A stretch of 64,000 nt of DNA, taken from positions 882,588 through 946,587 of the forward strand of contig NZ_OBEJ01000001.1 in assembly GCF_900215575.1 (NCBI RefSeq), read 5' to 3'. The translations under genes and the position numbers were made by a program. The notes beneath the pieces were generated by a model. The model made no database searches. It worked only from the letters and a program-made list of their open reading frames with translations, and was not told the DNA's origin. How positions within the stretch are numbered: position 1 is the first letter of the stretch; the number at the start of each line of letters is the position of its first letter. Shown here one piece after another: positions 1-64,000 of the stretch. Source of the stretch: Natronoarchaeum philippinense. GTDB taxonomy: Archaea; Halobacteriota; Halobacteria; Halobacteriales; Natronoarchaeaceae.

Positions 1-627
1 CTCGACGGCCGAGCGTGGCCGGTCCTCGGCGTCCATCCCGGACTGATCAGTCGACTTGTCGACGAGCGCGGCTTTTCGCCCGAAGACGCCCGCGACGTGA
101 TGCAGGCCGGGATCGAGGTCGCCGCGGAGTACGTCGCCGACGGCGAGGCGCTCGCGCTCAAGTCCGGGCGTCCCCACTACGAGGTCTCCGAGGCAGTCTG
201 GGACGCCTCGAACGAGGTGATGCGCCGGGCCTTCGAGTGTGGCGCCGAGATCGGCTGTGCGGTCCAGCTCCACGCCGAGGCAAGCGAGGATATGAGCGAG
301 GTCGCCGAGTGGGCCGAGGAGGCCGGCCTGCCAGCCGAGCGGGTCGTCAAGCACTACGCCAGTGGGCGGCTGGCGGGCCCGATCCCGAGCGTGATGAGCG
401 AGAAAGAGCGCCTGCGCGTCGCCGCCGAGTCGGGCGAGCCGTTCCTGATGGAGACCGACTTCGTCGACGACCCCGACCGGCCGGGCGCGGTGTTGGGTCC
501 CAAGACCGTCCCGCGACGGGTCCGATGGCTCCTCGAAGAGGGGTACGAGGACGCCGTCCGGCGCGCGCACGTCGAGACGCCCCAGTCGGTCTACGGCATC
601 GACACCGAGGCGACGCTGTCGGAGTGA
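1..627 (+). CDS. TatD-related metal-dependent hydrolase, 5'-truncated by window edge
   Basis: The reading frame is open from base 1 (LDGRAWPVLGVHPGLISR...), so the amino-terminal part lies outside the window. About 208 residues remain. The pieces VLGVHPG, AVQLHAE and KHYASG, and the late METDFVDDP, fit the metal-binding beta/alpha-barrel amidohydrolase fold of archaeal TatD-like hydrolases, in which His and Asp residues at strand ends bind metals. The Asp in TDFVDDP would be the last metal ligand. Substrate is unknown; nuclease or small-amide hydrolysis are the family options. Family assignment is good; exact function is not known. Confidence 0.72.
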   Translation, partial: LDGRAWPVLGVHPGLISRLVDERGFSPEDARDVMQAGIEVAAEYVADGEALALKSGRPHYEVSEAVWDASNEVMRRAFECGAEIGCAVQLHAEASEDMSEVAEWAEEAGLPAERVVKHYASGRLAGPIPSVMSEKERLRVAAESGEPFLMETDFVDDPDRPGAVLGPKTVPRRVRWLLEEGYEDAVRRAHVETPQSVYGIDTEATLSE

Positions 628-786
628 TCGGCGCCGATCCCGACAGCAGTTCCGGTTTCAAGCCCGGCGTCTCGATACTCAGAGAGTCGAATCGGGCGTT
701 GTCACGGCTGTAGCGTGTCCTGCCGCCATAATAGGGCCGACTGACGGAGAGAAAGGGTTTTCAGGGCGCCAGCGTACGATCAATGT

Positions 787-1374
787 ATGAGCGCGCCGCC
801 GAACGAGTTCTACTCCGAAGAACGCTGGCAGAACTGGCTCGATCGCATCTCCGACGAGGAGCTCGATCCCGAAGACGAAGACTCCGCCCGACTGCTCCTG
901 AACCTACAGGACGACGCTGCGATCGCCGTGGCGAAGGTCGTTTCGGCCTACGACGACGGCGACCTCGACGCCGAGACGGCCGTCGAGGAGATCGACGACA
1001 TCCGCGAGATCGTCCTCGGGGAAGTCGAGTTCGAAGACGAGGAGAAGGAACTGCTCGTCGATGACGTTCAGACCAGCCTCGTTTGCGTGTTCTACGCCGC
1101 CGAGGAGTACGTCACCGGTGGCCCCGCTGAGGAGGCCAGCGTCGAGGAGTACGTCCGCGCCGCGGCCGACGCCGAAGCCGAGGAGAACGTCGACGCCGCG
1201 CTGGGCTACGTCGTGCAGGCGGGCACCCGGATCATCGACGACGACGAACTCGATCTGACCGTCGCCGAGGAGTTGGAGTACGGCCTCGTCTCGACGTGGG
1301 TCAACGGCCTCGACAGCCTCCAGAGCGCCATGAGCGACCCGGAGGTCGTCGAAGAAGACGACGAAGAGGAGTAA
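787..1374 (+). CDS. DUF2150 family haloarchaeal protein
   Basis: A 195-residue, extremely acidic soluble protein (MSAPPNEFYSEERWQNWLDR...) ending in a run of Glu and Asp. There are no membrane segments or cysteine motifs. It resembles the haloarchaeal/methanogen family DUF2150, which has no known function. The ATG at 787 gives the FYSEERWQNWL start common to the family; an ATG four bases upstream (783) is in another frame. It is a single gene between a hydrolase and the surface-protein pair, with no clear operon partner. Confidence 0.7.
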   Translation: MSAPPNEFYSEERWQNWLDRISDEELDPEDEDSARLLLNLQDDAAIAVAKVVSAYDDGDLDAETAVEEIDDIREIVLGEVEFEDEEKELLVDDVQTSLVCVFYAAEEYVTGGPAEEASVEEYVRAAADAEAEENVDAALGYVVQAGTRIIDDDELDLTVAEELEYGLVSTWVNGLDSLQSAMSDPEVVEEDDEEE

Positions 1375-1470
1375 GGGCCTGCTCGCCGAAGCGAGTCAGT
1401 AACTGGATTTTCGACACCGTATCGTTCTCGCAGCTGCAGTTTAATTTTCCATCTAGCTGTGCCAACACTC

Positions 1471-1478
1471 TTTTTATT
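1471..1478 (+). promoter_or_regulatory. TATA box for the first pilin-like protein
   Basis: The T-rich element TTTTTATT is centred about 28 nt before the ATG at 1504, the spacing expected for a leaderless haloarchaeal transcript. This supports 1504 rather than the upstream in-frame GTG at 1459 as the start. Confidence 0.5.
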
Positions 1479-1503
1479 GCGGCTACCTTTCGACTGGTCA
1501 AGG

Positions 1504-3666
1504 ATGAGGTTTCGGGGCGACGACCGCGCTGTTGTCATCCAGATCGGCGCAGTGATACTGCTCGCTGCGATCGTGCTTGCGATGACCGGGTATCAGGCGA
1601 CGGTCGTCCCCGACCAGAACAGCGAGATCGAGTTTAATCACAATCAGGAGGTCCACGGGGAGTTACAGAACCTCCGGAACGGCATCGTCTCGACGGCGAG
1701 TGGGGGACAGGGCGGCGCCTACTCGATCACGCTCGGAACGAACTACCCAGCCCGCGCGCTCTTTGTCAACCCGGCGCCGCCGAGTGGCCAACTCAGGACG
1801 CTGGGAACGGGACAGGTCGTGATCGAGAACGCCGACGCGACGGGCGACGGCGGCGTGAGCGAGTACTGGACCGGCGCAAATCGGACGGTCAACACGACTA
1901 CCTTTGCCTACCAGCCGAGCTACAACGAATGGGACAACGCCCCGACGACGATCTACGAGCACTCGCTGCTGTACGACGCCCACCCGAGCGGCGCCAACAC
2001 GACCGTCACTGATCAGGTGCTCGTCGACGGCGACGAAATCACGCTTGTGACGCTCGCGGGTGAACTCCAGAAATCCTCCAGCGCGACGGCGTCGGTGAAC
2101 GTTCGGACGGTGAGCGCGTCGACGAACGCGATCAGCGTCGAAAGCACTGCCAGCAACCCGATCCGGCTCACCGTGCCGACGCGGAGTCCGAGCGTCTGGA
2201 ACAAAACGCTCGGTGAGAACGCCAGCATCGTCAACAACCAGAGCGCCGGTGACTACGTTCTCTCGACGATCGAACTCGATCCCGGCAAGTACGACCTTCG
2301 GATGGCACGCGCCCGGGTCGGTGAGACATCCAGCGGCTCGACACCCGATACGGGCGCCGAGTATCTCGTCGAAGTTGACGACGGCGGGCCGGTTCCACGC
2401 GGCGAACCGACCACGGTCGTCGCGGAGGTTCGGAACCGACACAACAACCCGGTTTCAGACGCCGAGGTTCGCTACACCGTCGGCGGCGGCACGGTACAAA
2501 CTGCAACGGCCGGTACCGACGGACGCGTTCGGATCGACGCCGCGGGCGGAGACACCGTCGAAGCTTGGTTCAACGCGAGCGATTTCACCAGCGCACAGAG
2601 CTACCAGAAGCTCTCGATCGAGGTCCCGGTCGGAGGTGGCGGCGGGAGCAGCGCCTACGCCGTGAGCTGGGACCTGACGGCGATCGAAGATCGAAACGGC
2701 GCCGGCATGGACTGTTACTCGTCGAACTCGACGTGCGTCTTCGACGTCACTGAAAGCGGGAGCCGAGAGGCCCCGCTCGTGATGGGGACCGATCCCGTCG
2801 CCGACGGGGCGACCGTCGAGTACGCGATCAACGACACGTCGGTGGCCGAACTCGATCCGGACGTGGGACGCACGGACGGATCGGGTGAGAACACGACCGT
2901 CCTCAATGCGAGCCAGTCCGGGACGGTCACCGTGTACGCCTCAAGCGGGAGCGACGGCGACGCTCTCGACGTGAAGATCCAGAACTACGCCGGTCTGACG
3001 CCGACGCTGTCGATCGACGACGTGCGAGGGTTCGGTGAGTACGACAACACTCACGCCTATCAGGCGTCGATCGACGTTTCGGAGCTCAGCGGGGTTCAGA
3101 CGCAGAACCTCAAGGTTCGCCTCCGTGTCGAGGGCGATACCGAGGGCGTCGTCTACCAGAACACCCGTTCGCTTAGCGAGATTTCCGGCGAGCAGGTCAC
3201 CGTCGAGTTCAACGATGTCGATCAGCTCACCGCCGACAACTACACGTACACGGTGACCGCAGACGCCGACAATGCGAATCAGGTCCAGCAGACCGGAACG
3301 TTCCGAGTCCTGACCGCGTTCTTCGATAGCCTCGACGCGACGGTCACGAGCCAGCGCACTGGCGGCCCGAACAACGCGGAAGAGGCGTCAGAAGTCACGT
3401 TCAGCTACAGGCTGTCCTCGGATGCAAGCGGCGTCGACGTGCGGGCTGAGGACTCCACTGGTGCGGTCGCCACAGCAACGGGGCCCGGCGGCTCCGGACA
3501 GGAACAGACCGTGACCGCTACCTTCGGCGGCGGCGGCCAGCCGACCGACAACTACCCGCTCACAGTTCGGGCTGATATTCCGGGCGGTGAGTGTTACACC
3601 GCGACGATTCAGAACGGCGGCGATACGCCGACGCTCGCCAACGGCGACTGGACGGAGTGCTCATGA
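1504..3666 (+). CDS. Large pilin-like cell-surface protein (first of tandem pair)
   Basis: This 720-residue protein has a charged start (MRFRGDDR) and one hydrophobic segment (residues about 9-28, AVVIQIGAVILLAAIVLAMT) followed by GYQATVVPDQN. That layout resembles the N-terminal domain of archaeal type IV pilin-like proteins. The remainder is beta-rich, Thr/Ser/Asn-rich and acidic, as in secreted haloarchaeal surface proteins, with many Asn-X-Ser/Thr sequons. Cysteines occur as a close pair (MDCYSSNSTCVF) and a C-terminal pair (GECYTA...TECS), probably disulfides. The downstream neighbour is a paralogue sharing the first ~100 residues and the C-terminal module. Role is inferred: surface-exposed adhesin or minor-pilin-like component. 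Confidence 0.65.
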   Translation: MRFRGDDRAVVIQIGAVILLAAIVLAMTGYQATVVPDQNSEIEFNHNQEVHGELQNLRNGIVSTASGGQGGAYSITLGTNYPARALFVNPAPPSGQLRTLGTGQVVIENADATGDGGVSEYWTGANRTVNTTTFAYQPSYNEWDNAPTTIYEHSLLYDAHPSGANTTVTDQVLVDGDEITLVTLAGELQKSSSATASVNVRTVSASTNAISVESTASNPIRLTVPTRSPSVWNKTLGENASIVNNQSAGDYVLSTIELDPGKYDLRMARARVGETSSGSTPDTGAEYLVEVDDGGPVPRGEPTTVVAEVRNRHNNPVSDAEVRYTVGGGTVQTATAGTDGRVRIDAAGGDTVEAWFNASDFTSAQSYQKLSIEVPVGGGGGSSAYAVSWDLTAIEDRNGAGMDCYSSNSTCVFDVTESGSREAPLVMGTDPVADGATVEYAINDTSVAELDPDVGRTDGSGENTTVLNASQSGTVTVYASSGSDGDALDVKIQNYAGLTPTLSIDDVRGFGEYDNTHAYQASIDVSELSGVQTQNLKVRLRVEGDTEGVVYQNTRSLSEISGEQVTVEFNDVDQLTADNYTYTVTADADNANQVQQTGTFRVLTAFFDSLDATVTSQRTGGPNNAEEASEVTFSYRLSSDASGVDVRAEDSTGAVATATGPGGSGQEQTVTATFGGGGQPTDNYPLTVRADIPGGECYTATIQNGGDTPTLANGDWTECS

Positions 3667-3723
3667 CGCCGGCACAGACCGAAGCTACGGTCGGTGGCGT
3701 CACACAGGAGGTGACTGTCACTC

Positions 3724-6700
3724 GTGTCGTTTGATGCAGACACCCGAGCGCAGGTCGTCCAGATCGGCGCGGTGTTGCTGTTCGCCGCGCTGATTCTGGC
3801 GATGACCGGGTATCAAGCGACGGTCGTCCCCGACCAGAACGCCGAGGTCGAACTCTCCCACAGCGACCAAGTACAGAGCGGAATGGTCGAGCTTCGCAAC
3901 GCCATCGTTTCTCCGGACAGTCGCACACAGCGGGACGTGACGGTTCCGCTGGGAACGCGATACCCCGAGCGGACGCTGTTTATCAACCCAGCTCCGCCCT
4001 CCGGGAAGTTGCGCACGATCCGGGGGGAGATGAACGTCTCGAACGTATCGGTGGCCGGCGAAGCCGGCGACTACTGGGGATCCAGTCGGACGTTCTCGAC
4101 TGGACTGATCACGTACCGACCCAACTACAACGAGCTCGACGACCCGGCGACGACCGTGATTGAGGGGTCGCTGGTGTACAACCGATTCGAGAATGCCGAG
4201 CGGACGCTCGCCGACCCGACGTTCATCGACGGAACTCGGATCTCGCTGGTCGCGCTGCAGGGCTCGGTGAGCGCCTCGACGACTGGAAGCGAGCGGATCA
4301 GCGTCTACACGGGGCAACGACCGACCAGAACCGTCTCGGTAACGGGCGAAGCCGCAGGCGAAAACGTCACCGTCAGTCTGCCGACGCTGCGTTCGGAATC
4401 CGACTGGGCCCAGTACCTCGATGCGGCCGATCACGTCAGCGACTGGAGCGTGGCTCAGACCCCGGGATCGAGCTACGGCACGCTCGAAATCGTCTTCGAG
4501 CGACTCGACGAGAGCGGCCAGCCGATCGAGTACGACCTGAGCGTCGCCGAGGTCGGGGTCGGCGAGGAGGTCGAGTCAACGGGAGCCGCGTACGTCACGC
4601 CAGTCGGGAGCGGCGTCGAGACGGTACAGTCGGGACAGATGACAGACGTGACTTTCGAGGTGCGCGGGGAGTACGACGACCCGATCGCCGACCGGCAGGT
4701 GAACCTCAGCGTCATCGAGGGACAGGGGACGCTGATCGGCGACGACGGGGACGGACAGACTGTCACCGCGACGACCGACACCGAGGGACGAGTCGAAGTT
4801 ACGTACGTCGCCGGGGATGACGAAACCGGTGACGTGACGATCGGTGCGAGCGTCTCGACGACCCCGGCTGTCGGCGGCCCGTTTGACGACACGACGGCCA
4901 CGAACGCGTCGCGGGCGCTCCGTGTCGTCGCCGGCGGTAGCGGCGATTCGGGCGCATACGCGGTCGAGTGGGCCGGCGACGTAATCGAGGTCGTGCCGGG
5001 CGAGGACGGCATCGACGCCCGAGCGACGGCCGGCGTCGACGACGGGCCGGTCGAGTTCGCCGTGCAAAATCGGAGCATCCTGCTCCGAAACGACGCCGCG
5101 ACCGCCGACCGGTTCAGCGACGGCAACGCCTCGTTCGTCTTCGGCGTCTCCGAGACGGTCGCACGTGGATCCGAGTGGTACGCGTACGTCTCCAGTCGGG
5201 GGAGCGGCGACAGGCTCGCCGTTCGCGTGCTCGAAGCCGCCGGGTTGCTCTGGGACACGCAAGCCGACTGGGCGGATTCGAGCCGCGAGAACGGCGTCGT
5301 CCACGCCGTCTTCGGGGACCGGCAGAAGGATACGATCCAACTCGGCTACGGGACCGAAGAGAGCGGGCTGGTCGGCTACTGGCCGCTCGACGACGCCGGA
5401 GCGGCTGGCGTCTCGGACGTGTCCGGTTCCGGCAACGACGGAAGCCAATCGGGCGGTCTCGGAAACGCGAGCGGCCTGTTTGGAACCTCGGCGTACGACT
5501 TCGACGGCAGCGACGACGCCGTCACCGTCCCCCACGACGAGAGTATCGAAATGAGCGACGAGGACGCCGTAACGGTCTCGGCGTGGGTGAAAAAAGACGC
5601 CGCGCAGTCGGGCTGGGTCGCCATCGCACAGAAGAGCGACCAGTCGTACAACCTCCAGTTCGAGAACGGCAACCAACCGACGTTCACGATCTACGACGGG
5701 GACTGGAACATCGTCAACAGTGGCGTCTCCCTCTCGAACGATCAGTGGCACCACGTCGTCGGTACGTACGACGGCAGTGAGGCGCGTATCTACGTCAACG
5801 GCACGCTGAAGGGAACGCAAGCAGTGTCCGGAACGCTGGCGAACGCGAGCGGATCGCCGCTGGGCATCGGCGAGAACCTCGCAACCGGCGGGCGCAATCT
5901 CGACGGGACGATCGACGAACTCCGGCTCTACGACCGGGCACTGAGCGACGCCGAAGTGCAGGCGCTGTACGGCGTCCAGTCGGGGCAGTACACGAGCGGC
6001 TGGCGCCGGGCGTCCCGGTCGCTGGCGGTCGAGAATCTGGCGCTAACGAACGTTTCGGCGTCGATCGGTGGCGGCACGATCACCGTCACCGTCGAGTCAG
6101 ACACGAACGGTGATGGGATACCCGACGAGACGAGCGACCCAGTGCCGATCGCGTCCTACGATACGTACGACCTCGATGGACTCTCGACGGACGCCGACCG
6201 GTTCCGGCTGCGAGTCGAGATGACTGGGGACACACCGACGCGATCGCCAGTGCTCTCGCGGGTGGAGGTCGCCGAGGAAACCGTGATCCCTGCGACGTTC
6301 GAGGTGACCGATCTCGGACCCGCGACGGCAAGCCCCGACGAGCGGTTCAATGCAACAGTCAGCGTCGAGAACACCGGCGACCGACCGGGTAACGCGACGG
6401 TCGCGTACGATCCGGACTGGCGGTCCGTCGCAGTGGTCGACCAGAACCTCGCCCACGGAACCGAGATCGCCGATACGCTCCGGAATGAGCTCCCGTCCGA
6501 TTACGACGTCCGCGCCCTTCGGACCGGCGCCGCAATCGACGAGATCGACCACCACGACGTATTCGTCGTGCAACGATTTGGCAACGAGACTGTCGCCGCC
6601 GAGTTCCAGCAACAGCTCGCGGACGCCGACGCCGGCGTTGTCTATCTCGATCAGTGGGACGAGCGCGGTAACGAAAACAACTACCCGTCGGAAACCTACA

Positions 6701-7833
6701 GCGACGCGATCCGGCGACTCGCTAACAGTTCTGTCCGCGGCGATCCACCGACGTACGACGACGAGTTTAGGGGGACAGCACCGCCCGAGTTCACCGTGCA
6801 ACAGGACCACCCGATCTTCGACGGCGTCGCCGGCGTCGGGGAGACGATCACCGTCCACAACGCGGCAGAAGCCGATCGGGCTTGGTTCAGCGGCTACAAC
6901 GGGACGACGCTGGCGACCGTGAGAGATCAGTCCGGTGGCGCTGGCGGCCCCTCGATCGCCGTTAACGACAGTCGCGGTGAAGTGTTGCTTGGCGCCGGTC
7001 GGTCGAACTACGTTCCAAACTCGGCGTACACGGCTGACTCGAATCAGATCCTCGCTAACGCCGTCACCTACGTCGACGAACAAGTGGCACGGACCGAGAC
7101 GGTACAGCTCGATCCCGGTGAGCGCGGGACGGTGACGTTCCCGACGGTCGCACCGTCGTCCGGCGGCGAGTACGCACAGACAGCAAGCACTGCGAACGGA
7201 TCGACGACCGAGTCGATGACCGTCACGACCGCCGAACAGTTCGGCTCGTTCTCGGGGGCCGTGTTCGACAACGCGACGGGGAACCCGATCACAGATGCTG
7301 AACTGACCGTAACTGTCGACAGTCAGAACTACACGGCGACGACGGACGCGAACGGGAACTACGAGGTCAGCGGCGTCCCGGCCGGAACGCACGACGTGAC
7401 GGTCGACACCGCGCGGTACAAGGCCACCGGGCCGTTCGAGGTCACCGTCCAAAACGGCTCGACGACGACCGGCGTCGACGTTCACCTGTCGCCCGAGCCG
7501 CCGGAGTTCGAGTCGTTGAGCGCCACTGCAAACCAAGACGGGACGTTCTTCGGAATTCCGTACAGCCAGTCGGTGACCTACGAGTACGACGTGCTCGGTG
7601 CTGAAGACGTGGATTCGATGACGTTCACCGTCTTCGATGCCGATGGCAACCAGATCGGGACGACGACCACCACGTCACCGGCCAGCCCCACGACGGTCAC
7701 CCTCGACAGTGGTCAACTCCAGTCGGTCACCGCCAGGGTCGAGATCGACTCGGCGGCCGGACAGCGCTGTCTGGAGGGCTCTGTCGCACCGGGATCGACG
7801 ATCAGTCGCTCGTCGTTCTCGTCGTGCGGGTGA
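3724..7833 (+). CDS. Giant modular pilin-like surface protein with LamG, amidotransferase-like and carboxypeptidase-regulatory-like domains
   Basis: This 1369-residue protein starts at GTG 3724, ten bases after a strong Shine-Dalgarno (GGAGGTGA, 3707-3714). It has the same N-terminal hydrophobic segment and GYQATVVPDQN motif as the preceding gene. Modules in order: N-terminal paralogous region (1-~100); an Ig-like/Big-1-like repeat (~292-402, DDPIADRQVNLSVIEGQGTL); a LamG/concanavalin-like domain (~549-749, VGYWPLDD ... IDELRLYDRALSDAEV); a domain resembling class I amidotransferase/ThuA folds (~900-1119, VAVVDQNLAHGTEIADTL ... HPIFDGVAG); a carboxypeptidase-regulatory-like domain (~1174-1256); and a C-terminal two-cysteine module. 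It is probably co-transcribed with the gene 57 nt upstream. Likely a surface adhesin or glycan-binding protein; this is inference from domains. Confidence 0.65.
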   Translation: MSFDADTRAQVVQIGAVLLFAALILAMTGYQATVVPDQNAEVELSHSDQVQSGMVELRNAIVSPDSRTQRDVTVPLGTRYPERTLFINPAPPSGKLRTIRGEMNVSNVSVAGEAGDYWGSSRTFSTGLITYRPNYNELDDPATTVIEGSLVYNRFENAERTLADPTFIDGTRISLVALQGSVSASTTGSERISVYTGQRPTRTVSVTGEAAGENVTVSLPTLRSESDWAQYLDAADHVSDWSVAQTPGSSYGTLEIVFERLDESGQPIEYDLSVAEVGVGEEVESTGAAYVTPVGSGVETVQSGQMTDVTFEVRGEYDDPIADRQVNLSVIEGQGTLIGDDGDGQTVTATTDTEGRVEVTYVAGDDETGDVTIGASVSTTPAVGGPFDDTTATNASRALRVVAGGSGDSGAYAVEWAGDVIEVVPGEDGIDARATAGVDDGPVEFAVQNRSILLRNDAATADRFSDGNASFVFGVSETVARGSEWYAYVSSRGSGDRLAVRVLEAAGLLWDTQADWADSSRENGVVHAVFGDRQKDTIQLGYGTEESGLVGYWPLDDAGAAGVSDVSGSGNDGSQSGGLGNASGLFGTSAYDFDGSDDAVTVPHDESIEMSDEDAVTVSAWVKKDAAQSGWVAIAQKSDQSYNLQFENGNQPTFTIYDGDWNIVNSGVSLSNDQWHHVVGTYDGSEARIYVNGTLKGTQAVSGTLANASGSPLGIGENLATGGRNLDGTIDELRLYDRALSDAEVQALYGVQSGQYTSGWRRASRSLAVENLALTNVSASIGGGTITVTVESDTNGDGIPDETSDPVPIASYDTYDLDGLSTDADRFRLRVEMTGDTPTRSPVLSRVEVAEETVIPATFEVTDLGPATASPDERFNATVSVENTGDRPGNATVAYDPDWRSVAVVDQNLAHGTEIADTLRNELPSDYDVRALRTGAAIDEIDHHDVFVVQRFGNETVAAEFQQQLADADAGVVYLDQWDERGNENNYPSETYSDAIRRLANSSVRGDPPTYDDEFRGTAPPEFTVQQDHPIFDGVAGVGETITVHNAAEADRAWFSGYNGTTLATVRDQSGGAGGPSIAVNDSRGEVLLGAGRSNYVPNSAYTADSNQILANAVTYVDEQVARTETVQLDPGERGTVTFPTVAPSSGGEYAQTASTANGSTTESMTVTTAEQFGSFSGAVFDNATGNPITDAELTVTVDSQNYTATTDANGNYEVSGVPAGTHDVTVDTARYKATGPFEVTVQNGSTTTGVDVHLSPEPPEFESLSATANQDGTFFGIPYSQSVTYEYDVLGAEDVDSMTFTVFDADGNQIGTTTTTSPASPTTVTLDSGQLQSVTARVEIDSAAGQRCLEGSVAPGSTISRSSFSSCG

Positions 7834-7881
7834 TGTAACTCCCATCACATAGACGATCGTCGAACTACCTATCGACAAACC

Positions 7882-7888
7882 CATATAG
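7882..7888 (+). promoter_or_regulatory. TATA box for mvaS
   Basis: CATATAG lies about 25 nt before the ATG at 7910, consistent with a leaderless or nearly leaderless transcript of the HMG-CoA synthase gene. Confidence 0.5.
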
Positions 7889-7909
7889 CACCTGCACTCA
7901 CACACGACC

Positions 7910-9247
7910 ATGACAGCCGTCGGTATCGACGCGATCGAGATCCGGACTGGCAGACTCAAACTCGACCTCCCGGGCACGTTCGCGCCCGAGCAGGGAGAAG
8001 ACCCCGAGAAGTACACGAAGGGACTGGGACTACACGCCAGTTCGTTCCCCGACAGCTACGAGGACATCGTGACGATGGGCGCCAACGCGGCCCACCGTCT
8101 GATGGAGCGCAAGGGGCTCGAGCCCGAGGATATCGGCCGGATCGACGTTGCGACCGAGAGCGCGTTCGACAACTCCAAGCCCGTCTCGACGTACATCGCG
8201 GGCTGTCTCGAACAGGTGTACGACGGGGACTTCCACCACGCCAACAAGGGCGAGCGCAAGTTCGCCTGCGTCGCGGCGACCCAAGCCGTCGACGACGCGT
8301 ACAACTGGATCCGGGCGGGCCGAAATCGCGGCCGCGCGGCGCTGGTGATCGCCACAGACACCGCGCTGTACGCCCGCGACGATCCCGGCGAGGCGACCCA
8401 AGGCGCCGGCGCCGTCGCCATGCTGATCGACGAAGACCCGAGCGTCGTCGAGATCAGCACCGAGCAGGGGTACGGCAGCGCCGACGAGACGGACTTCCTC
8501 AAGCCCCAACAGCAGTTCCCCAGCGTCGACGGCAAGCGTTCGATGCAGGTGTACCTCGCACGGATGCGCGAGGCGCTGGAGGACTTCGAGCACCTCTCGG
8601 GCGACACCCATCCCGACGACTACGCGTACATCCCGTTCCACACGCCGTTCCCGGGGATGGTCCGCAAGGCGGGCCTGCTCGGATATCGCCACATGATCCG
8701 GGACACCGGCGTCGAGGACGAACTGGCCGAGGAGATCGGCCGCCAGCCCCGACGTGAAGCGTTCGACGACGAGGAGGCCTACCAAGAGGCGATTCGGGAG
8801 TACGTCGACGCACTGGCCGAGACCGAGCGCTATCAGGAGTGGTACGGCAACACCGTCGAACCGACGCTGTCGATCTCGCGCGAGGTCGGCAACTGGTACA
8901 CCGGCTCGGTCCACATCGCTCGCGCGAGCGCGCTTCGGGACGCCGACGAGAAGGACATCGATCTGACGGGCCAAGAGCTACTGGTCGGTTCCTACGGCTC
9001 GGGCGCGCAGGCCGAGATTCACGCCGAGACGGTCCAAGAGGGCTGGCGCGAGGAGATCGAGGCGATGAACGTCGACGAGCAGCTCGATCGACGCTACGAC
9101 ATCTCCTTCGAGGAGTACGAGGAGATCCACGACGCCCACAACCACGATGTCGACTCCGACGTGGAGGAACTGACGACGCCCGAAAACGAGTTCGTCTTCG
9201 ACGGCTGGGGCCGCATGGGCGAGCGCAAGTACCGGTACGTCGAGTAA
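7910..9247 (+). CDS. mvaS: Hydroxymethylglutaryl-CoA synthase
   Basis: Condenses acetyl-CoA with acetoacetyl-CoA to HMG-CoA, the committed entry to the mevalonate pathway that supplies isoprenoid chains for archaeal lipids. The protein is 445 residues, the usual haloarchaeal length. Catalytic residues by motif: Glu83 (ATES), the acylated Cys120 (KFACVAATQA) and His244 (IPFHTPFPGM). The GSYGSGAQAEI motif near residue 365 closes the thiolase-like fold. It stands alone on the plus strand with its own TATA box and converges on an HTH regulator 34 bp downstream. Assignment is secure. Confidence 0.95.
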   Translation: MTAVGIDAIEIRTGRLKLDLPGTFAPEQGEDPEKYTKGLGLHASSFPDSYEDIVTMGANAAHRLMERKGLEPEDIGRIDVATESAFDNSKPVSTYIAGCLEQVYDGDFHHANKGERKFACVAATQAVDDAYNWIRAGRNRGRAALVIATDTALYARDDPGEATQGAGAVAMLIDEDPSVVEISTEQGYGSADETDFLKPQQQFPSVDGKRSMQVYLARMREALEDFEHLSGDTHPDDYAYIPFHTPFPGMVRKAGLLGYRHMIRDTGVEDELAEEIGRQPRREAFDDEEAYQEAIREYVDALAETERYQEWYGNTVEPTLSISREVGNWYTGSVHIARASALRDADEKDIDLTGQELLVGSYGSGAQAEIHAETVQEGWREEIEAMNVDEQLDRRYDISFEEYEEIHDAHNHDVDSDVEELTTPENEFVFDGWGRMGERKYRYVE

Positions 9248-9269
9248 CGGCGGCTGGGCCGACGGCTTC

Positions 9270-9274
9270 TTTTT
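9270..9274 (+). terminator. T-run terminator after mvaS
   Basis: A TTTTT tract lies 23 nt after the mvaS stop codon, in the short convergent gap before the HTH regulator. Archaeal termination commonly uses such T tracts; only the sequence is seen here. Confidence 0.4.
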
Positions 9275-9281
9275 GGGCCGA

Positions 9282-9995
9282 TCAGGGAAGCTCGCGCATC
9301 GCGTCGAGCATCCCGTCCAAGTCGGCGTTCGACACCGCCAGCGAGTAGTCGTCGATCGTCGCCAGTTTCGGCGCGTGTTCCCAGAGTTCGTCGGGCTCTA
9401 ACCCGTGGAGCACGACGGCGTTTGGCGTCGGGTTCACCACGCGCAGGGCGACCAGCGGCGACTCGCCGCGCGTGACGCCGGTGAAGACGAGCGCGCGATT
9501 GGTGCTTTGGCCGTACATCCGGTAGAACTCCTCGCTGGAGAGTCGGGTGATTGCCCGGATACTGTCGATCACCGTGTGGCCAGTGATCGAGTCGCGGCTT
9601 CCCTCGGCGACTTCGGTGGCGTCGATGGCGTCGTAGAACCGTTCCAGCGGGGTTGTCGCCGAGTACTCACGCAGGTCGAGCACGACATCGCTCTCAAAGC
9701 CCGCCGAGAGGACGCGGCCGTACTGGCGGATGCGGTCGCCGCCGCGGCGCTCGTCGATGTCGAGTAGGCCGCCGACGACCCGCTCGACGACGCCGATGCC
9801 GGGACTGGATCGGCGGCCGCTCTCGTAGTCGCTGATGACCGACGAGGACACGTCCAGTTCGCCGGCGAGTTCGGTCTGGGAAACGTCGAAATCGGTTCGC
9901 CACTTGCGCAGCGTCGCGCCGGGGTCGTCGCTGAGCGTGATCTCGCCCGCGATCTTCTCCGCGAGGTCGCGGCGCGGATCCTGACGCTCGGTCAT
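9282..9995 (-). CDS. XRE-type HTH transcriptional regulator
   Basis: This 237-residue protein has a Cro/C1-type helix-turn-helix at about residues 28-68 (LRKWRTDFDVSQTELAGELD then SSSVISDYESGRRSSPG). A long C-terminal region of about 150 residues follows, probably ligand-sensing or dimerising. The architecture matches the archaeal family of putative HTH regulators found next to HMG-CoA synthase genes. It converges on mvaS, with only 34 bp between the stops. It could regulate lipid or isoprenoid genes, but that is inferred from position only. Confidence 0.75.
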   Translation of the reverse strand: MTERQDPRRDLAEKIAGEITLSDDPGATLRKWRTDFDVSQTELAGELDVSSSVISDYESGRRSSPGIGVVERVVGGLLDIDERRGGDRIRQYGRVLSAGFESDVVLDLREYSATTPLERFYDAIDATEVAEGSRDSITGHTVIDSIRAITRLSSEEFYRMYGQSTNRALVFTGVTRGESPLVALRVVNPTPNAVVLHGLEPDELWEHAPKLATIDDYSLAVSNADLDGMLDAMRELP

Positions 9996-10087
9996 AGCTC
10001 ATCGTGTGCGGGACCGCCCCAAAAGCACATCGAAAGTAACCTTCGACGCGCGTCGAACGCCCGTCGAGCGGCGGCGACCAGTTCGGA

Positions 10088-10762
10088 CTACTCGAGGCGT
10101 CGCGCCAGATCGGCCAGTGCCGCAGCGCCGCCCTCGACGACCGGATCGCCGTGGCCCATTGCGACGATGTCTATGTCCAGTTCCCGGCCCGCCAGCTCCC
10201 GGATGCTCCGAGCGTTGCGGGCGGTGCTTCGGGTCATCGGGCTCGGAGACGGCGACAGGACGCCGTCGTCACCTCGCACGAGGTCGCCGACGAGAGCGAT
10301 TCCGAGCCCTTCGTGGACGAACGCGGTGTGGCCGGCCGTGTGGCCCGGCGTCGCGTGGGCGTCGAAGCCGCCGATCGAGTCCCCGTCTTCGATCCGATGG
10401 GACGGCTCGTCGGGCGGCGTCAGCCAGACGCCGACGACGCGCTGAAACAGCCCCTTGCGGTTGGTCAGCGACGGCGACGCCGATCCCTCGACGTAGCTCG
10501 CGTCCGGTTCGCGAACGTAGATCGGCGCGTCGAGGTCGAGTCCGGTGATCCCGCCGACGTGATCGAGGTCGTAGTGCGTGATCAGCACTCGATCCACGTC
10601 GCTCGGCTCGTACCCGATCTCGGCCATGCTCGACCGGATGTCGTCGGGGGAGCGCGGCGTTCCGGCGTCGACGAGCGTCACCTCGCCGTCGTCGACCAGA
10701 AAGGCGTTGACCATGCCGAGGTCGAGCTGCCAGACCGCCCCGTCGATCAGCGGCGTCGTCAC
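10088..10762 (-). CDS. MBL-fold metallo-hydrolase
   Basis: A 224-residue metallo-beta-lactamase-fold protein. The metal-binding signature is ITHYDLDHVGG, followed by HATPGHTAGHTAF, GDLV and a late MGHGDPV. I start it at the GTG at 10762 (MTTPLIDGAVWQLDLG) because a GGGGGTGG Shine-Dalgarno-like block lies just upstream. Longer in-frame starts up to 10996 add only arginine-rich, poorly protein-like sequence. The substrate is unknown; lactonase, thioesterase or glyoxalase-II-like activities are all possible. It is divergent from the YdjM-like gene at 10990. Confidence 0.8.
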   Translation of the reverse strand: MTTPLIDGAVWQLDLGMVNAFLVDDGEVTLVDAGTPRSPDDIRSSMAEIGYEPSDVDRVLITHYDLDHVGGITGLDLDAPIYVREPDASYVEGSASPSLTNRKGLFQRVVGVWLTPPDEPSHRIEDGDSIGGFDAHATPGHTAGHTAFVHEGLGIALVGDLVRGDDGVLSPSPSPMTRSTARNARSIRELAGRELDIDIVAMGHGDPVVEGGAAALADLARRLE

Positions 10763-10915
10763 GACGCCACCCCCGGAGCGGCGGTCGAGCAGGCGGCGTC
10801 GTCGCATCGGTGCGATGCCATCGTCTCTAGGTGGGCGTGCCGGCGGAAAATCGTTGGCGTCCCGGCGAGCGCCCGCCTCGCTTCGGCGCCGCGGCGTCGT
10901 GTCCGGAAGCGACCG

Positions 10916-10963
10916 TCGAGCCCGCGAAACCACTATCGACCATCGAACCCGCGAAACCACTAT
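10916..10963 (+). repeat. Tandem direct repeat in divergent promoter region
   Basis: Two 21-nt copies (10916-10936 and 10943-10963), identical except at one position, lie with a 27-bp period between the MBL gene and the YdjM-like gene. The second copy ends in CTATA, which lies about 28 nt before the ATG at 10990 and may be its TATA box. The repeat may therefore duplicate a promoter or operator. Confidence 0.6.
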
Positions 10964-10989
10964 ACCGACCGAGTCCTCACTCGTGTGAT

Positions 10990-11637
10990 ATGCCATCGAC
11001 GCTCGTGCACGTCGCGCTCGCCGGCCTGATCGGGACGGCGCTGCTCGCCGACCGATTCGACGCCCGGTCGATCCTCGTCGTGCTGGGCGCGACCGCGCTC
11101 GTCGATCTGGACACGTTTTTGGATCTGGTGGTGATCGGCGCCCACCGATCCGTGTTGCACAACCTCGTCTGGCCGGCGCTTGCGGCGCTGGCGCTGTGGT
11201 GGGATCTGCGGCGCGAGGAGTCGTACGTCCGCGGGCGCTGGGGCGGGCGCGGCGTCCGAGTGGCGTGGGTGAGCCTGTTCGCCGTCGTGACCGCCGGCGT
11301 TCTGCTCGACGCCTTCTTCAATGGCGTCAACCTGTTCTGGCCGCTCCACGACCGATTTTACGATCTCTCGGGAAAACTACTGTACTCCGACCAGCGCGGC
11401 ATCGTCCAGACGTTCGTCGAGTTCGCTCAGTCGTCCGACGGCACCCGAGCGCTCTCGGAGGCCACGGCCGACGGGTCGGTCGGTGAGACGCACTACCGGA
11501 CTGGCGTGAAGCCGACCGCTGACGGCAGCGACGCCGAGCGCCTGTTCCCGATAGCGATGACCGGCGAACGGTTCGTCCTCTTGCTGTCGGGCTACGGCGT
11601 CGTCGGCTGGCGCCTGTTCGAGGAGCGGTCGGACTGA
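10990..11637 (+). CDS. YdjM/DUF457-like membrane-bound metal-dependent hydrolase
   Basis: This 215-residue polytopic membrane protein begins MPSTLVHVALAGLIGTALLA. Early His and a later DLDTFLD ... GAHRSVLHN arrangement recall the His/Asp motifs of the YdjM (DUF457) family of membrane metal-dependent hydrolases. About four hydrophobic segments are visible: residues ~7-22, 28-45, 62-72 and 95-115. I start at ATG 10990, 26-28 nt after a CTATA element; longer in-frame extension into the divergent promoter region is not protein-like. Function beyond family is unknown. Confidence 0.65.
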   Translation: MPSTLVHVALAGLIGTALLADRFDARSILVVLGATALVDLDTFLDLVVIGAHRSVLHNLVWPALAALALWWDLRREESYVRGRWGGRGVRVAWVSLFAVVTAGVLLDAFFNGVNLFWPLHDRFYDLSGKLLYSDQRGIVQTFVEFAQSSDGTRALSEATADGSVGETHYRTGVKPTADGSDAERLFPIAMTGERFVLLLSGYGVVGWRLFEERSD

Positions 11638-11706
11638 TCACCGGAGCGTCCACGCTGACGCCGAAATGCCCGCAACCTCCTTTGTCCCGGCGACGTAGTC
11701 TATCGT

Positions 11707-12147
11707 ATGTACGAGACGGTGTTGCTGGCGACCGACGGGAGCGCTTGTGCCGACCGGGCGGCCGAGCGCGCGATCGACCTCGCGTCGACGTACGGCGCCG
11801 ACCTGCACGCGGTCTACGCGATCGAGACGCGCACCGCCTACGACACCGCGATCGTCGAGCGCGACGAGGTGGAGGCGAATTTGCGCGCCGAGGGCGAGTC
11901 GATCCTCGGCGATGTCGCAGATCGGGCCGCCGAAGCCGGCGTCGAGGCCACCACAGCAATCGAGATGGGGGTCCCGGCTGACGTGATCGAAGCCTACGCC
12001 GAAGCGCACGACGCCGACGTGATCGTGCTCGGACGCCGTGGGCGGTCGGAACTCCGCCGAGCGCTGCTCGGAAGTACGACCGACGCGCTCGTCCGGGAGA
12101 GTCCCGTGCCGGTCATGATCGTCGGCGAGGACGAGGAGGCGTCGTGA
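11707..12147 (+). CDS. Universal stress protein UspA family
   Basis: A 146-residue single-domain USP with the Rossmann-like start (MYETVLLATDGSACADRA) and the ATP-binding signature G-x2-G-x9-GS at residues 109-124 (GRRGRSELRRALLGST). Such proteins bind ATP or other nucleotides and are induced by many stresses; the exact role of this copy cannot be read. It sits alone, 64 nt before a methyltransferase gene on the same strand. Confidence 0.9.
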   Translation: MYETVLLATDGSACADRAAERAIDLASTYGADLHAVYAIETRTAYDTAIVERDEVEANLRAEGESILGDVADRAAEAGVEATTAIEMGVPADVIEAYAEAHDADVIVLGRRGRSELRRALLGSTTDALVRESPVPVMIVGEDEEAS

Positions 12148-12211
12148 TCGCCGCGCACGGCGGGCGACGCCACCGGAACACACTTGCCAGCCGGGAGCGC
12201 CACTGCCGGCA

Positions 12212-12889
12212 ATGACCGATCAGCGAGAACGCGTCCGCGACGCCTACGACGACCTCGCCGAGACCCACTTTGCGGAGCGATCCGACCGGCCGCCCGAAGC
12301 CACGCTGCTCGACGAGGTTCGGGACCGGATCGACGCCGACGCGCGCGTGCTCGACGCCGGCTGTGGACAGGGAACACCGGTTTCGAGCGCGCTGGCTCCC
12401 CAGTACGATGTCGTCGGGTTGGACTTCGCGACCGCACAGCTCCGGCTCGCCGACGGCGTCGTGCCTAGAGCACGACTTGTTCAGGGCGACATGACCGAGC
12501 TCCCGCTCGCAGCGGACTCGTTCGACGCCGTCTGTGCGTTCCACTCGATCATCCACGTTCCGGTGGCCGACCACGCGAACGTCCTTTCGGAGTTCGCCCG
12601 CGTGCTCCGTCCCGGCGGCGTCCTGCTGGTCTCCTCGGGGGGCACCGACTGGGCGGGCTCGAACCCCGACTGGCTCGACAGCGGCGTCGAGATGGAGTGG
12701 AGCTTTCCCGGACCGGAGGAGACGCGCCGCCTGCTCTCTGCGGCCGGCTTCAACCTACAAGAGTGGTGGATCGTCACCGACCGACTCGGCCGAGAGGGCG
12801 ACGGTGCGGTGCTCGACCCGGACGGCGACGACGCCTACGAGGACGGCGAGCCGGTCGGCAAGCCCTTTTTCCTCGCCGTTCGGCGGTAG
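12212..12889 (+). CDS. Class I SAM-dependent methyltransferase
   Basis: This 225-residue protein has the Rossmann methyltransferase motif I at residues 46-54 (VLDAGCGQG), an acidic motif II (VVGLDFA) and FDAVCAFHSIIHV at motif IV, with LRPGGVLLVSS at motif V. It resembles the broad UbiE/Methyltransf_11 group. The substrate is not evident. The ATG at 12212 follows a short gap after the UspA gene, and rfcL starts 47 nt downstream, so it may share a transcript with either. Confidence 0.82.
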   Translation: MTDQRERVRDAYDDLAETHFAERSDRPPEATLLDEVRDRIDADARVLDAGCGQGTPVSSALAPQYDVVGLDFATAQLRLADGVVPRARLVQGDMTELPLAADSFDAVCAFHSIIHVPVADHANVLSEFARVLRPGGVLLVSSGGTDWAGSNPDWLDSGVEMEWSFPGPEETRRLLSAAGFNLQEWWIVTDRLGREGDGAVLDPDGDDAYEDGEPVGKPFFLAVRR

Positions 12890-12936
12890 AGCGCGCTCCG
12901 CAATCCCTAAACGGAGTTCGTTCCTACCACACGCTA

Positions 12937-14445
12937 ATGACCGACTGGACGGAGAAGTACCGCCCTGACACCCTCGCCGAGGTCCGGGGCAACGACAAGG
13001 CCCGGAACGCGCTCAAGAAGTGGGCCGACACGTGGGAGGACCACGGGAAGGCGGCGATCGTCCACGGGAGCCCGGGGATCGGCAAGACCTCCGCGGCGCA
13101 CGCGCTGGCCACCGACATGGGCTGGCCGGTGATCGAACTCAACGCCAGCGACCAGCGTCAGGGCGACGTGATCGACAAGATTGCGGGCGAGGCGTCGAAA
13201 AGCGGGACGCTGACCGCGGGCGGGGCGGGACGCCGGCTCCTCATCCTCGACGAGGCGGACAACTTCCACGGCAACGCCGACTACGGCGGCTCGCGGGCGG
13301 TCACGCGCGTCGTCAAGGAGGCAGACCAACCGGTCGTGCTGATCGCAAACGAGTTCTACGACATGTCCCAGAGCCTGCGCAACGCCTGCGAGGAGATCGA
13401 GTTCCGCGACGTGTCGACGCGCTCGATCGTCCCCGTGTTGCGCGACATCTGCCGGCAGGAAGGCGTCGAGTTCGAGGACGACGCCTTACAGCAGATCGCA
13501 GAGCAGACCAGCGGCGACCTGCGTTCGGCGATCAACGACCTGCAGGCGGTCGCAGAACAGAACGACCGGCTGACCGTCGACGACGTGATGACCGGCGAGC
13601 GCGACACCAGCGAGGGGATCTTCGACTATCTCGACGACGTGATCAAAAAGCTCGACGCCGAGGCGGCGCTGAAGGCGTCCTACGACGTCGACGAGACGCC
13701 CGACGACATGATCAACTGGATCGAGGACAACATGCCCAAAGACTACGAGGGCCGCGAGTTGGCCGACGCCTACGGCTATCTGGCGAACGCCGACCGCTGG
13801 CTCGGTCGGGTGCGGGCGACCCAGAACTACTCCTACTGGCGCTACGCCGGCGACAACATGACCGCCGGCGTCGCCGCCGCACGGGACGGTCAGAAGGGCG
13901 GCTGGACCCGCTACGGCCCGCCGAGCTACTGGTCGAAGCTCGGGCGCTCGAAGGGGACGCGCCAGACGCGGGACGGCATCGCGCGGCGGGTCGCCGAGCG
14001 AAGCGGGACGAGCATCGGCACCGCACGCCGACGCGTCCTGCCGTTTCTCTCGGTGATGACCCACCACTGCAAGAACCGCGATCTCACGGTTCGGATGGCC
14101 GCAGCGTACGACCTCGACGAGAAGGAGGTGTCGTTCATCACCGGCAGTGGCAAGGACACCAACAAGGTCGAGTCGATCGTCGAGGACGCCGAAGAACTGC
14201 AGGCTGAAGCGGCCGTCGAGCACTCCGGCGGCGCGTTCGAGGGTGCCCGGCGGACGACCGACGACGAGAGCGAGGACGGTGCAGACGAGGCAGACGCCGA
14301 CGCGCAGGCGACGCTCGACGCCGAAGCCGACGGATCGGGCGGCGACACCGAGGCGAGCGGGACGGGCAATGACGCCGATTCCGGGGGCGACGCCGACGGC
14401 GCCGCGGCCGACGACGATCAGTCCGGGCTCGACGATTTCTTCTAG
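12937..14445 (+). CDS. rfcL: Replication factor C large subunit
   Basis: The large subunit of the clamp loader that opens PCNA onto primed DNA using ATP. It is 502 residues starting at ATG 12937 (MTDWTEKYRPDTLAEVRGND). The AAA+ Walker A is GSPGIGKTS (residues 44-52), Walker B LLILDEADNF (101-110), and sensor-1 region VLIANEFYD. The C-terminal collar domain is followed by a very acidic Asp/Ala/Gly tail ending in GLDDFF, which matches a PIP-box-like PCNA-binding end. No intein is present. The partner small subunit is not in this window. Confidence 0.95.
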   Translation: MTDWTEKYRPDTLAEVRGNDKARNALKKWADTWEDHGKAAIVHGSPGIGKTSAAHALATDMGWPVIELNASDQRQGDVIDKIAGEASKSGTLTAGGAGRRLLILDEADNFHGNADYGGSRAVTRVVKEADQPVVLIANEFYDMSQSLRNACEEIEFRDVSTRSIVPVLRDICRQEGVEFEDDALQQIAEQTSGDLRSAINDLQAVAEQNDRLTVDDVMTGERDTSEGIFDYLDDVIKKLDAEAALKASYDVDETPDDMINWIEDNMPKDYEGRELADAYGYLANADRWLGRVRATQNYSYWRYAGDNMTAGVAAARDGQKGGWTRYGPPSYWSKLGRSKGTRQTRDGIARRVAERSGTSIGTARRRVLPFLSVMTHHCKNRDLTVRMAAAYDLDEKEVSFITGSGKDTNKVESIVEDAEELQAEAAVEHSGGAFEGARRTTDDESEDGADEADADAQATLDAEADGSGGDTEASGTGNDADSGGDADGAAADDDQSGLDDFF

Positions 14446-14545
14446 AGCGCCCCGGCGCTGACATGTCACGTTCGGCAACCTCCCAGATCCCTGCAAGTGC
14501 CGTTTAGGATGGCTGCAGTCGTAGATACGACTGGAGGAGATACCA

Positions 14546-15118
14546 ATGGCAGAAACATCTGTAGAAGGCATCGCTCCCGATCAAAACTGGCGCGTACCGG
14601 CGGGTGCTGGCGTCGCCCTGATACTACTCGGGCTACTGGCGATCGTGTTCCCGTTCGTCACCGGCGTCTCGCTGTCGCTACTGCTCGGAGCGCTCCTCGT
14701 GGTCGGCGGAATCGTCCACGGCGTGCACGCGTTCTCGGCACCCGGGTGGACCGGCAGCGCCGTGCAGATCCTGCTCGGCATCGTCTACGTCGTCGCCGGG
14801 ATCGCGCTGGTGGTGAACCCGGTGTTCGGACTGGCGACGCTGACGCTGCTGGTCATCGCGTACCTGTTCGTCGGCGGCATCGTCGAACTGGTCGCCGGAA
14901 TCGGGATGCCCCGCGAAGCCAACGGGCTCTGGATCGCCGCCAGCGGCGCGATCGGTATCCTGCTTGCGGGGCTGCTCTGGGTCGGCTTCCCGTCGACTGC
15001 GGTGTGGGCGGTCGGCACGCTGTTCGGCGTCAACCTGTTGGTCAGCGGCATCGCACTGCTGTCGGTCGGGTCGGCCGAGCGCCGCGTCGTCAAGGAGGGA
15101 CCGACGACCGCAGCGTGA
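14546..15118 (+). CDS. DUF308/HdeD-like membrane protein
   Basis: This 190-residue integral membrane protein consists of about six hydrophobic helices in a repeated two-helix pattern (GAGVALILLGLLAIVFP, LLLGALLVVGGIVHGVHA, ILLGIVYVVAGIALVVNP, AYLFVGGIVELVAGI). That repeat is characteristic of the HdeD/DUF308 family, implicated in acid resistance in E. coli but of unknown role in archaea. A GGAGGAGAT Shine-Dalgarno precedes the ATG. Its last 29 bases overlap the 3' end of the convergent DUF389 gene. Confidence 0.75.
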   Translation: MAETSVEGIAPDQNWRVPAGAGVALILLGLLAIVFPFVTGVSLSLLLGALLVVGGIVHGVHAFSAPGWTGSAVQILLGIVYVVAGIALVVNPVFGLATLTLLVIAYLFVGGIVELVAGIGMPREANGLWIAASGAIGILLAGLLWVGFPSTAVWAVGTLFGVNLLVSGIALLSVGSAERRVVKEGPTTAA

Positions 15119-16511
15119 TCGACCGACCACTATTTTCATTCCGTTTGAAATCCGGAGCGGCCGCGCCGTTCGGGTGCGGGCGCTCGATGCGCGCGCTCGT
15201 CGTGGCGTCGACGGTCGGCGGGATCGGTTCTGACTCTTGGCCGATGATAACCCCGACGCGCACTCCGGCGTCCTGCCCAGTCCGCTGCTCGATCTGTCGC
15301 TCCAGTCGTTCCGCGATGTCGGGCGGAACGTCCGCTGCGTTCGGCTGTCCGACGACGACAGAAACGGTCGGGTCGTTCCCGAGGATGATGTCTTGGGAAT
15401 CGTAGTCGACCTCGATGGCTTCGAGTTGATACTCCGAAAACGCGGGATCGTCGAAAAACTGTTCGGTCTCGGCTGTCGCTTGGTTCTCGAACGTTGTCGT
15501 TTGATAGGCTGCGAACGTGGTCGCTCCGAGGATGATCGACAGGCCGACGAGAGCGACGACGAGCACCGCACCGCGTTTGAGCACCGACGCGCGCACGGAG
15601 TCGCGTTGTTCGGACAGTTCGGGACGGTAGCCGCTGAGCCAGAAGATCGCAAGCGCCGAGAGGTTGATCGACAGCAGATTGACAAGTACTAGCACCGCAG
15701 CCGACGCCGCGACGCCGGAGTAGCCCCACGCGATGCCGAGTCCGGACGTCGCCGCGGGCGGGATGAGCGCGACCGCGATGGCGACGCCGACGAGCGTCGA
15801 TCCTGACCCCCGCGAGACGCTGATCGCGCCGGCGATCCCCGAGCCGAACGCGATAAACAGCGAGAGGAACCCGGGGCTCGTCCGTTCAGCGACCTGTGGG
15901 ATCGTCCGGATGTCGGTCCCCGGCGGGATTATCACCGTCCCCTTGAGCACCGCGCCCACCGCAGCGGCGACGACAATGGCGAGGACGAGACCAGCGACCT
16001 GCAGCGCGATACCCCGTGCAGTGAGGTCTCGATCAGCGAGCACGCTTCCGGCGCTCGCGGTGATCGCCGGGCCCATCAGGGGCGCGACGACCATCGCGCC
16101 GATGATCGTCGCCGCCGAATCGAGCAGCAGTCCGCCGGTTGCGATGACAGTGCTCAGCACGATAAACGCGAAGTACGTCGCAAGCTCCGGCGCGAGCGAC
16201 TGGGCACTGGCTTTCAGCTCTTCTCGCGAGAGGCGGTCGCCGGGATAGAGCGCTTTCAGCGCGTCGAGTCGCTCCGAAACGACCGTCTCGGTCGGCAAAA
16301 CGATAGTGTAGGCGCTCTCGCTGATCCCGGCCGCGCGGATATCTTCGAGCACCGGCTCGACGCCCGTCGGTGGAACTGGAAACTGAACCATCGCCTCGAA
16401 CTCGCCGCGACCGGTCTCCTCGAACACCGCGTAGTCGATTCCCTGCCCCTCCAGCACGTCGAGAACCGGCTGACGGCTTCCCTCTGGAATCAACACCTGT
16501 ATGAGGCGCAT
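15090..16511 (-). CDS. TIGR00341/DUF389 family membrane protein
   Basis: A 473-residue protein. The N-terminal ~110 residues form a soluble domain (MRLIQVLIPEGSRQPVLDVL...). A polytopic membrane region follows, with helices around FIVLSTVIATGGLLLDSA, IIGAMVVAPLMGPAIT and later segments to about residue 360. The C-terminus is soluble. The VVAPLMGPAI motif is typical of DUF389/TIGR00341 proteins. The C-terminal end overlaps the convergent DUF308 gene by 29 bp. Function unknown; transport has been suggested for the family. Confidence 0.75.
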   Translation of the reverse strand: MRLIQVLIPEGSRQPVLDVLEGQGIDYAVFEETGRGEFEAMVQFPVPPTGVEPVLEDIRAAGISESAYTIVLPTETVVSERLDALKALYPGDRLSREELKASAQSLAPELATYFAFIVLSTVIATGGLLLDSAATIIGAMVVAPLMGPAITASAGSVLADRDLTARGIALQVAGLVLAIVVAAAVGAVLKGTVIIPPGTDIRTIPQVAERTSPGFLSLFIAFGSGIAGAISVSRGSGSTLVGVAIAVALIPPAATSGLGIAWGYSGVAASAAVLVLVNLLSINLSALAIFWLSGYRPELSEQRDSVRASVLKRGAVLVVALVGLSIILGATTFAAYQTTTFENQATAETEQFFDDPAFSEYQLEAIEVDYDSQDIILGNDPTVSVVVGQPNAADVPPDIAERLERQIEQRTGQDAGVRVGVIIGQESEPIPPTVDATTSARIERPHPNGAAAPDFKRNENSGRSITLRSSVPP

Positions 16512-16601
16512 ACTGGCGATACGACGAGGTAGCTGTTAAACGAAGGACTGCCGTCTAACCGGCTCACCGAGTGGCCCGCCGTCTCTCTGCTAGCCGAATA
16601 T

Positions 16602-16608
16602 GCTTATG
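16602..16608 (+). promoter_or_regulatory. TATA box for the DUF4177 operon
   Basis: GCTTATG lies about 27 nt before the GTG at 16632. This supports a leaderless start there rather than at the upstream in-frame codon at 16608, which would lie inside the promoter. Confidence 0.4.
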
Positions 16609-16631
16609 TGGGACGGTCGAACGTTGCTGTA

Positions 16632-16834
16632 GTGACTGACAAGTATCCGGACCAGTGGGAGTATCGGAGTCTCAGACCGCCCCGCGAGGAGACGATGAAG
16701 GAAGCCGACGATCCGACTGACGAACTCAACGAACTCGGCGCGGAGGGGTGGGAGCTGGTCGAAACGATCGAGTACGCCGGCGGCGGGACGAAGTATCTGG
16801 TGTTCAAACGTCCGGCCGGCGCCGGGGACGACGG

Positions 16835-16838
<4 letters not shown>
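16632..16838 (+). CDS. DUF4177-like small protein
   Basis: A 68-residue soluble protein (MTDKYPDQWEYRSLRPPREE...) with the pattern WEYR ... LNELGAEGWELVETI ... KYLVFKRP that typifies DUF4177. Its stop codon overlaps the ATG of the following membrane-protein gene by four bases, so the pair is translationally coupled and the two products probably act together. Function unknown. Confidence 0.72.
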
Positions 16839-17891
<1,053 letters not shown>

Positions 17892-17949
17892 TCCTCGATT
17901 CTCCGTAAGGCGGCGACCGCAAGCAACACTCCGACGCCGCCCGATGGCC

Positions 17950-18234
17950 TCAGATCACGTCGTCGTGATCGTGCACCTCGGCCATGCGGGACGCCTCGGC
18001 GGCGTAGCGCTCCCGCAGATCGGCGTCGTCGACGGCCCCGAGGTTGTCGGGGTCGGCGTCGACGGCGGCCGTCGTATCTCGAACGTCGGTAAAGGACGTG
18101 AGCGCGCGCTCCTTGCGGAAGTACCGTTCGCCGTCGGTCGTCGCGTAGGTGAGGATGATGAGGTTCTGCTCGTCGTCCGAATACGTCCGTTCGACGAGCC
18201 ACACGCGGACGCCGTCGTCTGAGGCTGCGCCCAT
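17950..18234 (-). CDS. Conserved haloarchaeal small protein
   Basis: A 94-residue acidic soluble protein (MGAASDDGVRVWLVERTYSD...) with a short beta-rich first half (VWLVERTY, NLIILTYAT, GERYFRKERAL) and a helical Asp/Ala-rich second half. I recognise no named domain. It lies divergent to gcvPA, and the ATG at 18234 faces the shared 180-bp intergenic region. It is likely real because of its coding bias and position, but its function cannot be inferred. Confidence 0.6.
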   Translation of the reverse strand: MGAASDDGVRVWLVERTYSDDEQNLIILTYATTDGERYFRKERALTSFTDVRDTTAAVDADPDNLGAVDDADLRERYAAEASRMAEVHDHDDVI

Positions 18235-18413
18235 AGTGGTACGTTCGGCTGCCAGCCGGATAGTCCTACCGGGCGTGCCGGTTGTGTTCGTTTTGTATCG
18301 CAGTATTCAATTTATCGCTGCGTTCGAAGAACCGGGACCCTAATATCCCCCTCGCGGCAACGTACGGACGTGACAGACGTAGTCAGCAAGCGGTGGGCGA
18401 CGGGGGAACGCCC

Positions 18414-19757
18414 GTGACTCGGACCCCGGACGGGGCCGGAAGTCCGTACGCCCCCCACGACGACGCCGAGACCGCGGCGATGCTGTCGGCCGTCGGCGTC
18501 GACTCGACGGAGGAACTGTTCGACGTACCCGAATCAGTCCGGTTCGACGGCGACTTCGGCATCGAACCGCGGAGCGAGCGAGCGGTCCGGGAGGAAGTGG
18601 CCGCGATGCTCGGGCGCAACGACGACCTCGTCGAACTGCTCGGCCGGGGTCACTACGATCACTACGTGCCTTCACTGGTCGATCACATCTCCCAGCGCGC
18701 GGAGTTTCTGACCTCCTACACGCAGTACCAACCCGAGATCGCCCAGGGGTTCCTGCAGGTGCTCTTCGAGTACCAATCGCTGTTCGTCGAACTCACCGGG
18801 CTGGAGATCGTGAACTGCTCGATGTACGACGCCGCGACCGCGCTGGGCGAGGCGGCGACGCTCGCCGACCGCGTCCGAAGCGCGAGCGGGCATCGGGTGC
18901 TCGTCCCCGAGCAGTTGCGCGCCGAGCGCCGGGACGTGCTCGAAAACTACGTCTCGGGCACCGATCTGGTGGTCGAGCCGTACCCGATGGCAGACGGCAA
19001 CGCCGACCGCGAGTCGCTCGCCGACCTACTCGACGAGGACGCCGTCATGGTGTACGCCGAGACGCCGACGGTTCGAGGGACGATCGAAGAAGGGTTATCC
19101 GAACTCGCCGATCTCGCCCACGATCAGGACGCCCTGTTCTGTCTGGGCTCCGACCCAGTGGCGCTCTCGCTACTCGAAGAACCTGCAAGCGTCGGGGCCG
19201 ACGTGGTCGTCGGCGACGCGAGCGTGCTCGGCCTCCCGGCGAGCTACGGGATGGGGCTGGGCCTCTTTGCCACCCGCGAGGAGTACGTCCGGCAGGTTCC
19301 CGGCCGGCTCGTCGGCGCCAGCGACGACGCCGACGGCCGGCGAGCGTACACGCTCACCTTGCAGACGCGCGAGCAACACATCCGCAAGGAGCGAGCGACG
19401 AGCAACATCTGCACCAATCAGGCGTGGGTCGCGCTCCGAACGGCGATCCACGCCGCGTGGCTCGGGCCGTCGGGACTGGTCGAGGAAGCCGAACGCGCCG
19501 TCACGCAGGCCCGGGATCTCGCAGCCCGTCTCGACGCCGTTTCGGGCGTCGACGCGCCGGTCAACGACCGGCATCACTTCCGTGAGTTCGTCGCCCGAAC
19601 CGACCGGCCCGCCGATGATGTGGCGGCGAAACTGGTCGATCGGGGCTTTGCGGTCCACGCCATCGACGACCACGAGCTACAGATCTGTGCGACCGACCAC
19701 GACGAGGCGACGCTCGACGAGTTCGTCGCCGCGGTCGAGGAGGTGCTAGAGCAGTGA
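18414..19757 (+). CDS. gcvPA: Glycine dehydrogenase (decarboxylating) subunit 1
   Basis: The alpha subunit of the split P-protein of the glycine cleavage system, which decarboxylates glycine with PLP and passes the aminomethyl group to the H protein. It is 447 residues from the GTG at 18414 ([20 protein letters not shown]), which follows a GGGGGAACG purine block. Family motifs include [38 protein letters not shown] and [17 protein letters not shown]. Its stop overlaps the gcvPB start by four bases, so the two subunits are co-translated. The gcvT and gcvH genes are not in this window. Confidence 0.92.
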
Positions 19758-21214
19758 ACTACGATCAAGCGCGCTGGACCAGAGACGACGAGGACATCTA
19801 CGAGCCGCTGCTCTCCGAGAAAGACGAGACGACCGTCGATATCGGCGCGAACGCCGCCGACGAGAGCAGTGACGACGCCGACAGTTCACCGCTGCCCGAC
19901 GATCTGACGCGGGACGAGCTGACGCTGCCCGAACTCTCGGAGCCCGAACTCGCGCGTCACTACACGCGGCTCTCGCAGATGACCTACGGCGTCGACAGCG
20001 GGCCCTACCCGCTTGGGAGCTGTACGATGAAGTACAACCCCAAGTTCACCGAGGACGTGGCCGCGCTGTCCGACGCCGCGGTCCACCCCGATCGACCGGA
20101 GCGACGCCAGCAGGGCTCACTAGAACTTCTGCACCGACTGCAGGACTACCTTGGCCGGATCGGCGGGATGGACGCCGTTTCGCTCCAGCCGCCCGCCGGT
20201 GCCGCGGGCGAGTTCACCGGCATCCTCGTCGCGCGAGCGTACCACGAGCACAACGGCGAAGGGCATCGAAACGAGGTGATCGTCCCCGAGAGCGCTCACG
20301 GAACGAACTTCGCGAGCGCCGCGCTGGGCGGGTACGACGTGGTCGAACTGCCCGGCGGCGAGGACGGGCGCGTCGACCTCGACGCGCTTTCGGGTGCGCT
20401 CTCGGAGAATACGGCGGCGCTGATGCTGACCAACCCCAACACCCTCGGGTTGTTCGAGCGCGACATCGAGGAGATCGCCGAGATGGTCCACGATGTCGGC
20501 GGCCTGCTGTACTACGACGGCGCGAACCTCAACGCCCTGCTCGGGCGCGCTCGCCCCGGCGACATGGGCTTCGACGTGATGCACTACAACGTCCACAAGA
20601 CGTTTGCGACGCCACACGGCGGCGGCGGGCCCGGCGCGGGCCCCATCGGCGTCGCCGAGAAGCTGGTGCCGTTCCTGCCCGCGCCCCGCGTTCGGACCGG
20701 CGAGATGGGCTATGAACGCTTCGAGCCCGAGCACTCGATCGGCAAGGTCCACGGGTTCGACGGCAACTGGCTCGTCCTCGTGAAGGCCTACGCCTACATC
20801 GCCCGACTTGGCGACGCCGGCCTCGCCGACGCCAGCGCGAAGGCCGTGCTCAACGCCAACTACCTCGCCGAGCAGATCGACCTCGACGTTCCCTACGGGC
20901 CGTTCCACCACGAGTTCGTCGCCAGCGCGGGCGACCGCGACGCCGCCGAAGTCGCAAAGCGAATGCTCGACTACGGCGTCCATCCGCCGACGACCAAGTG
21001 GCCCGAGATCGTCCCCGAAGCGCTGATGACCGAGCCGACCGAGATCGAGAGCAAGGACTCGCTCGATCAGCTAGCGGCCGCGTTCGACGCCGTCGCGGCC
21101 GACGACGCCGAAGCGATGGCCGAAGCCCCCACCCGAACCGCTGCCCGCCGGATCGACCAGACGGCAGCGGCGCGGGACCTGCGACTCTCTTGGCAGACGC
21201 TGGACAGCGATTGA
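19754..21214 (+). CDS. gcvPB: Glycine dehydrogenase (decarboxylating) subunit 2
   Basis: The PLP-bearing subunit of the split glycine decarboxylase. It is 486 residues starting at GTG 19754 inside the stop region of gcvPA. The Schiff-base lysine is Lys282 in [13 protein letters not shown]. Other family signatures are [13 protein letters not shown] (residues 85-97), [13 protein letters not shown] and the Gly-rich [12 protein letters not shown]. An acidic Ser/Asp linker at residues ~25-50 looks like a haloarchaeal insertion. It is followed by nikR with its own promoter. Confidence 0.93.
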
Positions 21215-21252
21215 CCGGCCAGCGGCGTCCTGCCGCTTTCGTGGTAGCAATC

Positions 21253-21259
21253 CTTAATA
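21253..21259 (+). promoter_or_regulatory. TATA box for nikR
   Basis: CTTAATA lies about 27 nt before the ATG at 21283, the spacing of a leaderless transcript. The gap to gcvPB is only 68 bp, so nikR has its own promoter. Confidence 0.4.
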
Positions 21260-21282
21260 GCTGGAGCACCGGTGGTTAATAC

Positions 21283-21705
21283 ATGACCGTCGTCAGCGTC
21301 TCGATGCCCGAGGAACTACTCGAACGGATCGACGAATTTTCCGAGGATCACGGGTACACCGGCCGCAGCGAAGTAATCCGGGAGGCCTCCCGAAACCTGC
21401 TCGGCGAGTTCGAGGACAAGCGACTGGAGGACAAGGACCTGATGGGCGTCGTGACGGTCGTCTTCGACTACGAGACGACCAGCGTCGAGGAACGGATGAT
21501 GCACCTGCGCCACGAACACGAGGACCTCGTCGCCTCGAACTTCCACAGCCACGTCGGCGACAGCTACTGCATGGAGCTGTTCATTCTCGAGGGAACGCTC
21601 GACGACATCTCGGCGTTCGTCGGGAGAATCAGAGCGACCCAAGATACGCTCTCGGTCGATTACTCGGTGTTACCGGTCGACGAGTTCTCGCAAGCGTTCG
21701 TGTAG
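21283..21705 (+). CDS. nikR: NikR-like nickel-responsive regulator
   Basis: This 140-residue CopG/NikR-family repressor has an N-terminal ribbon-helix-helix ([18 protein letters not shown] ... [10 protein letters not shown]) and a C-terminal ACT-like metal-sensing domain. The four expected Ni(II) ligands are recognisable: His77, His88, His90 and Cys96 (in RHEHEDL and [10 protein letters not shown]), one residue offset from the E. coli numbering. It is followed by a zinc-ribbon gene on the other strand and a metal- or siderophore-type binding lipoprotein, so a metal-homeostasis context is plausible. No nickel transporter is seen nearby. Confidence 0.88.
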
Positions 21706-21709
21706 GCGA

Positions 21710-21874
21710 TCAGGCCGAGGCGCTGGTGTCGACCGTGTCGTCAATCTGCACGAAGCCGTAGTTACACTCTGGACAGCGCCACTTCGTTTTCTTCCCGAGA
21801 TGCAGTTCCGTGCTCGCGGCGAGCCAGAACGTGCGCTCGGCTTCACACTGCGGACAGTACTGGTCCAGTTCCAT
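21710..21874 (-). CDS. Small zinc-ribbon protein
   Basis: A 54-residue protein (MELDQYCPQCEAERTFWLAA...) with two CxxC knuckles, CPQC (residues 7-10) and CPEC (34-37), that would bind one zinc. It resembles the many short zinc-ribbon proteins of haloarchaea. I start at the ATG at 21874; the longer in-frame start adds an unlikely basic leader. It converges on nikR, with four bases between the stops. Function unknown. Confidence 0.65.
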   Translation of the reverse strand: MELDQYCPQCEAERTFWLAASTELHLGKKTKWRCPECNYGFVQIDDTVDTSASA

Positions 21875-22046
21875 GTTCGTACGTACCCGGTTCTCCAGAT
21901 TTAACCCCACTGGTTTCCGCAACGACAGCAGATGTAGTCGAGCGACTTGCTGGGGGAGATTGGCGTTGATAAACCATATTATGCGATATCAAATTGGCGA
22001 TAGCGGGGAGAAGATCGGGATATCGAAACGGCAACTGTTTTAATTC

Positions 22047-22062
22047 TTTAGGCCGACCTAAA
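22047..22062. promoter_or_regulatory. DtxR/IdeR-type iron-box operator
   Basis: The perfect dyad TTTAGG-CCGA-CCTAAA lies between a TATA-like GTTTTAAT (22037-22044) and the ATG at 22066, where a bound repressor would block initiation. The half-site matches the TTAGG/CCTAA arms of DtxR/IdeR/SirR-family metal-dependent repressor sites. Regulation by iron or manganese is inferred. Confidence 0.6.
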
Positions 22063-22065
22063 ACC

Positions 22066-23247
22066 ATGAACAATACGACGCGAGACCGCAGAGGGCCATC
22101 CCGGCGAACGTATCTTCAGTCCCTTGGCGCGCTCGCCGCCGGCGCACTCGCAGGTTGTACGAGTAGTACGTCCACACCGGAATCCGACGGGGGCGCCTAC
22201 TCCGTTACACTGGCGCCGATGGGTGAGATAGAGTTCGACGACGTGCCAAACGACGTGTTCACCATCTACCCCCAGTACGTCGACATGGCGGTCGCGCTGG
22301 GTCACGGAGACGCCATCAACTCGATGTTCGCCACGGAGATGGCGGGAACGACGATGAACCACTACTACGAGCACCTCGACGGCGTCTCCTTCGAGTGGGA
22401 CAACCTGACGAATCCGCTCAGCGGAGAGTTTAGCCGGGAGTTGGTGTACGAGCAGGAAAGCGACCTGCATCTCGCCGATCCCGCGTGGGTCGTCACCCAG
22501 AGCAACTGGGACCAGTCGAAGGTCAAGTCGATCGGCGATCAGCTTGGGCCGTGGTTCGGGAACTTCTACAGCGGCACCCACGACGACCCGCCGGAAGCCT
22601 ACCGAGACCAGTACGAGTACTACAGCCTCTGGGAGCTGTTCGGCAAGGTCGCTCAGGTGTTCGACGAAACCGAGCGCTACGAGGCGATCAAGTCAATCTA
22701 CGACGACACCCTCGCAACGATCACCAAGAACCTGCCGCCCGAAAGCGAGCGACCGACCGCGGTTCGGGTCACTTACAGCGCGCAGACGGACCAGTTTTTC
22801 ACCTACCATCTCAACAAGCCCGGCTACTGGCTGGCCGACACGCGTCCGCTCGGTGCGACGGACGCGTTCGCGGACCAAGACTGGGAGCAGCTGTGGGGCA
22901 CCGTCGACTACGAGACGATGCTCGAAGCCGACCCGGACGTGATCTTGCATCTGTGGGGCCTGACCCCGCGAGACGACATGGCAGAAGTGCGAAGCCAACT
23001 CGAAAACGACGCGTCTGGACAGAAACTCACCGCCGTCCAGAACGACCGCGTGTACGCCGCCGGGATGCGCTATCAGGGACCGATCATGAACCTGTTCCAG
23101 CTCGAGATGGGCGCAAAGCAGCTCTACCCCGAACAGTTCGGCGAGTGGCCGGGAACACCCGACGGCGGGAGTGCGTACCCGGAAATTCCCGAAGGCGAAC
23201 GGCTCTTTGACCGGCAAGAGTTGGCCGACGTAATTAACGGAAGCTGA
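22066..23247 (+). CDS. ABC-transporter substrate-binding lipoprotein, iron/siderophore type
   Basis: This 393-residue exported protein begins with a twin-arginine signal (PSRRTYLQSLGALAAGALAGC) ending in a lipobox; the lipid-modified Cys would be about residue 31. The mature part has the two-lobe pattern of cluster-8 binding proteins (FepB/BtuF-like): VFTIYPQYVDMAVALGHGDAI early, then RVTYSAQTDQFF, YETMLEADPDVILHLWG and VQNDRVYAAGM. Its promoter overlaps an iron-box-like dyad. No permease or ATPase gene is adjacent, so it must pair with components encoded elsewhere. Iron-siderophore, haem, cobalamin or nickel ligands remain open. Confidence 0.78.
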   Translation: MNNTTRDRRGPSRRTYLQSLGALAAGALAGCTSSTSTPESDGGAYSVTLAPMGEIEFDDVPNDVFTIYPQYVDMAVALGHGDAINSMFATEMAGTTMNHYYEHLDGVSFEWDNLTNPLSGEFSRELVYEQESDLHLADPAWVVTQSNWDQSKVKSIGDQLGPWFGNFYSGTHDDPPEAYRDQYEYYSLWELFGKVAQVFDETERYEAIKSIYDDTLATITKNLPPESERPTAVRVTYSAQTDQFFTYHLNKPGYWLADTRPLGATDAFADQDWEQLWGTVDYETMLEADPDVILHLWGLTPRDDMAEVRSQLENDASGQKLTAVQNDRVYAAGMRYQGPIMNLFQLEMGAKQLYPEQFGEWPGTPDGGSAYPEIPEGERLFDRQELADVINGS

Positions 23248-23291
23248 CGCGACCTCGCAGAACTAAGGGCGTCCACCACGTCTGCCCGGAC

Positions 23292-23825
23292 ATGAAGATA
23301 TACACCGGCCGCGGCGACGAGGGGATGACCGACCTGCGAGATATGTCTCGCGTGTCGAAAACGAGCGCGCGCATCGAGGCCTACGGGACCGTCGACGAAC
23401 TGAACGCCCTGCTGGGGACCGTCCGGCCGACGGGCCACGACGATGTCGACGACCACCTCGAAACGGTCCAGAACCACCTCCACGTCGTGCAGGCCGACCT
23501 CGCCAATCCCAATCCGGACGACGACGATCCCGTAGTCGAGTCCGGCCACACCAACCAGCTGGAGGCGCTGATCGACTCCTACGACGACGAGTTAGACCCA
23601 CTCGAACAGTTCATCCTGCCGGGCGGAGCTGACAGCGGCGCCAGCCTCCATCACGCGCGGACCGTCTGCCGGCGCGCCGAGCGCCGGGCCGTCGCGCTGG
23701 CGGCCGAGGAGACGATCAACGACGACGCCGTCGAGTATCTCAACCGGCTTTCGGACGCGCTGTTCGTCCTCGCGCGCGTAGTGAACAAACGCGACGGCGT
23801 CCGCGAGGAAAATCCCGAGTACTAG
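23292..23825 (+). CDS. Cob(I)alamin adenosyltransferase, PduO type
   Basis: Transfers the adenosyl group of ATP to cob(I)alamin to make coenzyme B12. It is 177 residues with the family N-terminus MKIYTGRGDEGMTDLRD, the RIEAYGTVDELNALLG helix, and the ATP/cobalamin motif ILPGGADSGASLHHARTVCRRAER with late LNRLSDALFVLARV. Length and motifs match the PduO/MMAB trimeric class rather than CobA. Its stop overlaps the stop of the convergent adenine deaminase by four bases. Confidence 0.9.
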   Translation: MKIYTGRGDEGMTDLRDMSRVSKTSARIEAYGTVDELNALLGTVRPTGHDDVDDHLETVQNHLHVVQADLANPNPDDDDPVVESGHTNQLEALIDSYDDELDPLEQFILPGGADSGASLHHARTVCRRAERRAVALAAEETINDDAVEYLNRLSDALFVLARVVNKRDGVREENPEY

Positions 23826-25552
23826 AGTTCGAGTCCGACCAGTTCCTGTCGGATAACGTCAGCGTACCCGTCGGGAGTGAGTTTCATCGTCGGGACGCCG
23901 ACGAACGGGAGCGACGCCAGCGAGATCAGCGGCCGGTCGACGCCGACGCCGAGCGTGCCGAGCGCGTTCTCGACGGCGTCCAGCAGCTTCGCGGTTTCTT
24001 CGACCTCCAGATCGGCAGCACAGCCGCCGACGCGGTAGGGGAGCTCGGCGATCACGTCGCCGTCGCGGACGACCGCCCAGCCCCCGCCGAGGTCGTCGAC
24101 CCGTTCGGCGGCCGCCCGGAGGTCGGCGTCGTCGGCGCCGACGGCGAGCACGCCGGTCGCTTCCATCGTCATGCTCGTGGCGACGCCGCCGCGTTCGATG
24201 CCGTAGCCCGACAGGAAGCCGGTGAACCCTGTGCCGTCGGCGTCGGGATGGCGGTCGAGCAGGGCGACCTTGGCGACATCGCGCTCGGGCGCCGCGACGA
24301 GCGCGCCGTCCTCAACTGCGGGTTCGACAGTTGTTTCGGCCGACACCAGTCCGTCGCGGAGTTCGATCCCGCGCACACGACCGTCGGCGTCGGCGGCGTC
24401 TGCGGGAACGCGGAACTCCTCGGGGTCGGTCCGTACGTCGACGGCGTCGTAGAAGCGATCGGGGTACTGGTGGCTCCGGGGCGCGACCCGGACTTCGTTG
24501 TTGTGGACGACGACCTCGCCGTCGCTGACGACGGTCGTGACGTTGACAGTTTCGAGGTCGTCGACGATCAGGATGTCCGCGGCGTTGCCGGGCGCGAGGC
24601 TTCCCCGGTCGTCGAGGCCGAAGTGACGCGCCGGATTCAGCGTCGCCATCGGGATCGCGTCGGCCGGCTCGACGCCGGCGTCGATCGTCCGCCGAACGAC
24701 GGCGTCCATCAGCCCCTCGTCGATCAGTTTCCGGGGCCACATCCCGTCGGTCGACAGCGACAGTTCGGCGGCGCCGACGCGGTCGACCGCCCCGGCGATC
24801 GCCTCGATGTCGTCGCGGACCGACCCGTACCGGCCGATCGCGTGGATGCCGCGTTCGACGCGTTCGACGACGCCCTCGGTCGAGATCGCCTCGTGGTCGT
24901 TGTCGACCGCGCCCGCAAAGGCCGAGAGTTTGGCGCCGTCACAGCCCGCGCCGTGGCCGCAGTTGCGCTTGCCCTCGCGGCGCGCGCGCTCGTGGAGGCG
25001 CTCGATGGGCGAGTCGCGCCCGACGACGTGGATCCAGTCGGTCTCGCCGACGCCGACGATCCGGTCGTCGTCGAGCAGGTCGACCAGTTCGTCGGCCTCG
25101 GAATCGCTGGCGCGGGCAGGGCCGAACGTGTCGGCCAACGATTGTGGCGGGACGGTCGCCTTGACCGTGATCGGCAGATAGGCGGTAGCGGCAAGCAGCG
25201 CCTCGACGCCCTCGGCGCCGAAGACGCCGCCCAGTCCCGAGGTTTCGGTGACGAGCGTCGTCGTCCCGCCCTCCAGCGCGTAGTGGTAGGCGTTTTCGAG
25301 CGTCTGGACCGTGTCGACGTGCGTGTGCGCGTCGATGAAGCCGGGGAGGACGGCCCGGCCGTCGGCGTCGATCACGCGGGTGTCCTCGCCGATCACATCG
25401 CTCGCGTCGTCGGGAAGCGCGGCGACCTCGTTGTCACAGACGGCAACGTCGAGCGCACGGAACTCGCCGGTTTCCGGAAGGAAGACGCGCCCGCCGGCGA
25501 CGACCAGATCGGCCGGCGCCTCGCCGAGCGCGACAGCCTGTGCGCGCTTCAT
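23822..25552 (-). CDS. ade: Adenine deaminase
   Basis: Converts adenine to hypoxanthine and ammonia for purine salvage. The 576-residue protein is of the amidohydrolase superfamily with metal-binding HTHVD (GFIDAHTHVDTV), a downstream GHGAGCDGAKLSAF and DHEAIS, and TDGMWPRKLIDEG near the active-site end. The C-terminal adenine-deaminase domain includes SLPFVGVPTMKLTPDGYADV. In standard enzymes the TDD/DD motif follows the last strand; here it reads STDGMW, a variation shared by some haloarchaeal copies as far as I recall. It overlaps the upstream MBL gene by four bases, so the two are co-transcribed. Confidence 0.88.
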   Translation of the reverse strand: MKRAQAVALGEAPADLVVAGGRVFLPETGEFRALDVAVCDNEVAALPDDASDVIGEDTRVIDADGRAVLPGFIDAHTHVDTVQTLENAYHYALEGGTTTLVTETSGLGGVFGAEGVEALLAATAYLPITVKATVPPQSLADTFGPARASDSEADELVDLLDDDRIVGVGETDWIHVVGRDSPIERLHERARREGKRNCGHGAGCDGAKLSAFAGAVDNDHEAISTEGVVERVERGIHAIGRYGSVRDDIEAIAGAVDRVGAAELSLSTDGMWPRKLIDEGLMDAVVRRTIDAGVEPADAIPMATLNPARHFGLDDRGSLAPGNAADILIVDDLETVNVTTVVSDGEVVVHNNEVRVAPRSHQYPDRFYDAVDVRTDPEEFRVPADAADADGRVRGIELRDGLVSAETTVEPAVEDGALVAAPERDVAKVALLDRHPDADGTGFTGFLSGYGIERGGVATSMTMEATGVLAVGADDADLRAAAERVDDLGGGWAVVRDGDVIAELPYRVGGCAADLEVEETAKLLDAVENALGTLGVGVDRPLISLASLPFVGVPTMKLTPDGYADVIRQELVGLEL

Positions 25553-26499
25553 GCTGCCTCGTACCGGACGAGTCCGTCCTCGTCCTCGAAACTGGCGACC
25601 GCGCCGCGCGCTTCGAGCACGTCGAGGTGGCCGATCGCCTCGCTCATCGCCGGGAAATACTCCGTGACGGGCAGGTCGTCGAACAGCCCCTCCATCACCG
25701 CCGTCGCGGTGATCGGCTCCTCGACCAGCGCCCGGACGTTCTCGGTGCGGTCCTCGTGGGCGGCCAGCATCTCGTCGATCCGCCCGAGCGGGTCGTCGAT
25801 CCGGTCGCCGTGGCCCGGCAGGAACTGGTCGAACTCGCGCGTCCGGAGCGTTTCGAGCGAGTCGTTGTACGCCGGGAGCACGCGGGGACGCTCGCCGCCC
25901 TGTTCGGCGGGCGGTTGCAAGAGCGGGTTCGGCGTCACCTCGCCGAGCACGTGGTCGCCGACGATTGCACGCTCTCCGCCGGCGGCCTCGAAGGTAAACA
26001 GCAACTCGCCCGCGGCGTGGCCCTCGACGGCCTCGGCGGTAATGGTATCGTCGGCGACTTCGAGCGTTTCGCCGTCGGCCAGCGTCCGGTCGATCTCGCA
26101 GTCCGGCGCGTAGGGGAGATACGCCTGCGGGAGATCGACGACCGTGCTGGCCGTCGATTCGGACATCCCGTGAGCGGCGAACAGCTCGCTGAAATAGGAC
26201 TGCTCGTACTCCAATCGGTCTTCGAACGCCCCGACGATCTGTGCAGTCGCAGGGGCGGCGAGCACCTCGACGCCGGCCTCACGAAGTCGCTTTGCGGCGC
26301 CGAAGTGGTCGGGATGGGGATGAGTTATCAGTGCGCGATCGAGATCGCCCGGTGCGAGGTCGCGGGCCGCGAGCCCCTCGGTCAGGGCGTCCCACGACTC
26401 GTCGCTGTCGGGACCGGGATCGACGATCGTCCGTCCGGCGAGGTAGGCGTTGACCGGGCCTACTTGGAACGGCGTCGGGATCGAGAGCCGGCTGAACAT
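25549..26499 (-). CDS. MBL-fold hydrolase with C-terminal winged-helix-like domain
   Basis: A 316-residue protein. The beta-lactamase-fold core carries the metal-binding HPHPDHFGA motif (residues ~59-67), AVEGHAAGELLF, IVGDHVLG and LPGHGDRIDDP. After about residue 215 there is a helical region (AIGHLDVLEARGAVASFEDE) like the winged helix found in LACTB2-type MBL proteins. It is upstream of ade with a four-base overlap. A role linked to purine salvage is possible but is inference from operon structure. The start at ATG 26499 has a clean N-terminus. Confidence 0.8.
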   Translation of the reverse strand: MFSRLSIPTPFQVGPVNAYLAGRTIVDPGPDSDESWDALTEGLAARDLAPGDLDRALITHPHPDHFGAAKRLREAGVEVLAAPATAQIVGAFEDRLEYEQSYFSELFAAHGMSESTASTVVDLPQAYLPYAPDCEIDRTLADGETLEVADDTITAEAVEGHAAGELLFTFEAAGGERAIVGDHVLGEVTPNPLLQPPAEQGGERPRVLPAYNDSLETLRTREFDQFLPGHGDRIDDPLGRIDEMLAAHEDRTENVRALVEEPITATAVMEGLFDDLPVTEYFPAMSEAIGHLDVLEARGAVASFEDEDGLVRYEAA

Positions 26500-26713
26500 T
26501 CGTGGTGGGGTTCGACGGCCGAGTAGTAAAACCGTTTGTGAACCGGTGACTCGGCGTCGAGCGTTGTCGGAAAGAGAGAGATGCTACGGGACGTGTCGAG
26601 TCCGATGCCCACGGAACCTCGACCGTCTGTCGGGACCGTCGCCGGTCCAACTGCTGGTACACCACGGGACGGAGGAGCAGGAGTCATCCACCGTAACCTC
26701 CGACGCCGTGATT

Positions 26714-26763
26714 TTAGGTATGCCTAACAATATGTTAAAGCCACCGATTTCGGCTAGCCTAAA
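26714..26763. promoter_or_regulatory. Two tandem iron-box-like operators without an obvious target
   Basis: The gap 26500-26909 (410 bp) holds no convincing gene. It contains TTAGG-TATG-CCTAA (26714-26727) and TTTCGG-CTAG-CCTAAA (26748-26763). Both match the dyad upstream of the lipoprotein gene at 22066 (the second with one mismatch), with centres 35 bp apart and AT-rich sequence between. A 28-codon ORF (26783-26869) follows but resembles nothing known. The flanking genes start 213 bp left and 147 bp right. Confidence 0.5.
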
Positions 26764-26880
26764 AGATCCACCACGCCGGACGATGCGTCAACGAAACGGC
26801 ATCGACACCGTTGTGGCTGGCTCGTCGGGCGTTCTGGTACAAAATGGCCGTGACACGTCACCAGCCTGACGCCGGAAGTG

Positions 26881-26887
26881 CTATATC
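26881..26887 (+). promoter_or_regulatory. TATA box for the 26910 gene
   Basis: CTATATC lies about 26 nt before the ATG at 26910, so that gene has its own promoter, separate from the iron-box pair further upstream. Confidence 0.4.
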
Positions 26888-26909
26888 TGTTGCTTGCGTA
26901 CGAACAGAT

Positions 26910-27167
26910 ATGGTGAACAGGCACTTCCACGATGCGCGGTACTATCTGGGACGCACGGTCGAACACGCGACGCTCGGCGTCGTCGAGACGCTCGATCCCG
27001 TCGTAGCGAAAGGCCGCGAACTCGCCGGGACCGAGGACGAACCCGAACCGACCCGTGTCGATCGGGTTCGCACGTCCCTCCACGACGCCGACGAGCGCGC
27101 GGTCGAGGCGGGTCGTGCCCTCGCGGGCGATGCCCGCCGTCGCGTCCGGCGATACCGCGGGACGTGA
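26910..27167 (+). CDS. Small conserved haloarchaeal protein
   Basis: An 85-residue, highly charged helical protein (MVNRHFHDARYYLGRTVEHA...). The pattern HFxDARYYLxR ... GVVETLDPVVAKGRELAG ... DEPEPTRVDRVR recalls a family of short haloarchaeal proteins predicted to be alpha-helical and of unknown function. I start at ATG 26910, 26 nt after a TATA box, rather than at the TTG at 26811, which adds a non-conserved leader. It lies just upstream of the tRNA-Val gene. Confidence 0.6.
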   Translation: MVNRHFHDARYYLGRTVEHATLGVVETLDPVVAKGRELAGTEDEPEPTRVDRVRTSLHDADERAVEAGRALAGDARRRVRRYRGT

Positions 27168-27220
27168 TCACTCCGAGAAGCAAGTCTTAAGTCTCGGCTC
27201 CGAGTATCCGAGTCTGTACC

Positions 27221-27295
27221 GGGTTGGTGGTCTAGCCTGGTTATGACGGCTCCTTCACACGGAGCAGGTCGGCGGTTCGACTCCGCCCCAACCCA
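27221..27295 (+). tRNA. tRNA-Val (anticodon CAC)
   Basis: A full cloverleaf can be drawn. The acceptor strands are GGGTTGG (27221-27227) and CCAACCC (27288-27294) with discriminator A. The anticodon stem CTCC/GGAG encloses TTCACAC, giving anticodon CAC. The T arm is GGCGG-TTCGACT-CCGCC (27271-27287). No CCA is encoded and no intron is seen. Its 3' 28 nt are duplicated exactly at 29527-29554, so this gene is the integration site of an element. Confidence 0.93.
27268..27295 (+). repeat. attL: left attachment sequence in tRNA-Val
   Basis: These 28 bases, covering the T arm and 3' acceptor strand of tRNA-Val, recur exactly at 29527-29554. The tRNA copy keeps the gene intact after integration. 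Confidence 0.8.
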
Positions 27296-27568
27296 TTTGG
27301 TACCTTCTTCCTGATGAAGTAGCGAATCGCCAGAGGGTAGTGTGACGGCGTCAACAGTTGATCCAATTCACTGGGTGACCATGCTGATTTGTCGATACCC
27401 CGCCACGGGAAGAAGATCTCGTTAGGGAAACCGGTCATCTGAGCCAGTCTTGAATGTAGCTCTCTCCCTCACCCGCTCAATGCATCAAGGCGCATAATTC
27501 ACTCCCGAGAACTAACTAACAAGTAACAATAGAGACATCATAAAGAAGGTGCAGTGTCTCGTTTTGCT

Positions 27569-28339
27569 TTATTGAGGATCTTTTTGATAGTTCTCTGTGG
27601 CTGTATGAACGGTTGAATGATCAATGGGTTCGATCTGCTCCATTCCGTATTTGAATATTTGGATAGCAGCCCGGTAGGTAGAAATGTTGTTTTTTGTAGC
27701 ATAGATAGAGATCACACGATAAGTATTAATGATCAGACGCAACCGATGAAGGTGATGTTGATACACTCCGTATAGGATCTCTGGCAATTTTCTAATCTTC
27801 CGTATGGCAAGTAAAGCACTCAATGAATTAGAAATAATTCTGGAGCCACCATTAGCAGTTACAGCTGCGAAAAACATTATAATGCTGGCTACCCCAATCA
27901 GAATTAGGATTTCTATCAAAATATCAACCCCCTCACTAGCTCCTGCGGAAGTTATATTTTCAAAATATCCAATAGTCGCAAAGAACCCAATGAAGCCACC
28001 TGTAAAGAGGAATCCACCGGATAAGAAGTCTAGAACCGGATGTTGGTCATGAGGATCAATATATGATAGGTATGAAAGCAGTCGAATCTTGTAAATGATT
28101 GCCGAGAAGAGGGCTATTGTGACACTGAGTGGAGGAGATGCAAGAAACAAATCGATAGCGATTGCTATGAGCTCCGTAGGGGGTTCTGCGATATAGACAA
28201 TTCCGGTCAATACGAGGAGAATTGTTGAAATAGAATACGCAAATATGGAAAAGCTGGCAACTGCCGCTTGTTTTGAATAATGGAAGATATTGCCAGTGTG
28301 TTTGCGGAAGAAGCGAATTGTTTTGGCGGCTAAGAACAT
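27569..28339 (-). CDS. AT-rich polytopic membrane protein of the integrative element
   Basis: This 256-residue protein has about four membrane segments (residues ~25-50, 58-85, 105-125 and 139-162) followed by a soluble, basic C-terminal third (LLAIRKIRKLPEILYGVYQH...). Its Ile/Lys/Asn content and AT-rich codons contrast with the surrounding chromosome and mark it as acquired. I recognise no family. It sits between attL and the integrase, is read in the same direction as the integrase, and is the element's only evident cargo. A membrane effector or immunity role is possible but unsupported by motifs. Confidence 0.6.
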   Translation of the reverse strand: MFLAAKTIRFFRKHTGNIFHYSKQAAVASFSIFAYSISTILLVLTGIVYIAEPPTELIAIAIDLFLASPPLSVTIALFSAIIYKIRLLSYLSYIDPHDQHPVLDFLSGGFLFTGGFIGFFATIGYFENITSAGASEGVDILIEILILIGVASIIMFFAAVTANGGSRIISNSLSALLAIRKIRKLPEILYGVYQHHLHRLRLIINTYRVISIYATKNNISTYRAAIQIFKYGMEQIEPIDHSTVHTATENYQKDPQ

Positions 28340-28403
28340 GATCGGTTTAAATCCCTCATGTCAGAAAGATCTAACGACAGGCCTGTAAAAGAAGCCAATT
28401 CAC

Positions 28404-29402
28404 CTATTTTATATTGAATTGTTCTGATCGAAGTTCACGCTTTTCACTCTCTGTCCGCGCATCGTAGTGTTTGTCGAGCGTTTTCGGACTCACATTCATT
28501 CGATCTCCGATCAGTTCTTTCCGATGACCCTCGTTGAGCCAATTGGTGATTGCGGCCCGTCGAAGCGAGTGGGGAGACACAGACGATGGACACCGTTGAG
28601 CGTATTTGTAGGAGTTTGCCTCGCAGTCGGAAATCGTCCGTCCATGCGGACAATCTCCTGTATAGTGGCATGGCCGAGTCAACCCGGCAATCTGCTGTCG
28701 TAGCGTTGACCGAGCTGGACGACCCTGCGAAGTTGTGAGTAGAGGGTCCCGTCCGTGATCGTCCGTCACGTCGTGTCGATGCATCTCGAAGTAGTCGTCC
28801 AATATTTCACAGACCCAAGCGTGGAGATTCACCTCTCGATTTGCCTCGACTTTGTTCTTGAGCGGCGTACCCGATTCAGGGCGATGCACGACCTCAATGT
28901 AGTGCTCCTCTGGATAGTAATCGTCAAGATCGAGTGACCGGACCGTTCCGATTCGGAAGCCCGTCGTCCACAGTACGGCAAAGAGTGCGTGGCGGAGCGT
29001 TCCGTACTCGAACTTGTCTAAGTAATCAAGAATCTTCTCCGCAGTCTCCTCGGTGATCATCTCGTCGCGCGCATCGTCGTCGGGATCGGGGATCATCATC
29101 CCCTCAGCAAGACCCTCATCAACGAGTTCCATCGACTCCAACCACCGGACGAATACGCGGATGGTGCAGAGGTTGCCGTAGAGCGTGACTTCGTTGATGC
29201 CCTGCTCTCGACGATACAGTTTGAACTCGTGGAGGTACATCCCGTCGAGTTCCGACACGGCCTCAATGTCCACTTCTTCGGTCCACTCTACGAACGCATT
29301 GAGCGTGTATTTGTGATTGTGATAGGTCGATTCAGCGATCTCCGGTTTTCGTTCTTTCAGGTAGCGATCTACTGCTCCTTGGGGTGAGATGTTTCGCGTC
29401 AT
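28404..29402 (-). CDS. Tyrosine recombinase/integrase (XerC/D-like)
   Basis: This 332-residue site-specific recombinase has an N-terminal SAM-like DNA-binding domain (residues ~8-95) and a C-terminal catalytic domain. The catalytic residues are Arg150 (TTGFRIGTVRSLDLDD), His278-x-x-Arg281 (SPHSLRRAAITNWLNEG) and the nucleophile Tyr313 (LDKHYDART). An insert with four cysteines (Cys245, 251, 260, 271) before the HxxR box could bind zinc, as in many haloarchaeal integrases. I start at ATG 29402 (MTRNISPQGAVDRYL); the frame stays open into the attachment repeat but that part is non-coding. It almost certainly catalysed integration at tRNA-Val. Confidence 0.9.
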   Translation of the reverse strand: MTRNISPQGAVDRYLKERKPEIAESTYHNHKYTLNAFVEWTEEVDIEAVSELDGMYLHEFKLYRREQGINEVTLYGNLCTIRVFVRWLESMELVDEGLAEGMMIPDPDDDARDEMITEETAEKILDYLDKFEYGTLRHALFAVLWTTGFRIGTVRSLDLDDYYPEEHYIEVVHRPESGTPLKNKVEANREVNLHAWVCEILDDYFEMHRHDVTDDHGRDPLLTTSQGRPARSTLRQQIAGLTRPCHYTGDCPHGRTISDCEANSYKYAQRCPSSVSPHSLRRAAITNWLNEGHRKELIGDRMNVSPKTLDKHYDARTESEKRELRSEQFNIK

Positions 29403-29526
29403 GGTATACCGACCCCCCGATCCGAGTGTGCGATCTAGATTTCCACATGACGGTTCTCGGGTTGGAGCTTCTCGCGTCCCCGGCGAAACGGCCGTATTTT
29501 CGGTGTACGGCCCCGTTTCGTCGGGT

Positions 29527-29554
29527 GTCGGCGGTTCGACTCCGCCCCAACCCA
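29527..29554 (+). repeat. attR: right attachment sequence
   Basis: An exact 28-nt copy of the tRNA-Val 3' end. No acceptor 5' strand, D arm or anticodon arm lies upstream, so it is not a second tRNA gene. It marks the right boundary of the integrative element. Confidence 0.8.
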
Positions 29555-29802
29555 CTACGCGTTTTGCGACGAACGAAGGTGAGGAGCAACGCGTAGCGTT
29601 GGGCGGATCGAACCCTAGAAGACGCGCGCAATGAAATGATCACGTCTTCCTCCGGTTCGACTCCGCCCTAACCATATTCTGGCGGCGCAACGCGGCGAGC
29701 GTAGCGAGGAGCCTTCGCCGCCTACTATGGGCTGCGGAGTCGAAGCAGGCGAGTCGCGCGCAGCGGAGCGAGCACGTCTCGACGCGGTTCGACGCCAAAC
29801 CC
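29555..29802. repeat. tRNA 3'-end scars interleaved with hairpins
   Basis: This 29403-29839 gap holds no gene. Beyond attR are two further, degenerate T-arm/acceptor-like copies (29653-29674, GGTTCGACTCCGCCCTAACC; and about 29784-29802). Each is accompanied by an inverted repeat: CTACGCGTT/AACGCGTAG (29555-29563 with 29588-29596), GGCGGCG/CGCCGCC (29681-29687 with 29716-29722) and GCTGCG/CGCAGC (29731-29736 with 29759-29764). The octamer GCAACGCG recurs at 29586 and 29687. This looks like layered integration scars or a tRNA-associated repeat family. Confidence 0.5.
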
Positions 29803-29839
29803 GTCTACATAGGATAATTGTAAATTTCACTAGTGGATA

Positions 29840-31111
29840 CTAATGAAGGTGCGGTTCTAAATCAATTTTATCTGACCATCGGAGATAGAACACCAGATAT
29901 GGATCTGGAATTTCTAAATTTTTCCGATCATCAACCCACTCAAATACGTGCTCATCTCCATTTGATTCAGAAATCCACTTATCAACTCTCTGAATCGCTT
30001 GAGTCAAATTTCCGCTTTGTGGTTTGTTATTATAACAAATATCATCAACTTTTTTAGTGATTTCGGATTGATCAAGAGTGAGTTTTGGCGGGTTAGACGC
30101 AATCACTCGGGCGATCACATCGTAGACATCCCCATTCTGTCTATTCCCAAAATTGAAGATGTTCCGCTGTCCACCGCGCTTTGCCGCACCGCCACTCATT
30201 ATATCATATATTGTTGAATAATCCAGTCCATTCCCCGTTTTACGAAGAACATTTTTTATGTCACTTGATTCTACAGTCATTGGACTCATCTCGTCTTTCT
30301 GATTTAGAACATTAATCTCATTGCAGAGTTCTAAACATAGCTTCTGCATCAGATGTGGTGAGCCAATCGACTCTCGTGCGAGGTTTTGTAACATCAACTC
30401 CGGTGGATGTAAATTCAGTTTTTCGAACCCCTTTTCGCCAATTGACATTAAATCTGAAATGTCCCAATAGTCTAACTTGATAGCATCAATTCGGCCTGAA
30501 AGGTCTGGGTTTGCTCGGATCAGATCATCACTTCGATATGGAATAAACGCTACACAAATAGACATTCCCCGTTCGTATGCATCTTTGATAGATTCAGCAA
30601 TTTCCGCATGAAGTTGTTTATCAATATAATGAGCATCATCAATAAACAGCACAAATTTATTAATATCTACTAAGTCAATCACTTGACTCAAGCCTCTTCG
30701 GTCATAGACTTCAGCCTGTTCAGTGGACTCTTTGTTTCTTTTTGTTCCTCCGGCTCCAATATTCACCACAGGAGTATTGACACCCGCTTTCCCATCTTTT
30801 ATTGCTTCTTCTTCTTCTGATGAAATCTGTTCAGTACTCTGCGGAGCAGTTAATTCATCTAAGGTCTTTGACCACAGATCCTCTGCAGACCCTATATTTG
30901 ACCCATGAACAGTCACTAAATTATATCCTAGTTTCTCAACCACATTATTTAATAACATTGATTTTCCAGATTTGGATGGGCCAGAGAGAGATATAATAGA
31001 GGCAGATCCTTGGAGGCGGAATTGTAAGTCTTGTTCATACTCTCCTTGTTCCCTCTCTACATAGGTATAATCAGGATAGTCGCCGGGTGTAAAAACGTCG
31101 TGAACTAACAT
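29840..31111 (-). CDS. AT-rich P-loop ATPase (AAA/STAND-like), accessory
   Basis: This 423-residue ATPase starts at ATG 31111 (MLVHDVFTPGDYPDYTYVER). Walker A is GPSKSGKSM (residues 44-52), Walker B FVLFIDDAH (153-161), followed by a sensor-like CVAFIPYRSDD and an arginine-finger candidate in LSGRIDAIKL. The C-terminal part ends IPDPYLVFYLRWSD, as in archaeal ATPases with a winged-helix end (COG1672-like). It is AT-rich and lies between integration scars and a normal GC-rich gene. No separate effector domain is visible. Similar solitary ATPases occur in defence islands and plasmids, but a defence role here is only a suggestion. Confidence 0.65.
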   Translation of the reverse strand: MLVHDVFTPGDYPDYTYVEREQGEYEQDLQFRLQGSASIISLSGPSKSGKSMLLNNVVEKLGYNLVTVHGSNIGSAEDLWSKTLDELTAPQSTEQISSEEEEAIKDGKAGVNTPVVNIGAGGTKRNKESTEQAEVYDRRGLSQVIDLVDINKFVLFIDDAHYIDKQLHAEIAESIKDAYERGMSICVAFIPYRSDDLIRANPDLSGRIDAIKLDYWDISDLMSIGEKGFEKLNLHPPELMLQNLARESIGSPHLMQKLCLELCNEINVLNQKDEMSPMTVESSDIKNVLRKTGNGLDYSTIYDIMSGGAAKRGGQRNIFNFGNRQNGDVYDVIARVIASNPPKLTLDQSEITKKVDDICYNNKPQSGNLTQAIQRVDKWISESNGDEHVFEWVDDRKNLEIPDPYLVFYLRWSDKIDLEPHLH

Positions 31112-31185
31112 CGTGTTGGTTCTTAAAGCGAACAATGAATAAATAATTGTCGTGAAATTGGAACACCCCAATTTCGACCGCCCGA

Positions 31186-32187
31186 TCAGTCCGACTCGAA
31201 GCCCCGCGGTTCCTCGCCGAGTCCCAGCCGGTCGTCGGCGTCCGCACGCTCTGCGACGGCGTCAGGCAGCCGCGTTGCGAGCCGGCGGCGTAGCGCCGCC
31301 GCGTCGACCTCCTCGCTGCCCAGCACCGCGAAGCCGGCGAAGATCGTCAGGAAGCCGAGGATCGCCAGCGGCGCGATCGACTCGCCGAGCAGTGCCCAGC
31401 CGCCGAGCGTCGAGACCGCGGGGACGACGTAGAAGATCAGGTTCGCCCTGATCGCGCCGGCCCGGTCGAGCAGCCCGAAGTAGGCAATGTAGGCGACGGC
31501 GCCGGCGAAGAGGCCGACGTACGCCAGCGCCAGCACGGCCTCCGGCGTCCAGACGATCGCGGCCGGAGACTCGCCGGCACCGAGACTGAGCGCGTGCGAC
31601 AGCGCAGCGCCGAGCGGCAGGCCCCACGCGGTCCGAACGGTGCTCGACAGCGTGCTCTCGGCTCGGCGGATGAGGACGCTCCCGAGCGCGCCGCTGACGG
31701 CGCCCGCGAACAGGAACAGCTTGCCGACGCCGCCGTCGACCAGCATCGCAAGCGAGGGATCGACGACCAGCGCGACGCCGACCAGTCCCAGCACCATCCC
31801 GACGGCGCCGCGGGCCGAAAGCCGTTCGTCGGCCAGCAAGACGGCGGCGAACACGGGCGTGAGGATCGGGTTGAGGCTGAACACGATCGCGCCGACGGCG
31901 CTGGTGGCGTACTGCTGGCCGACGAACAGCAAGGCGTTAGCCAGTCCGATCGCCAGCACGCCGGTGGCGACGATGCCGACGGCGTCGCCGCGGGTGCGCG
32001 GAATCAGTCCCTCGCGGTCGGTCGTCGCCACCGCGAACGCCGCCAGCGCGACGGCAGCAACGTCGAAGCGCAGCGCGACGAACAGCAGCGGCGGGAAGTA
32101 GGACAGCCCGGCCTTCGCGGCGACGAACGTGCCGCCAAAGAGGACGCTTGCGGCGACGAAGGCGAGGATCGTCCGGCGGTCGGCCAC
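31186..32187 (-). CDS. EamA/DMT-family transporter
   Basis: This ~333-residue ten-helix membrane protein consists of two EamA repeats (for example SVLFGGTFVAAKAGL and PAVSTLGGWALLGESIAPLA). Such drug/metabolite transporters usually export amino acids or other metabolites. A GGAGGTG Shine-Dalgarno lies nine bases before the GTG at 32187, so I prefer that start over the GTG at 32199, which overlaps the ribosome-binding site. It is divergent from an HTH regulator at 32414, likely its controller. Confidence 0.8.
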   Translation of the reverse strand: MADRRTILAFVAASVLFGGTFVAAKAGLSYFPPLLFVALRFDVAAVALAAFAVATTDREGLIPRTRGDAVGIVATGVLAIGLANALLFVGQQYATSAVGAIVFSLNPILTPVFAAVLLADERLSARGAVGMVLGLVGVALVVDPSLAMLVDGGVGKLFLFAGAVSGALGSVLIRRAESTLSSTVRTAWGLPLGAALSHALSLGAGESPAAIVWTPEAVLALAYVGLFAGAVAYIAYFGLLDRAGAIRANLIFYVVPAVSTLGGWALLGESIAPLAILGFLTIFAGFAVLGSEEVDAAALRRRLATRLPDAVAERADADDRLGLGEEPRGFESD

Positions 32188-32301
32188 GATTACGCCCACC
32201 TCCGTGTGATTGCGGGACCGAGCACCGAACGAAGAAGCGTCGGTGCGCGAAGTGAGAGACTCATCTTACATATCGGTAGGAGATGCGGGCATATAGTTTC
32301 G

Positions 32302-32364
32302 TTCAGAAAGTATTTCACGGCAAGAAATTCAGAAAGTGGCGCGCGGTCGTTGCACGTAGTGCAA
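32302..32364. promoter_or_regulatory. Direct repeats and 15-nt palindrome between transporter and regulator
   Basis: The divergent intergenic region has two exact copies of TTCAGAAAGT (32302-32311 and 32328-32337, 26 bp apart) and a perfect palindrome TTGCAC-GTA-GTGCAA (32350-32364). These are good operator candidates for the adjacent HTH protein. Binding is inferred from symmetry and position. Confidence 0.5.
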
Positions 32365-32413
32365 TCGTTTCAGCGTGCGAAAGGAGTATAGGGCGACGTG
32401 ACCGAGGTCCGAT

Positions 32414-33208
32414 ATGGAATCCGCGTTAGAGGAGATCGAGTTCCTCGCGCTCTCGTCGAACCGCGTCGAAGTGCTTGGCCACCTCGCGTCGGGCCGTCAC
32501 ACCCGAACCGAGCTGGCCGACGCCACCGGCGCCTCGCAGGCGACGCTGGGGCGGATTCTGGGCGATTTCGAGGACCGGTCGTGGGTCCGCCGCGAGGAGG
32601 GCCAGTACGTCGCCACGGCGACGGGACGGCTCGTCGCCGAGGGCTTTACCGACCTGCTCGATATTCTCGAAACCGAGAGCGAACTGCGCGATATCGTTCG
32701 GTACCTGCCGACTCACGCGATGGACTTCGATCTGCAGCATCTGGCCGACGCCACGATCACCGTTCCGAGCCAGACGCGGCCCAACGCGCCGGTTCAGCGG
32801 CTGCTCGATCTCGAACGGTCCGCCGACGAGATTCGGGCGTTCTCCCACGCGTTCAACGAACAGAGCCTCGCGGTGATCGAAGATCGGGTGACGGCCGGCG
32901 AGCAGACGTTTCGGGTCGTTCTCTCCCAGAGCGCGGTCGACGCGCTGGCGGGCAGTGCGGATCTTCGACAGCGGCTGGCGTCGCTGCTCGACGCCGACGA
33001 CGCCGCCGTTCGGGTCCGAGAAGACGGCATCCCGCTCGCGGTGACGATCGCCGACGATGTCGTGCATCTACTGCTGCGCGACGAGAACGGCGTCCTGCAG
33101 GCGTCGGTCGACACCGACGACGCCGCCGTCCGGTCGTGGGCCCACGACACGTTCGATCACTACTGGCGGGCGGCGACGCCGCTGTCGGTCGAAGAGTTCG
33201 AAGAATAG
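32414..33208 (+). CDS. Winged-helix regulator with FilR1-like C-terminal domain
   Basis: This 264-residue protein has an N-terminal winged HTH (residues ~8-75: SSNRVEVLGHLASGRHTRTE, then SQATLGRILGDFEDRSWV). A linker leads to a C-terminal sensor domain resembling the methanogenesis-regulator (FilR1/DUF1724) type common in haloarchaeal regulators (FNEQSLAVIEDRVTAGEQTF; TIADDVVHLLLRDENGVLQA). It is divergent from the DMT transporter across a region with palindromes, so it may control that transporter and itself. It ends five bases before a convergent glycosyltransferase gene. Confidence 0.75.
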   Translation: MESALEEIEFLALSSNRVEVLGHLASGRHTRTELADATGASQATLGRILGDFEDRSWVRREEGQYVATATGRLVAEGFTDLLDILETESELRDIVRYLPTHAMDFDLQHLADATITVPSQTRPNAPVQRLLDLERSADEIRAFSHAFNEQSLAVIEDRVTAGEQTFRVVLSQSAVDALAGSADLRQRLASLLDADDAAVRVREDGIPLAVTIADDVVHLLLRDENGVLQASVDTDDAAVRSWAHDTFDHYWRAATPLSVEEFEE

Positions 33209-33213
33209 CGGGC

Positions 33214-34311
33214 TCAGTCGGTGTGCTCGCGCTCGGAGAACTTGCGCGCGCCGGCTGGTTCTGCTGTCGCATCCGCGGCCAGCGTCACCTCGCGGTAGAG
33301 CTCTTCGAGGCGGTCGAGCGTGTGGGAGATGGAGTACTCCTCGACGGCGCTGCGCGTGTCCCGCGAGTCTGTCAAGCACGACTCGACGGCCGCGGCCATG
33401 TCGTCGAGGTCGTCGTACTCGAACCGGACGCCGTTGTCCCGTTGGATCGTCGTCTCGAACGGCGCGGCGTCGGTCGCGGCCACCGGCGTGCCACAGGCGT
33501 TCGCTTCCAGCGTGGATAGCCCCAGCGTGTCGGCTGTCGAGGCGGTGACGAAGGCGTCGATCGACGAGTAAAACGTCGGCAAATCCTCGCGGGGCAGAAA
33601 GTCCTTGAACTCGACGTTGTCGGGCGCCCGATCTTCGAGCTTCGACCGACACGGCCCCTCGCCGACGATGACGAACTGCTGGTCGGGCAGTCGCTCGGCC
33701 AGCTCGACGACTCGATGGACGTTCTTCTCGCCGCTGATCCGGCCGCTGTAGCCGACGACCGATCGGTCGGGATACCAGTCCTCTTCGGTCGGCTCGAAGA
33801 AATCGAGGTCGATGCCGACCGGGAGCTGGACGTGGTCCACGTCGCGCTCGATGCGCTCGGTCGAGGCGGTCACGGCGTCGAAGCTATCCAGCAGGGAGTT
33901 CTCCCACGGGACGTACGCCGAGGCCAGCATCGAGCCGAGACGCTCCGATTTGACGCTCTGGGGGAAGTACTCTTCGAGCGGTGTGTGGTGGGTGTAGATC
34001 GACGGCACGTCGTTTTTCCACGCGTACAGTCGCCCGAGAATGCCGACCGGTGCCGGGCCGTGGCAGTGGACTACGTCCAGTTCGGGGAGCGTCGACAGAC
34101 GGACGAACAGTGGGACGCGATAGCCTCTGTAAAACGGGTTCGGGACAGAGGGGACGGGAATCTCGCGGTCGCCGGGCTCGTAGTCGCCGTCGGGGTAGAC
34201 GACGTACACCTCGTGACCGTCCTGCTCTAGCTTCTCGCGCCAGTGTTTGATCGTGTAGGTCACCCCGTCGATCTCGGGAAAATAGCTGTCGGTGAAAAAT
34301 CCGATCTTCAT
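33214..34311 (-). CDS. GT4-family glycosyltransferase
   Basis: This 365-residue retaining glycosyltransferase has a GT-B fold. It begins MKIGFFTDSYFPEIDGVTYT, contains DVVHCHGPAPVG and YTHHTPLEEYFP, and has the donor-binding half VVGYSGRISGEKNVHRVVEL and the E-x7-E motif region (TADTLGLSTLEANACGTPVAA). It is similar to phosphatidylinositol mannosyl/diacylglycerol glucosyltransferase-type enzymes, suggesting glycolipid or surface-glycan synthesis. A second GT4 gene starts almost immediately upstream (one base apart), so they form an operon. Confidence 0.85.
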   Translation of the reverse strand: MKIGFFTDSYFPEIDGVTYTIKHWREKLEQDGHEVYVVYPDGDYEPGDREIPVPSVPNPFYRGYRVPLFVRLSTLPELDVVHCHGPAPVGILGRLYAWKNDVPSIYTHHTPLEEYFPQSVKSERLGSMLASAYVPWENSLLDSFDAVTASTERIERDVDHVQLPVGIDLDFFEPTEEDWYPDRSVVGYSGRISGEKNVHRVVELAERLPDQQFVIVGEGPCRSKLEDRAPDNVEFKDFLPREDLPTFYSSIDAFVTASTADTLGLSTLEANACGTPVAATDAAPFETTIQRDNGVRFEYDDLDDMAAAVESCLTDSRDTRSAVEEYSISHTLDRLEELYREVTLAADATAEPAGARKFSEREHTD

Positions 34312-34312
34312 A

Positions 34313-35284
34313 TCAAATCAACTCCTCGTACAGCGTTCGCAGCTGCTCGGACGTGTTCGAGAGGGCGAACTGCTCGCTCGTGTCGGCGGCGTTTTCACCG
34401 AGTTGGTGTCGTAGCTCTGGTTGTTTCAATCTATCTAACTGGGCGCGGAACTCGCCGTCGGTCTTGAGACAGTCGTGGCCGTCTTCGAGCCACTGGAACG
34501 TGTCGATGTCCCGAACGACGACCGGCTTGCCGGCGGTCATCGCCTCCAGCAGCGCGATGCCTTCGTTTTCCTCGTGGGTCGGGAAGAAGAACACGTCGCC
34601 GGCGGCGAAGGCGCCGCGGATGTCGTCGATGAAGCCGGGGAACGTGCAGTTATCGGGCGACTCCCGGATCAACTGCTTCGTCTCGCGGCCCTTCAAGGAA
34701 AGTTCGAGCGGCCCGAACCACGCGAAGTCCAGTTCGGGCATCTCCCGGGCGGTCTCGACGAACGTCTCCAAGCCCTTGCGCTTGATCACGTGGCCGACCT
34801 GAAACACGGTCGGCTCCGAGAGGTCGTAGCGCTCGCGGTACTCGGCTTCGAGCGATTCGAATCCCTCTAGTTTCTCGCGGTCGACGCCGTTAGAGATCAC
34901 GGTCGTCGGCGTGTCGGTGTACGACCGGAGCAAGTTCTGGTTGTATTCGGAGGGACAGATCAGCCGGTCGCCGAGCGCGTACGCCCGGCGGAGGTACGGC
35001 CGAAGCGGTTTGGCTAGCGCGTTCGTAAATCGGAAGCTGTCCCCGAAGTCCTCGGCGGTGACGTGGGTGTGGATGACGACCGGCACGTCGTTGCGCCGGG
35101 CTCTGACGGCATGGGCCACCGATCGGGGCCCCATCAGATTGAGATGGAGCACGTCGGCCGACAGCGTCGGCTCGACGGTGTAGTCGATCCCTTGGCGGTC
35201 GAGCATCTTGCGCTGGTGACGGACCGACTCGGCGATGCCGCCAGTGATCGAATCCGAGAACTCGAAGTAGTGGCTGACCTTCAT
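34313..35284 (-). CDS. GT4-family glycosyltransferase
   Basis: This 323-residue GT-B enzyme has the haloarchaeal-type start MKVSHYFEFSDSITGGIAES and HTHVTAEDFGDSFRFTNALA. The nucleotide-sugar half has VFQVGHVIKRKGLETFVETA and the acidic E-x7-E region THEENEGIALLEAMTAGKPVV. It is shorter than many GT4 proteins but complete. It is one base from the downstream GT4 gene and 49 bases from a sulfatase-like gene upstream, forming a three-gene block for surface or lipid glycosylation. The acceptor is unknown. Confidence 0.85.
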   Translation of the reverse strand: MKVSHYFEFSDSITGGIAESVRHQRKMLDRQGIDYTVEPTLSADVLHLNLMGPRSVAHAVRARRNDVPVVIHTHVTAEDFGDSFRFTNALAKPLRPYLRRAYALGDRLICPSEYNQNLLRSYTDTPTTVISNGVDREKLEGFESLEAEYRERYDLSEPTVFQVGHVIKRKGLETFVETAREMPELDFAWFGPLELSLKGRETKQLIRESPDNCTFPGFIDDIRGAFAAGDVFFFPTHEENEGIALLEAMTAGKPVVVRDIDTFQWLEDGHDCLKTDGEFRAQLDRLKQPELRHQLGENAADTSEQFALSNTSEQLRTLYEELI

Positions 35285-35333
35285 TTCGATCCCTCCGGGC
35301 GGTGAGCGACGGCATCCGCCGACGCGGAGCTGG

Positions 35334-36200
35334 CTACTTGTCGACTTCGAGCCACGGAACCTCCATCAGCGCGGGGATGTGCGTCTCGATGTGATGTTCC
35401 CAGACGCCCTCCTCGCCGAAGGCCTCTCCGTGGTCCGCGGTGACGACGACATCGCCGTCGAGTTCCTCGACGAGGTCCTCGACTTCCTCCAATGCGATCC
35501 GGAGGTTCTCCTCGTAGTACGACATCGCCGTCGCGCGGGTGCCGTCCCGGAGCAGACTCACGGGGTCGAGTTCGAGCCACAGTCCCGCCTTCATCGCAAA
35601 CTGGCTCTCTTCGAGGACGCTCTCGACTTTCGGACGGACGGTGTTGCCGATCGACGACAGGATGCCGCCGCCGCTGCCATCCTCGCCGGACTCTTCTTCC
35701 TCCTGTCGCCGGATGCCCTTGCGGATCTGCTTGAGCTTCTGGCCCTTGCCGCGCGTGAGATACGGTGCGTGGGGCTGCATGAAGTGGATCACCGTCCGGT
35801 CAGCCTCCTCGACGGCGTCCTGATTCTGGCGGAACGCGTTAGTCATGCTCTCGGGTGGCACCGTGCCCAGATCGTCGTCCCAGCCGGTCTTCCAGACGTC
35901 GAACACGTTCGAGATGTGATTCGATGCCGTCCACTCGTAGTCACAACTGGCACCCCACTTGAGTTCGTTCAGCGGGATGCCCAGATCGTTGATAAAGGGG
36001 TTCGAGGAGAAGTAGGCGATGTCGTGATCGCCATCGAGCGTGCGATAAGCCCACTCGGGCGTCGAGGAGCCCTTGCTCCAGCGCTTTTCGAGCGACCCGT
36101 CGAGATAGTCGTCGTAGACGTCACTGAAGACGTCGTACCGGGCCGCGTCAAGTACAATGCAGTAGTCCCACTCTGATTCGAGGAAGCGCTGGTCCTGCAT
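35334..36200 (-). CDS. Sulfatase/alkaline-phosphatase superfamily protein
   Basis: A 288-residue protein with the early metal-binding Asp in CIVLDAARYDVF (residues 14-25), a nucleophile region KGSSTPEWAYRT (residues 43-54) and the late metal site VVVTADHGEAFGEEG. The canonical sulfatase CxPxR box is absent; a Ser or Thr would act instead. A charged insertion (EEEESGEDGSGGG) interrupts the middle. It lies next to two glycosyltransferases and faces an arylsulfotransferase-like gene, suggesting work on sulfated or phosphorylated surface glycans. Substrate unknown. Confidence 0.75.
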   Translation of the reverse strand: MQDQRFLESEWDYCIVLDAARYDVFSDVYDDYLDGSLEKRWSKGSSTPEWAYRTLDGDHDIAYFSSNPFINDLGIPLNELKWGASCDYEWTASNHISNVFDVWKTGWDDDLGTVPPESMTNAFRQNQDAVEEADRTVIHFMQPHAPYLTRGKGQKLKQIRKGIRRQEEEESGEDGSGGGILSSIGNTVRPKVESVLEESQFAMKAGLWLELDPVSLLRDGTRATAMSYYEENLRIALEEVEDLVEELDGDVVVTADHGEAFGEEGVWEHHIETHIPALMEVPWLEVDK

Positions 36201-36392
36201 CAGTCGTCGGAAGATTCGAACGTAGCTCTATATGCTTTCCGATACGTTCGACGGGCGGTAGAGCGTATCAAACGGGTTGCTATCGCCGGTACGTGCAGTG
36301 TTGAGAAAGCACAACTCCTATTGTGCCGACATTGGAACACCGAGTATGGACAGGTCTGCTGTGAATCGACGTGCGGCGACGCGAGGAGTACC

Positions 36393-37832
36393 GTGACCAA
36401 CGACGAGCAATCCGAGTCGGACCTACGGGAACCGGCCGGCGAGTTGGTCAGCCGAGCGCGCAGCGGCGTCGCGCAGGCACGCGATCGGATCTCGCGGAAC
36501 CACCTTCGCATCGCGTTCGTCGGCGTGCTGTTGCTGTGTGCGGGTGTGCTCGCCTACGGCGCCGCGACGGCGACGACGACCGCCAACGCCGAGGCGGTGC
36601 CCGAGGCGCCGCCGACCGAGAATCATACGGTCATCACCGAGTCCGGACGCTACGGGACGATCATCGCGTACAACCCCAACGGGAGTCTGCAGTACTACAA
36701 CAACAGCCACACGAAGTACTTCGACGTGGACCCCGTCGAGGGGACCTCGATGACCGTCGAGTACGCGGCGACCGACACGATCCACACCGAAGGTCCGAAC
36801 TGCCGGGCGCCGCCGTGTGCGCGTAACCTTCTGGAACGGACGAATCTCTCGACCGGCGAAACCGAGATCCTCTACGAGCGGATGGATTATCAGGAGACCG
36901 CCGCCGAGTGGCACGACATCGACCGGATCAACGAGACCCACGTCGCGGTGGCCGACATGATCGCCGATCAGGTGTTCATCGTCAACACCGAGACCGAGAT
37001 CATCACGTGGATGTGGGACGCCCAGAGCGAGTTCCCGCTCGACGAGGGCGGTGCTTACCCCGGCGACTGGGCCCACCTCAACGACGTTGAGGTGCTCCCC
37101 GACGGCCGGATCATGGCGAGTCTGCGCAATCAGGATCAGGTCGTGTTCATCAACCGGACGACCGGGATGCAAGACGACTGGACGCTCGGCGAGGAGGACA
37201 ACTACGACATCCAGTACGAGCAGCACAACCCCGACTACATCCCCGAATCGCAGGGCGGCCCCGCGGTCGTCGTGGCCGACTCCGAGAACGGCCGCGTGCA
37301 GGAGTTCCAGCGCGAGGACGGCGAGTGGGTTCGTACGTGGGAGTGGGCCGACGAGCAGATGCAGTGGCCCCGCGACGCCGACCGACTGCCCAACGGCAAC
37401 ACGCTGATCGCCGACTCCAACGGCAAGCGCGTGCTGGAAGTGAACCAGTCGGGCGACATCGTCTGGGAGGTCCCGATGTCGCTTCCCTACGACGCCGAGC
37501 GCCTCGAAACCGGTGACGAGAGCGCCGGCGGCCAGAGCGCCCGCCAGCTCGGCCTCGAATCCCAAACCGTCGCCGAGAGCGACGAGAGCGACGGCGGCGC
37601 CTTCGGCTTCGATCCGTTCGACCGCGTCGAGTCGACGGTCGTCGGACTGGTGCCTCATCGCATCCACAACGCGATCGTGTTCGTCTCGCCGGTGTGGATG
37701 GGCGACACCGAGTTCGGTGCGGCCTTCGTCGCCATCCTGATCGCGCTGAGTTGGATCGGCCTCGAAACGCGGTGGCGCCTCGGCGACGCCGGCATCACGT
37801 TCCGGTCGCCGGTCACGCGCCGCGGCGGCTGA
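36393..37832 (+). CDS. Arylsulfotransferase-like membrane-anchored beta-propeller protein
   Basis: This 479-residue protein starts at GTG 36393 after GCGAGGAG. It has a membrane anchor at residues ~38-60 (HLRIAFVGVLLLCAGVLAYG), a large extracellular repeat domain and a C-terminal membrane helix (~440-460). The repeats (VAVADMIADQVFIVNTE, HLNDVEVLPDGRIMASLRNQ, VVVADSENGRVQEFQRE, PRDADRLPNGNTLIADSNG) fit the beta-propeller of the arylsulfotransferase (ASST)/PQQ-like class. It is divergent from the sulfatase-like gene. It probably acts outside the membrane; sulfate transfer is plausible but not shown. Confidence 0.75.
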   Translation: MTNDEQSESDLREPAGELVSRARSGVAQARDRISRNHLRIAFVGVLLLCAGVLAYGAATATTTANAEAVPEAPPTENHTVITESGRYGTIIAYNPNGSLQYYNNSHTKYFDVDPVEGTSMTVEYAATDTIHTEGPNCRAPPCARNLLERTNLSTGETEILYERMDYQETAAEWHDIDRINETHVAVADMIADQVFIVNTETEIITWMWDAQSEFPLDEGGAYPGDWAHLNDVEVLPDGRIMASLRNQDQVVFINRTTGMQDDWTLGEEDNYDIQYEQHNPDYIPESQGGPAVVVADSENGRVQEFQREDGEWVRTWEWADEQMQWPRDADRLPNGNTLIADSNGKRVLEVNQSGDIVWEVPMSLPYDAERLETGDESAGGQSARQLGLESQTVAESDESDGGAFGFDPFDRVESTVVGLVPHRIHNAIVFVSPVWMGDTEFGAAFVAILIALSWIGLETRWRLGDAGITFRSPVTRRGG

Positions 37833-37848
37833 CGGTTACGGTACGACT

Positions 37849-37854
37849 TTTTTC
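37849..37854 (+). terminator. T-run terminator after the ASST-like gene
   Basis: TTTTTT lies 17 nt after the stop codon, in the short convergent gap before the DedA gene. Confidence 0.4.
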
Positions 37855-37884
37855 GGCGCACGACGCCGCCGGACGGGACGGCCG

Positions 37885-38406
37885 TCAGAACAGCAGCACG
37901 TGACCGAACACCAAGTAGAGACCGGCGAGAATCGTCTGGAAGGATAGCGAACCGATCGCCGAGAGGACGACGAACTTCCTGTGGTCCATCTCCGAGAGCC
38001 CGGCGGGAATCGTCAACAGCCCGCGGATCATCAGCATCGAGTTGCTCACCGGAACGGCGATGGGCCCCCAGCGATCGAACCACCGGTCGAGCGTGTCGAG
38101 GCGGGACTCGGAGACGCGGAACCAGCGCTTTTCGAGCAGGTACTCGCGGCCGCCCCGGCGGAGCAGGCGAAAGAGCAGGTACTGGCCGATCGTCGTCCCG
38201 ATGACGGCGATGATGACGACGAGGACGACGGTGCTGGGCGAAGCGCCCATCACCAGCAGCGCGCCCGGCACGACGAGTTCGCTCGGCATGAACCGCAACA
38301 TCATCGCGCCTTCGAGGATACAGATGCCAAAGAGCACGAGCAGGCCGAGCTCGGAGCTGAGCCACGTCTCGACCCACTCTGGCAGATACTCGGCCTGTAG
38401 CAGCAT
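37885..38406 (-). CDS. DedA-family membrane protein
   Basis: This 173-residue membrane protein carries the DedA signatures: an acidic GICILEGAMMLRFMPSELVV early, then IIAVIGTTIGQYLLFRLL, and RWGPIAVPVSNSMLMIRGLL, where homologues have the conserved Phe/Arg-rich reentrant motif. The family includes lipid scramblases and flippases. Here the position among glycan and lipid genes fits a role in moving lipid carriers, but that is inferred. It is convergent with the ASST-like gene. Confidence 0.8.
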   Translation of the reverse strand: MLLQAEYLPEWVETWLSSELGLLVLFGICILEGAMMLRFMPSELVVPGALLVMGASPSTVVLVVIIAVIGTTIGQYLLFRLLRRGGREYLLEKRWFRVSESRLDTLDRWFDRWGPIAVPVSNSMLMIRGLLTIPAGLSEMDHRKFVVLSAIGSLSFQTILAGLYLVFGHVLLF

Positions 38407-38494
38407 TCTTCCGTCGCTTGACCGGTGGCGAAGTTAAGGGTTGCTTGTCAGGATTCGGAACAGCCGACGACAGCGCGGGGGCGGCCGATGCCGC

Positions 38495-40066
38495 TTACTC
38501 CATGTAGCCCAGATCGCGCAGGCGCTCGCGCATCTCCTCGTCGGCGTCGTCGAGCGCGTCCGCGCTGCCGGTCTCGACGCCGTCGGCGTCGGTCCACGCG
38601 CCGCCGACCCCCTCCTCAAACTGGGCCAGCGCGCGCTCGGTCGCAGCGGCGGCCTCGTCGTCGGCGGGATCGACCGGAGACAGCTCGTTCGGATCGTCGT
38701 CAAGGCGATAGGCTTCGTCGTCGATCCGGTCGGCGCGGACGTACTTGGCGTCGAGACGCCGAGCGGCGCGAAGCCGCGAGTACGCGCGGTGGTCGTCGGG
38801 GAGTTCGATCCCCGCCTCGGACGCTTTCTCTTCGAGGTGGTGGAGCTCGATCACCGGCTGGGAGTACTCGACGAAGCCGTAGTCGGCGTCGCCGTCCTGT
38901 GCGGTGACGGCCCGCTGTCCCGGGTCGGGGTCGTCGGCCTCGGCGAACTCCCGGTAGCTCGCCGAGAGCAACGATCGGGTCCGATCCCGCGAAACGGCGT
39001 CGAACTCGTACCCGCCGGCGTCGGCCGGGTCGAGGCCGACGGCGTCGAGCACTGTGTGATACAGGTCGACGAGTTCGACCTGCTCGCCGCGGCGGTCGGC
39101 GTCCAGTTCGGGATGTTTGACCATCAGCGGAACGTTGATCAGCTCGTCGTACAGCGCGAACTCGTGGCCGTAGAGGTCGTGCTCGCCGAGGTTCTCGCCG
39201 TGGTCGGCACAGACGACGACCGTCGTGTCCTCCCAGCGGCCCGTCTCGCGGAGCCAGTCGAACAGGCGCCCGAGTTCGGCGTCGATGTGGGCGATCTCGG
39301 CGTCGTACAGGCCTCGGATATCCTCCCACTCCTCGTCGTTGATCTCGCGGGCGCCGGAGTTGAACTCCTTGGAGTTCTGGCAGACCTCCGAGGAGTCGAC
39401 GCCCGGCGCGAACTGCTCGCGGTACTCGTCGGGCGGGTGATACGGCAGGTGGGCGTCCATCAGGTTGATGAAACCGAACCAGCCGGGATCCTCGTCGCTC
39501 TGTTCGATGAAGGACTTTGTCTGATCGATCACGGCCGGCGTCTTCGAGGCGGCGTCGTCGTCGCCCGCCAACTTCGCGTGGGCCTTCGCCCCGAGGTGGA
39601 CGATCCGATTGGCCAGATCGCGCAGGCGCTCGTTGTCGTTGATCGTCTGCCAGAGGTTTGCAAGAGTTCCCGAGAGGAAGTTCCCGGGCATGATCTCGAA
39701 GGAGGTGTCGTGGTGCTCGAAGCCCCGGGTGAGCTTGGTGTAGGGCGTGATCCATGCGTTCGAAGAGTAACACGCCGTGTCGTAGCCCCCCGCCGACAGC
39801 ACCGACGCCAGCGTCGCCACGTCGTCGAGGTAGGGACTTTCCTGGTCGGCGCCGTGCTGGCTCGGATACAGACCGGTGAACATCGACGCGTGGACGGGCA
39901 AGGTCCACGGCGCCGGCGCCACCGCGTCGTCGAAGACGGTCGCCTCCTCGGCGAATTCGCCGAGATTCGGCGTCGTCTGCCTGTCGTAGCCGTACGGCGT
40001 CAGATGGTCCTTTCGGACCGTGTCGAGCACGACGAAGAGAACGTTAGACGGACTCGAACTACTCAT
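38495..40066 (-). CDS. Sulfatase-family hydrolase/transferase with Thr at the nucleophile position
   Basis: This 523-residue protein starts at ATG 40066 (MSSSSPSNVLFVVLDTVRKD). Metal-binding Asp15 is present. The nucleophile box reads TLPVH (residues 55-59, within APWTLPVHASM), so Thr55 replaces the formylglycine Cys/Ser and His59 replaces the usual Arg of CxPxR. VVVCADHGENLGEHDLYGHE is the late metal site. A Thr nucleophile is known in the phosphoglycerol-transferase branch of the superfamily, so phosphotransfer or phosphodiesterase activity is as likely as sulfate hydrolysis. It is divergent from the UPF0104 gene. Confidence 0.8.
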   Translation of the reverse strand: MSSSSPSNVLFVVLDTVRKDHLTPYGYDRQTTPNLGEFAEEATVFDDAVAPAPWTLPVHASMFTGLYPSQHGADQESPYLDDVATLASVLSAGGYDTACYSSNAWITPYTKLTRGFEHHDTSFEIMPGNFLSGTLANLWQTINDNERLRDLANRIVHLGAKAHAKLAGDDDAASKTPAVIDQTKSFIEQSDEDPGWFGFINLMDAHLPYHPPDEYREQFAPGVDSSEVCQNSKEFNSGAREINDEEWEDIRGLYDAEIAHIDAELGRLFDWLRETGRWEDTTVVVCADHGENLGEHDLYGHEFALYDELINVPLMVKHPELDADRRGEQVELVDLYHTVLDAVGLDPADAGGYEFDAVSRDRTRSLLSASYREFAEADDPDPGQRAVTAQDGDADYGFVEYSQPVIELHHLEEKASEAGIELPDDHRAYSRLRAARRLDAKYVRADRIDDEAYRLDDDPNELSPVDPADDEAAAATERALAQFEEGVGGAWTDADGVETGSADALDDADEEMRERLRDLGYME

Positions 40067-40181
40067 TACCGGGCGTTCCGCGCAATCACGGATAAAACGC
40101 TCGAAACGGACGTTTGATTCGCGGCCGCACAACGGTTAACAACGGAAACATTTTGAAGGGGCGCATCCACCGTGAATGTGA

Positions 40182-41198
40182 ATGGACGGGCGCAACTGGA
40201 GGATGCTCGCAGCGGGCGTGGTGGGCGCCCTCGTCATCTTCGCCGTGCTGTTCTATCTCGTCGGCGGGCAACGAATTATCGAGGAGCTGACTCATGCGAC
40301 GCCCTCGCTGGTCGGGGCGACAGTCGGGCTCGGGCTCCTCTGGCTGGTCGCTTGGAGTCTGATGCTTCGGACGATTCTCGGGACGCTCGACGTTCCCGTC
40401 GCCGTTGTGCGCTCGTTTGCGATCTACGCCGCTGCGGTGTTTGCCAACAACGTCACGCCGTTCGGACAGGCGGGCGGCGAGCCGGTCGCTGCCCTGCTGA
40501 TATCGCGGTCGTCAGACGCCCGCTACGAGACCGGTTTGGTCGGTATCGCCAGCCTCGACGTTCTCAACGTCGTGTCTTCGCTTTCGCTGATCGGCCTCGG
40601 CGTCAGCTACTACGCTGTCAACTTCACGTTGGGCGAGCGTCTCGAAACCGCCGTCATCACTGTCGGCGTGCTCGCCACCGCCATTATCGTGGCGTTCACG
40701 TTCGTCTGGCACCACCGCGACCAGTTCGTCGAGTACGTCGCGGGCGGCCTCGCCCGCGTGCTCGGTCGCATCCCGCTCGACCGGTTCGACGACACCGACG
40801 AGGACAGCCTCGTCGAACGGATGCAGCGCTTTTTCGGACACGTCGAGCGCGTGGCCGTCAGCCGCCGCCGACTGGCGATCACGATCGGGCTCTCGACGGT
40901 CGGCTGGCTGTTCCAAGGCGCCGCGCTGATGGCTGCGTTCGCGGCGGTCGGCTACTCGGTGCCGTTCTACGTCGTGCTGTTCGTGATTCCGCTGGGCAAC
41001 ATGGCGGGCGCGGCGCCACTGCCCGGCGGGCTGGCCGCTATCGAAGCGACGTTCGTCGCGCTACTGGTTCCGACGACGGGACTGCCGGGCTCTGCGGTGG
41101 CCGCCGCTGTGCTGATCTACCGATCGGTGATCTACTGGATGCCGATACTGATCGGCGGCGGCTCGATGACGGCCTTCGGCGTCCGGTCGTTCGCGTGA
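40182..41198 (+). CDS. UPF0104/LPG-synthase-like polytopic membrane protein
   Basis: This 338-residue protein has about eight hydrophobic helices, with FANNVTPFGQAGGEPVAALL and GNMAGAAPLPGGLAAIEATFVALL, the two conserved loops of the UPF0104 (lysylphosphatidylglycerol-synthase transmembrane) family. Members act as lipid flippases or aminoacyl-lipid membrane domains; in haloarchaea related proteins occur in glycosylation loci. It is divergent from the Thr-type sulfatase and closes the glycan block. A T-run follows the stop. Confidence 0.8.
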   Translation: MDGRNWRMLAAGVVGALVIFAVLFYLVGGQRIIEELTHATPSLVGATVGLGLLWLVAWSLMLRTILGTLDVPVAVVRSFAIYAAAVFANNVTPFGQAGGEPVAALLISRSSDARYETGLVGIASLDVLNVVSSLSLIGLGVSYYAVNFTLGERLETAVITVGVLATAIIVAFTFVWHHRDQFVEYVAGGLARVLGRIPLDRFDDTDEDSLVERMQRFFGHVERVAVSRRRLAITIGLSTVGWLFQGAALMAAFAAVGYSVPFYVVLFVIPLGNMAGAAPLPGGLAAIEATFVALLVPTTGLPGSAVAAAVLIYRSVIYWMPILIGGGSMTAFGVRSFA

Positions 41199-41220
41199 CC
41201 ACCGAAGCCAACCGAACGCC

Positions 41221-41225
41221 TTTTT
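41221..41225 (+). terminator. T-run terminator after UPF0104 gene
   Basis: TTTTT lies 22 nt after the stop codon. The 41199-41416 gap otherwise holds no convincing gene; a 57-codon arginine-rich frame at 41251 is not protein-like. Confidence 0.35.
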
Positions 41226-41416
41226 GCGCTGATCGCGTCAGTTCAACACCATGGCGACGAAAGCTCGCTCTCCGAGGACAGTCCGTCAGCAGCGCCGCCG
41301 AACCGCGGACCGGTGTTGCTGTCGGGGCGGCGGGGTGCGAGTGACGCCTGCAGGACGACGGGGAACGCACGGAGACCGCGTACTGGGCGCGCCGGGCGCC
41401 GACGGACGAGCCACCC

Positions 41417-42238
41417 ATGCTTGATCGGGTTCGAGAGGATGTCCGGACGGCCTTGGAGAACGACCCCGCGGCGAGAAGCCGACGCGAGGTCCTCACCAGC
41501 TATCCGGGACTGCACGCGGTGTGGCTCCACAGGGTTGCCCACGCCCTGTGGAACCGTGGCCTGACGTGGCCAGCGCGCCTTCTCTCACATCTCTCGCGCT
41601 TTCTCACCGGCGTCGAGATCCATCCCGCCGCGACGATCGGCCGGCGGTGCTTCATCGACCACGGCGCCGGCGTCGTGATCGGCGAGACTGCCGAGGTCGG
41701 CGACGACGTGCACATGCACCACGGCTGCACGCTCGGGGGCAACTCGCCCAGACCCGAGAAGCGCCACCCCACGCTCGAGGACGGCGTCACGCTCGGCGCC
41801 GACGCGACGCTCGTCGGCGACATCACAATCGGCGAGGGCGCGACCGTCGGCGCCGGCGCGGTCGTCGTCGACGACGTTCCCCCGGAGACGACGGTGATGG
41901 GCGTCCCGGCCGAACCAGTCGAGACGGGGGCGGCGACCGCCGACTCCATCGCGGACGCCGACTCGGACGCCGAGGCCGACCCCCCAGATGACGCTGACCG
42001 ATCGGCCGACATCGAACAGCCGGACGACGCCGAACCGGAGGCAGCTCGCGCCGCGACGGCGGCGTGTGGCGACGCCGGCCGAGGCGGCACCGTCGCGCTC
42101 CTCGAGGAACGCGACGCCGAGGAGCCCGATCCCGACGAACTGCTGGATGCGATCGACGCGGCGCTGGCCGACGCCGAAGCCCGCCAGCGCGAACTCCGCG
42201 AGTTGCGCGAGGACGTAGAACGGCTGACCGATCGGTAG
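41417..42238 (+). CDS. cysE: Serine O-acetyltransferase with acidic/coiled C-terminal extension
   Basis: Acetylates serine with acetyl-CoA for cysteine synthesis. The N-terminal helical domain (residues 1-60) leads into left-handed parallel beta-helix hexapeptides: [54 protein letters not shown] and [15 protein letters not shown]-type repeats, ending near residue 165 ([10 protein letters not shown]). The last ~105 residues are an Asp/Glu/Ala-rich linker and a predicted coiled coil ([20 protein letters not shown]), beyond the usual family length. The extension may serve oligomerisation. The catalytic His is in the IDHGAG segment. Confidence 0.88.
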
Positions 42239-42278
42239 TGAGCTGTTACTCGGCTGCTCGCCGGAAGCCGGTCTCCGG

Positions 42279-43442
42279 CTACTCGTCGAGCAGGTGCCGC
42301 GCGATCACCGTTTTTTGAATCTCGCTGGTGCCCTCGTAGATCGTCGTTACCTTGGCGTCCCGGTAGAGCCGTTCGACCTCGAACTCGGTGACGTAGCCGT
42401 AGCCGCCGTGGACCTGCACCGCCTCTGAGGTGACGTCGACAGCCGTCTCGCTGGCGGCGTACTTGGCCATGCTAGCGAGCATCACGGGATCGTACAGCGA
42501 CGCCTCGCGTCCGCGCTCGTGGGCGGCCGCGGCGTCGTAGGTGAGCGCTCGGGCGGCCTGAATCTGCGTGGCCATCTCGGCGAGTTTGTGGCGGATCGAC
42601 TGGATCTCGGCGATCGGCTGGTCGAACTGCTCGCGCTCGGTGGCGTACTCGCGGGCCCGGTCGAAGGCGTCCTGCGCGAGTCCGACCGACTGAGCGGCGA
42701 TGCCGATGCGGCCTTCGGTGAGGATCGACAGGGCGGCGCGAAGCCCGGCACCGACTTCGGTCAGCCTGTTTTCGGCGGGTATCTCGACCCCGTCGAAGCG
42801 CAGTGCGGCGGTGTCGCTCGCGCGCAGGCCCATCTTGTCTTCGGTCTTCTCGACGACCAGTCCGTCGGCGTCGGCCGGGACGACGAACTGCGTGATCGAG
42901 TTCGGGTCGGCTCGGTCGGTCTTGGCGAACACGACGACGACGCCGGCCCGCGCGCCGTTGGTGATCCACTGCTTGCGCCCGTCGAGGACGTACGACTCGA
43001 CCGCGCCGTCGTCACCTTCGACGGGACGGGCTTCGGTGGACATTTCGGCGGGATTCGAACCGGCGTCGGGCTCCGAGAGCGCGAACGCGCCGACCGGACG
43101 CCCTTCTGCCATCTCGGGAAGCCAGCGCTCTTTCTGATCAGCGTCGCCGAACGTGGCGATACAGGCCGTCGCCAGACAGTGGACCGACAGCGCCGTCGCC
43201 ACGGCGAGCGAGCCGTAGGCCACCTGTTCGTTGACGACGGCGTAGGTCGTCTGGTCGGCACCGTAGCCGCCGTATTCCGTCGGCGTCGTCAGCCCCGTGA
43301 GGTCCAGATCGGCCAGTCTATCCCAGATATCCTCGGGGAACTCGCCGGTCTCGTCGGCCTCGGCCGCGATCGGCTGGATCTCCTCGACGGCAAACTCCCG
43401 GACGACATCCCGGACCGCTCGCTGCTCTCCGGTGAGGGTCAT
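42279..43442 (-). CDS. Acyl-CoA dehydrogenase
   Basis: An FAD-dependent enzyme that desaturates acyl-CoA. The 387-residue protein has the N-terminal helical domain (MTLTGEQRAVRDVVREFAVE), the middle beta-domain with FALSEPDAGSNPAEM and KQWITNGARAGVVVVFAKTD, and the C-terminal helical domain ending YGYVTEFEVERLYRDAKVTT and IYEGTSEIQK, where the glutamate of YEGTSE is the catalytic base in the short-chain class. Chain-length preference is not readable. It is convergent with cysE and follows the AlaX gene on the minus strand. Confidence 0.92.
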   Translation of the reverse strand: MTLTGEQRAVRDVVREFAVEEIQPIAAEADETGEFPEDIWDRLADLDLTGLTTPTEYGGYGADQTTYAVVNEQVAYGSLAVATALSVHCLATACIATFGDADQKERWLPEMAEGRPVGAFALSEPDAGSNPAEMSTEARPVEGDDGAVESYVLDGRKQWITNGARAGVVVVFAKTDRADPNSITQFVVPADADGLVVEKTEDKMGLRASDTAALRFDGVEIPAENRLTEVGAGLRAALSILTEGRIGIAAQSVGLAQDAFDRAREYATEREQFDQPIAEIQSIRHKLAEMATQIQAARALTYDAAAAHERGREASLYDPVMLASMAKYAASETAVDVTSEAVQVHGGYGYVTEFEVERLYRDAKVTTIYEGTSEIQKTVIARHLLDE

Positions 43443-43496
43443 ACCCTGACTTCAGATTCCGAATGGAAAAAGATGATCTTCTCGCAGACGGGCCAC

Positions 43497-44741
43497 TCAC
43501 GCCTCACGAAGGTAGGCAACCACGTCGCCCGGATCGGCGTCGAGGCCGCCGCCCTGTGCGAGGTCGGCGTCGCCACCCCCACCCCCGCCGAACGCGTCGG
43601 TCACGTCCTCGATCTCCGCCGCGGCGTCGACGGCGTCGCCTGCCGCGACGACGACGACGAACGGCGGGCGCTCGGCGCCGACCAGCGCGACGGCGTCCGC
43701 TGGGCTTGCTTCCGGGTCGTCACTCTGCACTCGCTCCCGAAGGGCGTCAGCGGCGTCGTTGGGGCCGACACCCTCAATCGTGCCGACGCGCCAGACGGCA
43801 TCGTCACGCTCGGCGTCAGGAAGGGCCGCGATCCGGGCGTCGACCAGAGACTCCCGGAGATCGGCGGCCTTGTCGGCGAGATCGTCGCGCTCCTCGCGGA
43901 GTCGGTCGAGCGCTTCGGGGACCGTCTCGACGTCTACGTCGAGGCGCCGCGCGGCGGCCGTCGCCGCGACCGTCTCGTCTCGGCGGCGCCCGATGCCGGC
44001 CGGCCCGACGGCGAACTCCACGCGTGTTCGGCCCGCGCCGGGGTTCGACCGATCGACCAATGTCACGGGCCCGATCTCGCGGGTGTTCCGGACGTGGGTG
44101 CCGCCGCAGGCTGCAACGTCCCAGTCCTCGATCGTGACGAGTCGGACGGCGTCGGCATCCCCGCCCGCGATTCCCTCCTCGGTCGCAGCGTTGTACGCCA
44201 CGTCGTCCCGCTCGAACGCCTCGTCCGCTGGTGTCGTCTCCCACGCGACCTCGCGAGCGTCCCAGACGACCCGGTTGACCGCGCGTTCGAGGTCGGCGAG
44301 CGTCTCGTCGTCGATTTCGGCGTCGGTCAGGAAGTCGATGCGGACCGTCTCGTCGCCGCCGAGTTCGCCCTCGGGCGCGCCGATGTCGAATCCGGCGTAG
44401 TCCACCTCGTCGAACAGCCGGCGCGCCGCGCCGTACAGCGCGTGACTGGCGGTGTGAGCGCGCATGCAGTACATCCGGCGCTCCCAGTCGATCGTACACA
44501 GCACGGACTGGCCGGGGCGGACGGCGTCCGGTTCGGCGAGTTCGTGGACGACGGCTCCGTCGTCCAGTCGGACGTGCTCGACTCCGTGCGTGCCGATCCG
44601 TCCGGTATCTGCCGGTTGGCCGCCGCTCTCGGCGTAGAAATACGTCGTCTCGAGGTACACGTCACAGCCGTCGACGGCACGCACCGACGTGGAGAACTGG
44701 GTCGTGTACGGTTCGGCCGCCGCGCGTTGTCCGCTCATCAC
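43497..44741 (-). CDS. alaX: AlaX-type alanyl-tRNA editing protein with DHHA1 domain
   Basis: Hydrolyses mischarged Ser- or Gly-tRNA(Ala) in trans. The 414-residue protein holds an editing domain with zinc ligands His96 and His100 (HTASH) and Cys212 and His216 (CGGTH), preceded by YFYAESGGQPADTG. A coiled segment (EALDRLREERDDLADKAADL) and a C-terminal DHHA1-like domain with FGGGGGGDADLAQGGG follow, so it is the long AlaX-L form. There is no synthetase core. It is well separated from the acyl-CoA dehydrogenase downstream. Confidence 0.88.
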   Translation of the reverse strand: MMSGQRAAAEPYTTQFSTSVRAVDGCDVYLETTYFYAESGGQPADTGRIGTHGVEHVRLDDGAVVHELAEPDAVRPGQSVLCTIDWERRMYCMRAHTASHALYGAARRLFDEVDYAGFDIGAPEGELGGDETVRIDFLTDAEIDDETLADLERAVNRVVWDAREVAWETTPADEAFERDDVAYNAATEEGIAGGDADAVRLVTIEDWDVAACGGTHVRNTREIGPVTLVDRSNPGAGRTRVEFAVGPAGIGRRRDETVAATAAARRLDVDVETVPEALDRLREERDDLADKAADLRESLVDARIAALPDAERDDAVWRVGTIEGVGPNDAADALRERVQSDDPEASPADAVALVGAERPPFVVVVAAGDAVDAAAEIEDVTDAFGGGGGGDADLAQGGGLDADPGDVVAYLREA

Positions 44742-44789
44742 TCGCAGGTCACGAGGCGCCTACAAAAGTTATCGGGCCGCCGGCCGGCG

Positions 44790-45296
44790 TCACTCGGCCA
44801 GTTCGACGCCGAGTCGCTCTTCGAGGGCCGCGATCATCGACCCGGAGACGCCGGCCTGATTGGCACGGCCCTGCTCGATCGCCAGCAGGTCAGACTCGGG
44901 GAGCTCCAACTCCTCGGCGAGTTCCTCGCGCTGGAGGCCGGCGTCCTGCCGGGCGGACTCGGCGACCGAGCCGTAGTCGGTCACGAGATACGGCAGGGGG
45001 TCGTCGTCGTAGTGGGTGCCCTCTTCCTCCCAGCGGGAGGTGTCGCCGTCCCACATCGACGTTTCGGAGTTGGCCGCTTCGACCGGGTTGCGGTCGGTAC
45101 CGGAGTCGCCGCCGGACTGGTCCGTTTTCTTCTGATCCTTGTGCGCGTTGTCGTCGTGAGGGGCACAGTCGGGACAGACGTCCAGCTCGGCGCCGGCGAC
45201 GTTTGCCGGTCGCAGCGACGCGCTGGTCGCCCCGCAGAGCTCGCAGGCGTCGGCGTCGCCCGACCCCGACGAACTGCCCGTCGAATACTTGGCCAT
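44790..45296 (-). CDS. Archaeal multiprotein bridging factor aMBF1-like protein
   Basis: This 168-residue protein has an N-terminal zinc ribbon (CELC at residues 18-21 and CPDC at ~41-44), a charged disordered linker rich in Asp/Lys, and a C-terminal Cro-type HTH (residues ~107-168: VAESARQDAGLQREELAEEL, then SDLLAIEQGRANQAGVSGSM). This zinc-ribbon plus HTH architecture is that of archaeal MBF1, a ribosome- and transcription-associated factor. It is the last gene of a minus-strand run. Confidence 0.85.
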   Translation of the reverse strand: MAKYSTGSSSGSGDADACELCGATSASLRPANVAGAELDVCPDCAPHDDNAHKDQKKTDQSGGDSGTDRNPVEAANSETSMWDGDTSRWEEEGTHYDDDPLPYLVTDYGSVAESARQDAGLQREELAEELELPESDLLAIEQGRANQAGVSGSMIAALEERLGVELAE

Positions 45297-45405
45297 GGGT
45301 CCGTGTAGGGAAGACTCTCATTTCAATTGCGCGGTGCCGGGTCATCGGCACACGACGCGGTGGCGACTCGGTGAGGCGCCGACGAGACAGCAGACTCGGC
45401 GAGAA

Positions 45406-46179
45406 TCAGACGGGGTCGAGCAGGTCCTCGGGCGCGTCGCCGAGCGCGCCGAGCGCGTCGGCCTCGATGTGGTGGAGATCGCCGGGGATCACGAGCAGGT
45501 GCAGCGGGTCGCCGAAGCTCCGCTCGGCGAGGGCGTCGATCCGATCGGCGGCGACGAGCGGGTCGGGACTGCCGGCGCGGGCCACGACGACGCCAAGCTC
45601 CTCGCCGAATTCCTCGGCGAACTGCTCGGCGGCGATGTCAGCGGTCATGTACTCCTCGCGCTCGGCCTTGATGTCGAGGTAGACCAGCGTGTGAAGCCCC
45701 CGCTCGCGGTTCGCGCTGATCGTCTCGACGACGCTGTCGGGGACGCCCTCGGCGCCGTGGGCGTACTCGAACGGCAGGGTCGTCGCCTTGCCGAATCGGT
45801 AGTTCTGCAGCCCGGTCAGGCCGCTGGCGGCCGATTGGGCTGTGACGCCGTGGACGACCTGCGTGTCGATGCCGCGCTCGTGCGCGCGAAGCCGGAGGTC
45901 AACGTGGGTCGTCGAGACCATCGTGTCGCCGGCGGTCAGAAAGACGGCGTCACCCTCCGCGGCGGCGTCGAGGATCGGGTCCGGATCCTGTTCGACGCCC
46001 GCCCGATCGCGGACTTCGATCTCGATGTCGTGGTGCGATTCGAGCTCCTCGACGGTCGCGCCGACGAGCTTGCTGGTGTAGAACTCGGCGAACGCGCGAT
46101 CGGCGTCCCGCAGGGCGTCTCTGCCCTCGACCGTGATCGAGCGCTCGTCGTAGAGTCCGAGCCCGACGAAAGTGAGCAT
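45406..46179 (-). CDS. dphB: Diphthine synthase
   Basis: Uses S-adenosylmethionine to methylate the modified histidine of elongation factor 2 in diphthamide synthesis. It is 257 residues from ATG 46179 (MLTFVGLGLYDERSITVEGR), matching the family N-terminus; the longer in-frame start adds an unlikely leader. Motifs include YTSKLVGAT, DAVFLTAGDTMVSTTHVDLR, VVHGVTAQSAASGLTGLQNY and YLDIKAEREEYMTADIA. It belongs to the tetrapyrrole-methylase fold. Confidence 0.94.
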   Translation of the reverse strand: MLTFVGLGLYDERSITVEGRDALRDADRAFAEFYTSKLVGATVEELESHHDIEIEVRDRAGVEQDPDPILDAAAEGDAVFLTAGDTMVSTTHVDLRLRAHERGIDTQVVHGVTAQSAASGLTGLQNYRFGKATTLPFEYAHGAEGVPDSVVETISANRERGLHTLVYLDIKAEREEYMTADIAAEQFAEEFGEELGVVVARAGSPDPLVAADRIDALAERSFGDPLHLLVIPGDLHHIEADALGALGDAPEDLLDPV

Positions 46180-46226
46180 GCTCCCACTGGGTGCGTGCGA
46201 GTGAAAAGTCGTGCGAGTCGCGCCGG

Positions 46227-47621
46227 TCACTCCGTGGCCACGTCGTCGGGGCCGCCGGCCTGCTGAACCCAGACCGTCTTCCGGTTGACGAACTCCCGGA
46301 TGCCCATGTGGCTCAGCTCCCGGCCGTAGCCCGAGTCCTTGATGCCGCCGAAGGGCAGGCGGGGATCGGACTTGACGAGTTCGTTGACGAACGTCGCCCC
46401 GGCGTCGATCCGGCGCGCGAGGCGCTCGCCGCGCTCTAGGTCTTCAGTCCAGATCGACGCACCCAGTCCGAGATGCGTGTCGTTGGCCAATTCGACCGCC
46501 GCCTCGGCGTCCTCGACGCGGAACAGCGCCGCCGCGGGGCCGAACACCTCCTCGGTCGCCATCGGCGCGTCGCGGGGCACGTCGGTGACGACCGTCGGCG
46601 GGTAGAAGGCGCCCTCGCGGTCCAGCGGTTCGCCGCCACACCGGATCGTCGCGCCGGCGTCGGCGGTGGCCGTGACCTGCTCGTGGAGGTCTTCCATGAG
46701 ATCCTGTCGGGCCTGCGGGCCGACATCCGTCTCCTCTTCCATCGGATCGCCGACCGTGAGCGCCTGCATCTGCTCGACGAAGCGCTCCTCGAACTCGTCG
46801 TACACGTCGTCGTGGACGACGAATCGCTTCGCGGCGATGCAGGACTGGCCGGAGTTGAGCGTCCGCGCCTGCACGCCAGTCTCGATGGCGGCGTCGAGGT
46901 CGGCGTCGTCGAGCACGACGAAGGGATCGCTCCCGCCGAGTTCGAGGACGTGTTTTTTGAGATTTCGGCCGGCACTCGCAGCAACGGCTCGGCCGGCGCC
47001 TTCGCTCCCGGTGAGCGTGACGGCCCGGATCCGGTCGTCGGCAATCACGCCGTCGACCCGGTCGGAGCCGATCAGTAGCGTCGAGAGCGCGCCCTCGGGC
47101 GCGCCCGCCTCGGCGAAGATGTCCTCGATGGCCAGCGCGCAGCCGGGGACGTTCGAGGCGTGCTTGAGCACGCTCGTGTTGCCCGCCGCCAGCGCGGGGG
47201 CGACGAAGCGAAACACCTGCCAGAACGGGAAGTTCCACGGCATGATCGACAGCACCGGCCCGAGGGGTTCGTAGGAGACGAACGTCTTCGATTCGGGCTC
47301 GCTGCCGATCACCTCGTCCTGGAGGTGCTCGTCGGCGCGCTCGGCGTAGTAGTCACAGACCCACGCGCACTTTTCGACCTCCGCGCGGGCTTCGGTGATC
47401 GGTTTTCCCATCTCCGAAGTCATCAACTCGGCGTACTCGTCGGCGCCGTCGCGCAGCACGTCGGCGGCGTCGCTCAGGAGCTCTTGGCGCTGTTCGATGC
47501 TGGTGTCGGCCCACGACGACGCCGTCTCGGCCGCGGCGTCGAGCCGCTGCTCGACATCGTCCTCGTCGTGTGTCTCGTACTCGTCGATCACCTCGCCGGT
47601 GGCAGGGTTGGTGCTTTCCAT
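46227..47621 (-). CDS. NAD(P)-dependent aldehyde dehydrogenase, succinate-semialdehyde type
   Basis: This 464-residue enzyme oxidises an aldehyde, probably succinate semialdehyde. The catalytic Cys lies in NSGQSCIAAKRF and the general base Glu in VLELGGSDPFVVLD; the cofactor-binding segment has LTGSEGAGRAVAA. MPWNFPFWQVFRFVAPALAA is the usual substrate-channel stretch. I start at ATG 47621 (MESTNPATGEVIDEY), five bases after a strong GGAGGAAC Shine-Dalgarno; upstream in-frame codons are not supported. Identity to gabD is by general resemblance. Confidence 0.9.
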   Translation of the reverse strand: MESTNPATGEVIDEYETHDEDDVEQRLDAAAETASSWADTSIEQRQELLSDAADVLRDGADEYAELMTSEMGKPITEARAEVEKCAWVCDYYAERADEHLQDEVIGSEPESKTFVSYEPLGPVLSIMPWNFPFWQVFRFVAPALAAGNTSVLKHASNVPGCALAIEDIFAEAGAPEGALSTLLIGSDRVDGVIADDRIRAVTLTGSEGAGRAVAASAGRNLKKHVLELGGSDPFVVLDDADLDAAIETGVQARTLNSGQSCIAAKRFVVHDDVYDEFEERFVEQMQALTVGDPMEEETDVGPQARQDLMEDLHEQVTATADAGATIRCGGEPLDREGAFYPPTVVTDVPRDAPMATEEVFGPAAALFRVEDAEAAVELANDTHLGLGASIWTEDLERGERLARRIDAGATFVNELVKSDPRLPFGGIKDSGYGRELSHMGIREFVNRKTVWVQQAGGPDDVATE

Positions 47622-47752
47622 ATGGCGTTCCTCCTGTAGTGTTACGCCAGAGAGGACAAACATCTGGGGGGTGACCGACGCGCCAGAGAAGCAGACGGCT
47701 CTGCGAAGGGCGGTGGATTTTTCGAGGTATGGGAAAAACGTGCGCCGCACAG

Positions 47753-47959
47753 ATGTCCGCCGAGAAAGTCTGTCCGGACTGCGAGGAGCCGCTGGTGGAA
47801 ATGGAGTTGCAAGGAACGAGCGCGATGGGTTCGCTCACGATCGTCGCAGAGGCGACAGACGACGGGTTTCTGAGCGGCATCCGGGCCGACGAGATTCTCA
47901 CTCCGGTTCCGTACGTCTGCCCCGAGTGCCGACGAACCCTCGTGTACGCGGAGGAGTAA
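47753..47959 (+). CDS. Small zinc-ribbon protein
   Basis: This ~68-residue protein (MSAEKVCPDCEEPLVEMELQ...) has CPDC and CPEC knuckles about 48 residues apart, probably binding one zinc. The in-frame ATG at 47729 would add MGKTCAAQ; I prefer 47753 because haloarchaeal homologues begin close to the first knuckle. It is divergent from the aldehyde dehydrogenase and convergent with the GlmU-like gene. Function unknown. Confidence 0.6.
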   Translation: MSAEKVCPDCEEPLVEMELQGTSAMGSLTIVAEATDDGFLSGIRADEILTPVPYVCPECRRTLVYAEE

Positions 47960-47998
47960 GCGGCGATTCGAGGTGATCTGAGAGCGCCGTATCGCTTC

Positions 47999-49201
47999 TC
48001 AGACGCCGTCGCCGCGGTCTGACATCACCGACTCGCCGGGCCGCGTCATGGCGCCGACGCCGAGCTTGGTGCCGGCGTTGAGGCTCGTGTTGATGCCGGT
48101 CTTGACGCCGTCGGCCAGCACCGTCCCGAGCTTCCGGCGGCCGGTGTCGACCTGCTCGCCCTTGACGGCCATCCGGACGGACTGGTCGTCGTGGCGGAGG
48201 TTCGCCACCTTGGTACCGGCACCGAGGTTGGCGTCGGCGCCGATGATCGAGTCGCCGACGTACGACAGGTGGCCGGCGCTGGCGCCGGAGAGCAGGATCG
48301 AGTTTTTCACCTCGACCCCGTTGCCGACGCGGGCGTCGGGACCGATCACGGTCGCGCCCCGGACGTAGGCGTTGGGGCCGACATCGGCGCCCGATTGGAC
48401 GAGAACGGGGCCTTCGACGTACGCGCCCGACCGGACGCGGGCGCCCTCCTCGACGACCACGTCGCCTTTCAGCGTTGCGCCGTCTTCGATCTCACCGTCG
48501 AGTCGGCGCGAGCAGTTGGCCAGCAGATGCTCGTTGGCGTCGAGCACTTCCCACGGCCGGCCCACGTCGAGCCACTCGCCCTCGTGCTCTGCGGCGACGA
48601 CGCGGTCGCCGTCCTCGATCAGCATCTCGATCGAGTCGGTGATCTCGTACTCGCCGCGTTCGCTCCTGCCTGTGCGATCGATGTACTCGAAGATGGCCGG
48701 ATCGAAGGCATACAGGCCGAGATTCGCCAGATTCGACGGCGGGTCGTCGGGCTTCTCGGCGATGCCGACGACGCGCTCGCCGTCGCGCTCGACGACGCCG
48801 TAGGATCGGGGGTCCTCGACGCGCATCGTCGCCATCGCGGTGCCGTCGGCGGCCGCGAGCTTGGCGACCAGTCCGTCGTCGATGACGACATCGCCGTTGA
48901 GCGCGAGAAAGCGCTCGTCGACGTACTCGTCGGCCCGGCCGATGGCGTGGGCCGTCCCGCGCTGTTCTTCTTGGTCGACGTACGTGATCGGCTTGCCTCT
49001 GTGAGAGTCGCCGAGGTGGTCGCTGATCGCGTCGGCGCGATAGCCCACGACGAGCACGTAGCCGTCGACGTACTCGGCGGCGGCGTCGAGGACGTGCTCG
49101 ACCAGCGGCTTTCCGGCGACAGGAACCATCGGCTTGGGTCGCGTCGCCGTCAGCGGGCGCATGCGCGTCCCCTCGCCGGCCGCGAGGACGACCGCTTTCA
49201 C
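47999..49201 (-). CDS. Bifunctional sugar-1-phosphate nucleotidylyltransferase/acetyltransferase (GlmU-like)
   Basis: A 400-residue protein. The N-terminal nucleotidylyltransferase domain has LAAGEGTRMRPLTATRPKPM (residues 7-26) and LNGDVVIDD, then GEWLDVGRPWEVLDANEHLL. The C-terminal left-handed beta-helix (~250-400) has hexapeptide repeats (DGATLKGDVVVEEGARV; DVGPNAYVRGATVIG). The fusion matches archaeal enzymes that make UDP-N-acetylglucosamine or related nucleotide sugars for S-layer glycosylation. It is divergent from the aglJ-like gene, consistent with that pathway. Confidence 0.88.
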   Translation of the reverse strand: MKAVVLAAGEGTRMRPLTATRPKPMVPVAGKPLVEHVLDAAAEYVDGYVLVVGYRADAISDHLGDSHRGKPITYVDQEEQRGTAHAIGRADEYVDERFLALNGDVVIDDGLVAKLAAADGTAMATMRVEDPRSYGVVERDGERVVGIAEKPDDPPSNLANLGLYAFDPAIFEYIDRTGRSERGEYEITDSIEMLIEDGDRVVAAEHEGEWLDVGRPWEVLDANEHLLANCSRRLDGEIEDGATLKGDVVVEEGARVRSGAYVEGPVLVQSGADVGPNAYVRGATVIGPDARVGNGVEVKNSILLSGASAGHLSYVGDSIIGADANLGAGTKVANLRHDDQSVRMAVKGEQVDTGRRKLGTVLADGVKTGINTSLNAGTKLGVGAMTRPGESVMSDRGDGV

Positions 49202-49409
49202 GACGCTGACACCTCCGACAGCTCCGTGCCGCGACGCTCCGATCGCCGCCGACCCGGCTTCGTTCCCGTTGCACTGCGGACGGTCAGTAGCGTTGTCACA
49301 GGCCCCACTTCGAGAGCCGGGTTGAATACCTTGGCGTGTAACAGGTCACTTCCGTCGGTGGTAGGGAACCAATAACGCTTTTGCACCCGTGGCGTCCAAT
49401 CCGGGTACG

Positions 49410-50336
49410 ATGGCCGAGACGGACGTCTGCGTCGTGATCCCGACGCTGGACGAAGCCGCGACGATTGGCGACGTGATCGAGGAGTTCCACGAGCGGGGAT
49501 ACGAGAACGTCCTCGTGGTCGACGGCGGGTCCAGCGACGGCACCCGCGAGATCGCCGAGGACAGCGGCGCGCGGGTGTTCGTCCAGTCCGGTTCGGGAAA
49601 AGGGCAGGCGGTGCGCGAGGCGCTGACTCGGATCGACGCCGAGTACGTGCTGATGCTCGACGGCGACGGCACCTATCGGCCCGGCGACGCCGAGGCCCTG
49701 CTCGAACCGCTCTGGGAGGGCCGCGCCGAGCACGTGATCGGCGACCGCTTCGCCGAGATGCATCCCGACGCGATGTCGCGGCTCAACCGGTTCGGAAACG
49801 GGATCATCAACCGCGCGTTCGGCGTCGTCCACCACCGCGATCTGGGCGACATCCTCAGCGGGTATCGGGCGTTCACGCTGTCCTCGACCGAACATCTCGA
49901 TCTGACCGCCGACGGGTTCGGTATCGAGACCGAGTTCTCCGTCGAGTGCGTCCGTCACGGGATCGACACGGAAGTCGTCCCGATCCACTACGACCCCCGG
50001 CCGGACGGCTCGGAGACGAACCTCCACCCGATCCGGGACGGCGCGACGATCATGCTGACGCTGTACCGGTTGGCGAAGATGAACAACCCGCTATTTTACT
50101 ACGGCAGCATCGGCGTCGCCGCGATCCTGACCGGGATGCTGGTTGCGGTGTGGGTCGCCTATCGGTGGTTCGTCGTCGGCATCAGCCACGAGGTCATGGC
50201 GATGCTGTCGGGCTTTGGCGTGTTGCTCGGCGTGCAACTGCTCATGTTCGGCGTCCTCTCGGATATGATCGTCACGCTCCACCGCGAGCAGCGCCAGCGC
50301 CTCGAACGGACCACGAACGGGCGCGACGAGGACTGA
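49410..50336 (+). CDS. aglJ: AglJ-like dolichol-phosphate glycosyltransferase
   Basis: This 308-residue GT2 enzyme would add the first sugar to dolichol phosphate in archaeal N-glycosylation. The Rossmann-like start is VCVVIPTLDEAATIGDVIEE, with VVDGGSSDGT, the metal-binding DGDGTY and LGDILSGYRAF. Two C-terminal membrane helices (GSIGVAAILTGMLVAVWVAY and MLSGFGVLLGVQLLMFGVL) anchor it. I use ATG 49410; an upstream GTG at 49389 is also possible. It is divergent from the GlmU-like nucleotide-sugar enzyme, which could supply its donor. Confidence 0.85.
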   Translation: MAETDVCVVIPTLDEAATIGDVIEEFHERGYENVLVVDGGSSDGTREIAEDSGARVFVQSGSGKGQAVREALTRIDAEYVLMLDGDGTYRPGDAEALLEPLWEGRAEHVIGDRFAEMHPDAMSRLNRFGNGIINRAFGVVHHRDLGDILSGYRAFTLSSTEHLDLTADGFGIETEFSVECVRHGIDTEVVPIHYDPRPDGSETNLHPIRDGATIMLTLYRLAKMNNPLFYYGSIGVAAILTGMLVAVWVAYRWFVVGISHEVMAMLSGFGVLLGVQLLMFGVLSDMIVTLHREQRQRLERTTNGRDED

Positions 50337-50377
50337 TAGGCCGCACGACCGCAGCGGGAGGATGGCGCGGCGCGGCG

Positions 50378-50701
50378 TCAGAACGGCAGAATAGCGCGCA
50401 GTTGGCCGAGCATGCCGGTGTCGGCGCGTCGGGCGTCGAACACGGGATAGAGCGCATCGAGCAGTTCGTTCTGCGAGTCGTACTCCGATTCGTCGACGGC
50501 CGCGAGCGCCTCCTCGATGGCGATGGTCCGGCCACGGGCGTCGTAGGGAATCTCCGCGCCAGCGAGCGCCTGCCGGATCTCTTCGTCGGTCGCGGGGAAC
50601 CTGACATCGGCGTCGTCGAGACGCGCGTCGAGGGTCGCGATGCCGAACGCGATCGTCTCGGGCTCGTCGCCGTCGTCGCCGGTCGGTGGGCGGGCTGCCA
50701 T
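50378..50701 (-). CDS. DUF5789-like haloarchaeal protein
   Basis: A 107-residue acidic protein (MAARPPTGDDGDEPETIAFG...) with repeated short helices (TDEEIRQALAGAEIPYDARG; TIAIEEALAAVDESEYDSQN). The pattern fits DUF5789, a haloarchaeal-only family of unknown role. It converges on aglJ and is divergent from an RHH regulator. Confidence 0.65.
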   Translation of the reverse strand: MAARPPTGDDGDEPETIAFGIATLDARLDDADVRFPATDEEIRQALAGAEIPYDARGRTIAIEEALAAVDESEYDSQNELLDALYPVFDARRADTGMLGQLRAILPF

Positions 50702-50821
50702 AGTCGAGACGAGGCGGCTCCCCGCTCATCAACGCTGTGTTTCGGACGGGCGCGACGGCGTCGAGGATCGGCGAAAATTCCGTTCGCAAGGCCTTTCGTG
50801 ATCGCCGACCCAGCCATCGGC

Positions 50822-51031
50822 ATGACCGAGTACACGACGGTTTCGATCCCGAAGGATCTCGCCGATCGAGTCGAGGAGACGATCGACGGGACGAGCTTCT
50901 CGTCGACGAGCGATCTGGTCCGATTCTTGCTGCGCAGCATCGTCATCCAGCACCAACAGGAAGGCGAACTGACCGAGGCAGAGTTCGAAGAGATCACCGA
51001 CCAGCTCCGCGAGCTGGGCTACATCGACTGA
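50822..51031 (+). CDS. Ribbon-helix-helix (CopG-like) regulator
   Basis: A 69-residue protein (MTEYTTVSIPKDLADRVEET...) with the RHH pattern: a short beta strand TTVSIP, helix KDLADRVEETI and helix STSDLVRFLLRSIVIQHQ, followed by an acidic tail. It probably binds DNA as a dimer; targets are unknown. Its stop codon (51029-51031) abuts the stop of the convergent gene at 51032 with no spacer. Confidence 0.75.
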   Translation: MTEYTTVSIPKDLADRVEETIDGTSFSSTSDLVRFLLRSIVIQHQQEGELTEAEFEEITDQLRELGYID

Positions 51032-51466
51032 TCAGTTCTCGAAGTCGTCGAGGTCGTCGACCGGCGGCGCGGCGTCGAGCACGACCAGCGACCGGCGTCG
51101 CCCGCGGCGGTCGAACGCGGCGACGGCGTCGCGGTCCCACGGGGGGATCGCGACGAGCACCACCTCGTGGAGATCATCTTCTTTCGTCACGTCGAGGCGA
51201 CCGAGCGGGTGCGAGACGAACCGCCCCTGCGTCTGATGGGGTGGTGTCGTGACATCCATTCCGAAGACGGCGTTGACCGAGCGGTGCTGGCGAGGAACGA
51301 ACAGATCCGTAAAGACCGGCGTCTCGGGGTCGAGATCGACGCCGCCGTCGAGATCACTAGCGGGCGTCACGGCGAGCGCGGCGCTAACTCGATCGGGGTC
51401 GTCTCCGGCGGCGAGATCGAGCAGTGCGTCGAGCAGCCCCTCCGTGACGTACACATCGGTCGGCAC
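51032..51466 (-). CDS. Conserved haloarchaeal protein of unknown function
   Basis: This 144-residue soluble protein has a distinctive core: TPVFTDLFVPRQHRSVNAVF, GRFVSHPLGRLDVTKEDDLH and VVLVAIPPWDRDAVAAFDRR. I recall similar proteins across haloarchaea, without a named domain. The layout of beta strands around VYVTEGLLDALLDLA and a SHP-type loop loosely suggests a JAMM-like fold, but the metal-binding HxH motif is absent. It is directly tail-to-tail with the RHH gene. Confidence 0.6.
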   Translation of the reverse strand: MPTDVYVTEGLLDALLDLAAGDDPDRVSAALAVTPASDLDGGVDLDPETPVFTDLFVPRQHRSVNAVFGMDVTTPPHQTQGRFVSHPLGRLDVTKEDDLHEVVLVAIPPWDRDAVAAFDRRGRRRSLVVLDAAPPVDDLDDFEN

Positions 51467-51544
51467 GTGCCAGGAACTACCGGCGGGGGAGGGTTAATCG
51501 TATCGAACGGGGAACCGTGGCGGCGCGGCGCTAGGGACGAACGC

Positions 51545-52252
51545 TCAGACCGGCAAGAAATCGCGTAGCGTCCCGACGTACAGCCGCGGGGAGCGGCGCC
51601 GAGCGCCGGCGAGTGCGTCGTCGAGGGCGCGTTTGGGGTCGTCGACGACCGGCGCGCCGTGGCCCACGACGATGCGCTCGGGCGAGAGGCCGCCGAGCGA
51701 TCCGCGGGGCGGGAGCAGCCGCAGCATCGGGTGGACGCCGAGGCGCTCGTCGCCGGCGAGGAAGTAGTCGACCGCACCGAGCGCCTCGGGGACGACGAGC
51801 GTCCCGTCGGCGGGGGAAAACAACGCGACCTCGGTCCAGAACCCCCGATCGAGTACGCGGATCGACCGGTAGCCGGTATCGGCCAGTTCGGCGTCGAACC
51901 GCTCGACATCGGCGTCGATCTCGGCGGCCACGTCGTCCATCGTCGCGTGGACGTACACCGGAACGTCGTGGCGCCGCGCGACGGCCGCCGAATCGCGCTT
52001 GTGGCGGTCAAGCAGGATAACGACGCCGGCGATCCGACCGGGATCTGCGATCGTCTCGTCGAGATCGACGGTGTCGACGGGATCGACCAGCCACACGTCG
52101 GGTTCGTCGTCTTCGTCCTCGTGGGGGCCATCGACGACCAGCGCGTGGCTGGCTCGCTGCATCGTCTCGTCGGGATGGGCGATCCACGTCAGCCCGCCCT
52201 CCCAGCGGATCGTCTCGCTGTCGTCGGCCACGCCCGAGCCTTTCATCGGCAT
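51545..52252 (-). CDS. Degenerate MBL-fold-like protein
   Basis: This ~235-residue protein has the strand order of MBL-fold proteins (TWIAHPDETMQRASHALVVD, then DVWLVDPVD, GVVILLDRHKRDSAAVARRH, LSPERIVVGHGAPVVDDP). The zinc-binding HxHxDH is replaced by DRHKRDS, so canonical metal chemistry is doubtful; GHGAPV is kept. A TATA-like element (52273-52280) is 25 nt before the ATG at 52252, so I choose that leaderless start over the ATG at 52273, which lies in the TATA box. Divergent from the VOC gene. Confidence 0.62.
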   Translation of the reverse strand: MPMKGSGVADDSETIRWEGGLTWIAHPDETMQRASHALVVDGPHEDEDDEPDVWLVDPVDTVDLDETIADPGRIAGVVILLDRHKRDSAAVARRHDVPVYVHATMDDVAAEIDADVERFDAELADTGYRSIRVLDRGFWTEVALFSPADGTLVVPEALGAVDYFLAGDERLGVHPMLRLLPPRGSLGGLSPERIVVGHGAPVVDDPKRALDDALAGARRRSPRLYVGTLRDFLPV

Positions 52253-52272
52253 GTGCCGAACGAGGGGCGCCA

Positions 52273-52280
52273 TTTAAATA
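52273..52280 (-). promoter_or_regulatory. TATA box for the MBL-like gene
   Basis: On the minus strand TATTTAAA lies about 25 nt upstream of the ATG at 52252, which decides that start. Confidence 0.45.
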
Positions 52281-52327
52281 AAGCCCGTCCCCCCGGCCAA
52301 TTTGACGCCGCGGCGCGTACTGCCGAT

Positions 52328-53020
52328 ATGCTCACCGCGCTGTCACACCTAGCGCTGGAAGCCAAGCATCTCGCTCCGGTGCGCGAGTTCTACGAAGACA
52401 CGCTCGATCTCGACGTGGTCGACGAGCGGGACGAGGAAGTGACGTTCGCGGCCGGCGAGTCGCGGCTCGTCGTCCGGCGGCCCTCGGGCGTCCCGCGGGG
52501 CGGGCTTCACACCCACTTCGCATTCTCGATCCCGGACGCCGAGTACGACGACTGGTGGGACCGACTCGCGGCGACCCACGAGCTAGAGGAGCACACCTTC
52601 GGCTCGGCGTCGTCGCTGTACTGCTACGACCCGGCGGGCAACTGCGTCGAGTTAGGTCAATCCGAGGTCGAGGGGCCGGGGATCGACGGCATCTTCGAGG
52701 TCGTGCTCGAAGTGGCGGACCTCGATCGGGCGCTCGAATTCTACGAGGCGCTGGGGTTCTCGGTGGTCGATCTCGGGACGGATCGGCGTCGCGTCCGGCT
52801 CTCGGGACCGGTGGATCTGGAGCTTTGGGAGCCACAGCTCGGACTCGCAGACGCCCGCGGCGGCGTCCACGTCGATCTCGGCTTCACCGCGTCGGATGTC
52901 GACGCCGCCGTCGAAGCGGTCGCGGATCGGGCCTGTCGAGTCCAGCGTCGCGGCGAGGTCGGCGTCGTCCGTGATCCCGACGGACACGTCGTGACGATAA
53001 CTCCCGAACGGGATCGGTAG
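52328..53020 (+). CDS. VOC/glyoxalase-bleomycin-resistance family protein
   Basis: This 230-residue protein consists of two VOC modules. The first has LSHLALEAKHLAPVREFYED and HTHFAFSIPDAEYDDW, with CYDPAGNCVELGQ; the second has IFEVVLEVADLDRALEFYEA, VHVDLGFTASDVDAAVEAVA and VVRDPDGHVVTITPERD. Such paired modules make one metal-binding domain, used in glyoxalases and ring-cleaving dioxygenases. Putative metal ligands are the early His of SHLALEA and the Glu of CVELG. Substrate unknown. Confidence 0.82.
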   Translation: MLTALSHLALEAKHLAPVREFYEDTLDLDVVDERDEEVTFAAGESRLVVRRPSGVPRGGLHTHFAFSIPDAEYDDWWDRLAATHELEEHTFGSASSLYCYDPAGNCVELGQSEVEGPGIDGIFEVVLEVADLDRALEFYEALGFSVVDLGTDRRRVRLSGPVDLELWEPQLGLADARGGVHVDLGFTASDVDAAVEAVADRACRVQRRGEVGVVRDPDGHVVTITPERDR

Positions 53021-53028
53021 AAGTGCGG

Positions 53029-53328
53029 TTACAGCCGGTCGGTGTCGATCGAGACGCCGGGCGGCGAGACGATCAAGAAGCCGCGGAAGTGAACGAGTTC
53101 GCCGCCGCCGTCGCGGACGCCGCGGGCGAAGCCGGCTGCCAGTTCGTTGATGTCTCCCTCGACGGCGAGCACGAGAACGTTCCCGGCAAGCACCGTCCGG
53201 GACCACTCCTCGGGATCGGTCGTGCCGTCGAGCACGCCGAGCACTACCTCGCCCCCGATCGGCTCGTCCTCGTCGTCCTCCTCGATCTGATCCTCGACGG
53301 CGCCGAGATCGAGGCTGAAGTCGGTCAT
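53029..53328 (-). CDS. DUF5779-like haloarchaeal protein
   Basis: This 99-residue acidic protein starts at ATG 53328 (MTDFSLDLGAVEDQIEEDDE). The core VVLGVLDGTTDPEEWSRTVL, LVLAVEGDINELAAGFARGV and GFLIVSPPGVSIDTDRL matches my recollection of the haloarchaeal DUF5779 family. No function is known. It converges with the VOC gene, eight bases between stops. Confidence 0.68.
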   Translation of the reverse strand: MTDFSLDLGAVEDQIEEDDEDEPIGGEVVLGVLDGTTDPEEWSRTVLAGNVLVLAVEGDINELAAGFARGVRDGGGELVHFRGFLIVSPPGVSIDTDRL

Positions 53329-53433
53329 ACCCCACCCCACGGAACCCCCCGGCAAAAATCCTTCTCAGTCCGGTTCGAGGGCGTTCGGTCTAAGAGTAGT
53401 CGAAAATCCGACGGCTGGGAGACAGCCCGCCGA

Positions 53434-53889
53434 TCAGTCCTGCACGTACTCCTTCCGGAACCCGCGGAACTCGGTTCGGTGGGCCTCCTCGTCGGTCAGC
53501 AGCGTCACCGCGATGTCCTCGGTCACGAGGTCGTCGTTCTCCTCGGCGGCCTTCGCGAGCTGTTTGTACGTCTCGATGGCGTCGTCCTCGGCCTCGATGA
53601 CGCCCTCGATCACCGAGGGAACGTCGGTCGTGTCCTCGGGCGGCTGAAGGGACTCCTGACTGGCCTCGAACTCCATCGACCCCGGCGGCTGCTCGTCGAG
53701 TTGCTTGAGCCGCTCGGCGAGCATCTGCGCGTGGTTGAGTTCTTCCTGTACGTCGGCTTCCAAGCTATTCTTGATCTCCTCGGCGCGGACGCCGTCGAGA
53801 ACGACGGCGTTCGACAGGTAGTTCATCACGGTCTCGATCTCGTCGCTGTAGGCCTCTTTGAGCAGTCGGGTTACCTCGTCGTCAGACAT
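53434..53889 (-). CDS. Ferritin-like domain protein
   Basis: A 151-residue four-helix-bundle protein (MSDDEVTRLLKEAYSDEIET...). It keeps paired carboxylate/histidine motifs of diiron ferritin-like proteins: Glu17/Glu19 in helix 1, Glu50-x2-His53 (EELNHAQ), Glu105 in helix 3 and Glu134-x2-His137 (EEAHRTEF). It is of the bacterioferritin/rubrerythrin/DPS-like type and may store iron or defend against oxidants. Start at ATG 53889; the upstream in-frame extension is not protein-like. Its upstream region runs toward leuA. Confidence 0.78.
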   Translation of the reverse strand: MSDDEVTRLLKEAYSDEIETVMNYLSNAVVLDGVRAEEIKNSLEADVQEELNHAQMLAERLKQLDEQPPGSMEFEASQESLQPPEDTTDVPSVIEGVIEAEDDAIETYKQLAKAAEENDDLVTEDIAVTLLTDEEAHRTEFRGFRKEYVQD

Positions 53890-54195
53890 AGCAGGCCGAG
53901 ATACGGTCGGCCGGTAGATAGGTCTGGTGCCGAAGTAGCAAACCGAGGGCCGGAGAGCGACCGCGCGCGAGCGTCCGAAGCGGGGGAGGAGGTGCGGCGG
54001 AAGGGCAAAAAAGGGCGTCCGAGCACCGTGTGTGACTAACCAGCATCCGAACATGCAAATGTCTACTAGGAGTCATAGGCCGTTGAAGTGCGGCGATTCG
54101 GCGAGGCGGCCTGTCAATCGTGAACGTCATCTCGCCCGAAGCGTCTGTCCTAAAGACAGTTTTATATATGGAGAAGCGACTGTGATGTAGATACC
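53890..54195. other. Intergenic region between ferritin-like gene and leuA
   Basis: This 306-bp divergent gap has no convincing gene. It carries the ferritin-like gene's upstream sequence on the left and the leuA promoter on the right, including the dyad and TATA box listed separately. A purine-rich stretch around 53980-54015 is unremarkable. Confidence 0.5.
54145..54169 (+). promoter_or_regulatory. leuA promoter: dyad plus TATA box
   Basis: A perfect dyad CTGTC-CTAAA-GACAG (54145-54159) abuts a strong TATA-like TTTTATATAT (54160-54169), 27-31 nt before the ATG at 54196. A regulator bound to the dyad would sit on the TFB-recognition side of TATA. Leucine- or Lrp-type control is possible but inferred. 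Confidence 0.55.
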
Positions 54196-55426
54196 ATGTC
54201 CGACGACACGTCCATGGATTCGTCCTCTGGCACCAGCCAGGGGGGTCGAGTTCTTCCAGGGCACGTTAGATTCCACTGACGAGATCAAGTCAGCACGCGT
54301 TTTCGACACGACGCTCCGCGACGGGGAGCAATCGCCACGTACGTCGTTCTCCTACGAAGACAAACGGGAGATAGCGGCAGTACTGGACGAGATGGGTACC
54401 CACGTCATCGAGGCGGGGTTCCCGGTCAACTCCGACGCGGAGTTCGAGGCGGTTCGTGACATCGCAGAGAGCACGAGTTCGACCACCTGCGGGCTCGCCC
54501 GCGTGGTCGACAAGGACGTCGAGGCCGCCATCGACAGCGGCGTCGAGATGATCCACGTGTTCTCCTCGACCAGCGACGTTCAGATCGAGGATTCGATGCA
54601 CGCGACCCGCGAGGAAGTAGTAGAGCGTTCGGTCGAGGCCGTCGAGCGAGTCAAAGAGGCAGGCGTGACCTGCATGTACTCGCCGATGGACGCGACCCGC
54701 ACCGATGAGGACTTCCTGATCGAAGTGATCGAGGAGGTCAGCGACGCCGGCACCGACTGGATCAACATCCCCGACACCTGCGGCGTGGCGACGCCGCGCC
54801 GGTTCTACGACCTGATCAGCACGGTCGTCGATCACACCGACGCGCGCGTCGACGTCCACACCCACGACGACTTCGGGCTGGCGACGGCCAACGCCCTCTC
54901 GGGCATCGAGGCCGGCGCCTCGCAGGCCCAAGTCTCGGTCAACTCCATCGGGGAGCGGGCCGGCAACGCCGCCTACGAGGAGTTCGTGATGGCAGTCGAG
55001 TCGGTCTATCAGGTCGACACCGGCATCGACACGACCCGAATCACGGAGCTGTCCCGACTCGTCGAGGAGCTGAGCGGCATCGACGTGCCGGGCAACAAGC
55101 CCGTCGTCGGCGAGAACGCCTTCTCCCACGAGAGCGGCATCCACGCCGCCGGCGTCATCGAGAACTCCGACACGTTCGAGCCGGGCGTCATGACGCCCGA
55201 TATGGTCGGCGCGAACCGAAAGCTGGTGTTGGGCAAGCACACCGGCAACCACTCGGTCCGCGAGCGACTGGAGGACGCCGGCTTCGAGCCGACCGAGGAG
55301 GAGGTCCGCGCGGTCACCCGCCGCGTCAAGGACTTCGGCGCCGAGAAAAAGCAGGTCACGATGGAGACGTTAGAGCGGTTTGCCCGCGAGGAGGGCGTCA
55401 CGCGCACGGAGGAGGTCCGGGTCTGA
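54196..55426 (+). CDS. leuA: 2-isopropylmalate synthase (or citramalate synthase), frameshifted near the 5' end
   Basis: The homocitrate-synthase-type TIM barrel condenses acetyl-CoA with 2-ketoisovalerate in leucine synthesis. The reading frame from ATG 54196 ends at a TGA (54277-54279) after 27 codons. The frame of the enzyme (VEFFQGTLDSTDEI, then VFDTTLRDGEQSPRTSF) joins it only if one base is removed from the six-G run at 54240-54245. The enzyme frame has no ATG, GTG or TTG start before 54392, which would lose the catalytic RDGEQ. Other motifs are VHTHDDFGLATANALSG and HESGIHAAGVIENS. Length (about 410 residues) leaves out the usual C-terminal allosteric domain. Indel, sequencing error or slippage are the options. 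Confidence 0.8.
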
Positions 55427-55578
55427 TGCCCCACGCCGGGATCGTCGTTTCTCCCCTCGGGGAGCGACGGGTGGAGTGGACGCAAAGCGCTCGCCGGCCC
55501 AGATGCGGGACCGCCGGCCGCGCCCACCCCAGCGACGGGCCCGTTTTCAGGAACAGACGCCCGACCGAAACGCGCAAC

Positions 55579-55586
55579 AATTATTA
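55579..55586 (+). promoter_or_regulatory. TATA box for the ilvB leader transcript
   Basis: AATTATTA is centred 27 nt before the ATG at 55610. This predicts a transcript that begins at, or within a base or two of, the leader ORF's start codon, upstream of ilvB. Confidence 0.5.
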
Positions 55587-55609
55587 CGGCCGAGAGCATC
55601 AGATCGTCA

Positions 55610-55711
55610 ATGATGAGACGGACCACCGCTGCCGACGGCGCACGCCCGGTCAGCGCCCGGTTCGTCGCGGCCATTCTCGTGACGCTCGGTGTGATCGTAG
55701 GGGCCCGATAG
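55610..55711 (+). CDS. Candidate Ile/Leu/Val-rich leader peptide upstream of ilvB
   Basis: A 33-codon ORF (MMRRTTAADGARPVSAR then FVAAILVTLGVIVGAR) lies 160 bp before ilvB. Nine of its 33 residues are branched-chain, eight of them within residues 19-30. A TATA box is 27 nt upstream, so it would be the first thing translated on the ilvBNC transcript. A GC-rich hairpin (55699-55716) covers its last codons and stop. In bacteria this layout marks ribosome-mediated attenuation (ilv leader peptides). A single-pass membrane microprotein is the other reading. Too short for standard gene callers. Confidence 0.5.
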   Translation: MMRRTTAADGARPVSARFVAAILVTLGVIVGAR

Positions 55712-55716
55712 CCCCT
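55699..55716 (+). promoter_or_regulatory. Hairpin over the leader-ORF stop codon
   Basis: AGGGGC-CCGATA-GCCCCT forms a perfect six-base-pair stem. The TAG stop (55709-55711) begins in the loop. A ribosome stalled on, or terminating at, the leader ORF would open it. No long T tract follows; the downstream sequence is C/A-rich and probably weakly structured up to ilvB (55872). Confidence 0.5.
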
Positions 55717-55871
55717 CACTCACCCACTTCTCGACACCTGATCGCACCGGCTTCAGATCGTCCAGCATCCGCTCGACACATGTATCGAACCACCACACAC
55801 CGACGACAGTATCGACAGCCAACCACCACGACGCGGCGCCACAACGCACCGGCAACGGCCAGTGATGCGGC

Positions 55872-57689
55872 ATGAGCGAGCGCGCTCCCGTCACCGAAAC
55901 CGAGAAGGAAGCGACCGACGCCGGCGACGCCGCGGACGCCGCGGCGTCCGGCGCCAACCGAACTCCCGAGGAGCGCGCCGACGACCGCCCCGTCGAAACG
56001 GGCGCACAGTCAGTCGTTCGCTCGCTGGAGAACGCCGGTATCGAGTACCTGTTCGGCGTCCAGGGCGGTGCGATCATGCCCGTCTACGACGCGCTCTATG
56101 ACTCCGACCAGCTCACCCACTTCACGATGGCTCACGAGCAGGGCGCGGCCCACGCCGCCGACGCGTACGGCATCGTCGCCGGCGAACCGGGCGTCTGTCT
56201 GGCGACCTCGGGGCCGGGCGCGACCAACCTCGTGACCGGCATCGCGGACGCCAACATGGACTCCGATCCGATGATCGCGCTGACCGGGCAGGTTCCCTCC
56301 GATTTCGTCGGCAACGACGCGTTCCAGGAGACCGACACCACCGGCGTCACCGACCCCGTCACGAAGACGAACTTCTTCGCCGATGATCCCGACGCCGTCG
56401 GCGACGACGTTGGACAGGCGCTCGCGCTGTCGAACACCGGCCGCCCCGGTCCGACGCTGGTCGACCTGCCCAAGGACATCACGCAGGCCGACACCGAGGT
56501 CGAACCGGGCGAGCCCCAAACTCCTGATACGTTCCACGCGCCCGAGGAGGCCGACGACGACGCCGTCGCCGAGGCCGTCCGCGCCATCGAGGCCGCAGAG
56601 AAGCCCGCCATTCTGGCGGGCGGCGGCATCATCAAGGGCGACGCCACCGAGGAGCTCTACGACTTTGCGACGACCTACGAGATTCCGGTCATCACGACGA
56701 TGCCGGGTCTGGGGTCGTTCCCCGAGGACCACGAGCTCTCGATGGAGATGGCCGGCATGCACGGCACCGGCTTCGCCAACATGGCGATCACCCATTGTGA
56801 CGTGCTGATCGGCATCGGCACCCGGTTCGACGACCGGCTGACCGGCGGCATCGACACGTTCGCGCCGGACGCCGAGATCGTCCACGTCGACATCGACCCC
56901 GCCGAGATCAGCAAGAACATCCACGCCGACTACCCGCTGATCGGCGACGCGGGAACGGTCATCGAGCAGTTAGACGCCGAACTGGACTTCGCGCCCGACG
57001 CCGACGAGTGGCGCGAGCAGTGCCAGACGTGGAAAGACGAGTACCCGATGGACTACGGAACGCCCGACGACGAGCCCCTCAAGCCGGAGTTCGTCGTCGA
57101 GGCGCTGGACGAAGCCACCGGCGACGACGCCGTCGTCACGACCGGCGTCGGCCAGCACCAGATGTGGGCCTGCCAGTACTGGACCTACACCGAGCCCCGC
57201 ACGTGGGTCTCCTCCCACGGGCTGGGGACGATGGGCTACGGCCTGCCGGCGGCCATCGGCGCCCGCGTCGCGGCCGACGACGATCAGGAAGTCGTCTGCT
57301 TCGAGGGCGACGGCTCGTTCCTGATGACGATTCAGGAGCTGTCGGTCGCAGTTCGTGAAGACATGGACATCACCGTCGCCGTCCTGAACAACGAGTACGT
57401 CGGGATGGTCCGACAGTGGCAGGACGCCTTCTTCGAGGGGCGCCACGCCGCCTCGGAGTACTCGTGGTGTCCCGAGTTCGACAAGCTCGCCGAAGCCTTC
57501 GGCGCCCGCGGCTTCGCCGTCGACGACTACGACGAGGTCGCAGACGCCGTCGAGGCCGCCGTCGAGTACGACGGCCCCTCGGTGATCGACTTCCACATCG
57601 ACCCGCGCGCGAACGTCTATCCGATGGTTCCCAGCGGCGGGGACAACGGCCAGTTCGCACTGAGCGAAGCCCAACTGGAGGAACTCTAA
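55872..57689 (+). CDS. ilvB: Acetolactate synthase large subunit
   Basis: The catalytic subunit of acetohydroxyacid synthase, which makes acetolactate or acetohydroxybutyrate from pyruvate with thiamine diphosphate. It is 605 residues. The catalytic Glu is Glu89 (AHEQGAAHAADAYG); the ThDP-Mg motif is GDGSFLMTIQELS ... VLNNEYVGMVRQWQ. FAD-domain segments such as GIGTRFDDRLTG are present. The first ~40 residues are an acidic, Ala/Asp-rich extension. The regulatory subunit gene ilvN follows after two bases. Preceded by the leader ORF. Confidence 0.96.
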   Translation: MSERAPVTETEKEATDAGDAADAAASGANRTPEERADDRPVETGAQSVVRSLENAGIEYLFGVQGGAIMPVYDALYDSDQLTHFTMAHEQGAAHAADAYGIVAGEPGVCLATSGPGATNLVTGIADANMDSDPMIALTGQVPSDFVGNDAFQETDTTGVTDPVTKTNFFADDPDAVGDDVGQALALSNTGRPGPTLVDLPKDITQADTEVEPGEPQTPDTFHAPEEADDDAVAEAVRAIEAAEKPAILAGGGIIKGDATEELYDFATTYEIPVITTMPGLGSFPEDHELSMEMAGMHGTGFANMAITHCDVLIGIGTRFDDRLTGGIDTFAPDAEIVHVDIDPAEISKNIHADYPLIGDAGTVIEQLDAELDFAPDADEWREQCQTWKDEYPMDYGTPDDEPLKPEFVVEALDEATGDDAVVTTGVGQHQMWACQYWTYTEPRTWVSSHGLGTMGYGLPAAIGARVAADDDQEVVCFEGDGSFLMTIQELSVAVREDMDITVAVLNNEYVGMVRQWQDAFFEGRHAASEYSWCPEFDKLAEAFGARGFAVDDYDEVADAVEAAVEYDGPSVIDFHIDPRANVYPMVPSGGDNGQFALSEAQLEEL

Positions 57690-57691
57690 CG

Positions 57692-58312
57692 ATGACAGGA
57701 GGACTGCAAGGACCCGGTCCGAAGGATCGTCCCCGACCCGACGGTCGGCGCAACAGCCAAGGCATCCGCGTCGATCCCGACGCCGAAGCCGAGCCCGACG
57801 TTCGCCGCGCGGTGCTGTCGGCGCTCGTCAAGAACGAGCCCGGCGTCCTGTCGGAGGTGTCGAGCCTGTTCAGCCGACGCCAGTTCAACATCGAGAGCCT
57901 GACCGTCGGCCCGATCGAGGACAGCTCGAAGTCCCGTATCACGCTGGTGATCGAGGAGCCAGAGCCCGGCATCGAGCAGGCCAAAAAGCAGCTCCGGAAG
58001 CTGCTGCCGGTCGTCTCGGTGACGGAGCTGCCCGAAGACGCCAGCCAGCGCGAACTCGCGCTGATCAAGGTCGGCTCGACCCGCCCGGACGAGGTCCGCG
58101 CGGTCGCGGACATGTACGACGGGCAGGCCGTCGACGCCGGCCGGGAGACGATCACCGTCGAAGTCACGGGCAGCAAGCAGAAGATCGACGCCGCGGTCGA
58201 CGCGTTCGACCAGTTCGGCATCCACGAGATCGTCCGCACCGGCACGGCGGCGCTGTCCCGCGGGGCAGACTACACCGCGACGACGCCGGACGGAGCGCCG
58301 GCCGACGACTGA
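57692..58312 (+). CDS. ilvN: Acetolactate synthase small (regulatory) subunit
   Basis: This 206-residue subunit binds valine to control ilvB. The ACT domain is at residues ~38-115 (AVLSALVKNEPGVLSEVSSL, then FNIESLTVGPIEDSS), followed by the C-terminal activating domain (DEVRAVADMYDGQAVDAGRE). The N-terminal 30 residues are a Gly/Arg/Pro-rich extension. Starts two bases after ilvB stop; ilvC follows 54 bases later. Confidence 0.94.
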   Translation: MTGGLQGPGPKDRPRPDGRRNSQGIRVDPDAEAEPDVRRAVLSALVKNEPGVLSEVSSLFSRRQFNIESLTVGPIEDSSKSRITLVIEEPEPGIEQAKKQLRKLLPVVSVTELPEDASQRELALIKVGSTRPDEVRAVADMYDGQAVDAGRETITVEVTGSKQKIDAAVDAFDQFGIHEIVRTGTAALSRGADYTATTPDGAPADD

Positions 58313-58366
58313 CCGACGAGCGATTCGCAACGTATAGGCAACACAAGGAGCGACAGACAATACACA

Positions 58367-59413
58367 ATGGCAGAAGAGTTCACTACCACGGTATATCACG
58401 GCGAAGACGCGGACAGTTCGTACATCGAATCGGAGACGGTCGCGGTGCTTGGCTACGGGAGCCAAGGCCACGCGCACGCGCTCAACCTGCACGAGAGCGG
58501 CGTCGACGTGATCGTCGGCCTGCGCGAGAACTCCTCCTCGTGGGACGAGGCCGAGGACGCCGGCCTGCGCGTCGAGACGCCTGACGTTGCCGCCGCGGAG
58601 GCCGACATCGTCAAGATGCTCGTGCCCGACACCGTCCAGCCCGCCGTCTACGAAGCGATCGAGGACGGTCTGGAGGCCGGCGACACGCTGCAGTTCGCCC
58701 ACGGCTTCAACATCCACTACGGCCAGATCCGCCCGCCCGAAGACGTCGACGTGACGATGGTCGCGCCCAAGTCGCCCGGCCACCTCGTGCGCCGAACGTA
58801 CGAGCGCGGCGAGGGCGTCCCCGGCCTGATCGCGGTCTATCAGGACGCGACCGGCGACGCCAAGGAGCGCTCGCTGGCGTACGCGCAGGCGATCGGCTGC
58901 ACCCGCGCCGGCGTCGTCGAGACGACGTTCCAAGAAGAGGTCGAGACCGACCTGTTCGGCGAGCAGGCCGTCCTCTGTGGCGGCGTCGCCGACCTGATGA
59001 AGATGGGCTACGAGACGCTCGTCGACGCGGGCTACAGCCCGGAGATGGCCTACTTCGAGTGCATGAACGAGATGAAGCTCATCGTCGACCTCATCTACGA
59101 GGGCGGGCTGATGGGCATGTGGAACTCCGTCTCCGACACCGCCGAGTACGGCGGTCTCACCCGCGGCGAGTACGTCATCGACGAGGACGCCGCCCGCGAG
59201 GGAATGGAGCAGGTGCTCGAAGAAGTCCAGACCGGCGAGTTCGCCCGCGAGTGGATCACCGAGAACCAGACCAACCGGCCCAGCTACAAGCAGCTGCGCG
59301 GGGCCGAGGAGGACCACGAGATCGAAGACGTCGGCGCTCGCCTGCGCGACCTGTTCGCGTGGGAGGCCCAAGAGGCCGACGACGAAGCCGAACAAGTGAC
59401 AGCAGATGACTGA
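58367..59413 (+). CDS. ilvC: Ketol-acid reductoisomerase
   Basis: Converts acetolactate to dihydroxyisovalerate using NAD(P)H and Mg2+. It is 348 residues. The Rossmann motif is [12 protein letters not shown] (29-40), and the cofactor-specificity loop GLRENSSSW (residues 51-59) with Arg53 and Ser residues resembles NADPH-using enzymes. [12 protein letters not shown] contains a catalytic His. The C-terminal knotted domain includes [10 protein letters not shown] and [20 protein letters not shown]. The 3' end overlaps the next ORF by eight bases. Confidence 0.96.
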
Positions 59414-59672
59414 CACGATGCGAGCGGTCGACCACACCCATCCCCACGACGAACGCAGCGTCGACAGCAGTTTCCGACGCGGGCGCGGCGTCGCGGCGGA
59501 CGGGAGTGGCCGGCCGACGGACCGATCGACCGAACGCGACGCCATCGACGACGAGTCGATGGCCGAGGTGGACCACCAGCCCCCGAACGGCGACGGGGCA
59601 AACCCCGTGTTCGAGCGGGGACGCAAGCGTCAGGGAGACGCATCGAACGACGTAGACGAGGACACAGAATGA
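59406..59672 (+). CDS. Small charged protein in the ilv-leu operon
   Basis: An 88-residue, highly charged, probably disordered protein ([20 protein letters not shown]...) overlapping the end of ilvC by eight bases and the start of leuC by four. The distal half, [20 protein letters not shown], resembles a short motif I recall from haloarchaeal proteins at this same operon position. Because both borders overlap, it is co-translated with the pathway enzymes. A role as an adaptor or regulator is conceivable but nothing in the sequence shows it. Confidence 0.62.
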
Positions 59673-61090
59673 GCGAGGGAACGCTGTACGACAAAGTCTG
59701 GGAGAATCACAAGGTAACCGAACTGCCGACGGGACAGGATCAGCTGTTCGTCGGCCTGCACCTCATCCACGAGGTGACCAGCCCGCAGGCGTTCGGGATG
59801 CTCGAAGAGCGCGACCTCGAAGTCGCGTACCCCGAACTGACCCACGCGACGGTCGATCACATCGTCCCGACGGCCGACCAGTCCCGTCCCTACAAGGAGG
59901 ACGCCGCCGAGGAGATGATGGCGGAACTGGAGCAGAACGTCCGCGACGCCGGGATCGACTTTTCGGACCCGACGACGGGCGATCAGGGCATCGTTCACGT
60001 CATCGGCCCGGAGCAGGGGATCACCCAGCCCGGCAAGACGATCGTCTGTGGCGACTCCCACACCTCGACTCACGGCGCCTTCGGCGCGCTCGCCTTCGGC
60101 ATCGGGACGAGCCAGATCCGCGACGTGCTGGCGACCGGCACGGTCGCCATGGAGAAACAGAAGGTCCGCAAGATCGAGGTCACCGGCGAACTCGACGAGG
60201 GCGTCGAGGCCAAGGACATCATCCTCGAAATCATCCGCCGGCTCGGCACCGAGGGCGGCGTCGGCTACGTCTACGAGTACGCCGGCGAGGCCATCGAGAA
60301 CCTCGACATGGAAGGCCGGATGTCGATCTGTAACATGTCCATCGAGGGCGGCGCCCGCGCGGGCTACGTCAACCCCGACGAGACCACCTTCGAGTGGCTG
60401 GCAGAGACGGACTACTTCCAAGAGAACCCCGAGAAGTTCGACGAGCTCAAGCCCTACTGGGAGTCGATCCAGACCGACGACGACGCCGAGTACGACGACG
60501 TCGTCACGATCGACGGCTCCTCGCTCGAACCCGTCGTCACCTGGGGCACCACGCCCGGGCAGGGCATCGGCATCACCGATCCGATCCCGGCGCCCGAGGA
60601 GCTGGCCGAGGAGAAACAGGACACCGCCCGCCGCGCACAAGAGCACATGCGCGTCGAGCCCGGCGAGACGATGGAAGGCTACGACATCGACGTCGCCTTC
60701 CTCGGCTCGTGTACGAACGCGCGCCTGCCCGACCTGCGCCGCGCGGCCCGCATCGTCAAGGGCCGACAGGTCGACGACGACGTGCGCGCGATGGTCGTTC
60801 CCGGCAGCCAGCGCGTCCAAGAGGCCGCCAAGGAAGAAGGGCTCAAGGACATCTTCGAGGAGGCCGGCTTCGAGTGGCGCAACGCCGGCTGTTCGATGTG
60901 TCTCGGTATGAACGAGGACCAACTGGAGGGCGACGAAGCCTGCGCGTCCTCGTCGAACCGCAACTTCATCGGCCGGCAGGGCAGCAAGGACGGCCGCACC
61001 GTGCTGATGAACCCGCGGATGGTCGCCGCGGCGGCGATCAACGGGGAAGTCTCTGACGTGCGCGATGTCAAGGAGGTGAGCCTCGCATGA
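59669..61090 (+). CDS. leuC: 3-isopropylmalate dehydratase large subunit
   Basis: With leuD it isomerises 2- to 3-isopropylmalate. It is 473 residues. The three cysteines that hold the [4Fe-4S] cluster are Cys348 ([11 protein letters not shown]), Cys408 and Cys411 ([12 protein letters not shown]). Aconitase-family motifs include [20 protein letters not shown] and [19 protein letters not shown]. Its stop overlaps leuD by four bases. Confidence 0.96.
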
Positions 61091-61722
61091 GCGACGAGGT
61101 CGAGATTCCCGAAGTCGACTACGTGTCCGGAACGGGCGTCCCGATCCGGGGCAACGACATCGACACCGACCAGATCATCCCCGCCCGGTTCATGAAGGTC
61201 GTCACGTTCGACGGCCTCGGGGAGTTCGCGTTCTTCGACGTCCGCTTCGACGACGAGGACAACCAGAAAGAGCACCCGATGAACGAGGAGCAGTTCCAAG
61301 ACGCCAACGTGATGGTCGTCAACAACAACTTCGGCTGTGGCTCCTCGCGCGAACACGCGCCCCAAGCCCTGATGCGCTGGGGCATCGACGCGCTGATCGG
61401 CGAAGGCTTCGCGGAGATTTTCGCGGGCAACTGCCTCGCGCTCGGCATTCCGACCGTGACGGCCGACAGCGAGACGATCCAGGAACTGCAGGACTGGGTC
61501 GACGCCAACCCCGACGGCGAGATCGACATCGACATCGAGGCCGAGACGGCCACCTACGGCGACAACGAGATCGACGTCACCGTCGACGATGCCCAGCGCA
61601 AGGCGCTGGTCGACGGCGTCTGGGACACCACCGCGCTGATGAAGTCCAACGCACAATCGGTCCGCGAGAAGGCCGAGGAGCTGCCGTACGTCGAGGACTC
61701 GGCGATTCCGGAAGCCGAGTAA
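61087..61722 (+). CDS. leuD: 3-isopropylmalate dehydratase small subunit
   Basis: The swivel-domain partner of leuC, 211 residues. Family motifs are [40 protein letters not shown] and [14 protein letters not shown]. It begins four bases inside leuC and is the last gene of the contiguous ilv-leu run; a T tract follows 74 bases downstream. leuB lies 1.6 kb further on, beyond three intervening features. Confidence 0.95.
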
Positions 61723-61795
61723 CCGCTCAGGCCGGCTACGATTTCGTTTTCGGACTCGACGATTTCTCTCGAACGCGTCGTCGCACGGACGCCAC

Positions 61796-61800
61796 TTTTT
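61796..61800 (+). terminator. T-run terminator after leuD
   Basis: TTTTT lies 74 nt after the leuD stop codon and just before the small zinc-finger gene, suggesting the operon ends here. Confidence 0.35.
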
Positions 61801-61823
61801 GGGCCGACCAACGTAACTTCGGT

Positions 61824-61985
61824 ATGGCATCGAAACCGCCCGTCCAGTGCCCGCTGTGCGCCGACGAGATACCTGAGCAGAAGCGGCTCGAAGAGCATCT
61901 CGTCGACGAGCACACGAAGCGGGAACTCGCCCGCGATGTCGTCTCCACCTACGAACAGCTAGAGGAGAGCGAACTCTCCGGCTGA
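61824..61985 (+). CDS. Small C2H2-type zinc-finger protein
   Basis: A 53-residue protein (MASKPPVQCPLCADEIPEQK...) with Cys9, Cys12, His25 and His30 spaced as a C2H2 finger (CPLC, then HLVDEH). Such single-finger microproteins are common in haloarchaea and may bind nucleic acid or partners. It has an ATG 24 nt after a T tract. It is inserted between leuD and leuB on the same strand. Confidence 0.65.
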   Translation: MASKPPVQCPLCADEIPEQKRLEEHLVDEHTKRELARDVVSTYEQLEESELSG

Positions 61986-62041
61986 GACCACTATCGGACC
62001 TCCAGTGCACCATCGAAAGTCGAAGATGTGGGCGGCGATGT

Positions 62042-62127
62042 ACTGAAACACTTTTACCCGCCCGGTGATTCCGTTCAGTCGGCCTTCCTAGGATCGGAAG
62101 TCCACCCCGCGTGTCACCACGCGGGTG
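62042..62127. mobile_element. Hairpin element between leuD and leuB, possible IS relic
   Basis: The stretch holds an inverted repeat ACTGAA/TTCAGT (62042-62047 with 62074-62079) and a strong hairpin CACCC(C)GCGTG-TCAC-CACGCGGGTG (62103-62127). The second resembles end hairpins of haloarchaeal IS200/IS605-like elements. No transposase gene is present and no coding frame is convincing in 61986-62215. It may instead be a terminator or an RNA structure. Confidence 0.4.
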
Positions 62128-62215
62128 CGTTTCAATACTCCCGAGCAGCAGGACCCGATCGATCCTTTCCATGCGAGGTGCTGCAAGCGACCCCTCCGAA
62201 TCGCGTCCGCGATCG

Positions 62216-63082
62216 TCAGTCGGCTGGCTGCGACATCCGGGCGTCGGACGCACCCACGGGGTCGACGAGTTCGTCGGCGTCAGCCGACAGTGCCGTCGGT
62301 AGTTCCCCCTCGGTCGCGTAGCGGTACAGCGCTGTTTTGAGGATGCCGTCGACCGTGAACTGGACGAGGATTGCGGCGAGAATGCCCGAAACGCCGACGA
62401 TTACCGGCAGCGTAAACGGTCCGAGCGGACCGGCGTCGACGGCGAAACGGGCCGTGAACGCCCCGGCGGCGAGCACCACGGCCGCGACGATGCCCGCCCA
62501 CGCCATCACCATTCCGAGCAGTTGCGTGCTAGCAGTCGCGATCAGCGACTTGCCCCACTCCGCTTCGACCGCGGCGACGACGTCCTCGAACGCGTCGTCG
62601 AGATTGCCCTCAGTGGTTGCGACGGCGGGAAACGCGAACACGCTCCCGATACGAAGCGCCCATGCGGAGCCGAGGCCGGCGATGGACCCGACGGGCAGCG
62701 AGTCGCCCACCGAGCGGACGAGAAAGCTTCCGATGCCGACGACGAGCCCCGCGACGGCGACTAGCTTCGCTCGTCCGGCGGCGACACGGAGACCCGCACC
62801 GAACGAGGGCGATCGCCCCTCGAACGCCTCGTTGAGTTCGTGACAGTACGCCACCATCAGAAACGCGAAGACGATGGGAAAGACGAGCATCGACAGCACG
62901 ACGCCGTACTGCAGGAAGCGCGGCGCCAGAAGATACGTTCCGCCGGCCAGCCCCACTGGGACGCCAATGCCGAGAACGGCCGCCAGCATTGGATAGAGGA
63001 GCATCTGTGGGGCTGATAGCAGCGTTCGTACGGCGTCGAGGGCGATCCCGAACTGGCGCCGAACCGACGCGAGGCTATGCAT
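62216..63082 (-). CDS. DUF6159-like polytopic membrane protein
   Basis: This 288-residue membrane protein (from ATG 63082, MHSLASVRRQFGIALDAVRT) has about six hydrophobic segments (LLYPMLAAVLGIGVPVGLAG; GVVLSMLVFPIVFAFLMVAY; LVAVAGLVVGIGSFLV; and later ones), with a loop of the type AFPAVATTEGNLDDAFEDVV. I recall this layout from DUF6159 proteins; function unknown. It is on the opposite strand, breaking the leucine operon between leuD and leuB. The GTG at 63088 is a possible alternative start. Confidence 0.65.
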   Translation of the reverse strand: MHSLASVRRQFGIALDAVRTLLSAPQMLLYPMLAAVLGIGVPVGLAGGTYLLAPRFLQYGVVLSMLVFPIVFAFLMVAYCHELNEAFEGRSPSFGAGLRVAAGRAKLVAVAGLVVGIGSFLVRSVGDSLPVGSIAGLGSAWALRIGSVFAFPAVATTEGNLDDAFEDVVAAVEAEWGKSLIATASTQLLGMVMAWAGIVAAVVLAAGAFTARFAVDAGPLGPFTLPVIVGVSGILAAILVQFTVDGILKTALYRYATEGELPTALSADADELVDPVGASDARMSQPAD

Positions 63083-63313
63083 CGCCACCCTCGGGGATCG
63101 GATTTTCCGCGGTCGTAACCTGGCTCGCAGTCGTTTCGGACGGGGGATTCCGGCACACGATTTGCGGACTCTGGCCCCGCTATCGCATAAAAATGTGTTG
63201 CGCTCGACTCACGGTCCGATCGGTGGCGAACCCCGACCGTCGCGGTGCCGGTCGCCGCTTGGCCGTCGGCCGAACCGAATCCCTTTCCAACCCCCGCCGC
63301 ATCAGGACAAGCA

Positions 63314-64000
63314 ATGACCCACCAGATCGCCGTCATCCCCGGCGACGGTATCGGACAGGAAGTGACGCCCGCGGCCGTCGACGTGCTCGAAGCGGTCGAC
63401 GCCGAGTTCGAGTTCGTCGAGGGCGACGCCGGCGACGCCGTCAAGGAAGCGACCGGCGAGGCGCTGCCTCAGGAAACCCGCGATATCGCCGCCGAGTCCG
63501 ACGCCACGCTGTTCGGCGCCGCCGGCGAGACCGCCGCCGACGTGATCCTCCCGCTGCGCGAGGTCGTCGGCTCCTTCGCCAACGTCCGTCCCGCCGTCTC
63601 CTACCCCGGTCTGGACGCCGTCCAACCCGATACCGACCTCGTGTTCGTCCGGGAGAACACCGAGGGCGTCTACTCGGGCATCGAGTCGGAGATCGCCGAC
63701 GGCGTCACGACGCTGACGCGCGTGATCACCGAGGACGCCTCCCGCGAGATCGCCGAGTTCGGCTTCGACTACGCCGAGGAGAACGGCTACGACGACGTGA
63801 CGATCGCCCACAAGGCCAACGTGATGCGCACGACCGACGGCGAGTTTTTGGAGGCCGCAGAGGCCGTCGCCAAAGAGCGTGACGCCGACTACGACACCGC
63901 GCTGATGGACGCGCTGGCGATGCACCTGATCATGCATCCCGAGGATTACGGCGTGATCATCTGCCCCAATCTCGCGGGCGACGTGCTGTCTGACCTCGCG
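63314..64000 (+). CDS. leuB: 3-isopropylmalate dehydrogenase, 3'-truncated by window edge
   Basis: Oxidises and decarboxylates 3-isopropylmalate to 2-ketoisocaproate with NAD+. The first 229 residues are present, from ATG 63314 ([20 protein letters not shown]). Motifs include the substrate-binding [13 protein letters not shown], the catalytic Lys in [13 protein letters not shown], and [20 protein letters not shown] with the metal-binding Asp. The final residues ([13 protein letters not shown]) lead into the DxxSD metal motif. The frame remains open to the window's last base. leuC and leuD are upstream. Confidence 0.93.

Follow-up and report, generated by a model that had tools for sequence, protein, structure and literature searches.

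Two adjacent genes of Natronoarchaeum philippinense, here called A and B, probably encode modular (minor) type IV pilin-like proteins with exchangeable outer parts. They lie in the window (the whole 64,000-nucleotide stretch of DNA that was analysed), and all features described below are on its plus strand. A (1504..3666) opens with ATG and encodes 720 residues, and B (3724..7833) opens with GTG at 3724 and encodes 1369, as a first-pass annotation had reported; both reading frames were confirmed. The TATA-like TTTTTATT (1471..1478) is located ~26 nt 5' of the ATG of A, a spacing that suggests a leaderless transcript, and a Shine-Dalgarno-like AGGAGGTGA (3706..3714) is found 9 nt 5' of the GTG of B, ~40 nt past the stop codon of A. 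To judge from their sequence, the two genes are probably co-transcribed as a bicistronic unit. What they represent is a nearly universal haloarchaeal surface gene, apparently undescribed, at a fixed chromosomal address. From one close relative to the next its outward part is exchanged and its inner scaffold kept, as would be expected of an adhesin or of a surface that viruses or other cells recognise.

Of 194 haloarchaeal genomes, 169 have the N-terminal family, as a rule at a single locus with the order TatD, DUF2150, pilin-like gene, HMG-CoA synthase. The same neighbours are found in the window, and each is supported by synteny in relatives. A TatD-like open reading frame of 176 residues (97..627; PF01026, 6e-14) forms the upstream flank and is followed by the DUF2150 gene (787..1374; PF09920, 4e-66), which in most relatives is directly upstream of the pilin-like gene; the downstream flank is HMG-CoA synthase (7910..9247; PF01154/PF08540). 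No description of the A/B family was found in the open-licence literature on Taf proteins, DUF7289, DUF2150 or haloarchaeal modular pilins, nor did any member turn up in proteomic or genetic work. Bacterial "modular pilins" are already known, but the archaeal family and the exchange of its display cassettes appear undescribed.

The homology between A and B extends over residues 1-498 of A and 1-508 of B (3724..5247), with 35% identity and an E value of 1e-64. Alignment of the two proteins bears out the common N-terminal hydrophobic stretch and the common motifs GYQATVVPDQN and LGT.YP.R.LF.NPAPPSG.LRT by which their relationship had been recognised. In A, the first 285 residues (1504..2358) constitute the conserved family scaffold, predicted from a low-confidence model to be helical at 7-66 and all-beta thereafter. 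Two Ig-like domains follow, both of which are common to A and B and also present in outside relatives: a Big_1-like domain at residues 288-378 (2365..2637), for which the PF02369 match is sub-threshold in A (0.008) and which is matched by 59 of the 91 family members, and a second domain at residues 380-498 (2641..2997), the last part with homology to B, containing an internal cysteine pair (404/411). Because A and B are homologous over ~500 residues, their middles are not completely different, contrary to what had been thought; the proteins diverge only after A498/B508, and beyond this point the description holds.

The remainder of A comprises an A-specific Ig/CARDB-like domain (2998..3303; weak DUF5305/CARDB matches) and a C-terminal beta module with a terminal cysteine pair (3310..3663; alignment A4). 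That of B is more elaborate. Residues 509-850 (5248..6273) form a LamG display cassette, made up of a W..DW...FGD...D.I.LGY lead, the LamG domain itself (PF13385 at 594-746, 3e-37) and a YTS tail; next comes a CARDB-like domain at residues 848-1175 (6265..7248; CARDB, 0.005) that is split by an insert at 895-1125, then a CarboxypepD_reg domain (7249..7488; PF13620, 2.8e-12) and finally a C-terminal beta module (7495..7830), also with a terminal cysteine pair. The LamG and carboxypeptidase-regulatory-like domains had both been proposed for B, together with an amidotransferase-like domain that was not recovered: a class I amidotransferase was rejected for residues 895-1125, which have no fold match in Pfam or the PDB, no Cys-His-Glu triad and, among 12 homologues, no conserved cysteine. 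Neither GC nor GC3 sets the middle of B apart.

The cysteine pairs of the terminal modules are located 24 and 2 residues from the end of A and 21 and 2 from the end of B. Compared directly, the two modules gave no homology with phmmer and only repetitive pairings, none of them convincing, with blastp. When a profile was made from six outside proteins, with A and B excluded, it nevertheless matched the exact C termini of both (1.3e-7 for B, 9e-6 for A), and the homology is therefore real but remote. Since the module occurs in only 8 of 91 relatives, the C terminus is not a general cap, contrary to what had been suggested.

Evidence for replacement of the outer part comes from orthologue pairs in which the N-terminal 280 residues are 75-84% identical and nothing is alignable past residue 400. 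The LamG cassette of B is also carried by Pilin_N, archaellin-domain, DUF7266 and TafC-like scaffolds, and one relative encodes two proteins, one pilin-like and the other TafC-like, that have 2.1 kb in common at 84% DNA identity (dN/dS 0.12), between flanks that are unrelated (26%). The cassette of B itself matches the equivalent part of a TafC-like protein of relative G142 at ~52%, and also matches positions 149-362 of the TafC family fimbrial protein (NF052521) with an E value of 4e-20. B is not a TafC fimbrial protein: its score of 72 bits, from the LamG part only, falls short of the cut-off (410), and it has a pilin-like N terminus in place of the TafC N-terminal region. These near-identical scaffolds with unalignable outer parts, and a cassette that recurs on unrelated ones, give good support to the modular diversification first envisaged for a surface display scaffold. 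The chances seem to us evenly balanced that a common cassette pool recombines among the A/B-type pilin-like, Pilin_N, archaellin-domain, DUF7266 and TafC-like scaffolds, such that binding specificity evolves independently of filament type, with the TatD-DUF2150-HMGS locus serving as a conserved docking site for surface adhesin replacement. With this gene family it can be tested whether pilus function in archaea is broadened, as in bacteria, by modules grafted onto pilins, and whether such modules cross from one filament type to an unrelated one.

As a rule (PMC4371748), the H-domain of an archaeal prepilin is preceded by a charged residue at -2 and Gly, Ala or Ser at -1. R-A precedes the H-domain in both A and B, an archaeal class III signal by that rule: residues 1-36 of A (1504..1611) comprise a 7-residue leader, a putative prepilin-peptidase site at R8-A9 and a 27-residue uncharged H-domain, and alignments place a leader, the R8-A9 site and an H-domain in residues 1-36 of B (3724..3831). 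A census of family proteins found Arg-[Gly/Ala/Ser] ahead of the hydrophobic stretch in 91 of 91 N termini (R-A in 47, R-G in 43 and R-S in 1), with a leader of 6-8 residues in 81 of them, and two alignments made without regard to the motif, one of 42 and one of 49 proteins, show R8 to be invariant. At E values below 0.01, DUF7289 is matched by 13 of the 91 and Pilin_N (PF07790), weakly, by 6; the archaellin/pilin model TIGR02537 is weakly matched by 2 of 49 members scanned. Together with the invariant R-[GAS], the matches of these paralogues to Pilin_N and DUF7289 favour the earlier view of the N terminus as an anchor or assembly signal. In profile searches neither A nor B matched a pilin profile (PF07790, TIGR02537 and DUF7289 included), and the two are therefore termed pilin-like rather than members of Pilin_N. 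The A1 profile found nothing significant among PDB sequences. A structure model built from ten sequences (mean pLDDT 56) has a helix at 7-66 followed by strands; the Foldseek hits of this weak model were all generic proteins with multiple Ig domains, at TM scores under 0.25, and single-sequence AlphaFold of A reached a pLDDT of 38.

Among known systems, the modular type IV pilins of Streptococcus sanguinis, PilB (vWA) and PilC (Ig-like plus ConA-like lectin), are among the closest parallels (PMC8179133, PMC9934059). In both cases a pilin module with a class III signal is followed by grafted functional modules in highly diverse architectures, and the combination of Ig-like domains with a concanavalin A-like lectin in PilC has its counterpart in the Ig-like domains and Laminin_G_3 (ConA-like) domain of B. 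If the N terminus is accepted as the pilin module, then LamG, CarboxypepD_reg, Big_1 and CARDB are extra non-pilus domains of the kind that defines a modular pilin (PMC8179133). Unlike the streptococcal proteins, A and B lack the bacterial E5 in their signal, which is of the archaeal R-[GA] type; they are 720-1369 residues long and belong to a conserved pan-haloarchaeal locus. The haloarchaeal minor-pilin family arCOG02911 (PMC4858521) is, by description, similar to A/B in its FlaFind-type signal, all-beta character and tendency to duplication and length variation, but is shorter (about 250-550 residues) and tied to PilB/PilC systems. Both A and B are far larger than major pilins.

As modular pilin-like proteins, A and B would be exported by Sec and cleaved by PibD, and the H-domain helix would anchor them in the membrane. 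The H-domain may also admit them to a type IV pilus-like filament made by PilB/PilC encoded elsewhere, where their size suggests a place at the tip or in a short pseudopilus, not in the filament body. PibD-like, T2SSF and Pilin_N genes are present in the host genome; no PilB/PilC gene was seen adjoining A/B. Each protein would then begin with a long N-terminal helix and a beta head, continue as several Ig-like domains in series and end in an exchangeable outer part, which would contact other cells, surfaces or glycans and may bind ligands there; in B, this part would be the LamG cassette, the split CARDB-like domain, the CarboxypepD_reg domain and the Cys-pair module. The gene would stay fixed at one conserved locus while recombination replaced its outer part from a cassette pool that also serves other archaeal surface scaffolds. 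Somewhat unlikely, in our estimation, is that the proteins are processed by PibD and never polymerise, each standing in the membrane as a monomeric stalk with its outer domains exposed through the S-layer, in the manner of the Sulfolobus bindosome, whose binding proteins have class III signals. Binding proteins are also cut by PibD (PMC4371748), the ectodomains are very large and the locus is without pilus-assembly genes, but the conservation of Q13, G15, Q31, P36, N39, E43 and H46, past the cut site in the H-domain and following helix, suggests specific packing, and in other genomes all ten genes examined that separate the family gene from HMG-CoA synthase encode Pilin_N proteins, nine of them above the curated cut-off.

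The history of the pair had been read, by implication, as a recent tandem duplication in this strain with subsequent domain swapping between the copies. A and B are indeed adjacent, on the same strand and similar at their ends, and another genome (L109) has three consecutive family members; the proposal is nonetheless improbable, because DNA similarity between A and B is limited to 98 bp of the H-domain region and because, in the tandem pair of G142, the nearest tandem-bearing relative, the first copy groups with A (support 100/92) and the second with B (only 93/73). As each G142 copy has its own partner, the duplication or acquisition came before the two genera separated. Loss or transfer is a further possibility, given that the pair is present in only 2 of 9 genomes of the family. 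That A and B are ordinary uncut signal-anchor ectoproteins with a superficial resemblance to pilins is very improbable, for although neither matches a pilin profile, R-[GAS] is invariant across the family and paralogues match Pilin_N, DUF7289 and TIGR02537. Phage records contained no relative of the family, and plasmid records contained six, all haloarchaeal.

The adjacent genes A (ATG at 1504, ending at 3666; 720 residues) and B (GTG at 3724, ending at 7833; 1369 residues) are open reading frames on the same strand, are flanked by genes for DUF2150 and HMG-CoA synthase, and encode type IV pilin-like proteins. A TATA-like TTTTTATT lies ~26 nt upstream of the start of A, and B has a full AGGAGGTGA 9 nt upstream of its own, ~40 nt downstream of the A stop codon; these signals suggest a leaderless first cistron, A, and a second, B, with its own translational signal. 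BLASTP aligns A1–498 with B1–508 at 35% identity (E = 1e-64), after which the two diverge. The first-pass annotation noticed the shared ends only and had the middles differing completely; in fact, A, B and outside relatives also have in common a Big_1-like domain and another Ig-like domain. Likeness at the DNA level is confined to 98 bp around the H-domain (85%), and thus nothing suggests a recent conversion between the genes. In the tree, A groups with copy 1 of the haloarchaeal genome G142 and with the sole copy in G034 (100/92), and B with G142 copy 2 (93/73), the latter grouping being only moderately supported. Because each groups with a separate G142 copy, the pair predates this strain. 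Tandem pairs are found in two of nine genomes of the taxonomic family; the pair may have been lost elsewhere, or the B lineage may have been transferred.

Arg8 is invariant in two motif-blind alignments (42/42 and 49/49 rows). In a census, 91/91 proteins have R at −2, and A, G or S follows at −1 in 47, 43 and 1, respectively; the motif-blind alignments are the cleaner evidence, because the census sites were placed largely by motif (84 proteins, with 7 placed by hand and 3 left out). The N-termini conform to the archaeal prepilin-peptidase rule of a charged −2 and G/A/S at −1 ahead of the H-domain (PMC4371748). A and B matched none of the pilin models, and the family members that match pilin-type profiles do so to DUF7289 (13/91), Pilin_N (6/91) and TIGR02537 (2 of 49 scanned). 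Genes for an A24 peptidase, for T2SSF proteins and for Pilin_N pilins are all present in the genome of A and B; haloarchaeal pilins are commonly encoded away from PilB/PilC (PMC4858521). A model built from ten sequences predicts, at low confidence (pLDDT 56), a single helix over residues 7–66 followed by strands.

Of 194 haloarchaeal genomes drawn evenly, 169, representing 56 of 65 genera, contain relatives of the first 239 residues of A, usually as one copy per genome. The 91 proteins studied, from 88 loci and the window, are a non-random sample made up of best hits, proteins from multi-copy genomes and those found by a pattern search. Homologues of both DUF2150 and HMG-CoA synthase lie near 65 of them and one of the two near 13; the 13 with neither are mostly divergent paralogues elsewhere. 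In the ten genomes scanned in which a further gene separates the family gene from HMG-CoA synthase, that gene encodes a Pilin_N protein every time, passing the curated cut-off in nine; several of these proteins themselves have PKD, malectin, fn3 or LamG modules. In most of the haloarchaea examined, the pilin-like gene directly follows that for DUF2150 (787–1374), a protein conserved in archaea and of unknown function, to which it may be functionally linked. Genome G040 encodes three consecutive divergent members away from the usual locus (L109:2232–6798), and a Halovenus salina plasmid (NZ_CP112975.1; L011 and L013) carries two copies with short ORFs of 276 and 424 residues, possibly decayed or reduced. 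No description of this family was found in the open-licence literature, and its novelty is put forward with caution.

The scaffold persists while the outer part, beyond it and the Ig-like domains, is replaced. Six pairs of relatives (L090/L092, L048/L052, L064/L069, L045/L047, L081/L088 and L058/L065) are 84, 83, 78, 78, 76 and 75% identical over their first 280 residues, with nothing alignable past residue 400; other pairs are alike along their entire length. The outer-part repertoire includes PKD, CARDB, LamG, CarboxypepD_reg, PA14, FG-GAP and solenoid-like repeats.

B509–876 and B856–1233 match, in the same order and at 50 and 38% identity, a secreted G142 protein of 1458 residues with a TafC-like N terminus (6e-7), whose gene adjoins a TafE/TafA-like gene. 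This protein (L172:1044–6336) also has LamG, CARDB-like and CarboxypepD_reg parts and a possible galactose-binding domain. Its gene and the second tandem pilin-like gene of G142 have 714 codons (2.1 kb) in common, with 86% amino-acid identity. The 84% DNA identity and dN/dS of 0.12 of this block, between flanks at chance level (26%), are direct evidence that a display block has passed from one scaffold to an unrelated one and is kept under purifying selection. The LamG cassette of ~350 residues, in which LamG stands between a W..DW...GD...LGY lead and a tail, is carried by A/B-type proteins in three genomes and by Pilin_N, Arch_flagellin-domain and DUF7266 proteins in two each, and also lies within a secreted protein of 3541 residues. 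Carriers outside the A/B family have no convincing similarity to B upstream of the LamG unit (best E 0.007). In L217 and L218, cassettes are fused to an archaellin-family (PF01917) N terminus that by eye is closer to the archaellum protein FlaG/ArlG than to filament archaellin. The sole other cassette match in the genome of A and B is a 781-residue protein unrelated to the pilin-like scaffold (contig 4; L151:752–3097), which combines a LamG-like domain with what by eye is a levanase-like glycosidase domain.

Homology, synteny, signal conservation, outer-part turnover and cassette sharing are shown for a family best read as modular pilin-like adhesins, whose members would putatively be processed, assembled into filaments, located at the surface and engaged in ligand binding. 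Bacterial modular pilins are analogous, for example PilC of S. sanguinis, in which the pilin module is joined by an Ig-like module and a ConA-like lectin (PMC9934059; modular pilins, PMC8179133).

The C-terminal cysteine-containing "cap" proposed earlier is real in A and B but optional in the family. Compared directly, the two modules gave no phmmer match and no convincing blastp alignment, but a profile of six cysteine modules from other haloarchaea, A and B excluded, matches both C termini (B, 1.3e-7; A, 9e-6); its weaker matches to other Ig-like stretches start at 1e-4. The two cysteines are the only invariant positions in an eight-row alignment, in which a neighbouring Pilin_N protein stands in for the L095 module. 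The module with cysteines is present in 8/91 family proteins, and the G142 orthologue of A has the module without them.

B895–1125, initially called amidotransferase-like, lacks a catalytic triad and matches nothing in Pfam or PDB, and that label falls away. Many haloarchaea have the domain in large secreted proteins, where it often lies beside CARDB and CarboxypepD_reg units. The proteins at L173–L185 are ~1100–2000 residues long; some carry two copies, and the start of some resembles, by eye, subtilisin propeptides.

Follow-up and report, generated by a model that had tools for sequence, protein, structure and literature searches.

Small RNAs that spare iron are textbook regulators in bacteria, with RyhB, PrrF, FsrA and IsrR as examples, and the cyanobacterial iron-stress RNA IsaR1 is said to act on the mRNA of plant-type ferredoxin. 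The candidate RNA described here shares with the first four a putative iron-box control in front, a predicted small non-coding nature and complementarity to the 5' part of the reading frame of an iron-protein mRNA, start codon included. It differs from them in being archaeal, in having no Rfam match, in carrying DtxR-type rather than Fur boxes, in having a single target found so far, and in presenting its antisense stretch in the loop of a predicted hairpin that would cover the start codon. With IsaR1 it would have iron stress and a ferredoxin mRNA in common, whereas domain of life and regulator differ; the sequence relation of these two was compared via Rfam only.

Few sRNA-target pairs are known from archaea, according to the accessible part of one report (PMC8155600). 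That part links the haloarchaeal intergenic RNA s479 of Haloferax volcanii to metal homeostasis; s479 concerns zinc transport, belongs to a CRISPR-linked locus and pairs inside a coding region, and neither an iron box nor ferredoxin is mentioned there (PMC8155600). We found no report of an archaeal iron-sparing sRNA in the accessible open-access literature, and reports elsewhere are possible. In the haloarchaeal DtxR/SirR/Idr regulon, the accessible parts of the published accounts name protein genes (PMC11349517, PMC11218638). The TTAGG-CCTAA boxes of the present genome likewise precede PF01497 binding proteins and metal transporters, but the regulated unit at this locus is a predicted non-coding RNA.

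Iron-box dyads and predicted promoter layout

The window, by which we mean the whole 64-kb stretch of DNA that was analysed, contains a 410-bp gap (26500-26909) bordered by the gene for an MBL-fold hydrolase (25549-26499, minus strand) and a DUF7553 gene (26910-27167, plus strand). An initial annotation had noted two iron-box dyads in this gap, an AT-rich stretch between them and a 28-codon ORF from the ATG at 26783, all of which we found as described. The dyads read TTAGGTATGCCTAA at 26714-26727 (10/10 specified positions) and TTCGGCTAGCCTAA at 26749-26762 (9/10). The predicted promoter elements are as follows.

26714-26727, minus strand: perfect dyad TTAGGCATACCTAA, putative main operator over the predicted transcription start, score 10/10
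26749-26762, minus strand: imperfect upstream dyad, TTAGGCTAGCCGAA as read on this strand, putative second operator, score 9/10
26731-26741, minus strand: TATA-like stretch CTTTAACATAT between the dyads, recognized by eye

Only three sites in the window score 9 or more (22048, 26714 and 26749), and the pair in the gap stands far above the chance expectation, which a first-order Markov simulation puts at 0.07 sites per window for score 9 and 0.03 for score 10 (~0.1 together). Genome-wide, TTNGGNNNNCCTAA has 34 matches, both strands counted, vs. 5 for its reversed control. Genes for four PF01497 periplasmic binding proteins (that at 22048 among them) lie behind such sites, as do those for an extracellular solute-binding protein, a ZIP transporter and an ABC ATPase. 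Of the 11 genes scanned that lie behind or at TTAGG-N4-CCTAA sites, at least 7 are of transport type. Two glycosyltransferase-like genes, a gluconate dehydrogenase subunit and a ThiI-like protein at such sites are not obviously metal genes. Given the binding-protein and transporter genes behind them, the sites likely form an iron-type regulon, which supports the iron reading of the initial annotation. An inverted repeat of this form before metal genes has the sequence of a DtxR/Idr operator, and we take the motif to be the haloarchaeal DtxR/Idr box.

Three further observations were made in this genome. At 22048-23822, a single perfect dyad stands directly before a PF01497 gene, and a gene for cobalamin adenosyltransferase (PF01923) comes next, as in an ordinary regulon member. 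Elsewhere the genome has a further dyad pair with a spacing of 26 bp (L142, G000:C1:362562-362601), ~110-140 bp before a ThiI-like gene (PF02568). Within the window, tRNA-Val(CAC) occupies 27221-27295, and just past it an AT-rich segment (27300-28340) carries a 256-aa ORF (27569-28339, minus strand); the relative G001 has other sequence in its place, and the segment looks like an island adjoining the tRNA gene.

The arrangement of the two dyads recurs at two other sites of the genome, both at PF01497 binding-protein genes: an imperfect dyad comes first, then, at a spacing of 34 or 36 bp and preceded by a TATA, the perfect dyad, whose start lies 19-20 nt ahead of an ATG. The TATA-dyad-start geometry of the 26714 dyad also matches that of the gene at 22048 and of two other binding-protein genes. 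Since the order of the dyads in the gap fits this layout only on the minus strand, transcription would run on that strand, away from the 28-codon ORF.

Comparison of the gap among relatives shows that the pair has been kept, at 35 bp in six of nine family genomes (G000-G005) and at 36 bp in a seventh, G006, where TTTTATAAA stands at the place of the TATA-like stretch (by eye). The imperfect dyad thus keeps its distance upstream in 7/9 family genomes, and does so in 13/13 Haloarcula loci read; the pair is absent from the remaining family genomes, G007 and G008. The term "orphan", which the initial annotation had applied to the pair, is therefore wrong: it is the putative promoter of a conserved predicted RNA that recurs in 7/9 family genomes.

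The predicted small RNA and its distribution

Conserved sequence lies to the left of the dyads and not to the right. The block is missing in G007, G008 and, among the gaps listed, in four of Haloarcula (g21), and the dyads are missing there too. A small regulatory RNA had been one of the suggestions made for this gap, and the sequence strongly supports it, but not on the strand that was implied: the predicted RNA runs on the minus strand from ~26711 to ~26570 and not into 26783. Its elements are:

26570-26711, minus strand: predicted small RNA gene of ~140 nt, a conserved non-coding block behind the operators, with approximate ends set by promoter geometry and the T-run
26662-26711, minus strand: predicted 5' hairpin I, from the minimum-energy fold, which for the window's own sequence is not better than shuffles
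26590-26627, minus strand: predicted hairpin II presenting the conserved loop, from the minimum-energy fold, with a same-loop hairpin in relatives
26604-26614, minus strand: loop CCGTGGGCATC, exactly complementary to GATGCCCACGG at the ferredoxin start
26570-26580, minus strand: pyrimidine/T-run CTCTCTCTTTC, a possible terminator before the MBL promoter, with TTTT runs likewise placed in several relatives

The predicted RNAs of relatives have a 5' hairpin and then a second one that carries C(C/G)GUGGGCA close to its tip, followed in part by a T-run; their stems vary in sequence while the loop is constant, and the hairpins are of very unequal length. We found no conserved ORF on the minus strand, the spacing of the two RNA motifs occurring in all three frames. 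A small protein on this strand was accordingly rejected, as the spacing varies modulo 3 and frames are not kept among G002, G003, G004 and G005 (by eye).

Folding statistics are weak. Mean z-scores against shuffles were -1.31 for hairpin I, -0.53 for hairpin II and -0.72 for the whole RNA, and the window's own RNA did not differ significantly (~+1.1, -0.1 and -0.65, respectively). An arm-swap test gave a modest result, with 3/24 RNAs worse than most swaps, and helix covariation over five sequences yielded two pairs changed on both sides, which was equalled in 36/500 shuffles. The sole outcome of RNAalifold on 14 relatives was an invariant, pseudoknot-like pairing between UGUCCCA and UGGGCA, with no covariation. 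Rfam 15 covariance models, RyhB included, matched nothing between 26400 and 27000 at E-values up to 1; in the loci L350, L083 and L296 they found only a tRNA, the last of these being a ferredoxin gene locus and not an RNA locus.

The 5' hairpin is often followed by GUCUGUCCC(A), and GTCTGTCCC is invariant in 14/14 aligned sequences. Near-invariant between the hairpins in many relatives (L083:2889-2898 and 13 relatives), GUCUGUCCC(A) is altered in the window's genus; it is able to pair with the loop as a pseudoknot, or perhaps serves as a second antisense site. The conserved GUCUGUCCCA, also altered in the window's genus, is left unexplained by the ferredoxin pairing set out below.

The loop, CCGUGGGCAUC in the window, is found again behind iron boxes of related families. 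Of 57 haloarchaeal MBL loci with a name, those with an upstream perfect dyad number 18, and TGGGCA lies 3' of the dyad in 18/18 of these, vs. 1/39 of the loci without a perfect dyad. An iron box and loop at suitable spacing occur in 60/392 genomes of the order, a count that includes other paired-dyad elements (judged by eye), vs. 3 matches for the reversed control. RNAs of the same kind are present in families f1, f4, f5, f6 and f7, in genera that include Halostella, Halorientalis, Halorubellus, Haloarchaeobius and Haloarcula; genus g73 was recognized as Halosimplex because its RNA is identical in sequence to that of the named loci L095 and L100.

Forty-six RNA-bearing genomes with both parts read enter the comparison with ferredoxin below. 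Left out of the 46 are seven genomes whose match is not this RNA (G037, G122, G135, G180, G209, G211 and G171), three ambiguous ones (G131, G161 and G265) and the second match in G005, G029 and G148; the ferredoxin of six further RNA-bearing genomes (G313, G238, G310, G283, G378 and G201, of which G201 looks real) was unread. One other paired-dyad element of several haloarchaea, seen at L402 (G211), L404 (G171), L412 (G209) and G279:C1:862605-862739, is followed by a conserved block of another kind (GCGCCGCACCG ... ACATCGGTGGGCC-like) and may mark where a further iron-regulated gene or RNA begins.

Ferredoxin complementarity and alternative readings

The predicted target of the loop 11-mer lies outside the window, at G000:C6:20636-20646, where the complementary stretch comprises the start codon together with codons 2-3 in the mRNA for a 129-aa protein (GAUGCCCACGG), the haloarchaeal [2Fe-2S] ferredoxin (PF00111; PDB 1e0z, 1doi). 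No other recurring gene start matched the 11-mer among 30 places read. In the family, it stands at the start of this protein in 7/7 genomes with the RNA vs. 0/2 without (p 0.03), the ferredoxin of G007 and G008 starting with ATGCCCACTG.

Complementarity in sequence to the start of this iron-protein mRNA holds in every case: the ferredoxin start matches the genome's own loop in 46/46, and a compensatory change accompanies it. Codons 2-3 plus the next base read CCCACGG in 42 of these genomes and CCCACCG in 4; Halosimplex and the neighbouring g93 have ACC as the Thr codon, with a C-to-G change in the loop that fits it. Own pairs had a duplex energy of -22.4 kcal/mol and swapped pairs had -17.3 and -16.1 kcal/mol, in a set that includes a wrong segment for G029. 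The exact antisense is mostly 10-17 nt long, reaching 17 nt and into the 5' leader in G272 and 14 nt (by eye) in G029; in G003 it is only 8 nt because the loop would form a G-U pair.

Relatives without the RNA mostly lack the ferredoxin match. Within genus g29, CCCACGG is found in 4/4 genomes with the RNA vs. 0/6 without (p 0.005). Among the 149 genomes listed, out of 340 matching, a tally by hand gave a match in 29/29 with the RNA vs. 16/120 without a found RNA, a contrast inflated by shared descent, which also affects the other counts. Those 16, which have CCCACG, comprise ten Haloarcula and six others in five genera; a loop search in three of the six (G264, G306 and G341) found no RNA, while three Haloarcula searched likewise gave one.

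Haloarcula was at first an apparent exception, with CCCACGG in 24 of 26 genomes that lacked an accepted pattern match. In the three genomes searched, the loop sits on a strong stem ~186 nt behind a perfect dyad. A second pattern matched in 14/26, and the dyads are 35 bp apart in 13/13 such loci read, a count that leaves out L416 (G176); it had no match in the two Haloarcula with CCAACC, nor in ten with CCCACG.

GC-rich haloarchaea use the codons CCC and ACG frequently. The match could therefore be incidental to an iron-regulated sRNA whose targets lie elsewhere (e.g., via GUCUGUCCCA) or which binds protein, and both the CCCACG in 16/120 listed genomes without a found RNA and the ability of the loop and GUCUGUCCCA to pair together are in keeping with this. 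We nevertheless consider it unlikely, as the match falls at the same place in 46/46 genomes, is up to 17 nt long and reaches into the 5' leader, has a compensatory change and follows the RNA within g29 and within the family.

At loci adjoining MBL the RNA is oriented toward that gene, as it would be if the dyads were a second, iron-controlled promoter of the hydrolase and the conserved block its long 5' leader. In Haloarcula, though, the RNA and its paired dyads lie between a halocyanin/DUF5059 gene and an HhH-GPD gene, so they are not an MBL leader, and in G083 and G090 a long distance separates the RNA from the DUF7553 locus. The TATA-like promoter of MBL itself is kept both in relatives that have the RNA and in those that lack it (by eye), and several relatives have T-runs upstream of it; a leader is very improbable.

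Hardly credible is a plus-strand promoter for the 28-codon ORF, as the microprotein of the initial annotation, or an extra one for DUF7553: the inter-dyad stretch is AT-rich on both strands and could be bidirectional, but the reading frame is not conserved in relatives, the order of imperfect and perfect dyad suits the minus strand, dyad 2 of G002 is only ~70 bp from DUF7553, and that gene, as had been noted, has its own TATA, even in relatives without dyads. The ORF at 26783 was rejected as a gene, being absent in relatives and opposed by promoter geometry, and the proposed lost gene fell away as well, with no iron-uptake gene in any relative's gap read.

Proposed mechanism and significance

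The sites, their layout and conservation, the loop, its exact complementarity, one paired compensatory change and the lack of the match in most relatives without the RNA are read directly from the DNA; from them we infer transcription, the identity of the repressor and the sign and size of the effect. Our main reading, to which we give a probability of about 0.8, is a minus-strand sRNA repressed in the presence of iron by a DtxR/Idr-type regulator at a double operator, with a loop that blocks ferredoxin translation in low iron. When iron is replete, the metal-bound regulator would occupy the two operators on either side of the TATA and prevent synthesis of the RNA. When iron is low it would leave them, and the RNA would be made from ~26711 leftwards to ~26570. 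Hairpin II would then expose its loop for pairing with the AUG and codons 2-3 of the ferredoxin mRNA, which would stop ribosome initiation and spare iron. Because the exposed loop matches the start of the ferredoxin mRNA, the RNA probably saves iron when iron is scarce, and the best reading is that it acts like an archaeal counterpart of RyhB.

In Haloferax volcanii, the ferredoxin HVO_2995 is ~2-fold lower in iron starvation, according to the accessible part of the report (PMC11349517). This drop, in another species, fits blocking of ferredoxin by the RNA and is no proof of it; it spans numerous iron proteins and might be due to something else. The RNA might partly account for the lower ferredoxin of iron-starved haloarchaea.

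The predicted promoter, loop, target and compensatory change are recognizable in the sequences of many species, Haloarcula among them, which makes the mechanism directly testable. For haloarchaea of several families, it is probable that this RNA is an iron-sparing switch whose loop co-evolves with ferredoxin, that RyhB-like logic arose independently in Archaea, and that synonymous codons 2-3 of ferredoxin are constrained, the match between RNA and target being a selective force on them.
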